Shown in pieces: positions 1 to 31,868 of a DNA stretch of 31,868 bases. This DNA is from a virus, in IMG/VR virus record IMGVR_UViG_3300035698_007796, positions 1 to 31,868 of that record; one strand, given 5' to 3'. Made by a program: the position numbers and the translations under genes. Within the stretch, counting starts at the first letter, position 1. Each line of letters begins with the position of its first letter. Under the pieces are notes generated by a model. It saw only the letters and a list, made by a program, of their open reading frames with translations, was not told the DNA's origin and ran no database searches.

Positions 1-3000
1 AGATGCAATCAAGATTTTATCATTGTCTCCTCCGAACATCTGAACATTTGTACCTGAAGAGTTAAAAGCTGTAGTTACATCTGTATAAGTTCCAGCACTT
101 GAATCATAGAGCCAAGCCGAAGCTACTACCGCTGCTGTACCTAAATGCTGATGTATAACATCTACCCCTGGATTCGTTCCTACCGCCACTACTTCCATAT
201 CAGTATTACTTGGGTCAGTTGAAGCTACATCTATACCGTGTAAGTCTCCACCTGTTGCACCGTTATTATCTATAACCATATTAAGACCTTGACCAGAGAT
301 GCCCGCAATATATCCTGTAGCATCATATTTAAGACAATACCCTGCAATACCACCGTAAGTATCTGCATCTATTTCTATATCTAATCCACAATGCCCGTCT
401 ATCCCTGCGGTTGCTACAACGTGAGCTGCGTGGTCATTAGCTCCTGTAGGTGATACTATCTTAAATGAAGCATCATCACTTGCACCTACTTTAGCGTGTA
501 TGTCTCCGTTATCACTTACATAGAAATTAGGAGAAGGATATATAACAAAGCTCATCTCTGTTGCATCTGGTATAGCCGCCCCACCTGTAGAACCAAAGCT
601 TACTACGATATGTGTTGAGTCGGTAACTGCTACTATTTCTCCTGTTGCTCCTGTAAAACTAGGCGTTGATGTTGCAACCTTGAGGAATTGTCCAATATAG
701 GTACTGTCAAAACTCCCACCTGCATCTGTGATTAATTGCGTGGCTGCTGTTAAAGTTGCACCTGTCCCTGTGTAAGTAACTACCAGAGAATTATCAGCAA
801 CCTCCAAACCTGCACCATAAGCCACGGCCTCCGAATACAGGCCCTCCATCGCCTTTATGCCGCTTGTTGCATAAATATCTCCAGTACCGCTAAATCCTGC
901 TGCGGGGCTGGCTGTTCCTACTGATATTGCATTTGCATAAACATCTCCAACATCAGTAACGGTAAAGTTGTAGCTTGCTATCGAACCATCAGTATTAATT
1001 GCAAGTGCAATTTTCCCGGTATCTGCTTGCTGAATCAAAAGCGCTGCTTGTGAACCACCTGTTGCATGAAGTTGCGCAATGGTAGCCATTGGCCTTGTAG
1101 CGGCTGAAACAGTTCTGTTCAGTCCTAACGCTCTGCCAGTACCGGACTGAGTAAATTGAACTAAGTTAGAACCATCATTCGTTGTTCCTGCAACATGGAA
1201 AGGACTTGTTGGAGTTATTCCAATCCCAACGTTTCCATCATCTTGAATCCTTACAAGTTCTGTTCCTCCAGAAGATCCTGTCCTATTTGTCGCAAAAATA
1301 AAGTATTTCCCTGTCTCTCCATTATTTGCATCGATATTAAAATATAAATTTTCATCAGAATTTATATACCCCGAAGCTACTGATTCTTTACCAAGAGTTA
1401 ATACTCCGTCATATATATGCAAAGAACTATCTGGTGCAGTTGTTCCAATTCCAACATTACACCCTGTAATTTCAAGATAATTATTCGTATTATCAAAGGT
1501 AAGAAGTGGCCCCGCTGCCTGCCCGATTGTTTTTCCGTCACCAATTACGAGGTCTTCTGCAATAGTTACATCACCACCATAAGCTATATTCATCCTCTCT
1601 GCGTTCTGTGTGTAAATTCTTACATCTCCACCAGAAACATTCCCGGCTATAATAGCTACTCTTCCTGCCTCAGAGTCCTCATTTCCATAGAGCGTTATTC
1701 CCCCGCCCCTGTTAATTGAGAAGTCTCCACCACCATTTAGTTTTAATGCTTGATCATCACTCCCATCTGCCGTATTGGTTCTAAGTCCTGCATTATCTGT
1801 AGCAATTACAAGGTCGCCAGCAATAGTCACCACACCAGACGTCAGCGTAATTAAATCAAGGTCGCCTGTAATTCCTATTAGCTTGCCGGAGGCCATTACG
1901 AGGTCTTCTGTAATAATTACGTCACCATTGTTAAAATTAAAATCTCCGGTTCCATAAGTTGTAAACGTTATATCAGCATTTACGTTCCCTGCATAAAAAG
2001 CCAATACCCCCGGACTAACTACATGCTCATTTCCGTGGAATTGCATTACAGCGCCACGGCTTGCAGTAACATCACCGCCACCACCAAGTCTTAAATCTCT
2101 ATCGTCAGAACCATCAGAACTATCTGTATAAATATCAAAATGCGATGCGTTGCTACTGATAATACTTTTTGCTGGTCTTATATAGCCTGAGAACAGGGCA
2201 TCTCCATTCGCTGCAATTTGTATCGCTGTTGGTGTTGTGGTGCTACCGATATATTTTGCATCACCAATCTTCAAATCTTCGGTTGTAATAATGTCGCCAG
2301 AAGCAGTAATAGAACCACTTCCAATAGTACCAACACTCGTTAGATTCTGACTATTCCAATCAAAAGCTGCGGTTGCATCACCACTTAGTTTAGCTAATGC
2401 TTCTGCATCTGTTAATCCCTCAAGTCCGTAAGCATTGAAAATACTCCATTCTCCATCGTTAGCAGTACCATCAATTCTTACAATGTTTGTATCCACAATA
2501 CCAACCGCTATTGAAACAAGTTTCTTCGAGGCATCAGTAAGTATTGCTTGAAATGCAGTTAATCCAGGAAGAGTAATATTACTATCTTTAATTAAAGCAC
2601 CATCAATAGTTACACCAGTATCAGCAGTAGATTCAACAATACTATCTGCTGCAATTCCAGTAGCATTAAAATCAAATACAGATATAGAATCACCAGATAA
2701 ATCAGCAAGCATCTCCGCGCCTGTCCTGTAATCAACATTACCATTTGAGTCCCAAACAAGAAACTTATCTGTATCAGCTTCTGCATCTTCTGCTGTTGCT
2801 ATTCGTAAAACACCACCAGTTATAGTAAGTGCATCTGCATCATCAAAAGTTAGGTAAACACCATTTCCAACAATAGCTCCATCAATTAATGTTAAGCTAC
2901 CATCCTTTAAAAGTACTTGTTCAACAGTTACACCAGCAGCTCCGGTAGATTCAGTAATACCATCAACTACAATATTTAACGGTAAAGAAAGTACTACTCC

Positions 3001-3162
3001 CTCATCTGAATCATCTGTTACAGTTATTTCATTATCTGTACCAGTTATGTATGATTCAGCATTTTTTGGTTCAGCTGCAATAAAGAATTTAGACCATGCC
3101 TTACTCAAAACATTAGGAGACATAAACATGGCTTCTCTAAATGGAGGTTTCATTAGTGTCAT
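1..3162 (-). CDS. Long tail fibre-like protein, C-terminus off the window
   Basis: The frame is open with no stop from the ATG at 3162 to the left edge, giving at least 1054 residues. The start overlaps the stop of the gp10-like gene as ATGA. The protein is rich in Gly, Ala, Thr, Asp and Ser and looks like repetitive beta structure. The unit GVT(V/I)..(V/A)L(L/I)KD occurs near residues 77 and 184, each time after an ESTA or ESTG segment. NVGIGTTAPDSSLHI (about 570) and NVGIGITPTSPFHV (about 645) are the NVGIGTTSP-type motif common in phage fibre and spike proteins, often ahead of a C-terminal S74-type self-cleaving chaperone. That end would lie outside the window. Its place directly after gp10 suggests a receptor-binding fibre or spike; this is inferred from motif and context. 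Confidence 0.75.
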   Translation of the reverse strand, partial: MTLMKPPFREAMFMSPNVLSKAWSKFFIAAEPKNAESYITGTDNEITVTDDSDEGVVLSLPLNIVVDGITESTGAAGVTVEQVLLKDGSLTLIDGAIVGNGVYLTFDDADALTITGGVLRIATAEDAEADTDKFLVWDSNGNVDYRTGAEMLADLSGDSISVFDFNATGIAADSIVESTADTGVTIDGALIKDSNITLPGLTAFQAILTDASKKLVSIAVGIVDTNIVRIDGTANDGEWSIFNAYGLEGLTDAEALAKLSGDATAAFDWNSQNLTSVGTIGSGSITASGDIITTEDLKIGDAKYIGSTTTPTAIQIAANGDALFSGYIRPAKSIISSNASHFDIYTDSSDGSDDRDLRLGGGGDVTASRGAVMQFHGNEHVVSPGVLAFYAGNVNADITFTTYGTGDFNFNNGDVIITEDLVMASGKLIGITGDLDLITLTSGVVTIAGDLVIATDNAGLRTNTADGSDDQALKLNGGGDFSINRGGGITLYGNEDSEAGRVAIIAGNVSGGDVRIYTQNAERMNIAYGGDVTIAEDLVIGDGKTIGQAAGPLLTFDNTNNYLEITGCNVGIGTTAPDSSLHIYDGVLTLGKESVASGYINSDENLYFNIDANNGETGKYFIFATNRTGSSGGTELVRIQDDGNVGIGITPTSPFHVAGTTNDGSNLVQFTQSGTGRALGLNRTVSAATRPMATIAQLHATGGSQAALLIQQADTGKIALAINTDGSIASYNFTVTDVGDVYANAISVGTASPAAGFSGTGDIYATSGIKAMEGLYSEAVAYGAGLEVADNSLVVTYTGTGATLTAATQLITDAGGSFDSTYIGQFLKVATSTPSFTGATGEIVAVTDSTHIVVSFGSTGGAAIPDATEMSFVIYPSPNFYVSDNGDIHAKVGASDDASFKIVSPTGANDHAAHVVATAGIDGHCGLDIEIDADTYGGIAGYCLKYDATGYIAGISGQGLNMVIDNNGATGGDLHGIDVASTDPSNTDMEVVAVGTNPGVDVIHQHLGTAAVVASAWLYDSSAGTYTDVTTAFNSSGTNVQMFGGDNDKILIAS

Positions 3163-4565
3163 GCAACACACTCCTCAAGTTCTGCGTAAGCTCCAAGTAT
3201 AATTACCTTTACAGGATCTGTAATAACAATTCGAATAATCCTATTTCTCGTCTTACCCATCCTTCTCCAAACCGCTCTACAGTCGTACTTTCCAATTTTT
3301 CCTATGCTTGTCCAGTGCTCATTTGACCAAGTATGTCCACCATCATCTGACCATTGAAGAGCAACTTGTGGATCAGAACCTTGTCCAGTAATAAGTCCAA
3401 CACCACTCTCAAAATCAATTTGTAGTCTATGCCAAATAACATAAAACATTTCCTTGTTAGTTATTTGACTTGCTCTAATTCTTTGAATTTCGTTCGTGTT
3501 ATCTGCGTATGTATCTATGTCAAGTTGGTACAATTTACCATTCTCATAATCTCCAACAATATAAGAATTTCCAAATTTACCTATACAATTAGATCTATGC
3601 CTACCCCAAATAATTCCACTAGCATAACTTTCCCACTCATGCCAAAAATTAGTCGTAACATCAAAGACCCAGGTTTTACCTTCTGTAGGAAATATTAAAA
3701 CATAAAATATGTGACCAAGCATTTGATAACTATAAGCTCTTGCGTCACTAGTTGTACTATATAAAGAAATTTGGTAATCTATTTGTGAAGTAGATATCGT
3801 TTCAAACTGATAACCTTTAGTCCGTACTACTCGCTTTTCTGTTGAAAGCCAATAAATAACACCATTAATTTTTACAGCTGATGCTGCTGCCTGTATTCCA
3901 AGTTCTAGAATAGCACCAGAAATTCGTAGAAAGGGAAAATCAGCATCCCCAGAATTATAAAAAACTTCTGCTACTTTATCACCAAAAATCCACAGATCAT
4001 GAGCATTAGAAATTACTACTTGAGCATCATCAGGACTAGCTTCAGCAGTACTAAACTCAAGTGCTTCCCAAGTAGTACCATCGTAAAGTCCTGAAATGTA
4101 TATACGACCAGTATCAGTTTTTGTTACGATAAAGTAACCATCTTGAAAAGTTACACTTGAAGCCTTAGGAAAATCATCGTCAGCAATAATAGCAAGTACA
4201 CCAGCAGTTATTAAATAACCATTATCTGTACCATCAACAATAATTACCTCCGTTCCATTATCAGCAAAGAATACATTTCCAGTACTTGTATCTATAGTTC
4301 CGATACTTGTTGCGACTCCAGCTGTTGTTACTGAATACACAGTCTCAGCAGTAACAACATATAAAACACTACCAAATTCGTACATACCTCTTGCTGCAGC
4401 AGTAACACTAAAATCACTAAATTCTACTAACCCAGGAGTGCCGTATAAAGCTACTACATTTTTTGCGTCTTGTTGGTCAACAACAGGAAATAGATTTACA
4501 CTACGCTGAGCGTTAAGATTCTTACTATAACCAGTATATGCTCCACCCACAAAAGGAATTTCCAC
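3159..4565 (-). CDS. P22 gp10-like tail hub / packaged-DNA stabilization protein
   Basis: 468 residues, close to the roughly 470 of P22 gp10, which closes the portal channel after packaging and joins gp4 to the tail needle and spikes. The N-terminal YGTPGL segment (about residues 41-46) and LQWSDDGGHTWSNEHW (403-418) are the family hallmarks I recognise. The rest is beta-rich, as expected for the hub. The start is GTG at 4565, preceded by AGGAG at good spacing; no better ATG lies upstream. It follows the gp4-like gene by 12 bases and overlaps the fibre gene by 4, in the P22 order portal, scaffold, coat, gp4, gp10. The family call is strong; the exact partner for the next joint (a gp26-like needle) is not visible here. 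Confidence 0.88.
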   Translation of the reverse strand: MEIPFVGGAYTGYSKNLNAQRSVNLFPVVDQQDAKNVVALYGTPGLVEFSDFSVTAAARGMYEFGSVLYVVTAETVYSVTTAGVATSIGTIDTSTGNVFFADNGTEVIIVDGTDNGYLITAGVLAIIADDDFPKASSVTFQDGYFIVTKTDTGRIYISGLYDGTTWEALEFSTAEASPDDAQVVISNAHDLWIFGDKVAEVFYNSGDADFPFLRISGAILELGIQAAASAVKINGVIYWLSTEKRVVRTKGYQFETISTSQIDYQISLYSTTSDARAYSYQMLGHIFYVLIFPTEGKTWVFDVTTNFWHEWESYASGIIWGRHRSNCIGKFGNSYIVGDYENGKLYQLDIDTYADNTNEIQRIRASQITNKEMFYVIWHRLQIDFESGVGLITGQGSDPQVALQWSDDGGHTWSNEHWTSIGKIGKYDCRAVWRRMGKTRNRIIRIVITDPVKVIILGAYAELEECVA

Positions 4566-4577
4566 TTTACACTCCTA

Positions 4578-5288
4578 TTAGTAACTATCACTATTTATGT
4601 TATACCCACCACGACTACCAGTTGGTAAAGCAATACTTAATGACTCAACATAATTTCCTGCATTTAGAGTAGTCACCTTACTATATGAATCACGAGCTAT
4701 TGCAGCAACTGCTGGAGTAACAGTTTTACCAAACTCAGGAGCCATTCTTATAGCAAGATTATAAGTAATTAACTCCTCGTAGTTAACAGGCATTTGTAGT
4801 GTATCATCAACACTATCAAAAGAACTCGTTTCTGTAAATGGTTTAATACTATAAAGATTTAATGTCTCAGCAGTACTTGGAACAGGGTATAAATACACCT
4901 GAACCAGAGGATACGCAAATTTTGGGAACAGCATTGAAGGTCTATTAACAGTAGCCTTTACAGAAATAGATCTATACCTTCCCTCACCAATAATCTCTAC
5001 AGGATGCGTTACTCCTTCACTATCATCTATAGACGCACCAAGAATTTGATTCGGTCTTGCTGTAGTAATTGTACCACCAGAACCCCACGTATAAAGATAT
5101 GTTGAAGCAACTAAAGTATGTGTCTCACTTACTGAAGCAAAAACATTTATTTTCTCTGTAGACCAAGATCGAAGCATTGACTGAAGACCAGCTAAAAAGT
5201 CTTGCTGTTCTTCTGGAGAAAGGTCTTCCCCACTCGCAATTACATTAATCTTTCTTGCGGAAGCATCTATTAGATCAGAAATTAACAT
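4578..5288 (-). CDS. P22 gp4-like tail accessory factor (head-tail adaptor)
   Basis: 236 residues. P22 gp4 is the first factor to bind the portal after packaging and has a helical core. Here the N-terminus (LISDLIDASARKINVIASGEDLS, split around residues 2-24) and the MLRSWSTEK helix, followed by a C-terminal NLAIRMAPEFGK segment (about 174-185), are typical of gp4-like adaptors in environmental P22-like phages, which often carry an extra beta insertion as seen here. The position directly before the gp10-like gene supports it. The start at 5288 is placed by GAGGAA in the tail of the preceding gene. Whether it has the cell-wall hydrolase activity reported for P22 gp4 cannot be judged from sequence. 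Confidence 0.8.
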   Translation of the reverse strand: MLISDLIDASARKINVIASGEDLSPEEQQDFLAGLQSMLRSWSTEKINVFASVSETHTLVASTYLYTWGSGGTITTARPNQILGASIDDSEGVTHPVEIIGEGRYRSISVKATVNRPSMLFPKFAYPLVQVYLYPVPSTAETLNLYSIKPFTETSSFDSVDDTLQMPVNYEELITYNLAIRMAPEFGKTVTPAVAAIARDSYSKVTTLNAGNYVESLSIALPTGSRGGYNINSDSY

Positions 5289-5293
5289 TAGCT

Positions 5294-5671
5294 TTATTCC
5301 TCTTTGTCAGGTTGGTCAATTTTTGACGCATTATCTGAACCACTAAATGCACCTTTAAGCAAATCACTAAAAGATTTCTTTTTCTCCTCTGTTTCTATCT
5401 CTTCTACTTCTCCTTCTTCTCCTTCTTCTAATCTTTCTTCCCACACTTTTTCATGTCCAGAAAGTAACTGTACCTTACCTGGATGGTCTACCCAACCAGC
5501 TGAATCAAGTTCTGCAAGAGCTTTATCAGTTTTAATAACTCTACCAGCTTTACAATCTTTGTGGTATCTCCATGCTGGTGCGTTTTTTTGTTTCTCTTCT
5601 ACAACAGGAATTTGCCTTGCTAAAGCTTCATAATCAATTCCAGACCCAAGTAATTGATTTTTACTTACCAT
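5294..5671 (-). CDS. Acidic phage structural-region protein with YHKD/GWVDHP module
   Basis: 125 residues. The middle part has a compact motif, WRYHKDCKAGRVIK (about 33-46) and then LDSAGWVDHPGKV (about 55-67). This kind of module is frequent in small proteins of phage virion clusters, often with a GWVDxP signature. The C-terminal half is strongly acidic (Glu runs around 80-97) with a Lys patch, so it is probably disordered. It sits between the coat region and the tail accessory genes, overlapping the upstream gene by 11 bases. SD GAGGTGGAAG precedes the ATG. I know no biochemical function; a minor virion or assembly role is inferred from location only. Confidence 0.6.
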   Translation of the reverse strand: MVSKNQLLGSGIDYEALARQIPVVEEKQKNAPAWRYHKDCKAGRVIKTDKALAELDSAGWVDHPGKVQLLSGHEKVWEERLEEGEEGEVEEIETEEKKKSFSDLLKGAFSGSDNASKIDQPDKEE

Positions 5672-5987
5672 CTTCCACCTCCATAAATTTCTCCCAAAAG
5701 ATCATATGATTCTCTGTAAGTTTTTCTTGTTGGTCTAGAGTTTTCAATCCACTTATAATAAGTTTGGTAACAACTTCACCAAACGTAAATTTTTTGTCAT
5801 CAACTACTCCATCTTTCCAGTGTAGCTGTGTTCCATTTTGTCTAAACTGAAGTAATTTATTTTCTTCTTCGGTAAAGGATAAATCTTCTTTCACTTTTCT
5901 AAGAAGTTTAAGGTTTGCATAATTACCTTCTGCCGGTAAAACTTGTGATAGTAAAAATCTTTCAATAACACCCAATTTCATTTCCAT
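5661..5987 (-). CDS. Small phage protein of unknown function
   Basis: 108 residues, mainly helical. It contains LPAEGNYANLKLLRKVKEDLSF followed by EEE (about 17-42, given here as one continuous helical stretch) and a Trp-containing C-terminal helix. It starts with ATG at 5987 after CAGGAG and overlaps the next gene by 11 bases. It is the first gene after the structured RNA at 6019-6070, so its translation start lies about 30 bases downstream of that element. The NYANLKLLRKVKEDL pattern recalls small proteins encoded near capsid genes of other phages, but I cannot name a family. Confidence 0.6.
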   Translation of the reverse strand: MEMKLGVIERFLLSQVLPAEGNYANLKLLRKVKEDLSFTEEENKLLQFRQNGTQLHWKDGVVDDKKFTFGEVVTKLIISGLKTLDQQEKLTENHMIFWEKFMEVEDGK

Positions 5988-6018
5988 TTTAATCTCCTGT
6001 AATTACTCCTGGGTTAAA

Positions 6019-6070
6019 CCGTGAGAAACTGACCAGGAATCAGCTTTCGAGTCATGACTCTATCTCACGG
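6019..6070 (-). ncRNA. Three-way-junction RNA element, copy B
   Basis: On the minus strand, closing stem P1 is CCGTGAGA with TCTCACGG (8 pairs). Inside lie UA, hairpin P2 GAGU-CAUG-ACUC, GAAAG, hairpin P3 CUGAU-UCCUG-GUCAG and UU. The layout and single-stranded bases match the copies at 12513-12557 and 19524-19593 while the stem sequences differ, so pairing rather than sequence is conserved. It sits between the stop of the 307-residue gene and the start of the 108-residue gene. Confidence 0.65.
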
Positions 6071-6085
6071 ATTTGTTTTTACTTC

Positions 6086-7009
6086 TTATGATGGATACAC
6101 ATTAATATAACCAAGATTTCCATCACCATCTAATACTGAAATCCAACCCTGACAAGTTCCACTTTTTGCTGTTGCATTTGCTGTAAGTGGTTTTGTATCA
6201 GTTCCACTACTAAAGTCAAACAAGTAAGTAATATTTCCATTACATTTAATACCACTTGTAATTGTTGAAGTAGTTGAAGCTTGACCCTCTAAAATAATAC
6301 CAGCTGGTATTGCTGCACTTGCAGCGGTACACAAAACTCGTATTGCTGCAGTTTGATTAGCGCTCATACTCCGAATATCAATACCATAGTCAAGATAATT
6401 CGGTGTAGAGCAATTAACATTTACTCTAATACCACAAGTTGATCCGGCTACATTAGCCCCGATCCTTGGTCTAATTTCCAAACAAGTTGCTTCCTGTTCT
6501 ACAGTTGCACTTGCACCAACAGCTAAATCAAGTAATCCAGCTGCTATTACTGCGGTATGGCTTCCATAACCTGTAATTGCTGTAGAAGCTGCAACATTTA
6601 AAGTCCCCAAAACTGCTACAGTTTCACCAACCTCACAAGTTGCAGTTAATTCTACCCGATTTCTGGAAGCATACCCATTTACAAGATTATGTCCAACAGA
6701 CAAATAATCATACCCTGGATAAATATATCCTGTGCTATCCGCACTTGTCGCAATAAAATTAACATCACCCATAACTGCTGTAGCTACTGGTGCTGCTGTA
6801 ATATGCAAACTTTTCAGAATAAGATAAGTAGTCGGTGCCCCATAAGCAATAGCGGAAGAATACGAGCCATGCTGTATTACCGCTGTTTGAGCAAGTCCTG
6901 TTCCCTCTTGAGCTACATTTATATTTAATGCAGTCAGACTTGCTCCAAGTGTTAATGATCTCGTAGCTTCATCCCACTCAAGTGGGGAATATCTTAAGTT
7001 TAAACCCAT
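6086..7009 (-). CDS. Putative capsid decoration or head-fibre protein
   Basis: 307 residues, Ala/Thr/Gly/Val-rich, with no long charged segments, apparently all beta. The N-terminal MGLNLRYSPLEWDEATRSL region precedes repeated beta stretches. The C-terminus GWISVLDGDGNLGYINVYPS ends like many capsid- or tail-attached beta proteins that finish with a short G-x-I-x-V strand pair. It lies directly after the coat gene, separated by an intrinsic-terminator-like hairpin. That is the usual place for a decoration or fibre protein. No catalytic motif is visible. The start has SD GGAG six bases ahead of ATG. The functional label is inference from fold impression and position. Confidence 0.5.
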   Translation of the reverse strand: MGLNLRYSPLEWDEATRSLTLGASLTALNINVAQEGTGLAQTAVIQHGSYSSAIAYGAPTTYLILKSLHITAAPVATAVMGDVNFIATSADSTGYIYPGYDYLSVGHNLVNGYASRNRVELTATCEVGETVAVLGTLNVAASTAITGYGSHTAVIAAGLLDLAVGASATVEQEATCLEIRPRIGANVAGSTCGIRVNVNCSTPNYLDYGIDIRSMSANQTAAIRVLCTAASAAIPAGIILEGQASTTSTITSGIKCNGNITYLFDFSSGTDTKPLTANATAKSGTCQGWISVLDGDGNLGYINVYPS

Positions 7010-7033
7010 TTTATTACTCCTTATTAGACCCTG

Positions 7034-7077
7034 TTTAAAAAGTACCTAGAGCTTGTGGTCTAGTCAGCTCTAGATAC
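7034..7077 (-). terminator. Intrinsic terminator-like hairpin after the coat gene
   Basis: Reading leftward, a 12-pair stem (GTATCTAGAGCT with AGCTCTAGGTAC, one G-U pair) encloses a 12-nt loop and is followed at once by TTTTT. It starts 10 bases after the coat stop codon. It probably lowers readthrough from the highly expressed coat gene into the following operon, or protects the coat mRNA 3' end. Confidence 0.65.
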
Positions 7078-7086
7078 TGTACAAAC

Positions 7087-8280
7087 TTATCCCCAAAGCC
7101 TTACTGCAAGCTCAGGATACAGAGTTTTAATCCCATAAAGAACATCCAGACGAATAATTTCTTCATCAGCATCAATGTCGTACTGTTTCACGACTCTGAT
7201 GGAAATTCCAGCATCTTTATCAGTTTCACGAGCGCCCCAAACATTAGCCGGCATCTCAATAGGAAGAGTTACCAAGCAGAACGCCTCAGGCGAAAATATC
7301 AGATTCTGAGGATACACAGTAGACGCTGTACCAGTAAAGGTCAACGCTGCGGTAGTCAGCGGAAGAGCATCTACATTATTATACGGCCCGCTAGCCACAT
7401 AAGAAATAGTAGGTGCAATAGGAATATCCATATCTGAGCCAGAGTCCGCTGTATCAGCAGTTACAACCCACTTCTTCAGATTACCAGTACTTACACCAGA
7501 CATAGTGTTAACCTGATTTGTTGCAGCTACAGTAAATATATCACCATCTTTTACTGTACTAGTACCACCCCACCCATTTGTTGCAAATTCAGTTGCAGCA
7601 GTAGCTGTTGACCCATCCATAAGAATGCCAGACTCAAATGCACCAGTGGTGTGATTCGCAATATTCTGATCCATGTAAATATCCAGATTTGCAATAGTTC
7701 CCAAGTAACCTTTGGTTATAATATCAGTTGCTACTTTCTGAGCAAAGGTTCCTTTAAGCGCATCTGCCATAGTCCAGTTAGCATCCGGATTCAGTATCGC
7801 AATTCTTCGACCCTGTGGAGCTGATTCATTGTCCAAAATAGTTTGGCAATCACCAAGTACCTTAAAGGTATTCGGAGTAGTACCAGGAGTTCCTGCATAG
7901 TTAAACACATCAGTATACAACCCACACAGATCAACGTCAACCTGATTAGCCAATGCATTGGCAGCCGGGGAAATATATCTCTTGCTGTACTGTTCGATAG
8001 TCTGAGTCAGTTCAACACTGGAAAATGCCCAAGAGACATTAGCCTGAGTACTGACTGTGAGTGTTGTGGAAGGCTCGGCAAGCTCAACATTCGACCTAGC
8101 CTGACCTTTATTTGCCCGAAACTTGTTCGGTTTACGAATAGTAATGGTCTGCCCAACTTTGGTAAACTCATTCTTATACGCACGATAGACATTACTTGCC
8201 ATACCCAGATTATTGATAAGTTGCATCAAGGCTTCTTTAGCAATAATCGTAGGTGTAAGCAGTACATTTGTAGAAGCCAT
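7087..8280 (-). CDS. P22-like major coat protein (HK97 fold)
   Basis: 397 residues against about 430 in P22 gp5. The N-terminus (NVLLTPTIIAKEALMQLINN, residues 5-24, then YRAYKNEFTKVGQTITIRKP) is the signature of the P22 coat family: an N-arm helix followed by the VGDTI-type strand before the E-loop. RANKGQ, WAFSSVELTQTIEQYSKRYI and a C-terminal RLDVLYGIKTLYPELAVRL are also typical. It builds the icosahedral shell and binds the scaffold. It lies 14 bases after the scaffold-position gene, as in P22. SD is GGAGATAATGTAAA-ATG. An Ala/Thr-rich stretch near 220-300 probably corresponds to the insertion (I) domain region. Family call is firm. Confidence 0.92.
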   Translation of the reverse strand: MASTNVLLTPTIIAKEALMQLINNLGMASNVYRAYKNEFTKVGQTITIRKPNKFRANKGQARSNVELAEPSTTLTVSTQANVSWAFSSVELTQTIEQYSKRYISPAANALANQVDVDLCGLYTDVFNYAGTPGTTPNTFKVLGDCQTILDNESAPQGRRIAILNPDANWTMADALKGTFAQKVATDIITKGYLGTIANLDIYMDQNIANHTTGAFESGILMDGSTATAATEFATNGWGGTSTVKDGDIFTVAATNQVNTMSGVSTGNLKKWVVTADTADSGSDMDIPIAPTISYVASGPYNNVDALPLTTAALTFTGTASTVYPQNLIFSPEAFCLVTLPIEMPANVWGARETDKDAGISIRVVKQYDIDADEEIIRLDVLYGIKTLYPELAVRLWG

Positions 8281-8294
8281 TTTACATTATCTCC

Positions 8295-9293
8295 TTATTT
8301 TGATTGTGATTCTCTCCATGCCCGATATTCCTTAGAGGACATTTTATTCGGATCTTTTTCCGTAACGCCTTCTGTTGTTACTGGAGTAATCGGTGCTGGA
8401 GCATTCGATTGTTTTTTAAGAGAATTGGTTTCAACTTTGGTTTCGACTTTAACCTCTTTCTCAACCTTTTTCTCTGTTTCTTTTACCAATTTTGTTTCAA
8501 GTTTACCAACTTCTCTAGCAGCCCGTATGGGGGTGAGGGCAGAAATTCGTTCAGACTCTTCAGGATTACTTGCAAGATGATACATAATATCTGCAGGAAT
8601 TTCTGTGTCTAAAATAATCTGCGTAACTTCTGGACTGATAATGAGATTTTCATCAAAGACAACAGTATTAAAATCTTCATACTTCTCTCTTCCACTGTCT
8701 AAAGCATCATCAAGCCCATTGTACGTTTCTGTTACAGCCTTTCGCTCATCCTTATCTACTATCTTTTTTGTTACACTTGCTTGCGAGGCTTTAAATTTAG
8801 CATCAATTTTCCAATCTGTAAGAGCTTCAATGTAATCATCTTCATCAGTAAAGTCTGTCTTTACTGGCTTATCAGCGTCTGGAATTTTGCTTTCAAGTTC
8901 ACTTAATTTAGTTTCTGCCTCGAGTCGTTTCTCTTTTTCAAAATCTCTTTCACGTTCTGCGGTACGATATTTCTTTGTCAAAGTACCGATTCTTTTTGCT
9001 ACTGTAGGTGAGTCAGAGCTAAGCTCAGTTTTAGACTTAGGTTCAGTTTCGACCTTCTTTTCCTCCTTTTCCGCCTCAGCTTTAGCTTCAACTTCTTTCG
9101 CAGTAGGTTTTTCAACCACTGGTTTTACTTCTACTTCTGCTTCTGCTTCATCACCGGATGCTCCAACAATATCAGCTGTAGTTTTTACAGGTTCTGTCGA
9201 ATCAATTGATAGTACGTTAGGATTATCTACTCCGTTAATAACAACTCCGGCATCAATATCAGCAGTCTTCATTTCTTCTAGTGTCTTTAACAT
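8295..9293 (-). CDS. Scaffolding protein (P22 gp8-like position)
   Basis: 332 residues, very rich in Glu and Lys, with predicted long helices and coiled coils (about 60-150 and 255-300) and no globular motif. It lies between the capsid-staple-like gene and the coat. In P22 the scaffold sits just before the coat and binds it through a short C-terminal helix-turn-helix. Here the last 16 residues are KMSSKEYRAWRESQSK, a basic helical tail of the type seen at scaffold C-termini. The neighbouring upstream protein ends in nearly the same motif. Scaffold identity rests on composition, position and tail, not on sequence match along its length. Confidence 0.8.
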   Translation of the reverse strand: MLKTLEEMKTADIDAGVVINGVDNPNVLSIDSTEPVKTTADIVGASGDEAEAEVEVKPVVEKPTAKEVEAKAEAEKEEKKVETEPKSKTELSSDSPTVAKRIGTLTKKYRTAERERDFEKEKRLEAETKLSELESKIPDADKPVKTDFTDEDDYIEALTDWKIDAKFKASQASVTKKIVDKDERKAVTETYNGLDDALDSGREKYEDFNTVVFDENLIISPEVTQIILDTEIPADIMYHLASNPEESERISALTPIRAAREVGKLETKLVKETEKKVEKEVKVETKVETNSLKKQSNAPAPITPVTTEGVTEKDPNKMSSKEYRAWRESQSK

Positions 9294-9305
9294 CTTTCTC
9301 CTTTG

Positions 9306-9341
9306 CAGACTTTTTCAGTCTGAAGCTCGGGAATTGCCCGA
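9306..9341 (-). promoter_or_regulatory. Tandem hairpins in the scaffold leader
   Basis: Reading leftward, TCGGG-CAATT-CCCGA is followed after 4 bases by CAGACT-GAAAA-AGTCTG. The second stem ends just before the scaffold SD AAAGGAG. No T-tract follows, so it is more likely an mRNA-processing or translation-control structure than a terminator. Confidence 0.5.
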
Positions 9342-9353
9342 TACAGTTGAATG

Positions 9354-9372
9354 GTTAATAATTGACCTTTCT
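9354..9372 (-). repeat. Dispersed palindrome, scaffold leader copy
   Basis: On the minus strand AGAAAGGTCAATTATTAAC, beginning 2 bases after the TAG of the upstream gene. The right half-site is degenerate (TTAAC for TTGAC). See the finding on the genome-wide motif. Confidence 0.5.
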
Positions 9373-9374
9373 GA

Positions 9375-9719
9375 CTAACTTTCACGTGATTTCCTATATT
9401 CTTTTGGGGACATTTTTTCAGGTTTTTTATCTCCCTTATAGGCAACACCAACTTCCTCAAGTTGTAATTCTACAGAATGCCTATTCCTACCGTTCTGCCG
9501 TTCTGATATCCTAACAGCTGTAACCAAAGCTACAGCCTGAACCGTAACTTTATCTCCAACTTCATACTTTGTAAGAGACGGAATCTTCTTAACCTGATCT
9601 TCCTCAAAACGAATCTGAAGTCCGTACGGCCAACGCTCCCCTTCTACTTCAGATACTGTATTCATATCAGCTAACTCTTTCTTAGACTTCTTCGGAATCT
9701 TCATATCGTACAGTTCCAT
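9375..9719 (-). CDS. Capsid-staple-like protein with scaffold-type C-terminal tail
   Basis: 114 residues. I use ATG at 9719, which forms an ATGA overlap with the gene before; a TTG three bases upstream is less likely. WPYGLQIRFEEDQVKKI (about 30-46), YEVGDKVTVQAVALVTAV (about 53-70) and a closing VELQLEEVGV strand (about 83-92) resemble the small beta proteins called capsid staple in other P22-like and siphovirus head clusters. The last 13 residues, KMSPKEYRKSRES, match the tail of the neighbouring scaffold. This suggests both bind the same site on the coat. Position between portal and scaffold fits a head protein. Family resemblance is from memory and should be tested by profile search. Confidence 0.55.
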   Translation of the reverse strand: MELYDMKIPKKSKKELADMNTVSEVEGERWPYGLQIRFEEDQVKKIPSLTKYEVGDKVTVQAVALVTAVRISERQNGRNRHSVELQLEEVGVAYKGDKKPEKMSPKEYRKSRES

Positions 9720-9940
9720 CAATTACCCTCCTTTTTAGCAACCTTTCTTACTACAGCAACATTTCCATCTACCATAGCTTTAATTGAATTTTTATTCCTT
9801 TTCTTCGCGTAAGCTTTACTCTTATTTATATAACGTAAATAATCTTTAGTATTCTTTTTTGCTGGAACTATAGTTATATGTCTTACACCAGCACTATCTA
9901 TTCTTGTAACTAAACCAAAACCCTTTAACTTTTTAGGCAT
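9719..9940 (-). CDS. Small basic phage protein carrying a duplicated segment
   Basis: 73 residues, strongly basic. Residues about 47-70 (NKNSIKAMVDGNVAVVRKVAK) repeat the N-terminal 26 residues of the next gene upstream in the operon (NSNSIKAIVDGNIAVVRKVAK). The DNA is about 89% identical over 70 bases, so this is a local duplication. The N-terminal half (LKGFGLVTRIDSAGVRHITIV) looks like a separate small beta unit. SD GAAAGGAG precedes the ATG. No function known; it sits in the head-assembly cluster. Confidence 0.6.
   Translation of the reverse strand: MPKKLKGFGLVTRIDSAGVRHITIVPAKKNTKDYLRYINKSKAYAKKRNKNSIKAMVDGNVAVVRKVAKKEGN
9738..9807. repeat. 70-bp direct repeat, copy 1
   Basis: Matches 10216-10285 in the same orientation without gaps, with 8 mismatches counted by eye. 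It encodes the C-terminal part of the 73-residue protein. Confidence 0.85.
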
Positions 9941-9986
9941 CTTTAGTCTCCTTTCTTCTTATTTTTCTTAGATATCTTTCGGTCTC

Positions 9987-10289
9987 CTATTTTGGTTTTG
10001 AATAGTACTTACCATTCTTTCCCTTATATATTGTATAGCCAGCTTTCTTTTCACCAGCAACCGTTTTAAAGAATGTCTTATGTTTTTTACCTTTTAGTAT
10101 TTGACCTGTTTTATAATTACGACTTGGGTAATGTCCAGTTTTATCTGGTTTTATACCGGCTGCTTCAGCACTTTTATAATCATACCCAGAACCTTCAGGA
10201 TCAAAAGGAATTTTTGCAACCTTTCTTACTACAGCAATATTACCATCAACTATAGCTTTAATTGAATTACTATTCTTTTCCTTCGGCAT
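9987..10289 (-). CDS. Conserved small phage head-cluster protein (PDKTGHYPSR family)
   Basis: 100 residues. After the duplicated N-terminal segment comes FDPEGSGYDYKSAEAAGIKP, then DKTGHYPSRNYKTGQILKG and a closing KKAGYTIYKGKNGKYYSKP. I recognise this GYDYxxAxxAGxxPDxTGHxPSR pattern as a widespread small protein encoded beside portal genes of short-tailed phages; its role is not established to my knowledge. The start overlaps the end of the portal gene by 20 bases. The duplicated front part is absent from the core motif, so it may be a lineage-specific addition shared with the gene that follows. Confidence 0.65.
   Translation of the reverse strand: MPKEKNSNSIKAIVDGNIAVVRKVAKIPFDPEGSGYDYKSAEAAGIKPDKTGHYPSRNYKTGQILKGKKHKTFFKTVAGEKKAGYTIYKGKNGKYYSKPK
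10216..10285. repeat. 70-bp direct repeat, copy 2
   Basis: Partner of 9738-9807. It encodes the first residues of the 100-residue protein. Confidence 0.85.
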
Positions 10290-12285
10290 CTTTACTCTCC
10301 TTTACACTCATAGCAAATTCACCAGCTTTAAGTTGCATACTTTGAACAATAGCAGCTAGTTTTGCATTCTCTTGCTCAAGCTTAACCTGCGCTTCTTGTA
10401 ATTGAACTTGTGAATCTTGCAAACCAATCTGAGCTTCTTGTAGACTAATTTCACCTTGCTGTAATTTAAGTTGACCTTCCTGTAGTTTCAATTCACCCTG
10501 CTGCAATTTTAGTACCTCTTCGGGTGGAGGTGGCGGAGGCGGAGGAGGTGGCGGAGGTGTACCACCAGCCTTAATGATTGCTTTATTCTCAATCTGTTTC
10601 TTAATTTCTGGAGGAAGAAGAAACTCCAGGCGTTTAGAAACATCATCAGCCCCAGGCCAGTCCATAGCCTTAGCGTACAAATCACCAATTAATGGTGCGG
10701 CGTCTGGGTAATATTGAATAAACTCTGACATTGATTCTCTCGCTTCAGTTCTCTGAGTTGTGAAACTCGGTCCGACCGAGATAACGATATCATACGTTCC
10801 TACAGAAAGGTCATTCTGAATTTTTGTGCTGCCATTTTCAGTTATTTCTTTATTAACAGTTGCAAATTCTTGATCACCATCATCAAGACCAAGTCTAATT
10901 ATTCTTTCAGTATCAAGAATCCCAGGAGCTACATCAATAAGTATTCTCCCAAGATGTTCAATAGACCTTGATAAATTATCTATGAAAGCAAAAGTTCCAA
11001 CATCACCTTCTTTTTTTCTTTCGACTATAGCTTTTCCACTTCTCTCATTACTCTGCATACCCATTGAAGCTTTTTGCAGCCCAATAGTATCACGCATTTC
11101 TTGATCGGCATTCTGAATCCGCTCAATCATAGCAGTTGACGCTTGTGGAGGCGGTTCTCTATGTGGCCACCCTGGAGCCTTATCATCAAAATTAACAAGT
11201 AAATATGGGTAATTCTTTGTGTGCGCATTTTTCCACTGTTTTTCATGACCAGAAATTTGTGCTGGCGTAACTAAATAAGGAACCTTAGGCTGCAGAGCAA
11301 CTACTTCAGTATCACTTGATTGCCAGTAATTATACATTCTTTGAGAATCTTTACCGTGTCTAATCAGCCCACGAATAACTCGCTTACCACCAACATTTAA
11401 TTCTTTCCCCCAGATAGGTACTACAGGAATGTATTTTTTACCAACCCATTTTTTACGATCAAGAACTTTATCTCCAGATACTAGGTACCACATAATGTTA
11501 TAAGATTCTACTATACGCTCACCTTCTACAACATCACCTTCCTCTACTTGCTTTACTGTTCTTCCATCAGCTAAAAAATAGATGATAGTTTTGGTCGGTT
11601 CTTTAACAAAGTACTCAGCAAGTAATACAGTATCTTTAGTTGCCCAACCATCTACGTATTGACTATTGGCAGTATTAAATGGCATAGGAGCTGTTTTATA
11701 TTTTTCTTCATACTCTTCACGATCTATATCAGTAATAATTATACAGTACGAAGCATCTGAACAATCGTACTCACTATGCTTACCCCAGTAAATTGCCAGA
11801 GCATTATCTATTTTTTCTATGTAGGCTTCTTGATCACGAGAAGTATCGTCTACATACTTAGTAACTACTCGCATAGCACCATAGCCACAAGTAACAGCAT
11901 GCTCAAAACCATGATCAATAGCTACATCAGATTTAGAAATTGCTTGCACGTGCTTAATCCAACCACCAAGAATCCTTGCAACTTCAATATCCCCATCAGA
12001 ATCAACCGGAACAACTTTGATTGCTGGCCGATTCATTCTTTGATCACCAACTACTTGATCAATATACGCAGGCATTTTATTAATAGTAAGGCAAGGCCTA
12101 CCATCAGAAGTTCTCTGAGCCTGCAAATCTGCTGGCCACTGAGCCCCTTCAATACCAACAAATTCAAGATCTTCTAAAGCTACCTTACGGTTTTCATCAT
12201 CATCACCGTCCTGAGCTTTCTTCAATCGATCTTGAATCTCTTTAAGTAGCTTAACGTCCGCTTCTGTTTTTGCTTTTGCAGTCAC
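10270..12285 (-). CDS. P22-like portal protein with polyproline and 7-residue-repeat tail
   Basis: 671 residues, near the roughly 725 of P22 gp1. The portal is the dodecameric channel at one vertex through which DNA is packaged and ejected. Typical segments are the N-terminal GIEGAQWPADLQAQRTSDGRPCLTIN region (about 44-69, with the conserved W and RP), NRPAIKVVPVD, HGFEHAVTCGYGAMRV (about 122-137) and QRMYNYWQSSDTE. A run of 12 prolines (577-588) then leads to eight 7-residue units of form LQxxxLx (594-649) and a charged end. The start is GTG at 12285 overlapping the preceding stop by one base. The proline run should need EF-P for efficient translation. The tail replaces the helical barrel end of P22 gp1 and may not share its fold. 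Confidence 0.9.
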   Translation of the reverse strand: MTAKAKTEADVKLLKEIQDRLKKAQDGDDDENRKVALEDLEFVGIEGAQWPADLQAQRTSDGRPCLTINKMPAYIDQVVGDQRMNRPAIKVVPVDSDGDIEVARILGGWIKHVQAISKSDVAIDHGFEHAVTCGYGAMRVVTKYVDDTSRDQEAYIEKIDNALAIYWGKHSEYDCSDASYCIIITDIDREEYEEKYKTAPMPFNTANSQYVDGWATKDTVLLAEYFVKEPTKTIIYFLADGRTVKQVEEGDVVEGERIVESYNIMWYLVSGDKVLDRKKWVGKKYIPVVPIWGKELNVGGKRVIRGLIRHGKDSQRMYNYWQSSDTEVVALQPKVPYLVTPAQISGHEKQWKNAHTKNYPYLLVNFDDKAPGWPHREPPPQASTAMIERIQNADQEMRDTIGLQKASMGMQSNERSGKAIVERKKEGDVGTFAFIDNLSRSIEHLGRILIDVAPGILDTERIIRLGLDDGDQEFATVNKEITENGSTKIQNDLSVGTYDIVISVGPSFTTQRTEARESMSEFIQYYPDAAPLIGDLYAKAMDWPGADDVSKRLEFLLPPEIKKQIENKAIIKAGGTPPPPPPPPPPPPEEVLKLQQGELKLQEGQLKLQQGEISLQEAQIGLQDSQVQLQEAQVKLEQENAKLAAIVQSMQLKAGEFAMSVKESKDAEGKE

Positions 12286-12476
12286 TATATATCCTCTTTA
12301 ACTACACCAACACTATTAATAATGCGAAATAAGTCCCGTACATATTTTTCAGGAGTCTTTGATTCCCTAATCTTTTTATACATCTCAGCAGATATTCTAT
12401 TATACTGCCACACAATTTTAGTATTGTACTTAACAAAAAGAGATTTCTTTTCTTCGTCATATCTAATTATTTCCAT
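12285..12476 (-). CDS. KTSC-domain-like small protein
   Basis: 63 residues. The pattern of Y-D-E-E-x-x-x-L-x-V-x-Y, W-x-Y-x-x-I, M/Y-x-x-x (residues 6-35) and then a Y-V-R-D-L-F-R end (44-50) fits the KTSC domain, a small beta-alpha fold common in phages and bacteria. It is sometimes fused to RNA- or nucleic-acid-related domains, but its activity is not well defined. It follows the structured RNA at 12513-12557, with SD AGGAGG about 20 bases before its ATG, and its stop overlaps the GTG start of the portal. Confidence 0.6.
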   Translation of the reverse strand: MEIIRYDEEKKSLFVKYNTKIVWQYNRISAEMYKKIRESKTPEKYVRDLFRIINSVGVVKEDI

Positions 12477-12512
12477 TATACTGAACCTTCAATAACCTCC
12501 TAATTAAAAATA

Positions 12513-12557
12513 GGAAAGTAGTGGAGTTACTACCTTTTGGGCTGCAGACCTATCCCC
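12513..12557 (-). ncRNA. Three-way-junction RNA element, copy C
   Basis: On the minus strand, P1 pairs GGGGA with UUUCC (two G-U pairs). P2 is GGU-CUGCA-GCC and P3 is GUAGU-AACUCC-ACUAC. Joining bases are UA, CAAAA and UU, as in the other copies. P3 has a different sequence from copies A and B but still pairs perfectly. It starts 6 bases after the terminase stop codon. Confidence 0.65.
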
Positions 12558-12563
12558 ACTTAG

Positions 12564-14042
12564 TCACATTCCCATCCAAGCTTGTCCAGGATTAGAAATC
12601 CCATTACTATATCGCTTCAAAAATGTATCTGGATCTTCCTCTTCTTTCTTAGCAAATACTCTTGTTGCCTTATTTGAAAAGTATTCTGTAAGACCAACCG
12701 CATCTGCAATATTAGTACTTGCTATTCCACGAGCTTTTAAATCTTTCTTTGACTCTATAATGTACCCGCCATGAGCATTAAATTTGTACTTGACAGTTGC
12801 TAACTCATTCGCAAGTTGCTGTCCAAGAGATTCACTTTCCCCATGTAGTTTAGTAGCAGGAAATGAGTATTTTCCTAAAAGGCAATTGTCTCGCATTTTT
12901 ATCCATAACTCATCTCGTAGTCTATTATACTTTTCTATATTACTAGAAGAATTAGCTACATTAACTTGATACAAATTTCTCATATTGTGTTTTTCAAGCC
13001 AATCTGCAACACCAGCTCCAACGCCAATAACATCTATAGCACAACCACTTGCATCAAGTTCTTGGTAAGTCTGATTAATAAACCCACCAAGATCAATAGT
13101 ATTTAATTTTCTAAATGTCTCCCAAGGATCAATTCGTAATCCCTGTCTTGGAAGTATAATAGAAGCATCATCGCCATATCGAGCAACATCAACACCAAGA
13201 TACAAAGGCTCATCTTCAGCTACTTCAAAATCATTTCCAATACACTGTTCTGCTGTCCACAAAGGAATAAGTGTATCGTCATCTTGAAGCGGTGGATTTC
13301 CTTCTACGCGAATCCTGAAAACATTCGACTCAAGCCCATATTTCATAGCAAAATATTTCGGCATTGAAGGATCTACATTACTAGAATCTCTTGAATCAAA
13401 ATGAAATTTTTTCCATTGCTTACTAATCTCAGCATGAAAATGAGTATCATAAAAATACCCAGAATTTTTTGTCATATTACCAATAAGAAGAACCTTATTA
13501 TCTGGCTGAGTCATAGCACCTTCAAGTGGTACAAAGGTTGGATCTGGAATACCACTTGCCTCATCACAAATAATAAGCAAATGATCACCGTGCAACCCAG
13601 CAAGTGTTTCAGCCTGTTCTTCTTTCGTAGCTCTAATAGAAGGAGAAATCAATCTTAACCACCACTCCTTCGGAGCTTCTTTATGTTGAATGGAATCTTT
13701 TCTAACTATAAATTCATCAGCCACAATAGATTGTCTAAGCCACTTAGAAATTTCAGCAAGAAAAATATCTCTAAGTTGTCTGTTAGTTGGTGCCGTTACT
13801 ACTACTTTAGCATAAGGTCTAGTAACCATGAACCACAATGCTATCCATGATCCAACAGTATCTTTACCAACTCCGTGCCCACTTCTTACAGTAACACGCT
13901 TTTCTTTTCCTACGGCTTGAAGAACTTCAATTTGCTGTGTTGATGGAACAGCCTTAATACCTTCAGAAACAAACTGTAAAGGACTCCTCTTCCACTCCAC
14001 AAGTTTTTGAAGTACCCCTTTATTTAAATCTGTTTCTAGCAT
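12564..14042 (-). CDS. terL: Terminase large subunit (packaging ATPase and nuclease)
   Basis: 492 residues. The N-terminal ATPase has Walker A RSGHGVGKD (53-61) and Walker B LLIICDEAS (155-163), with coupling motif LLIGNMTKNSG (about 185-195). The C-terminal RNase H-like nuclease shows LGVDVARYGDD (282-292), the second acidic region IDVIGVGAGVADWL (336-349) and NIADAVGL (444-451). Together these cut and pump phage DNA into the prohead through the portal. The leader carries a copy of the dispersed palindrome, and SD GGAGA precedes ATG. The expected small subunit lies more than 5 kb upstream, separated by endonuclease and fibre-like genes, which is unusual. Confidence 0.95.
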   Translation of the reverse strand: MLETDLNKGVLQKLVEWKRSPLQFVSEGIKAVPSTQQIEVLQAVGKEKRVTVRSGHGVGKDTVGSWIALWFMVTRPYAKVVVTAPTNRQLRDIFLAEISKWLRQSIVADEFIVRKDSIQHKEAPKEWWLRLISPSIRATKEEQAETLAGLHGDHLLIICDEASGIPDPTFVPLEGAMTQPDNKVLLIGNMTKNSGYFYDTHFHAEISKQWKKFHFDSRDSSNVDPSMPKYFAMKYGLESNVFRIRVEGNPPLQDDDTLIPLWTAEQCIGNDFEVAEDEPLYLGVDVARYGDDASIILPRQGLRIDPWETFRKLNTIDLGGFINQTYQELDASGCAIDVIGVGAGVADWLEKHNMRNLYQVNVANSSSNIEKYNRLRDELWIKMRDNCLLGKYSFPATKLHGESESLGQQLANELATVKYKFNAHGGYIIESKKDLKARGIASTNIADAVGLTEYFSNKATRVFAKKEEEDPDTFLKRYSNGISNPGQAWMGM

Positions 14043-14052
14043 TTATTCTCCA

Positions 14053-14071
14053 AGAATAGTCAATTTTTGAC
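14053..14071. repeat. Dispersed palindrome, terminase leader copy
   Basis: AGAATAGTCAATTTTTGAC on the plus strand; GTCAA-WWW-TTGAC core intact. It lies in the 37-base gap just ahead of the terminase SD. Confidence 0.6.
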
Positions 14072-14079
14072 AATCCTAC

Positions 14080-14424
14080 TTACCCTCGCATAAGTACAAG
14101 CATATCAACCGCACCAGATGTTTGAGATGCACAAGTAAAACGAAGCTTATAATGAGCATTTTGTGGTACAAATCTAATCCAGTCTGAAAAATCTACCCAT
14201 CCAGGATCATCACCACTACCACACAATACAGCGTCATTTCCATCAGATGGGTCTAAAATCGGATTATAATTATCTCCATCATCAACAGATAATGCAAGTC
14301 CGATATCTCCATTATCCATTGCTGGAAACAGAGCCCCAATAAAGATTGAGTAAGACTCAAGTGTAAATTCACCTGAATAAGTGCCATTTTCTGCAACAGT
14401 TACAGTCTTTAACTTAAAATCCAT
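14080..14424 (-). CDS. Beta-rich virion-associated protein candidate
   Basis: 114 residues. Alternating strands run through TVTVAENGTYSGEFTLESYS and IFIGALFPAMDNGDIGLALSVDDG to PGWVDFSDWIRFVPQNAHYKLRFTC. A central SDDxGDNYNP-like loop and a final DMLVLMRG strand resemble small carbohydrate-binding or tail-attachment beta domains often encoded between terminase and fibre genes. No catalytic residues stand out. It overlaps the upstream gene by 11 bases. Role in the virion is inferred from neighbours. Confidence 0.55.
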   Translation of the reverse strand: MDFKLKTVTVAENGTYSGEFTLESYSIFIGALFPAMDNGDIGLALSVDDGDNYNPILDPSDGNDAVLCGSGDDPGWVDFSDWIRFVPQNAHYKLRFTCASQTSGAVDMLVLMRG

Positions 14425-14629
14425 ATCGCTTCACCTTTACCCTTCTTTTATAAAACCCAAGTAACCATTTACCTTGCCTATTACTAAGACTTGGTGTTGC
14501 TGCTTTCTCATACAAACCACGACTTGTGAACAAAGAAGCTATATTTCCCTTATCAGTACTACCATAAGTTTTTGTAAAGACACCAAAAGAAATTACAGCT
14601 ACTGTATCTATACCTGAATGTAATGCCAT
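14414..14629 (-). CDS. Small phage protein, MALHSGIDTVAVISFG type
   Basis: 71 residues from ATG at 14629, which forms a TAATG stop-start with the gene before and has GGAG six bases ahead; an ATG 15 bases upstream has no SD. The N-terminal half (VISFGVFTKTYGSTDKGN) is hydrophobic and beta-like. The C-terminus is very basic (FYKRRVKVKRYGF). I have seen similar N-termini in structural clusters of environmental phages but know no function. Confidence 0.6.
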   Translation of the reverse strand: MALHSGIDTVAVISFGVFTKTYGSTDKGNIASLFTSRGLYEKAATPSLSNRQGKWLLGFYKRRVKVKRYGF

Positions 14630-15057
14630 TACAATCTCCACCATCCACGAGGTTTAAACATAAACAATTTAAATCTTTCTAACTTAGTCCTCTTCGTAAG
14701 TACTTTTGTTCTCATAGGACAATCTGGTACAGTACAAGCTACCATTTCTTTAATATGATCCATTACAGCTCTTTGTGATTGACCTTTAGCTATATCAACA
14801 CACTGTGCCTTAATGCAACTAAACAACTCTCTACCTTCTGAACCCCAAGATCCATCACCTTTAAACTTAAGTTCTTTAAAAGCCATTTCACCAAATACTC
14901 GATACATAGCTGCACCAACTATTTCAGGACTAAACTTATAATCAAATACTAATTTATTTGATATAGTACCAATAGTTCGCTTAACCTTATACGCCTTAGT
15001 TCCTCCATGCCTATACGGTCTTAAAAGCTTATCAATATTAAGATTATCTATGCCCAT
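14629..15057 (-). CDS. Hypothetical protein in the structural region
   Basis: 142 residues, basic at both ends, helical in the middle (SPEIVGAAMYRVFGEMAFKEL, residues about 43-63). Four Cys are present, two as C-T-V-P-D-C near residues 108-113. It overlaps the end of the 481-residue gene by 10 bases and is coupled by TAATG to the following gene. No family recognised. The neighbourhood suggests a virion or assembly role, with low certainty. Confidence 0.55.
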   Translation of the reverse strand: MGIDNLNIDKLLRPYRHGGTKAYKVKRTIGTISNKLVFDYKFSPEIVGAAMYRVFGEMAFKELKFKGDGSWGSEGRELFSCIKAQCVDIAKGQSQRAVMDHIKEMVACTVPDCPMRTKVLTKRTKLERFKLFMFKPRGWWRL

Positions 15058-16493
15058 ACTGCCTCTGTTCTTATAGTTGTTGTATCATCATCAGTAATTC
15101 CCCAAGTTGCCATATCTGCACCATCACCAATAGTTCTTAGAGCAACTGCACCAGTAAGGTCTACAATATTTTCTTTGTTCTGAAGAAGTTGATAACCCCT
15201 TTCCAACAATGTACCAAAATCAAGACCAGCAAGAGCACTCGCTAAATCCCATATTTCTTGTGCTGTTGGTGCAGTACCAGCGACATCTGGTATAACTAAA
15301 CTTACTCCATCCGTTCCTCTCATTGCAGTAGTTGGAATATTATCAATATCGGCAGGTAAATTAGCAGCATCAAGTTCAGCAAGCCTCACTTCTGTAACAG
15401 TACCCCCTAAATCTAAAGCGGTCTGTGCCGTTCCAGCTACCTCTAAAAGATTAACATGAAATCCTGTTGGGTCTGCCTGTGATTGCGTTTCAAAATCATC
15501 TATGATTTTAGTACAGGCATCAGCTTTTAATGAAGATGCGGTAATAAGATCAGCCGCCAAAGTTCCAGAAATTGTCCCTGCATTTATACCACCCGTTAGC
15601 GTGACCGCCCCGGTATGAACAGTGGTTCCAGAAATCAAGAAGTTATTCGTGCATGTCAGGGAGTCGAGCGTTACAAGCCCTGCAATCCCAAGCGTACTTG
15701 AAAGCGCAACCGCACCCGTGAAGGTTGTTGTTCCTGAAACCAGTAAGTTGTTTGTAACCGTCAAGGCTGCTATCGTGGTCGCAGCATTTGTCCCTCCAAT
15801 AAACATGCCATTCGCAGCACCCGGAGCCGCTGCTGCTCCAACATCGGCCCTTATCGTAACGGCAGCGCCAACAGTCAGTGCCTTGGTCTTGAACGTATCA
15901 ACATCGACTTTTTGCGTGTCTGGAACCACCATTTCAGAGCCAACGATAGCGATTCCACCGACTGCACCAGCTACAGCATCAGGAATACTATCAACTGTTC
16001 CTGTTGGGGTTGCTACATCAAAGAACTTTATAAATGCTGCTGCAAGTTGCCCTGCTGTTTCAGTTAATGCAGTTCCGTGAATATATGTTAAATCAGACTC
16101 CACAGCACCGTTGGCTATATTTATGGTTTTAAGTGTCGCCAGAACACCACCAGCACGCTCAATACTAAAAGCCCCAATCCAGCCATTAATTGTCCCACCA
16201 TCTACATCTGCCCCTTCTATTCTCACAGCATATTCTGAACCCGTTGCGTAATCAGAATGTGCGCTGGTATCAATCGTGACATAGTGGCCACCAGTTACAC
16301 TGTCAAAATTTATAACAACGGTTGCGCCATCTGTAGCGATTTCATCGACATGTGCATCCTTATGAACATGAATATCAGAATCAGCAAGTGCTGTTATGGT
16401 AACCGACCCACTCGGATCATTAGAATCAAATGTGTTGAACGGAATATTAACCGTATCGTCTTCTGCAAAATCACCGTAATAAGGTACTGGCAT
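15048..16493 (-). CDS. Fibre- or virion-associated beta protein with repeated TNN(L/F)L(V/I)SGTT unit
   Basis: 481 residues. The N-terminal domain (YYGDFAEDDTVNIPFNTFDSN then PSGSVTITALADSDIHVHKD and YAVRIEGADVDGGTINGWIGAFSIERAG, up to about residue 115) is an Ig-like beta sandwich that I recognise as common in environmental phage genomes. The middle has two copies of a unit, TNNLLVSGTTTFTGAVALSS and TNNFLISGTTVHTGAVTLTG, typical of trimeric fibre shafts. The C-terminus is helical and ends with W-A. SD AAGGAG. The central section reads as more GC-rich than the flanks, which suggests mosaic origin. A virion or fibre role is likely but not proven. Confidence 0.6.
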   Translation of the reverse strand: MPVPYYGDFAEDDTVNIPFNTFDSNDPSGSVTITALADSDIHVHKDAHVDEIATDGATVVINFDSVTGGHYVTIDTSAHSDYATGSEYAVRIEGADVDGGTINGWIGAFSIERAGGVLATLKTINIANGAVESDLTYIHGTALTETAGQLAAAFIKFFDVATPTGTVDSIPDAVAGAVGGIAIVGSEMVVPDTQKVDVDTFKTKALTVGAAVTIRADVGAAAAPGAANGMFIGGTNAATTIAALTVTNNLLVSGTTTFTGAVALSSTLGIAGLVTLDSLTCTNNFLISGTTVHTGAVTLTGGINAGTISGTLAADLITASSLKADACTKIIDDFETQSQADPTGFHVNLLEVAGTAQTALDLGGTVTEVRLAELDAANLPADIDNIPTTAMRGTDGVSLVIPDVAGTAPTAQEIWDLASALAGLDFGTLLERGYQLLQNKENIVDLTGAVALRTIGDGADMATWGITDDDTTTIRTEAVWA

Positions 16494-16507
16494 TTATATT
16501 CTCCTTT

Positions 16508-16684
16508 TCAAAATGGCCCATCAAACGGCCTTGAAAACGGTAGACCAAGTGGTCCCTTTGGCGTTGTTCCAGCTACCACAACTTGCTGTTGATAAAGCCC
16601 AAACCCTGGAATTATTACGTTTGACCCTTCTTCTGTATCTTGGATTATTCCCTTGCCGGGAACTATGTAGTTTATATCAGCCAT
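16508..16684 (-). CDS. 58-residue Pro/Gly-rich small protein
   Basis: ATG at 16684 forms TAATG with the stop of the 445-residue gene, and the frame runs 58 codons to TGA at 16508-16510. The next gene's SD AAGGAG follows at once. The sequence begins MADINYIVPGKGIIQ and ends SRPFDGPF, with many Gly, Pro and Val. The tight coupling on both sides argues that it is translated. Probably a short virion-associated peptide; function unknown. Confidence 0.6.
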   Translation of the reverse strand: MADINYIVPGKGIIQDTEEGSNVIIPGFGLYQQQVVVAGTTPKGPLGLPFSRPFDGPF

Positions 16685-18021
16685 TAAGTTATCACCACTT
16701 TAGGGTCAACGTAAACTGTAGCTTCCTTTGCAAGACAGGCCCATACCGTGTGCATCCCTGCCTGTCCGCCAGCTATTGTTTCCTCTATTTTCTGATAAAC
16801 CGGAGTTCCACTTTCACCTGTCCAATCACCTGCACCCTTTGCACTCGCTGTTAAGGGCGCAGGTGCTGTCAGTATATTTGCCGGTCGGCTTGTCTGGTCT
16901 AATTTGCCCAACGCTCCCGTCGTTCCATCAGGATACTCAATCTCAATCCAGAACTCATCATTTTGTAATGTTACATTATCAGTAAGAAGTTCGACTTTCA
17001 GGGTCGGGTTTGCCGCTGCCCAAAATGCTGAAAGCTCATATCGGAGAGGTCTTGACCATTCTTTCGTATTCCCCTTTGCTGCAACCATCTTTGCAGAATA
17101 TCCATTTGTCCCATCATAAGTTGCGTCAAGATAAACTGCCGTGTCTTGATAAATTTGACCCTCAAAATACCATTCTTGAAAGAAATAAATACCATCTCCA
17201 CTATTAACTGAATGGAATCTATAGCGAGATCCTGCACCAGTTGGTCCTGCGCTCATTAGACCATTCGCTACTACGGCGGCAGGGATTTTACATCTTTTAA
17301 AAAGTACATCAGTCCCCACGTTGTCATTTCTTACCAAATAATCACTACCGTCTAAATCTTGAATGTCAACATCTTCTATCACTATCCTACATCCAATACC
17401 AAGGTTCGGCTGTATAAGGTTTATGGTCGCACCTGAACCAGCCCAAGAGTATGTTCCACCTCTCCATTCAAAACCGCACCTAATATTAAAGAAACCCAAT
17501 GTTGTTTGTACATAATCAACATTCTCCCATGTAATTCCTTTTTCCTCCGCAGAATCCATGTCTACATTATCGGCAACCGTAACTTTACAGTCGATTAGTT
17601 TGGTATCAACATCAGCAGCAGAAAAAACTAAATCATCGCCACATTTAAATTCTATTCCGATCCAGATATCCCAACCATTAAGAAGAATGTCATACGCTCC
17701 ACCATCAGCATCTAAACTACCTCCACCATCCATCATTGTCTTATATTCACCGGCAATGGGCGGTTCGTTAGAAGCTGTTTCAAGAACAGACACAATCGTT
17801 ACTGGATTTCCAACTACACCACTTGTACTTGCAAGGGTTGCGTTTGCGATATAAGTTGCCACGCTATCACACTTAATCCATATTTTTCCACCTGCATTGC
17901 AATTAGTAAGTGCAGAACCTAACGCTGTGGGGTCAGTATACCATGCGTTTGCCCATGTGGTTCCATCATTGTCACCTGAGGCTAAAGTATAATCCACATA
18001 TTCATTATCATGAATAGCCAT
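16684..18021 (-). CDS. Beta-helix-like virion-associated protein
   Basis: 445 residues. The first 250 have the look of a right-handed parallel beta-helix: DNDGTTWANAWYTDP opening, GKIWIKCDSVATYIAN, then short Gly/Asp turns between strands such as GIEFKCGDDLVF, LIDCKVTVADNVD and CRIVIEDVDIQD. The last 150 residues form another beta region, with SAKMVAAKGNTKEWSRPLRYELSAF and a closing VYVDPKVVIT. Such proteins serve as tail-attached fibres or decorations, some with glycan-degrading activity. No clear active-site pair is visible. Its ATG overlaps the stop of the upstream gene (TAATG), and it is itself coupled to the 58-residue gene. Confidence 0.55.
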   Translation of the reverse strand: MAIHDNEYVDYTLASGDNDGTTWANAWYTDPTALGSALTNCNAGGKIWIKCDSVATYIANATLASTSGVVGNPVTIVSVLETASNEPPIAGEYKTMMDGGGSLDADGGAYDILLNGWDIWIGIEFKCGDDLVFSAADVDTKLIDCKVTVADNVDMDSAEEKGITWENVDYVQTTLGFFNIRCGFEWRGGTYSWAGSGATINLIQPNLGIGCRIVIEDVDIQDLDGSDYLVRNDNVGTDVLFKRCKIPAAVVANGLMSAGPTGAGSRYRFHSVNSGDGIYFFQEWYFEGQIYQDTAVYLDATYDGTNGYSAKMVAAKGNTKEWSRPLRYELSAFWAAANPTLKVELLTDNVTLQNDEFWIEIEYPDGTTGALGKLDQTSRPANILTAPAPLTASAKGAGDWTGESGTPVYQKIEETIAGGQAGMHTVWACLAKEATVYVDPKVVIT

Positions 18022-18377
18022 TATTTCGCCTCCACTGATAAGATATCAGCTTTCACGGTTTTGTCAGCAATTTCTGTCCTGTAAATTGTTTCCTGCTCTG
18101 TAAAAGCTATCTTGACCCGCTCGGTTGTCGCATACTTCAAAACCGGTATCCTCCCACCACTTTCAATTATGTTGCAGACAGTATGAACTTCCTGCTCAAT
18201 AAGTCCATTTTCAATATTAGGCTTTATCGCTTCAATAGACTTCTCAACATCAGTACCTTTTGGAAAGTCGAAATGCCTGTTGTGTGCAAGCTTATATTCG
18301 TCAAAAAAGGCAACGTGTAGGCGCTGAACACCATCAGCTTGAGTTGTTTGCTCTATGATTTTATGTGTGAAGTTCAT
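18021..18377 (-). CDS. Hypothetical protein, 118 residues
   Basis: Mixed alpha/beta with no motif I can name. It opens with MNFTHKIIEQTTQADGVQRL and closes with YRTEIADKTVKADILSVEAK. Its position in front of the beta-helix gene, with a TAATG overlap, suggests a partner or attachment protein for that gene. SD is weak (AGGTGTAAA). Its stop-proximal half uses more GC-ending codons than the terminase, like the following two genes. Confidence 0.55.
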   Translation of the reverse strand: MNFTHKIIEQTTQADGVQRLHVAFFDEYKLAHNRHFDFPKGTDVEKSIEAIKPNIENGLIEQEVHTVCNIIESGGRIPVLKYATTERVKIAFTEQETIYRTEIADKTVKADILSVEAK

Positions 18378-18398
18378 TTTACACCTATTTTAAAAAGT

Positions 18399-18515
18399 TT
18401 AATTATTACCACAACACTTCCTTTGTGTTCGTATTAGATTGTCCCAATTCTGTCGATTCCTGCCACATATGCAGCATCTAAAATTAAATATCTTGATTTC
18501 ATTTCCTAAACCAAC
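18399..18515 (-). pseudogene. Possible zinc-ribbon ORF without a normal start
   Basis: In the 121-base gap, one frame reads IKIFNFRCCICGRNRQNWD and then NLIRTQRKCCGNN before TAA (18399-18401). The CCxCG and CCG knuckles, 18 residues apart, look like a real zinc ribbon. No ATG, GTG or TTG is available in frame. The frame joins the end of the preceding HNH-like gene by a +1 shift. It may be the out-of-frame tail of that gene, a gene with a rare start, or chance. Confidence 0.3.
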
Positions 18516-18858
18516 CTTTCATAGCATGCGCACTTTCTTCGTAATCACTTTCAGTAAATTTTGTAGAAAGAAAGTATTTCCATACTGCTAGTCGATCTTT
18601 GTACTGTAATTTTCTACCCAACGCTCTTGCCCTAAGCATATTTAAATATGTTACATGCTTGTGACACTTATGACAAAGCCAAACAAGTTTGCGTGGCTTA
18701 TATGTAATATGATGCCTATCAAGTTCAGCATATGATTTCTTTTTAACTTTACACTTTCTACACTTACACCTATTTGTGTAAGTCTTTTTAATAACAGCCC
18801 CAGCAAAAATATTTGTTAGAATATAATCAAGTGTCCGTTTTTCTGTAGCTGTTTGCAT
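18499..18858 (-). CDS. HNH/zinc-type nuclease-like protein
   Basis: 119 residues. Cys31, Cys33 and Cys36 are followed by DRHHITY (47-53) and LCHKCHKHVT (61-70). This C-C, HH, CxxCH order is the compact form of the HNH (beta-beta-alpha metal) fold. Phages often encode an HNH protein near the terminase that takes part in packaging-linked DNA cleavage, as with HK97 gp74; a selfish nuclease is the alternative. Its SD GAGG lies at the end of the large RNA structure at 18880-18966. The C-terminal 40 residues are helical and lack further motifs. Confidence 0.6.
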   Translation of the reverse strand: MQTATEKRTLDYILTNIFAGAVIKKTYTNRCKCRKCKVKKKSYAELDRHHITYKPRKLVWLCHKCHKHVTYLNMLRARALGRKLQYKDRLAVWKYFLSTKFTESDYEESAHAMKGWFRK

Positions 18859-18879
18859 TAGGCCTCGCGAACTCGTTTG

Positions 18880-18966
18880 AACGGGGTTGACTGGGCAGGA
18901 AACATGCCCGGGAATTAGGACTGAATGAAAGTATATGTTTCCTGTCTAAGATATTACAACCCCGTT
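18880..18966 (-). ncRNA. Large intercistronic RNA hairpin with internal stem
   Basis: On the minus strand the outer stem pairs AACGGGGTTG (18957-18966) with CAACCCCGTT (18880-18889) and includes part of the HNH-AP2 stop codon. An inner stem pairs CAGGAAACAT (18935-18944) with ATGTTTCCTG (18896-18905). Both are 10 perfect pairs. The inner loop contains a 15-nt complement to the end of the HNH-AP2 coding region, so an alternative hairpin or a pseudoknot is possible. Confidence 0.6.
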
Positions 18967-19501
18967 AAGAAGAATAGAGCTTAGAATTTCCACTTTCATT
19001 CAGTCCATTTATGTGCTTACAAAAATCTACCGTATTTATTCCGTCAACTTCATTTAAATAAGCAAACTCACCAAATAACGTAATCGCTCCTACATTATAG
19101 GCTAAGGCTGCTTCAACTTCATTATCATAACTTCCAAGACAAATTGATTTATTACCTAATGAAATATAAACTTGAAACTTTAATGTACCCTCTCTCCAAG
19201 TTACTCCTTTATACTGTCTACCGTAATTTGGTCTTGAATTCCACTGATTTTGTGCTCTAGTGCAATTTCTTAAATTACTTCTTTGATTATTAAGTCCGTT
19301 ATGATCTTTATGATCCACATGTATATTACTGTCAGGATTCATAATTAATCTATGCATTAAAATATGCTTACCATCAGACTTTAGTAAACTATACCAAGTA
19401 GTATGTCCTTTATGAGCACACCACTTATACTGGTTTAACCATTCAAAATCTTCGTCGTCAACAAGTACCACTTTATCTTGAGTTAGTTCTATTTCTTTCA
19501 T
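18965..19501 (-). CDS. HNH-AP2 free-standing homing endonuclease
   Basis: 178 residues. The HNH core is MHRLIM (49-54), HVDHKDHNGLNNQRSNLRN (61-79) and TRAQNQ (81-86), with His50, Asp63/His64 and Asn75 or Asn79 as probable metal and catalytic residues. Residues about 98-150 (YKGVTW, VYISLGNKSICLGSYDNEVEAALAY in parts, FGEFAYLN) form an AP2 DNA-binding domain. This pair is classic for selfish phage homing endonucleases that nick a site in genomes lacking the gene. It sits between the candidate small terminase and the second HNH gene, with structured RNA on both sides. The flanks may mark the insertion. Confidence 0.9.
   Translation of the reverse strand: MKEIELTQDKVVLVDDEDFEWLNQYKWCAHKGHTTWYSLLKSDGKHILMHRLIMNPDSNIHVDHKDHNGLNNQRSNLRNCTRAQNQWNSRPNYGRQYKGVTWREGTLKFQVYISLGNKSICLGSYDNEVEAALAYNVGAITLFGEFAYLNEVDGINTVDFCKHINGLNESGNSKLYSS
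18992..19006. repeat. 15-bp inverted repeat arm in the HNH-AP2 3' end
   Basis: ACTTTCATTCAGTCC on the plus strand, the exact reverse complement of 18918-18932 inside the downstream RNA structure. It codes for part of the C-terminal tail (GLNESG). Confidence 0.85.
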
Positions 19502-19523
19502 AGTGTATTCCTTTCACTCTTCC

Positions 19524-19593
19524 TAAGTTAGATGGGGAAACTGATGGAAGTATCAGCTTTCAGGCTCGAGACCCTATCCCCAACTTTAACTTA
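19524..19593 (-). ncRNA. Three-way-junction RNA element, copy A
   Basis: On the minus strand P1 is TGGGGA with TCCCCA, extended outward by TAAGTTA with TAACTTA, which contains the stop codon of the terminase-small gene. P2 is GGU-CUCGA-GCC and P3 is CUGAU-ACUUCC-AUCAG. The joining bases UA, UGAAAG and UU match the other two copies. It lies between the small terminase and the HNH-AP2 gene. Confidence 0.7.
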
Positions 19594-20082
19594 AAATTTC
19601 GAGTCGTCAAGTACAGCTAACTGACTCGATAAATCATCCTTCGGTGTCGCAAGTATTTCCCCATCCGCAGACACATCAATAACTTCATCTCCTTCAAGAG
19701 CAGATTCTTGTTTCTCCAAGTGAATCAGATGAGCCACAAGCCCCCGAATTTCACTAGGTTTCCCGTCCATAACCTGTTCTTTATCTTTAAGTATTTTGTA
19801 ACTCATGACAAGATCACGGAGATTCGCTTCATCTATTTTACCTGGGGTAATTGCTTCGAGGACTCGAGCTTGTAATTCGGTGAGTTGAAGAGCTTGGACA
19901 GAACGATATTGGAGAAGAAGGCCCTGCTTTTTCTGAATGTCTGCAATTCTAGCCCGGAGTGTAGGAGGACTAATCCCGAGCTCAGTTGAGATAGTAGGTA
20001 TGGATTCACCTCGCATAACCAAGTCTAAGGCTGCTTCCATATCCACTTCGATTTTTGTTCTGCCTGAACCTTCTCCGCCCAT
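19591..20082 (-). CDS. Terminase small subunit candidate
   Basis: 163 residues from ATG at 20082, which forms TAATG with the preceding stop and has GGAG ten bases ahead; an in-frame ATG at 20109 lacks an SD. Residues about 24-46 (RGESIPTISTELGISPPTLRARI) form a helix-turn-helix. They are followed by long helices and the LVMSYKILKDKEQVMDGKPSEIRGLV stretch (split about 90-115). A related KxxxDGKPTE segment is familiar from small terminases or terminase-like DNA-binding proteins of phages. It would recognise the packaging site and hand DNA to TerL. A regulator with the same fold is the alternative. Confidence 0.65.
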   Translation of the reverse strand: MGGEGSGRTKIEVDMEAALDLVMRGESIPTISTELGISPPTLRARIADIQKKQGLLLQYRSVQALQLTELQARVLEAITPGKIDEANLRDLVMSYKILKDKEQVMDGKPSEIRGLVAHLIHLEKQESALEGDEVIDVSADGEILATPKDDLSSQLAVLDDSKF

Positions 20083-20306
20083 TAGTCTAATTCTCCAATA
20101 GAAAGACATACAAAATTATCATTTGCTCCAAGTGTTCGTAAGCTACATTCACCAGAGGGGCTGGGGCTAAACCTTGTACAAAGATATTCAAACTGCCACG
20201 GAGCAGTACAGAGATAGCTAGCAACAAGTTTACGGAAATCAGATTTGACTTCCACCTTGTTATCACTATCCCACATAACTTTAGCTAACTGTTGCTCTAC
20301 GTCCAT
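20082..20306 (-). CDS. First gene of the leftward operon, unknown function
   Basis: 74 residues. It starts with ATG at 20306 after GAGGAGATGAA and is the first gene downstream of the leftward promoter at 20344-20372. The sequence has WDSDNKVEVKSDFRKLVASYLC (about 12-33) and WQFEYLCTRF, then a Ser/Pro turn. No domain recognised. Coupled by TAATG to the candidate small terminase. Confidence 0.55.
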   Translation of the reverse strand: MDVEQQLAKVMWDSDNKVEVKSDFRKLVASYLCTAPWQFEYLCTRFSPSPSGECSLRTLGANDNFVCLSIGELD

Positions 20307-20343
20307 TTCATCTCCTCGTCAAATAGCTCTACATGTATAGTCC

Positions 20344-20372
20344 ACCGTAACACATTTGATTCTAGTTGTCAA
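20344..20372 (-). promoter_or_regulatory. Leftward sigma-70-like promoter
   Basis: On the minus strand TTGACA (20367-20372), a 17-base spacer and TACGGT (20344-20349). The -35 is perfect and the -10 matches 3 of 6. It lies 38 bases ahead of the first leftward gene. TCTAG half-sites (about 20361 and 20385) flank the -35 and could bind a regulator. Confidence 0.5.
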
Positions 20373-20416
20373 CCTATTTATCATTTCTAGTGAAATAAGT
20401 TTATTCAGACATATAG

Positions 20417-20435
20417 TCAAAAATTGACCTTTCTT
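20417..20435. repeat. Dispersed palindrome, control-region copy
   Basis: GTCAAAAATTGACCTTTCT on the plus strand, reading AGAAAGGTCAATTTTTGAC leftward. It sits about 45 bases upstream of the leftward -35. Confidence 0.65.
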
Positions 20436-20481
20436 AGATCGTGTTCAGTGGGGCTGGGGGTTTAGTAGGATCGCGGGGTTG

Positions 20482-20517
20482 GACCTAAATTCTGACCTAA
20501 ATTCTGACCTAAATTCT
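20482..20517. repeat. Three perfect tandem 12-bp repeats
   Basis: GACCTAAATTCT three times with no spacer, followed by a degenerate fourth unit. It could be an iteron-like protein-binding array or replication slippage. Confidence 0.9.
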
Positions 20518-20738
20518 AATCTTGATTCTTTTTGTACTCAGTCTTTCCTGACAAAATATTACCTTGGGGAAATCTGGGGGTTATATACACTAAACAATAA
20601 TGATGGTGGCCCTGCCACCCCCCAATTTAATAAAATAAAGTACCCATTGCGGAGCGTGTTCCACGCATCAATCCAATCAAAACGACCGTTATCGCTGAGG
20701 TAACAATTTTTCATCGCTGAATTGTGGGCAGCGGTCGG

Positions 20739-20759
20739 GGTAAGTAAGGCTTACATACC
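20739..20759. repeat. 21-bp near-palindrome, copy 1
   Basis: GG-TAAGTAAGGCTTACATA-CC. Arms pair with one mismatch around a central G. An identical copy starts 44 bases later (20783). Operator-like. Confidence 0.8.
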
Positions 20760-20782
20760 ATTTTCGGTGGGATGGGCTGGTT

Positions 20783-20803
20783 GGTAAGTAAGGCTTACAT
20801 ACC
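20783..20803. repeat. 21-bp near-palindrome, copy 2
   Basis: Identical to 20739-20759. The 44-base spacing is about four helical turns, which would put two bound dimers on the same DNA face. Confidence 0.8.
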
Positions 20804-20974
20804 ACGTACCAAACTACCACAATGTGGTACTGAAATTTTCTTTATCGTAAGAGTACGATTAACCATGATCGGCAGGTGGTCAATACCATTGCACATGGCT
20901 GACCGTTTGTGGCGTACCGTGGCGCTGTGGACCGTTAAACGGCATCTTTTTTCAAAAAACTGTCCCATATTGAT

Positions 20975-21042
20975 TTGATACATATCTGTATCATGTCATT
21001 TTATCCAATGATCTCGGTATGTTACGATGATACAGATATGTC
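20975..21042. repeat. Paired inverted repeat upstream of the sigma-54 promoter
   Basis: ACATATCTGTATCAT (20980-20994) and its reverse complement ATGATACAGATATGT (21027-21041 or one base either side). The left copy is also a dyad by itself, GATACA-TATC-TGTATC. The distance of about 110-180 bases from the promoter is normal for sigma-54 activator sites. Confidence 0.6.
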
Positions 21043-21148
21043 CCATATTTATTGGGTGATACACTTTTTGATCGTTCCGGGTATTTATGCCAGCGGGTTT
21101 TATCCAATGATTCCGGGGAGTTATAATTATTTATTTATTTTGTCGGTC

Positions 21149-21164
21149 TGGCATGGAGCTTGCA
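21149..21164 (+). promoter_or_regulatory. Consensus sigma-54 (RpoN) promoter for the rightward operon
   Basis: TGGCATGGAGCTTGCA matches TGGCAYRNNNNTTGCW at every specified position. The -24 GG is at 21150-21151 and the -12 GC at 21162-21163. Transcription would start near 21175, about 140 bases ahead of the first rightward gene. Sigma-54 needs an AAA+ activator bound upstream, and repeats suited to this lie at 20961-21111. Confidence 0.7.
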
Positions 21165-21184
21165 ATATATAAGGTTGTACGGCG

Positions 21185-21230
21185 GAGGCGGGGTCGAAAT
21201 CCCGACCGACCGGAAAAAAGCTCTTTGACA
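21185..21230 (+). promoter_or_regulatory. Leader hairpin with boxA-like / TTGACA element
   Basis: GGTCG-AAATCC-CGACC can form a hairpin. It is followed by AGCTCTTTGACA (21219-21230), which matches 10 of 12 bases of the rRNA-type boxA TGCTCTTTAACA. The TTGACA inside it is also a perfect -35, with CACACT (21248-21253) as a weak -10 after 17 bases. So this is either an antitermination site or a second, sigma-70 promoter. Confidence 0.45.
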
Positions 21231-21314
21231 ATTCGTGTACCAGATTTCACACTTTTTTAACGGTTATCTTTCGGTTTAACGTACCATTAAATTAAAAAAT
21301 CGAGGGATATAAAA

Positions 21315-21797
21315 ATGGCTAAACGCATAATAGATTGGACCATGACTGAAGGTGGAATTCTGAATTTGAACCAGTACAATACCGATAAAAAGGATGAAAT
21401 TAAAACGGAAGTAAGTTTTGATTTAAACCTGATTTATCCAATGTTTCTTGAAATGAACGATTTGCAGAAACAAATTATTGTATATGGTACAAAACAGAAA
21501 TTGGCCGATTCGGGAGCATCTGAAAAAGAATTACCCGGAAAAGTAACATGCGCCAAAGCAAAATGGGCAGATTTTTTGAACGGAAAATTTGTGGGTGAAA
21601 GGTCAAATTCGACCGGCGCAGCCGAAAATAAGAAAAGGCTGGAGAATGCCAAAACCGCAAGTGCCGTTGTTTCGTTGGAAGGTTTAATGATGAAGCAGAT
21701 GGTATACCCCGAACAATTCACTCCAAAAGATGAAATAAAACTGGCGGAATTTTGGGCGATTAAATTGTCCGAAGCAGGAAAAAAGAAAAAGAAATAA
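21315..21797 (+). CDS. First gene of the rightward operon, conserved phage protein of unknown function
   Basis: 160 residues. Segments IYPMFLEMNDLQKQIIVYGTKQKLADSG (split, about 40-67), AKAKWADFLNGKFVGER and ENKKRLENAKTASAVVSLEGL (split, about 104-124) form a mainly helical protein. I recall the same pattern from uncharacterised proteins at the start of early operons in other phages. The C-terminus is a run of Lys. SD GAGGGAT precedes ATG. Being first behind a regulated promoter, it is probably made early and abundantly. No enzymatic motif is visible. Confidence 0.65.
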   Translation: MAKRIIDWTMTEGGILNLNQYNTDKKDEIKTEVSFDLNLIYPMFLEMNDLQKQIIVYGTKQKLADSGASEKELPGKVTCAKAKWADFLNGKFVGERSNSTGAAENKKRLENAKTASAVVSLEGLMMKQMVYPEQFTPKDEIKLAEFWAIKLSEAGKKKKK

Positions 21798-21894
21798 TTT
21801 CAACCCAAACCACTGAAAGGTAGCCGTTAATAAAGTGTGAAATTAAACAAGGGCAGTTAGAAAAAATAAACACTTAAACCAAGGGAGAATTGAA

Positions 21895-22185
21895 ATGAAT
21901 GAATATTTTGATTTAGTTGAAAACAGTGATTTAGATGCAGAGCAATATAAAGCTGATAGTTGGATATGGTTCTGCCCAAATTGTAATGCTATATTTGCAT
22001 CAAAAGCAATCCATAACAGAACTATTTTTCCGTGGTTTGGTTATCATCCAAACGATGGAAATCTGAAAGTTATCACTGACGAAACATCCAGAACAATTAA
22101 ACAACATGCTAATACATGCGAATGTACTGAATCAATTGAACGAGTCAAAACAGTTACAAAACTAAAAGAATTAATAAACACTTAA
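21895..22185 (+). CDS. Small Cys/His protein, possible zinc-binding
   Basis: 96 residues. WFCPNCNAIFAS (about 25-36) gives a CxxC knuckle, and H71 with C75 and C77 (QHANTCEC) could complete a metal site. The rest is acidic at the N-terminus and basic at the C-terminus. SD GGGAG. Followed 17 bases later by a strong terminator, so it ends the first transcription unit of the right arm. Function unknown. Confidence 0.6.
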   Translation: MNEYFDLVENSDLDAEQYKADSWIWFCPNCNAIFASKAIHNRTIFPWFGYHPNDGNLKVITDETSRTIKQHANTCECTESIERVKTVTKLKELINT

Positions 22186-22201
22186 ACCAGCAAAAAAAAT
22201 A

Positions 22202-22241
22202 AAAGCCTGATAGGGTTAAAAACCTGTCGGGCTTTTTCTTT
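22202..22241 (+). terminator. Strong intrinsic terminator
   Basis: AAGCCTGATAGG pairs over 12 positions with CCTGTCGGGCTT (G-U pairs allowed), the stem continues with GTT/AAC, and TTTTTCTTT follows. It closes the two-gene unit and insulates the non-coding segment that follows. Confidence 0.85.
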
Positions 22242-22453
22242 GCAAAAAAAAATTTTTAGTTTAAAAGCAAAACTGAAAGAGTACGAAACAAGTAAGCTAA
22301 AGAGTACTCAGCAAAATTAGTTTTAGATAAATAAAAAAAAATAAAGGCTGGGATTAACAATCAATTAAGAAAAAAGATAATCCCAGAATGGTCAAAAAAT
22401 AACCATTTGGCTGAATAAACAAATCAGTATTAGTGAATAAATAGAAAATAACC

Positions 22454-22736
22454 ATGTAACATTTATAACATTAATAACCATAAAACCATATAACCATGTA
22501 ACAGATATGGGCGTCCCACCTATTCCAATTGACCTTTCTGGGCTGTTTGTTGCTGTTGTAGTTGTTAGTTTATATATATAGTATATATATTATATAATAA
22601 TTAAGAAGAAAAAGAAAAAGACTTAGAAGAACTAAGAAAGGTCAATCTCAAAACATGGGGACAACTAATTATGTTACATGGTTACATGGGTTCATTGACA
22701 ATTTGTTACATTGTATAGATGTTATAAATGTTACAT
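22454..22736. repeat. Nested inverted repeats around an AT core (origin-like)
   Basis: Outer arms ATGTAACATTTATAACAT (22454-22471) and its exact reverse complement (22719-22736). Next CCATGTAAC (22452, 22494) faces GTTACATGG (22673, 22681), with partial GTTACAT at 22705. Inner arms are ATTGACCTTTCT (22528-22539) and AGAAAGGTCAAT (22635-22646). All are centred near 22590, next to an almost pure A/T run (22567-22602). Confidence 0.8.
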
Positions 22737-22752
22737 AGGCAAGATATATCTC

Positions 22753-22781
22753 TTGTGTTCTATGTTTATGTATGGTATAGT
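22753..22781 (+). promoter_or_regulatory. Rightward promoter, copy 1 of a conserved pair
   Basis: TTGTGT, a 17-base spacer and TATAGT. The spacer (TCTATGTTTATGTATGG) is nearly the same as at 27240-27256. It drives the genes from 22850. Confidence 0.7.
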
Positions 22782-22849
22782 CAGTAGAATGGTAAAAATA
22801 TTTGGAAACATAACCCGGCGACTTCAGCAAAACAACAAGGAGGATTAAA

Positions 22850-23092
22850 ATGAACAGATATGAAGAAGATAGATGCTTTGGTCCAGATTATAATTATGAC
22901 GACGAACTAATTGATGGAGTAGGTTTTGCAGATCCAGGCGGTAATTCAGCTATGCGAGCTGCAACCAGAAACAATCCCCGAAACCTTCCCTGCCCAAATT
23001 GTGGTAAACCTGATAGACTAACTCCAATAGACAAAGCTCATGGATACCAGTGTGATGAATGTGCTGATAGAGCAGAAAGAGGAGGGTATTAA
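22850..23092 (+). CDS. Zinc-ribbon miniprotein
   Basis: 80 residues. CPNCGKPD (48-55) and CDECADRAE (68-76) form a four-Cys zinc ribbon with a basic loop. The N-terminal half is acidic and Tyr-rich (DYNYDDELID). SD CAAGGAGG. It is the first gene after the conserved promoter and is followed two bases after its stop by the start of the frameshifted gene. Such ribbons in phages often bind nucleic acid or host RNA polymerase, but no target can be named here. Confidence 0.7.
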   Translation: MNRYEEDRCFGPDYNYDDELIDGVGFADPGGNSAMRAATRNNPRNLPCPNCGKPDRLTPIDKAHGYQCDECADRAERGGY

Positions 23093-23094
23093 AA

Positions 23095-23308
23095 ATGACT
23101 AAAAAATGAGCAAATACTTATTGACTGGTGTAAAAAGAGCTACCCGGAAATGTATGTAAGTATAGTTGACACCTGTAGTTTTGGTGATGTTGTAACAGCG
23201 TATCTTACAAACACTGAAGAATTAAGAACAACCTCGGATTTAATAGTTCATTATAATCAGTGGTATCCAAATGAATTTACAGTTTATGAAATTAAAATTA
23301 AAGAATAA
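23095..23308 (+). pseudogene. Small gene with a single-base frame break in an A6 run
   Basis: ATG at 23095 follows GAGGAGG with normal spacing but stops after MTKK because of TGA at 23107-23109. If one A of the A6 run (23101-23106) is skipped, the frame reads MTKNEQILIDWCKKSYPEM and continues for 70 residues to TAA at 23306-23308, filling the gap exactly (214 bases = 71 codons plus 1). The product has a protein-like composition (VYEIKIKE end). Sequencing error, polymerase slippage or true mutation are all possible. Confidence 0.7.
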
Positions 23309-23340
23309 TCCCGAAACCTACAAATAAACGGAGGTATCAA

Positions 23341-23568
23341 ATGACAAAACTTGAAACATTAATGGACTTTGAGGGATTCACAGACCAGATGAAATTCCTC
23401 GAAGAGGAGTGTATGGGAATGGGAATGAGAGCTGGTGTCCCCGCAATCTGCACAAACGAGAATTGTGAGTACATGACTGACATGGAACCTGATCAGGACA
23501 GTGGATGGTGTGATGAGTGTAAGACTAATACTGTATCAAGTGCGCTGATTCTCGCAGGAATCATTTAA
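23341..23568 (+). CDS. Conserved phage zinc-finger protein (PAIC..C / WCDEC type)
   Basis: 75 residues. PAICTNENCEYMTDMEPDQD (34-53), GWCDECKTNTV and a final SALILAGII form a four-Cys site. I recognise the PAICxxxxCxYxTxxEPDQxxGxCExCxTNTVxSALxLAGII pattern from many uncharacterised phage genomes, including marine ones. The N-terminus (LMDFEGFTDQMKFLEE) is a helix. Role unknown. SD GGAGG. Confidence 0.75.
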   Translation: MTKLETLMDFEGFTDQMKFLEEECMGMGMRAGVPAICTNENCEYMTDMEPDQDSGWCDECKTNTVSSALILAGII

Positions 23569-23644
23569 TTGTTTATCTTGTCTATAATCAGAAATATTGA
23601 TTGTAGGCAAGCTTAAATAATTAACCCAAACTAAGGAGAACAAA

Positions 23645-23908
23645 ATGAACTGTTTAAAGTGTAGTAACAAGTACACCCAAGAAGTTGTAATACTCCCCGA
23701 AGTTGATGCCTTTGAACTTGATAATCGTCAGTGGGTAATTGAGGAATGGACGGCAACAAGTGGTGGAGAAAAATCAACTCCGACAACAGCCCCGAAAGTT
23801 CTGAAGTACGAAGCCAACATTGCAAGCAGAAAATGTGAATCTTGTGGATCGTATATTCCTCATGATGCAGTTAATTGTATAAGGACACAACATACAGCTT
23901 TTGCGTAA
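23645..23908 (+). CDS. Two-knuckle Cys protein
   Basis: 87 residues. NCLKCSNKY at the N-terminus and KCESCGSYI near residue 64, with a beta-rich linker (VVILPEVDAFEL, WVIEEWTA). The CxxC pairs at both ends could join in one zinc site. The leader CCCAAACTAAGGAG resembles that of several neighbours. No family name. Confidence 0.6.
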   Translation: MNCLKCSNKYTQEVVILPEVDAFELDNRQWVIEEWTATSGGEKSTPTTAPKVLKYEANIASRKCESCGSYIPHDAVNCIRTQHTAFA

Positions 23909-23921
23909 CCACAGCCGACCG

Positions 23922-23941
23922 GGTCAATTTTTGACCATTCT
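23922..23941. repeat. Dispersed palindrome, full copy
   Basis: GGTCAATTTTTGACCATTCT, with a perfect GGTCAA-TTT-TTGACC dyad, between the genes ending at 23908 and starting at 23974. Confidence 0.75.
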
Positions 23942-23973
23942 TAAATCAAAAACCAAACTAAGGAGACTAAATT

Positions 23974-24183
23974 GTGGCTATACCAACAGAAAAAGCAACC
24001 CCAATCGAGAATTTAATTAACAATCTTTCCCCGCAATCAACTACAAGAAAAGAATCAATTACTGGAAATATTTGTAGTTGGTGTGGTGAGTCAGCTGAAG
24101 AATTCGAAGACGATTTGTCACGTAAAGAATACAGGATCAGTGGTATGTGTCAAGCTTGTCAAGATGGTGTATTTGATGCATAG
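23974..24183 (+). CDS. Conserved phage zinc-finger miniprotein (SRKEYRISGxCQxCQD type)
   Basis: 69 residues, starting with GTG after AAGGAG. CSWCGESA (about 35-42) and SRKEYRISGMCQACQDGVF (49-67) make a four-Cys ribbon. The RKEYxISGxCQxCQDxVF sequence is one I know from many phage genomes with no assigned function. Its leader holds the dispersed palindrome. Confidence 0.75.
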   Translation: MAIPTEKATPIENLINNLSPQSTTRKESITGNICSWCGESAEEFEDDLSRKEYRISGMCQACQDGVFDA

Positions 24184-24237
24184 CCCGGTGACTTTTACTT
24201 AACATACACCCAAACTAATAAAAGGAGGATATAAAAG

Positions 24238-24795
24238 ATGACTATCTCGTGTGTAACTTGTAAATTTTACTTAACTGATCTTTGCCTTGCTGAAGAATGT
24301 ATAAATTTTAGTAATTGGAGACCAAAAAGAGTGGAGGAAACTATGCTAGATATTGAGGGTACAGAAAATTCAATTACACTGGAAACTATTTTAGCTAAAG
24401 TAAGTTCATCTTGTGAGTTGGACGGCTTTGCTAAACTGGTAACTTGGATACGCAGTCAAAGTTTTAACGGAAAAACCAGTCTTGGGTTAAAAAATGGTTG
24501 TAGTTTTCTTATCTATGTAAAACACCATACAGATATAATTCCGTGGCTGATTTACAATAACTTTGCCAAAGTAAAAGAAATTCCGTTTGTACCAATAAAT
24601 CTAGTCATTGAGTCAAAAGAAGAGCTTGCTCATATCTGGCATAGATTAGCTATGAATAAGTTTATGTTTAATAAGCACTATAACGGAAATACTGAGTACA
24701 TAAAAGAAACAGAACCAGCTAATGCCGCACGTACTTGGAATAAAGTCAATGATCTTGCTATGAATGCTGGTTTGCTGACCACGAAAGGAATGTAA
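24238..24795 (+). CDS. Hypothetical protein with N-terminal Cys cluster
   Basis: 185 residues. CVTCKFYLTDLCLAEECIN (5-23) has the C-x2-C-x8-C-x4-C spacing of small phage modules. The rest is alpha/beta with KLVTWIRSQSF, CSFLIYVKHHTDIIPWLIY and AHIWHRLAMNKFMFNKHY. No family recognised. Its stop and the next start overlap as TAATG. SD AAAGGAGG. Confidence 0.6.
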   Translation: MTISCVTCKFYLTDLCLAEECINFSNWRPKRVEETMLDIEGTENSITLETILAKVSSSCELDGFAKLVTWIRSQSFNGKTSLGLKNGCSFLIYVKHHTDIIPWLIYNNFAKVKEIPFVPINLVIESKEELAHIWHRLAMNKFMFNKHYNGNTEYIKETEPANAARTWNKVNDLAMNAGLLTTKGM

Positions 24796-25271
24796 TGAGC
24801 ATAGAAAAAGCAATAGAAAGTGTACTTAGTGGTACTGATCAAATTGCTATTAGGTGCATTAATGAAAAGAATAGGAATGTCTTACGCACTACTGCTTTTC
24901 GGGTAAGGCGTAAAATGTCAGAAGATTCTCGGTTTTCAATTGCTGCAAGAAATATCGGCATTTCCAATGAAGAAATCAACGGAGAACCATTTTTAAGAAT
25001 ATATCTGAAAGAAGATCTTGATATGTTCATTAAAGATGATAAAGGAAATTGGATGCTGATGGTCAGTAATGACGCTGAAATCTATGATACCGAAGGTACA
25101 CGAATGCTTGGACTTATGGTGAAAGATGGGAGAACGGACAATGAGATTTTTGCTATTATGAAAAGCAACTACAATTGGAAAGTAGGTGAAATTACCGAAA
25201 AGCTGGAGTTACTTCGGGTAGATACTCCAGAACCCATAAAACGAGATAAATTAAAATTGGAGGATTTGTAA
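24795..25271 (+). CDS. Hypothetical protein, paralogue-like to the last gene of the window
   Basis: 158 residues. The N-terminal half has an IAIRCINEKNRNVLRTTAFRVRRKM helix pair (about 17-41). The C-terminal part has MFIKDDKGNWMLMV (about 77-90) and RMLGLMVKDGRTDNEIF (about 103-119), where the latter looks like a winged or helix-turn-helix DNA-binding segment. The same arrangement occurs in the protein at 31431-31838. A DNA-binding or regulatory role is possible but unproven. Coupled on both sides by TAATG. Confidence 0.6.
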   Translation: MSIEKAIESVLSGTDQIAIRCINEKNRNVLRTTAFRVRRKMSEDSRFSIAARNIGISNEEINGEPFLRIYLKEDLDMFIKDDKGNWMLMVSNDAEIYDTEGTRMLGLMVKDGRTDNEIFAIMKSNYNWKVGEITEKLELLRVDTPEPIKRDKLKLEDL

Positions 25272-25531
25272 TGGAAACTTGTAACGCACATGGTTGTACT
25301 GAAACAGCATGGACAAAACCGGACAAAAGTCAAGAATCAGTTGCCTCAAGAATGTGGCGTTCGCCAACTGGTTCAATAACACACAGTTTTCCAAGCAAAG
25401 CAATCTCAAGCAAACTTTGCTTTTTCCACAATATGCTGGAAGAGCAGAAACTTTGGAATGAAGAGAAGGAGGTCGAACGTGACTCAAAGAAAGTTAAACA
25501 GCCCAGAACCGTGTCTTTGCGGAGCCCTTGA
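25271..25531 (+). CDS. Hypothetical protein, 86 residues
   Basis: Starts at the TAATG overlap. It has METCNAHGCTETAWTK with a CxxxxC pair, a Ser-rich middle, then LCFFHNMLEEQKLWNEE and a charged end. The Cys/His placing (C4, C9, C49, H52) could bind zinc. The last 53 bases overlap the next gene in another frame. No family recognised. Confidence 0.55.
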   Translation: METCNAHGCTETAWTKPDKSQESVASRMWRSPTGSITHSFPSKAISSKLCFFHNMLEEQKLWNEEKEVERDSKKVKQPRTVSLRSP

Positions 25532-25658
25532 TTGTCCAAGGTGTTTCCCCGCTTCTTGGAAAGAAAATATCCTTTATGATTTATATCTTGATTTAGATAC
25601 TGGTCAGTCATATGATGATTGGCTGGAAGAAAGGAGCAATAATAATAATGAATTTTGA
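25479..25658 (+). CDS. Small CxCGAxDCxxC protein
   Basis: 59 residues from GTG at 25479, which has AAGGAGG six bases upstream; an ATG seven codons earlier has no SD. PCLCGALDCPRCFP (about 11-24) is a compact Cys knot seen in small proteins of proteobacteria and phages. The C-terminal half is acidic (YLDLDTGQSYDDWLEE). Overlaps both neighbours. Function unknown. Confidence 0.65.
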   Translation: MTQRKLNSPEPCLCGALDCPRCFPASWKENILYDLYLDLDTGQSYDDWLEERSNNNNEF

Positions 25659-25863
25659 CTTAAATTCTTTAATAGAAAAAAAGGATGGGGTCTTGTTTAT
25701 TGATAGCTTGTCTGAAAAAGTTGAGAAGTTTACTGCTGAATTTATGGCTCAATTTGTTGAGCACCATAGGAAAGAACCTTACAGAACTATACTAAAAAGG
25801 GAGAGTGTGGAATGCTTAAAAACTACAACTTTAGACACTGGTATATACCGGAAAGAATGCTAG
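25648..25863 (+). CDS. Hypothetical protein, 71 residues
   Basis: ATG at 25648 follows AAGGAGCAATAATA; an in-frame ATG 36 bases upstream is less well placed. Helical (VEKFTAEFMAQFVEHHRKE). It overlaps the following gene by 52 bases, more than is usual here, so its last 17 residues share DNA with the better conserved next gene. No family recognised. Confidence 0.5.
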   Translation: MNFDLNSLIEKKDGVLFIDSLSEKVEKFTAEFMAQFVEHHRKEPYRTILKRESVECLKTTTLDTGIYRKEC

Positions 25864-26078
25864 AATCACTTGAACGATATAAAAATGATGGAACCATTCC
25901 AGGTGACTTTCTTGTATCAATTTTGTCGAATGATCTTGTAGCTGCATGTGGTAGAGCTGATGATGAAAATCTTGCTAATCTACCTGCTTACGGAGCATAT
26001 GTTTATAACGAGCTTCCGGGTCCATCATGGGGAAGTAAAGAAAACGTGCTTTTATGGCATGAATATAAGAACAAATAA
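25812..26078 (+). CDS. Conserved phage protein (FRHWYIPERMLxSLERY / ANLPAYxAYxYNE type)
   Basis: 88 residues. NFRHWYIPERMLESLERY (6-23), DLVAACGRADDENLANLP (41-58) and AYGAYVYNELPGPSWGS form a motif set that I recognise from uncharacterised early proteins of many phages. It appears to be a compact helical protein; no enzymatic residues are known to me. The start at 25812 is fixed by the conserved N-terminus although it lies inside the previous gene. Confidence 0.75.
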   Translation: MLKNYNFRHWYIPERMLESLERYKNDGTIPGDFLVSILSNDLVAACGRADDENLANLPAYGAYVYNELPGPSWGSKENVLLWHEYKNK

Positions 26079-26083
26079 TTCCA

Positions 26084-26102
26084 AGAAAGGTCAAAATTTG
26101 AC
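26084..26102. repeat. Dispersed palindrome copy
   Basis: AGAAAGGTCAAAATTTGAC, starting 5 bases after the stop of the gene before and ending 26 bases before the next start. Confidence 0.7.
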
Positions 26103-26128
26103 AAATTTACTTAAAAGGAGAAATTACA

Positions 26129-26338
26129 ATGGGTCTAAGTAAAACTGAAAAGGCTATTCTAAATTCTTGGGAAATTGAAAAGGGCTTTAAACAACGTGCT
26201 TATCGACCGTCAGGAGGACCAAAAGGAAAATATTGTAAGAACAGAGGAACTCATGGAAAGTGTAAAAAGTATTCTAAAGAAGAAATTTTTCTGTATAAAT
26301 TAGGTAAAGTTCAGGGAATGACAACTATTGATATTTAA
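26129..26338 (+). CDS. Small basic protein, 69 residues
   Basis: Basic, with RPSGGPKGKYCKNRGTHGKC (split, about 26-45) holding two Cys and a Gly/Lys-rich loop that suggests nucleic-acid contact. SD AAAAGGAG. The leader holds the dispersed palindrome. No family recognised. Confidence 0.55.
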   Translation: MGLSKTEKAILNSWEIEKGFKQRAYRPSGGPKGKYCKNRGTHGKCKKYSKEEIFLYKLGKVQGMTTIDI

Positions 26339-26347
26339 GGAGAAAAA

Positions 26348-26479
26348 ATGAGGCATTTACCGCTTGATCCAGAGTACGAAAAAGAAAAGAAGTTTTACGA
26401 AAGTATGGTTAAATACGCTATCGTGCTTGTAGTTGGTGTGGTTCTTGGGTACGCATGGTGCTGGAATGCTTTAAACTAA
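26348..26479 (+). CDS. 43-residue single-pass membrane protein
   Basis: ATG at 26348 after TAAGGAG, TAA at 26477-26479. The N-terminal 21 residues are charged (MRHLPLDPEYEKEKK), followed by a membrane segment YAIVLVVGVVLGYAWCW (about 24-40). The N-terminus should face the cytoplasm. Tight spacing to both neighbours (9 and 13 bases) supports expression. Small early membrane proteins of phages may act in exclusion or host takeover; nothing more specific can be said. Confidence 0.6.
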   Translation: MRHLPLDPEYEKEKKFYESMVKYAIVLVVGVVLGYAWCWNALN

Positions 26480-26492
26480 GGGGGCAGAGATA

Positions 26493-26666
26493 ATGGGTAA
26501 GGTAAAGAGAGAACAGAAAGAGGCCATTAAAATTTACCGTAAACTTAAAATACAGGAAAGGGAATACGCAAAAGCTGATGTACTTGAGCGAGTAAAAATT
26601 ATGAAAAAGGTTTTACGGCTTAAGAAACTATTTGACGCTATTGTTGAAGGTAAATCAAATGGATGA
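26493..26666 (+). CDS. 57-residue highly basic helical protein
   Basis: ATG at 26493 follows GGGGGCAGAGATA. Lys/Arg make up about a third of the residues (KVKREQKEAIKIYRKLK, VKIMKKVLRLKKLF). Predicted as one or two amphipathic helices. It may bind nucleic acid. It overlaps the next gene by 8 bases. No family recognised. Confidence 0.55.
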   Translation: MGKVKREQKEAIKIYRKLKIQEREYAKADVLERVKIMKKVLRLKKLFDAIVEGKSNG

Positions 26667-26835
26667 TATAGTAGAGAACTTTTTGCTCGTAGCAATGATA
26701 ATCACACTAATAGTTCTTACGTACCCAGTTGGTCCATACATACCTGACAAACCATTAGTAGTGAATAACCAAATAATCTATGAATCTAATAAAGGAGGAC
26801 CGATTAATGGAGAGACTTATAAAATACCTAAATAA
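26659..26835 (+). CDS. 58-residue single-pass membrane protein
   Basis: Start chosen at ATG 26659 (MDDIVENF), with GAAGG eight bases upstream. Residues about 8-25 (LLVAMIITLIVLTYPVG) form a membrane helix with a short acidic N-terminus, followed by a 30-residue polar tail (PDKPLVVNNQIIYESNKGG) on the other side. The tail overlaps the next gene by 29 bases. It could be a spanin- or holin-like or an exclusion factor, but no motif supports a choice. Confidence 0.55.
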   Translation: MDDIVENFLLVAMIITLIVLTYPVGPYIPDKPLVVNNQIIYESNKGGPINGETYKIPK

Positions 26836-27007
26836 AAAATACAATGCTCGTGTTTCTATATCTATTAAATACTGGTGTGGTATAGGTGGGAGCGTAAATA
26901 AGCATTATGAATTATTAATTGAAAGTCATGGTACCGAGTGTTTTGACACAACAGACGCATTGGTTGCTCATATTAAAAAACCTGAAATAAAAGGAGGAAT
27001 AAAATGA
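26807..27007 (+). CDS. Hypothetical protein, 66 residues
   Basis: ATG 26807 follows AAAGGAGG at normal spacing. Beta-rich start (RVSISIKYWCGIGGS) and a helix near the end (TDALVAHIKKPE). The stop overlaps the next ATG as ATGA. No family recognised. Confidence 0.55.
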   Translation: MERLIKYLNKKYNARVSISIKYWCGIGGSVNKHYELLIESHGTECFDTTDALVAHIKKPEIKGGIK

Positions 27008-27210
27008 GTAAAGAGGTTAAATGTATAGAATGTTCTCAGCCTGATATACCATTCGCAAAATACTATATTTTTCCAATTGGTGGAAATCAAGCTATAGAAA
27101 TTATTCATAGTTTAACAACCCTTGTGACTACTAAGTTAACTAGAGATGATGCTTATCAGCGAATTGAACGCTTTGATATAATTATAGCTGGTGGTAATCC
27201 TGATAAATAA
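27004..27210 (+). CDS. Hypothetical protein with N-terminal CxxC
   Basis: 68 residues. KCIECSQPD (6-14) gives one metal-knuckle half. The rest is alpha/beta (YYIFPIGGNQAIEII, RFDIIIAGGN). It ends the second block of the right arm; a conserved promoter follows 24 bases later. No family recognised. Confidence 0.55.
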   Translation: MSKEVKCIECSQPDIPFAKYYIFPIGGNQAIEIIHSLTTLVTTKLTRDDAYQRIERFDIIIAGGNPDK

Positions 27211-27233
27211 ATCTTTTAGTGCGAAAACACCCA

Positions 27234-27262
27234 TTGTGTTCTGTGTTTTATTATGGTATAAT
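27234..27262 (+). promoter_or_regulatory. Rightward promoter, copy 2 of a conserved pair
   Basis: TTGTGT, a 17-base spacer (TCTGTGTTTTATTATGG) and a perfect TATAAT. The surrounding sequence matches 22753-22781. It lies 58 bases ahead of the gene at 27320. Confidence 0.8.
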
Positions 27263-27319
27263 GCACTTATATTTTGATGGAAGTAAAAACCTATAACACT
27301 TAAAAAGGAGAATTTAACT

Positions 27320-27610
27320 ATGGTAGAAGAACATTCAGAACATTCAGAAGAATTTAAAGTACTTGATGAATCGTTTAGATTTTTGGTAAAGAAAGCAAGT
27401 GATTCGAAAAAATCTACCTGTGTTATTTTAGTTGATGATGATATGAATATAGAATCATTAGCACTTAGTATATCCGTATCAGGAAATATTAAACACCTTG
27501 CCCGTGGAATAGTTGCAACGATTACCAAAGATCCGATGCTTGAGAAGTTTGTTACGGCTGAACTTGGAAGACTGCTCATAGAAAGAATGCTTAAAGAGGA
27601 GGAGAAATAA
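27320..27610 (+). CDS. Hypothetical protein, 96 residues
   Basis: Acidic His/Glu N-terminus (EEHSEHSEE), then alpha/beta with CVILVDDDMNIESLALSISV and a helical C-terminus (FVTAELGRLLIERMLKEEE). First gene of the third transcription unit. SD AAAAGGAG. No family recognised. Confidence 0.6.
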   Translation: MVEEHSEHSEEFKVLDESFRFLVKKASDSKKSTCVILVDDDMNIESLALSISVSGNIKHLARGIVATITKDPMLEKFVTAELGRLLIERMLKEEEK

Positions 27611-27844
27611 ATGGCAAAAGTTACTGGAACTGTATGGGGGCTGTATGATCCAAATTATACGCACTTTAAGATAAACATGTACCGCTGGCAAATAGAAACT
27701 GAAAAGTATACTGCGTTTAGTAAAACTATATTTTCTAGAAGGGCCAGCGCTAAAAGAGCTTTGCAAACCTTCTGCACAAACCACCGTATAAATCTAACTC
27801 TTATCATATCTGATGAGCGATCAAACACTGAGTTCATTACCTAA
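27611..27844 (+). CDS. Hypothetical protein, 77 residues
   Basis: Starts directly after the previous stop with SD GAGGAGG inside that gene's end. Mixed beta then helix (MYRWQIETEKYTAFSKTIF, RRASAKRALQTFCTNH), basic overall. Possibly nucleic-acid binding; no family recognised. Confidence 0.55.
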   Translation: MAKVTGTVWGLYDPNYTHFKINMYRWQIETEKYTAFSKTIFSRRASAKRALQTFCTNHRINLTLIISDERSNTEFIT

Positions 27845-27858
27845 AAGGAGAAATGACT

Positions 27859-28233
27859 ATGTTTTTTAAGAAAGAAAGAGAAATTAAGGCAGAAGCAAGA
27901 GTAAATGAACTTGAAAAGAGTGTTGCCTTTTTAGAAGGCGAAAGGGAAATATTGAAAGAAGAGGTTGGTGACTTGAAGCTTAAAAAGAAAATTGAAGATG
28001 AAGATATTAAGCACATGATCAAAATGAAAGAAGAAAGACTTGAGCTTGCATTTGAGAAAAAGTTGATTGAGGTTGAAAAGGTTAAGGAAAAAGCTGTTGC
28101 GAGTGTTAAAGATGAATACCGTAATAAGATGGAGGCAAATCTGGAGAAGCAAAAGAACGATATGAAAGATATGCATGATGAAGTACTGAAACGTTTGCCT
28201 GATATTAACGTGAAATTGAAGGGAACTGTGTAA
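27859..28233 (+). CDS. Coiled-coil phage protein
   Basis: 124 residues. I use ATG at 27859, eight bases after AAGGAG; an ATG two codons earlier is too close to the SD. Nearly the whole chain is a charged helix with heptads (LEKSVAFLEGEREILKEEV, DLKLKKKIEDEDIKHMIKMK), ending in LKRLPDINVKLKG. I recall the DLKLKKKIEDEDIKHM and LPxxNVxLKG segments from coiled-coil proteins of unknown function in other phage early operons. Coupled to the next gene by TAATG. Confidence 0.65.
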   Translation: MFFKKEREIKAEARVNELEKSVAFLEGEREILKEEVGDLKLKKKIEDEDIKHMIKMKEERLELAFEKKLIEVEKVKEKAVASVKDEYRNKMEANLEKQKNDMKDMHDEVLKRLPDINVKLKGTV

Positions 28234-28538
28234 TGTCTTTATATGATTACAATTGGATTCATGAAGCGATGAAAGAAAATGTTTGGAGGGGTTCTGCACA
28301 CCAGCATTCTCATGCACTATCCTACCGACAACAAGCTATGTCTAGCCAACAAGCTATGCAACATCAACAACTTATACAAAGTTATGAAAATGAAAGATTG
28401 CTGGGGGCATACACGAAAAAAGAGTATCACTTCGATTTATTTTCGGATTTACCTAAGCTAATCGGATCAGGTACACTAACTGTAAGACAAGAACTTCAAC
28501 AAGAAACGGACGAATGGCTAAAAGGAGTATTAACTTAA
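28233..28538 (+). CDS. Gln/His-rich hypothetical protein
   Basis: 101 residues. A Gln-, His- and Ser-rich stretch (SSQQAMQHQQLIQSYENER, about 37-55) lies between an aromatic N-terminus (YDYNWIHEAMKENVW) and an acidic C-terminus (ELQQETDEWLKG). Likely a helix with low-complexity features. TAATG on both sides couples it to its neighbours. No family recognised. Confidence 0.55.
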   Translation: MSLYDYNWIHEAMKENVWRGSAHQHSHALSYRQQAMSSQQAMQHQQLIQSYENERLLGAYTKKEYHFDLFSDLPKLIGSGTLTVRQELQQETDEWLKGVLT

Positions 28539-28738
28539 TGGAAAAACCTGACGAAAAAATAGTAAAAGAAATTAATGCAATGTCGCATTCGCAACTGGCG
28601 AAACTTTATAGGTTTGCACCATCTGGGCATCTGTACTTTGATTCTTCAAAGCCGTACAATGCCATTTTTAATAAGCGGTTTATGGAATTTGGTGGTATGA
28701 CAGCTAAAATATCTAAAGATATAGGATGGGGGAGGTAA
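28538..28738 (+). CDS. Conserved phage protein (LYRFAPxGHxYFD type)
   Basis: 66 residues from ATG at 28538 (TAATG). SHSQLAKLYRFAPSGHLYFD (16-35), NAIFNKRFMEFGGMT and SKDIGW are a set I recognise from small proteins of unknown function in many phage genomes. Compact and helical, with conserved aromatic residues. Function not known. Confidence 0.7.
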   Translation: MEKPDEKIVKEINAMSHSQLAKLYRFAPSGHLYFDSSKPYNAIFNKRFMEFGGMTAKISKDIGWGR

Positions 28739-28741
28739 CTG

Positions 28742-28975
28742 ATGAAATTTCAAGTAAAAAAGAATACGGCTACAAAGGGAGTTTCTTTACATACTGAATA
28801 TGATTATGCTATGTGCCCATTCAGAAAAGATGCCGGATTTGTCGCTTGTGGCTCATGGTGCGCTCTGTTCCATTACTCTAAAAGTAGGGGAGCAGTTACA
28901 CAGGGTTGTTCTACTAACCAAACAATTTTCGTGGAGGAGACTATAGATGAAAAGACCGCTAAAAGCACCAAATAA
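28742..28975 (+). CDS. Small Cys-containing hypothetical protein
   Basis: 77 residues. Four Cys are spread over the middle (C26, C36, C40 and C56) with aromatic residues between (CGSWCALFHY), suggesting a small metal site or disulfide-free core. The last 29 bases overlap the ligase start. SD GGGGAGG. No family recognised. Confidence 0.6.
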   Translation: MKFQVKKNTATKGVSLHTEYDYAMCPFRKDAGFVACGSWCALFHYSKSRGAVTQGCSTNQTIFVEETIDEKTAKSTK

Positions 28976-29834
28976 CTCAATCACAAATCTGGAGTTAAAT
29001 TTACTACCATACCCGGTTTATGGAAGCCCTAAAATTGATGGGTTCCGCTGCGTTATAGATGATATCCCTAAAACAAGTTCTATGAAACCAGTAGCTAATC
29101 CATTTGTAATGCAGGAGTTAGCTATCCCGGAACTCAATGGTTTAGATGGTGAACTTGCTGTGGGTAATCCAGATGATCCAAATTCTTTTAACATTTCAAC
29201 TGGTCCCCTTCGGAGACATTATGGAGAACCAGATTTTCATTTCTATGTCTTCGACAATTTTTTACTTGGCGAGTATACCTATGAATACCGCTGGCTAAAG
29301 TATGATCTTTCATACCTTACTAAATACCCCCGAGTAATTGTTTTAAGTCAAATTGCTTTGTGGACTCCTGGAGCAGTAATACAATATGAAACAGCTTGCA
29401 CACTTGCTGGTTACGAGGGTGCTATGATTCGTACAGCTGGGGGTAAATACAAACAAGGGAGAGCTACGTTTAATGAAATGAACATCTTTAAAAGAAAGCC
29501 ATTTGTTGATACCGAAGGTGTGATTGTTGGATTTACTGAGCAGCAAACTAATCTTAACGAAAAGTACACAGATGAGATGGGTTTGACTAAGCGAGCAAGT
29601 AACCAAGAAAATAAAGTTGGTGCTGGTACGCTTGGTAATTTTATCCTAAAAAGTAAGGAATGGGAAAAGACTTTTGCTTGTGGTGGTGGAAAATTAAAGC
29701 ACGATAAACGGAAGGAAATCTGGGATAACAGGGATAAATATCTCGGTAAAACTGTAACATTTAAGTATCAAAAACACGGAAGTATTAAGGCTCCCCGGAG
29801 TCCAATATTTCTTAAATTCCACGCAACCATATAG
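28947..29834 (+). CDS. ATP-dependent DNA ligase
   Basis: 295 residues, short like phage ligases of the T7/Chlorella-virus class. Motif I is SPKIDGFR with catalytic Lys29. Then LDGE (66-69), FYVFD (99-103, motif III), EGAMIR (157-162, motif IV) and NIFKRK (179-184, motif V). An OB-fold follows, containing EGVIVGFTE and ending with KYQKHGSIKAPRSPIFLKF (motif VI region). It seals nicks during phage replication, repair or recombination. It is the only clear replication enzyme in the window. SD GGAGGAG lies inside the preceding gene. Confidence 0.95.
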   Translation: MKRPLKAPNNSITNLELNLLPYPVYGSPKIDGFRCVIDDIPKTSSMKPVANPFVMQELAIPELNGLDGELAVGNPDDPNSFNISTGPLRRHYGEPDFHFYVFDNFLLGEYTYEYRWLKYDLSYLTKYPRVIVLSQIALWTPGAVIQYETACTLAGYEGAMIRTAGGKYKQGRATFNEMNIFKRKPFVDTEGVIVGFTEQQTNLNEKYTDEMGLTKRASNQENKVGAGTLGNFILKSKEWEKTFACGGGKLKHDKRKEIWDNRDKYLGKTVTFKYQKHGSIKAPRSPIFLKFHATI

Positions 29835-29837
29835 CCC

Positions 29838-29857
29838 AGAAAGGTCAATAATCGACC
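29838..29857. repeat. Dispersed palindrome copy
   Basis: AGAAAGGTCAATAATCGACC, one mismatch in the right arm, 4 bases after the ligase stop codon. Confidence 0.65.
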
Positions 29858-29885
29858 GTACGACTTAAACTAAGGGAGGGGAAAT

Positions 29886-30308
29886 ATGAAATTAGATAAG
29901 TTGTTTAATGAGTTCCTGAAAAAAGAAGAAAAAAGTATGAAATATGCTAAAGAACGAGCTTGGGTCTTTTTTGAGCATGAGGAAGAGATAGAAAGAGTAT
30001 TTAAAATTCTTGCTGAAGAAGGTATAGTAGCTGAACCTGTTATAAACTCTTGTGGGGACTTATACATAAGAATTTTGGTAGAAAGTTCTATGCAAGTAAG
30101 TTATATAACTGATTTGATTGTATTAGAAACAGATGAAATTGGACTTGAATGGCTCAATGTTACTCGAGAACCGGGAGAGGTTAGAATTTACCAGTCTTGG
30201 ACTAAACTAAATTCTGATTTATGTTTTATAATCTCTGTCAAAAACGATACCTGCAAGAGGGTTATAGTTGGGAAAAAATCTACACCAATTTATAGGACTA
30301 TTTGTTAG
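29886..30308 (+). CDS. Hypothetical protein, 140 residues
   Basis: N-terminal charged helix (LFNEFLKKEEKSMKYAKERAW), then alpha/beta with EEEIERVFKILAEEGIVAEP and beta strands to the end (RIYQSWTKL, CFIISVKN). Leader AAACTAAGGGAGGGG carries a strong SD. No family recognised. Confidence 0.55.
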   Translation: MKLDKLFNEFLKKEEKSMKYAKERAWVFFEHEEEIERVFKILAEEGIVAEPVINSCGDLYIRILVESSMQVSYITDLIVLETDEIGLEWLNVTREPGEVRIYQSWTKLNSDLCFIISVKNDTCKRVIVGKKSTPIYRTIC

Positions 30309-30317
30309 GAGATATAA

Positions 30318-30752
30318 ATGACAAAAGCAATTAAGTTACCTGATAGTACACCAGAAGAACGGGCTTTGTATATAGAACTGGCTAAGAAATTTGGATTGAA
30401 GATAGCTAGAACTGTAGAAGCAATCCCTGGAGAAGTAAAAATTATTAAAATAGAAAGCTTTTGTTTTTTGTGTGAAACCACTACAGCTGAGTATATTAGG
30501 TTGCTTAAGTATACAGATAATACTTGGAAACATGATATAGCTGTATCAGAAGAGGAGGCAGGAGAGATACCAGAACTAGATACACACAAAAGCAATGTAG
30601 GATGCTGTCCTAATTGTGAAAGTTTTCTTATGGCAAAAGATAAGCTAGATCTTGTTAAAATGATTACAAGGTATAGCTCAAATGCTCTTATTAATTTAGG
30701 AGTTAAAAAAGCACTTGAAGATATGCGGAAGGGAAAGAAGAAAAATGAGTAG
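30318..30752 (+). CDS. Hypothetical protein with two CxxC knuckles
   Basis: 144 residues. CFLCETT (about 49-55) and CCPNCESF (about 95-102) probably form one zinc site with an insert of 40 residues. The N-terminal helix (STPEERALYIELAKKFGLKI) and C-terminal helix (LINLGVKKALEDMRKGKKK) flank it. The stop overlaps the next gene by 8 bases. No family recognised. Confidence 0.6.
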   Translation: MTKAIKLPDSTPEERALYIELAKKFGLKIARTVEAIPGEVKIIKIESFCFLCETTTAEYIRLLKYTDNTWKHDIAVSEEEAGEIPELDTHKSNVGCCPNCESFLMAKDKLDLVKMITRYSSNALINLGVKKALEDMRKGKKKNE

Positions 30753-30918
30753 AGAAATCACTTTAGATATGATAGCAAAAGACATGGAGCAAGATGCAGA
30801 GGACTTTGATGGTACACCTTTTACTGGAAAGAATGTAGGAGAGTATTTTGGGAAACATGGGGCAGCTATTGCTGCATTGGCTGCTATAGTAAAAACACTT
30901 ATACCTAAGGAGGAGTAA
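30745..30918 (+). CDS. Conserved phage miniprotein (FxGKNVGEYFGxxGAAIAALA type)
   Basis: 57 residues from ATG at 30745, preceded by GGGAAAGAAGAAAA. ITLDMIAKDMEQDAEDFDG (5-23) and VGEYFGKHGAAIAALAAIV (31-49) match a small helical family I know from other phages and, less often, bacteria, without an assigned function. Confidence 0.7.
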   Translation: MSREITLDMIAKDMEQDAEDFDGTPFTGKNVGEYFGKHGAAIAALAAIVKTLIPKEE

Positions 30919-30924
30919 TATAAA

Positions 30925-31116
30925 ATGGCTATTTCAAAAAGAATGCTAACAAAATGGAGAAAAGAGGCATTACAAGCTAAGAATAGAATAAAAGGAACTA
31001 GAGGTAAAATAAAAGGGCCTGTAGATGGTGGAGAAGAAACTAAATTAGTTTGGGCTGATCGTATTCTTCTCTTAACTCAGGAGCTCATTGACCAACTTTT
31101 AGTAATGGAGGATTAG
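30925..31116 (+). CDS. Small basic helical phage protein
   Basis: 63 residues. ISKRMLTKWRKEALQAKNRI (3-22) is a basic amphipathic helix, followed by a Gly-rich loop and an LVWADRILLLTQELIDQLL helix. The first segment recurs in other phage genomes in my recollection. SD AAGGAGG. Function unknown. Confidence 0.6.
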   Translation: MAISKRMLTKWRKEALQAKNRIKGTRGKIKGPVDGGEETKLVWADRILLLTQELIDQLLVMED

Positions 31117-31296
31117 ATGATCGAGTACAAAGAAGGGCATAATTGTCCAAAATGCGCTAAGGGAGTTTTAGAATACCCACCTGTAGAAAACTGTAGTTGT
31201 CATATATGTCCTCCGTGTAGTGCTTGTGTAAACAATTTACTTACGTGTTCTGTATGTGGGTGGACTGAGGAGGAAGCAGATGGATTGGAAATTTAA
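31117..31296 (+). CDS. Conserved zinc-ribbon phage miniprotein (CPKC..GVLEYPPVENCSCH)
   Basis: 59 residues. Start ATG 31117 directly after the previous stop (TTAG-ATG) with SD GGAGG; stop 31294-31296. NCPKCAKGVLEYPPVENCSC (9-28), HICPPCSACVNN and TCSVCGW supply at least nine Cys arranged as two ribbons. I recognise this CPKCxKGxLEYPPVENCSCH pattern as common in phage early regions. Function unknown. Confidence 0.75.
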   Translation: MIEYKEGHNCPKCAKGVLEYPPVENCSCHICPPCSACVNNLLTCSVCGWTEEEADGLEI

Positions 31297-31447
31297 ACAA
31301 TTAGCTACATATAATGCAGAAGTACAAAGAGGTATTGTACACACAAAAGACTGGACTGAAAAAATGAAAGTGCATCAAGATAAATACAATAATATGAGAT
31401 TAGAACACTTTAAAACAAAGGAGATAAAATTTGTCGACGATAGCTAA
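31280..31447 (+). CDS. Conserved phage miniprotein (WKFKQLATYNAEVxRGIVHT)
   Basis: 55 residues from ATG at 31280, with GAGGAGG ahead, overlapping the previous gene by 17 bases. FKQLATYNAEVQRGIVHTKD (5-24) and WTEKMKVHQDKYN are a conserved pair in my recollection of phage genomes. Helical. Function unknown. Overlaps the TTG start of the last gene. Confidence 0.65.
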   Translation: MDWKFKQLATYNAEVQRGIVHTKDWTEKMKVHQDKYNNMRLEHFKTKEIKFVDDS

Positions 31448-31838
31448 TGTTTGGTTTGATGAGTGTAAGAAATTGGAAATGGATGAAGCAATCTTTCTTA
31501 GAGTTGCTAACAAAACGGAGCAGATAGAGCTCTCAAATGCACTCGAAAAAGAGCGTGACATTTTTGCTGTTATTGATCCAGTTCATGCGAGTCAAATGCT
31601 TATAAACAAAACCCTAAAAGATATGAAGCAGTATGTTGTAGTGGAACGTAAATACAGAACTCCATTTACAGCCTTCTTTAAAGATACTGCCGGTAAGTTA
31701 TCTAAGATTTCTGTTGACCCTGAGAGACATAGGATGATTAAGCTAATGATAAAAGATGGGAAAGATAGGCATGAAGTTGAGGATACATTAAACGGACTAA
31801 CTGATGAGGAGGTGAGTGAGTTTTACCCTGAAAAATAA
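31431..31838 (+). CDS. Hypothetical protein, TTG start, paralogue-like to 24795-25271
   Basis: 135 residues. TTG at 31431 is placed by AAGGAG seven bases before it; no ATG is near. AIFLRVANKTEQIELSNALEKERDIF (split, about 20-45) forms helices. AFFKDTAGKLSKI and RMIKLMIKDGKDRHEV (about 102-117) parallel MFIKDDKGNW and RMLGLMVKDGRTDNEI in the protein at 24795. The C-terminal part may be a helix-turn-helix. The 30 bases after it hold only an AT-rich start of the next leader. Confidence 0.6.
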   Translation: MSTIANVWFDECKKLEMDEAIFLRVANKTEQIELSNALEKERDIFAVIDPVHASQMLINKTLKDMKQYVVVERKYRTPFTAFFKDTAGKLSKISVDPERHRMIKLMIKDGKDRHEVEDTLNGLTDEEVSEFYPEK

Positions 31839-31868
31839 ATCGCATAGTGGTAAAATAAAGGTTGCAAT

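Follow-up and report, generated by a model that had tools for sequence, protein, structure and literature searches.

The analyzed stretch (the window) comprises all 31,868 nt of the IMG/VR record IMGVR_UViG_3300035698_007796, positions 1 to 31,868. Three RNA elements (named A, B, and C) lie on its minus strand, each situated between the stop codon of one gene (19591, 12564, and 6086, respectively) and the start codon of the following gene (19501, 12476, and 5987). The first-pass annotation had described three minus-strand copies with the same three-way-junction fold, and all of them were located, at 19582–19533 (A), 12558–12511 (B), and 6070–6019 (C); the interval that it gave for A, 19524–19593, contains the element but also includes its flanks. 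In element A (19533–19582), helix P1 (19582–19577/19538–19533) is followed by a UA joint, the P2 hairpin (19574–19562), a GAAAG joint (19561–19557), the P3 hairpin (19556–19541), and the bases UU. The P3 loop L3 (UACUUCCA, 19545–19552) is an anti-Shine–Dalgarno (anti-SD) loop with two partners on the same strand. It can form 5 bp with site 1 (GGAAG, 19519–19523), its predicted pseudoknot partner or anti-anti-SD, and 4 bp with site 2, the GGAA (19511–19508) that serves as the SD in the loop of the hairpin P4 (AGUG[AAAGGAAUA]CACU, 19502–19518). The ATG at 19501 then opens an HNH endonuclease gene (18965–19501, minus strand; phrog_99, 2.1e-33; Pfam HNH_3).

Element C (6019–6070, minus strand) is built in the same manner, with P1 at 6070–6063/6026–6019, P2 at 6060–6049, GAAAG at 6048–6044, and P3 at 6043–6029. 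Its L3 (UUCCUGG, 6033–6039) can form 6 bp with site 1 (CCAGGA, 6007–6012) and 5 bp with site 2 (CAGGA, 5999–5995), the SD in the loop of P4 (UAAUU[ACAGGA]GAUUA, 5990–6005), and the ATG at 5987 starts a 108-aa protein of unknown function (5661–5987, minus strand) with no Pfam or PHROG match. Element B (12511–12558, minus strand) has an imperfect P1 and an L3 (UAACUCCA, 12522–12529) whose CUCC can form 4 bp with site 1 (GGAG, 12497–12500), and neither a site 2 nor a P4 is convincing in it. The two-site pattern within the window is thus clear in C, moderate in A, and hardly present in B, which is probably degenerate. Behind B, between the terminase and portal genes, lies a small 63-aa ORF with a KTSC domain (12285–12476, minus strand; Pfam KTSC, 5.2e-7), possibly left over from a mobile gene insertion that has since been lost. 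Each window copy carries a 6-nt palindrome in its P2 loop (CUCGAG, CUGCAG, and UCAUGA), a feature that is not general in the family. We dropped the idea of kissing dimers via these loops because the palindromes are missing from other phage copies, such as those with GGGUCAUUCCC (L096) and GGGUCGCUCCU (L099).

A descriptor fitted post hoc to A, B, and C gave exactly three matches when both strands of the window were scanned, whereas 50 shuffled versions gave no match. The folding-energy z-scores were −1.2 for A, +0.3 for B, and −2.7 for C; for B, the three-way junction is not the fold of minimum energy. Single-sequence folding energies are too weak as proof of the fold, and homologues were therefore needed. 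We collected the IMG/VR relatives of the portal, the coat protein, the terminase, and a 307-aa protein, scanned the collection with three DNA joint patterns, and built two covariance models, R1 from three copies and R2 from 17 sequences. R1 recovered B (44.5 bits, E 4.1e-9) and C (38.1 bits, E 2.8e-7), both outside its seed, together with many phages. R2 scored 64.3 bits for A (E 6.9e-17) and 45.9 bits for B (E 4.8e-11), both of which are in its seed, and 50.8 bits for C; altogether it gave 94 matches, 75 of them distinct, from 86 sources, and several phages carry two copies. Scanning bacterial genomes by pattern produced 28 matches, none convincing under R2; a marginal one in Streptomyces (L161) reached 22 bits.

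In the R2 alignment of the 75 distinct copies, 98.0% of the cells hold standard pairs, compared with 65.6% after shuffling, and 12 of the 14 pairs change on both sides. The covariation score was 0.798, against 0.170 for shuffled alignments and at most 0.136 with partners slid, values to be read with two caveats: the structure was imposed on the alignment, and some letters of the joints and of P2 were preset in the search patterns. These patterns put no constraint on the outer P1 pairs, on P3 and L3, or on the sites and genes downstream. Amid the variable helices, the joint letters GAUA, GAAAG, and UUU are invariant, some of them preset by the search patterns. These data show that A, B, and C belong to a large RNA family whose covariation is very strong. 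The covariance-model search of viral metagenomes proposed by the first-pass annotation thus bears out its view that compensatory stem changes mark a selected, recurrent RNA fold; its description of the joints as fixed holds generally but was slightly overstated for B, which has a CAAAAG joint besides the imperfect P1.

The first-pass annotation had described neither the L3::site 1 pseudoknot nor the SD hairpin P4. Across the family, L3 is complementary to a site 1 that typically starts 5–10 nt 3' of P1, such that a pseudoknot can form. The longest Watson–Crick run of L3::site 1 averages 5.69, compared with 3.58 with downstream regions swapped at random among the elements (1000 permutations, maximum 3.97), and runs of at least 5 bp occur in 64 of 74 phage elements (permuted mean, 11.6). 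Site 1 is followed by P4, a hairpin with the SD in its loop and its 3' end directly ahead of the start codon. A P4 score of at least 10 was found in 75% of 71 elements but in only 21% of 545 other ORF starts at the same loci (p = 1.6e-18). The SD loop of P4 is in turn complementary to L3, with a mean run of 4.79 against 3.65 permuted (maximum 3.96) and runs of 5 bp or more in 42 of 73 phage elements against 11.2 permuted (maximum 21). This site 2 complementarity arises partly from a compositional constraint on L3 and the SD, which the permutation control retains, and it spans 4–6 bp in many copies and merely 3–4 bp in a few (L096 and L230). Clear examples are UAUCCC with GGGAUA twice (L209), UUGGUCG with CGACCA and GACCAA (L222), and CUCCAG with CUGGAG twice (L220). 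At least three L3 nucleotides are common to both pairings in 64 of 73 phage copies and in 45 of 51 bacterial copies of the int-alpA family described below; hence, only one pairing should form at a time. The duplex energies of sites 1 and 2 are −8.2 and −6.6 in the phages and −8.2 and −7.3 in int-alpA, and the pairing with site 1 is stronger than or equal to that with site 2 in 56 of 73 phage copies. Plain sequestration of the SD by the pseudoknot was rejected, since site 1 mostly lies upstream of a separate SD.

In nearly all copies of the phage and int-alpA sets, a start codon follows P1 by 26–47 nt. Among 69 phage copies, 32 have a TATAAT-like −10 hexamer 2–13 nt ahead of P1, as do 18 of 51 genome copies, whereas control windows further upstream contain 9–12 and 2–6, respectively; the commonest gap is 3–6 nt in phages and 5–7 nt in genomes. 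P1 therefore often starts at about the start of the transcript. The three copies of the window are intercistronic, unlike these promoter-started copies; the structural-operon setting pointed out by the first-pass annotation holds in this phage, but elsewhere the element is a 5' leader of mainly nuclease genes. Nucleases of the HNH, GIY-YIG, and endonuclease-VII types make up about 44 of 70 downstream genes in phages, a raw count that sums 27 of 30 genes scanned singly, 10 with NUMOD4, the genes behind A and in L112 (also scanned singly), and five called by similarity alone (L146, L208, L255, L248, and L231). Glycosyltransferase, SieB, Bro-N, and KTSC genes were found as well. A putative glycosyltransferase (sequence only) lies behind the element in L096 (5462–6255) and a family 2 glycosyltransferase in L101 (3137–4243), while SieB-like and Bro-N genes lie in L228 (10670–9927) and L235 (5493–6234). 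The leader is consequently not limited to nucleases. Relatives of the 108-aa protein behind C are likewise preceded by the element in L067, L117, and L212. A TnpB-like transposase gene follows the element in L263 (2–478, minus strand). L067 also contains a long, perfect-looking hairpin (GAGUGUUUAGAGCU...AGCUCUAAACACUC, 4510–4565) between the coat gene and the following gene. Among isolated phages, the element occurs upstream of orf23 in Pseudomonas phage D3, directly after the terminase gene in Vibrio phage PS15B-5, and ahead of an endonuclease in Dulem virus 33.

The first-pass annotation did not recognize the family. An Rfam scan of the homologous loci revealed that elements at the same positions exceed the cut-off of int-alpA RNA (RF02996) in 7 of 30 records of the phage set, at 37–51 bits: L124 (38.8 bits), L233, L252 (47.1 bits), L208, L209, L228, and L256. 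The copies of the window themselves gave no RF02996 match in a scan of the whole window (E up to 5), with A alone (E up to 10), with C alone, or in G000. The arrangement P1–UA–P2–GAAAA-type joint–P3–2 nt–P1' is common to the Rfam consensus, to 51 genome copies of int-alpA, and to the phage copies, and the P3 loop can pair with the 3'-terminal part of the RF02996 model, as in the phage copies. However, the window and most phage copies go undetected by Rfam, and P1 and P2 meet as GAUAGGG in the phage copies instead of the GCCUAGCC in int-alpA. In addition, int-alpA adjoins an integrase gene (and alpA), whereas the phage copies precede nuclease or phage genes; no integrase/alpA neighborhood was found for the window copies, which instead stand in the virion operon, ahead of an HNH gene, a KTSC gene, and a gene of unknown function. 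Searching the int-alpA loci with R2 recovered two (L346, 3e-5; L356, 5e-4), plus L319, and missed most. The window copies are divergent int-alpA relatives, linked via intermediates such as L124, but are not members by the Rfam criterion.

Of 151 genomes from the order containing Methyloglobulus, 84 carry RF02996, so that a phage-restricted reading of the element was discarded. The 51 distinct int-alpA copies parsed from those bacterial genomes served as a test set, independent because the ideas of two sites and P4 had been derived from the phage set. In these copies, the mean run is 5.98 for site 1 (3.89 permuted, maximum 4.22) and 5.39 for site 2 (4.28 permuted, maximum 4.67), and P4 is found in 68% compared with 34% of control starts (p = 1.5e-5). 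Rfam assigns int-alpA the type 'Gene; sRNA'. With the same two sites and SD hairpin in its copies, the published family as a whole appears to work in cis, as a leader that controls translation, and not as an sRNA. The literature searched named int-alpA only in a list of predicted E. coli small RNAs, and no known function was found. The 42 proteins encoded immediately after int-alpA leaders (L288–L360) are mutually unrelated, almost all without a Pfam or PHROG family, and occupy what resembles an orphan-gene slot; a common role of these genes in anti-phage defence was rejected because PADLOC matches few of the 42.

We propose that the element acts in cis as a 5' leader in which competing L3 pairings control translation of the next gene, mostly of homing endonuclease type, and give this reading a probability of roughly 0.68. 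One anti-SD loop with two exclusive partners, one of which is the SD, follows the logic of a classical translational switch. The three-way junction of P1, P2, and P3 presents L3. In the presumed ON state, L3 would form the pseudoknot with site 1, which is usually the stronger pairing and is transcribed first, leaving the SD loop free; in the OFF state, with the junction or the pseudoknot unformed, L3 would kiss the SD loop and, together with P4, lower ribosome binding. The ON and OFF assignment could be reversed, and P4 alone may control initiation without kissing. The balance may be shifted by a ligand, as in the sensor idea of the first-pass annotation, or by a protein, ribosome traffic, temperature, or folding kinetics. 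Translation is the step at which we infer control, mostly over homing endonuclease-type genes whose dose or timing would have to be limited.

The evidence for a translational switch also has to be set against other roles for the same fold. The junction and the L3::site 1 pseudoknot might instead act as a 5' mRNA protector that blocks 5' decay by RNase J, or a 5'-end-dependent RNase E step, with the SD complementarity being secondary. The xrRNA-like topology, in which L3 pairs directly behind P1 of a P1-P2-P3-P1' junction, the position of P1 near the transcript start in many copies, and the SD that stays free when site 1 is paired are all consistent with this role. We consider it unlikely, as it does not account for site 2 in the SD hairpin, whose covariation with L3 is seen in both independent sets; a literature search found no relevant report of an xrRNA or RNase J block in bacteriophage. 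On account of site 2, the roles suggested by the first-pass annotation (stabilization of mRNA ends, cleavage by an RNase, or binding of a virion protein) are not favored; a complementary site within the SD hairpin points to translational control. The invariant joint letters within variable helices, some preset by the search patterns, and the occurrence of the element in many unrelated phages and ahead of many unrelated genes could also be expected of an operator for a specific RNA-binding protein of phage or host, the two L3 pairings being part of the binding-site architecture. This reading seems quite improbable to us; the downstream proteins belong to unrelated families, which excludes simple autoregulation by the downstream protein as a general rule. 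It is more doubtful still that the element is a trans-acting small RNA, freed from the 5' end, whose anti-SD loop pairs with other mRNAs. The Rfam type and the promoter directly before P1 in many copies agree with such an RNA, but L3 covaries with two cis sites of its own leader, the start codon nearly always lies within about 25–50 nt behind the element in both sets, and no terminator was noticed behind the element in the copies read by eye.

Beyond the translational switch itself, we tentatively raise the speculative possibility that many unrelated phages and prophages, as well as mobile nuclease genes (HNH, GIY-YIG, endonuclease VII-like, and TnpB-like transposase), have taken up a single ligand- or state-sensing switch class to gate the translation of selfish genes, the orphan int-alpA being a widespread switch of the mobile gene pool. 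Int-alpA gains a concrete proposed mechanism that can be tested in isolated phages such as Pseudomonas phage D3 (orf23) and Vibrio phage PS15B-5, and its range widens greatly, to homing endonuclease leaders and structural operons. If the proposal is true, phages and prophages restrain selfish nuclease genes at translation, and a new ligand-sensing RNA may be hidden here.

Several known RNA systems resemble the element in part. In line with the first-pass annotation, which had found the hammerhead-like joints incomplete, it is not a hammerhead ribozyme: the CUGAUGA core joint next to GAAA is absent, UA follows P1 in the window copies and the homologues read, and Rfam gave no hammerhead match. 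In the Mu-gpT-DE RNA (RF03012), the SD ahead of a phage gene likewise has a pairing partner, but there is no three-way junction; the model matches C only weakly (16.7 bits, E 0.065; cut-off, 49 bits), through the SD and ATG letters. The flaviviral xrRNA is a three-way junction whose P3 loop pairs just 3' of P1 and which blocks Xrn1. The likeness is one of topology, and the present element is not from an RNA virus and has an extra site in the SD loop. The expression platforms of translational riboswitches use competition between anti-SD and anti-anti-SD pairings. The element shares this competition logic, although here the likeness covers the competing-pairing architecture alone, as read from the sequence; its anti-SD is located in an apical loop that would form a pseudoknot or a kissing pair, and no ligand is known. 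In the case of T4-type homing endonucleases (I-TevI, I-TevII, I-TevIII, segB, and mobE), a leader hairpin hides the SD and limits translation, and these single hairpins are escaped via a late promoter inside (PMC2988022). The present element would likewise restrict the translation of phage homing endonucleases through a leader RNA structure, but here a separate three-way junction carries the anti-SD loop together with a competing decoy.
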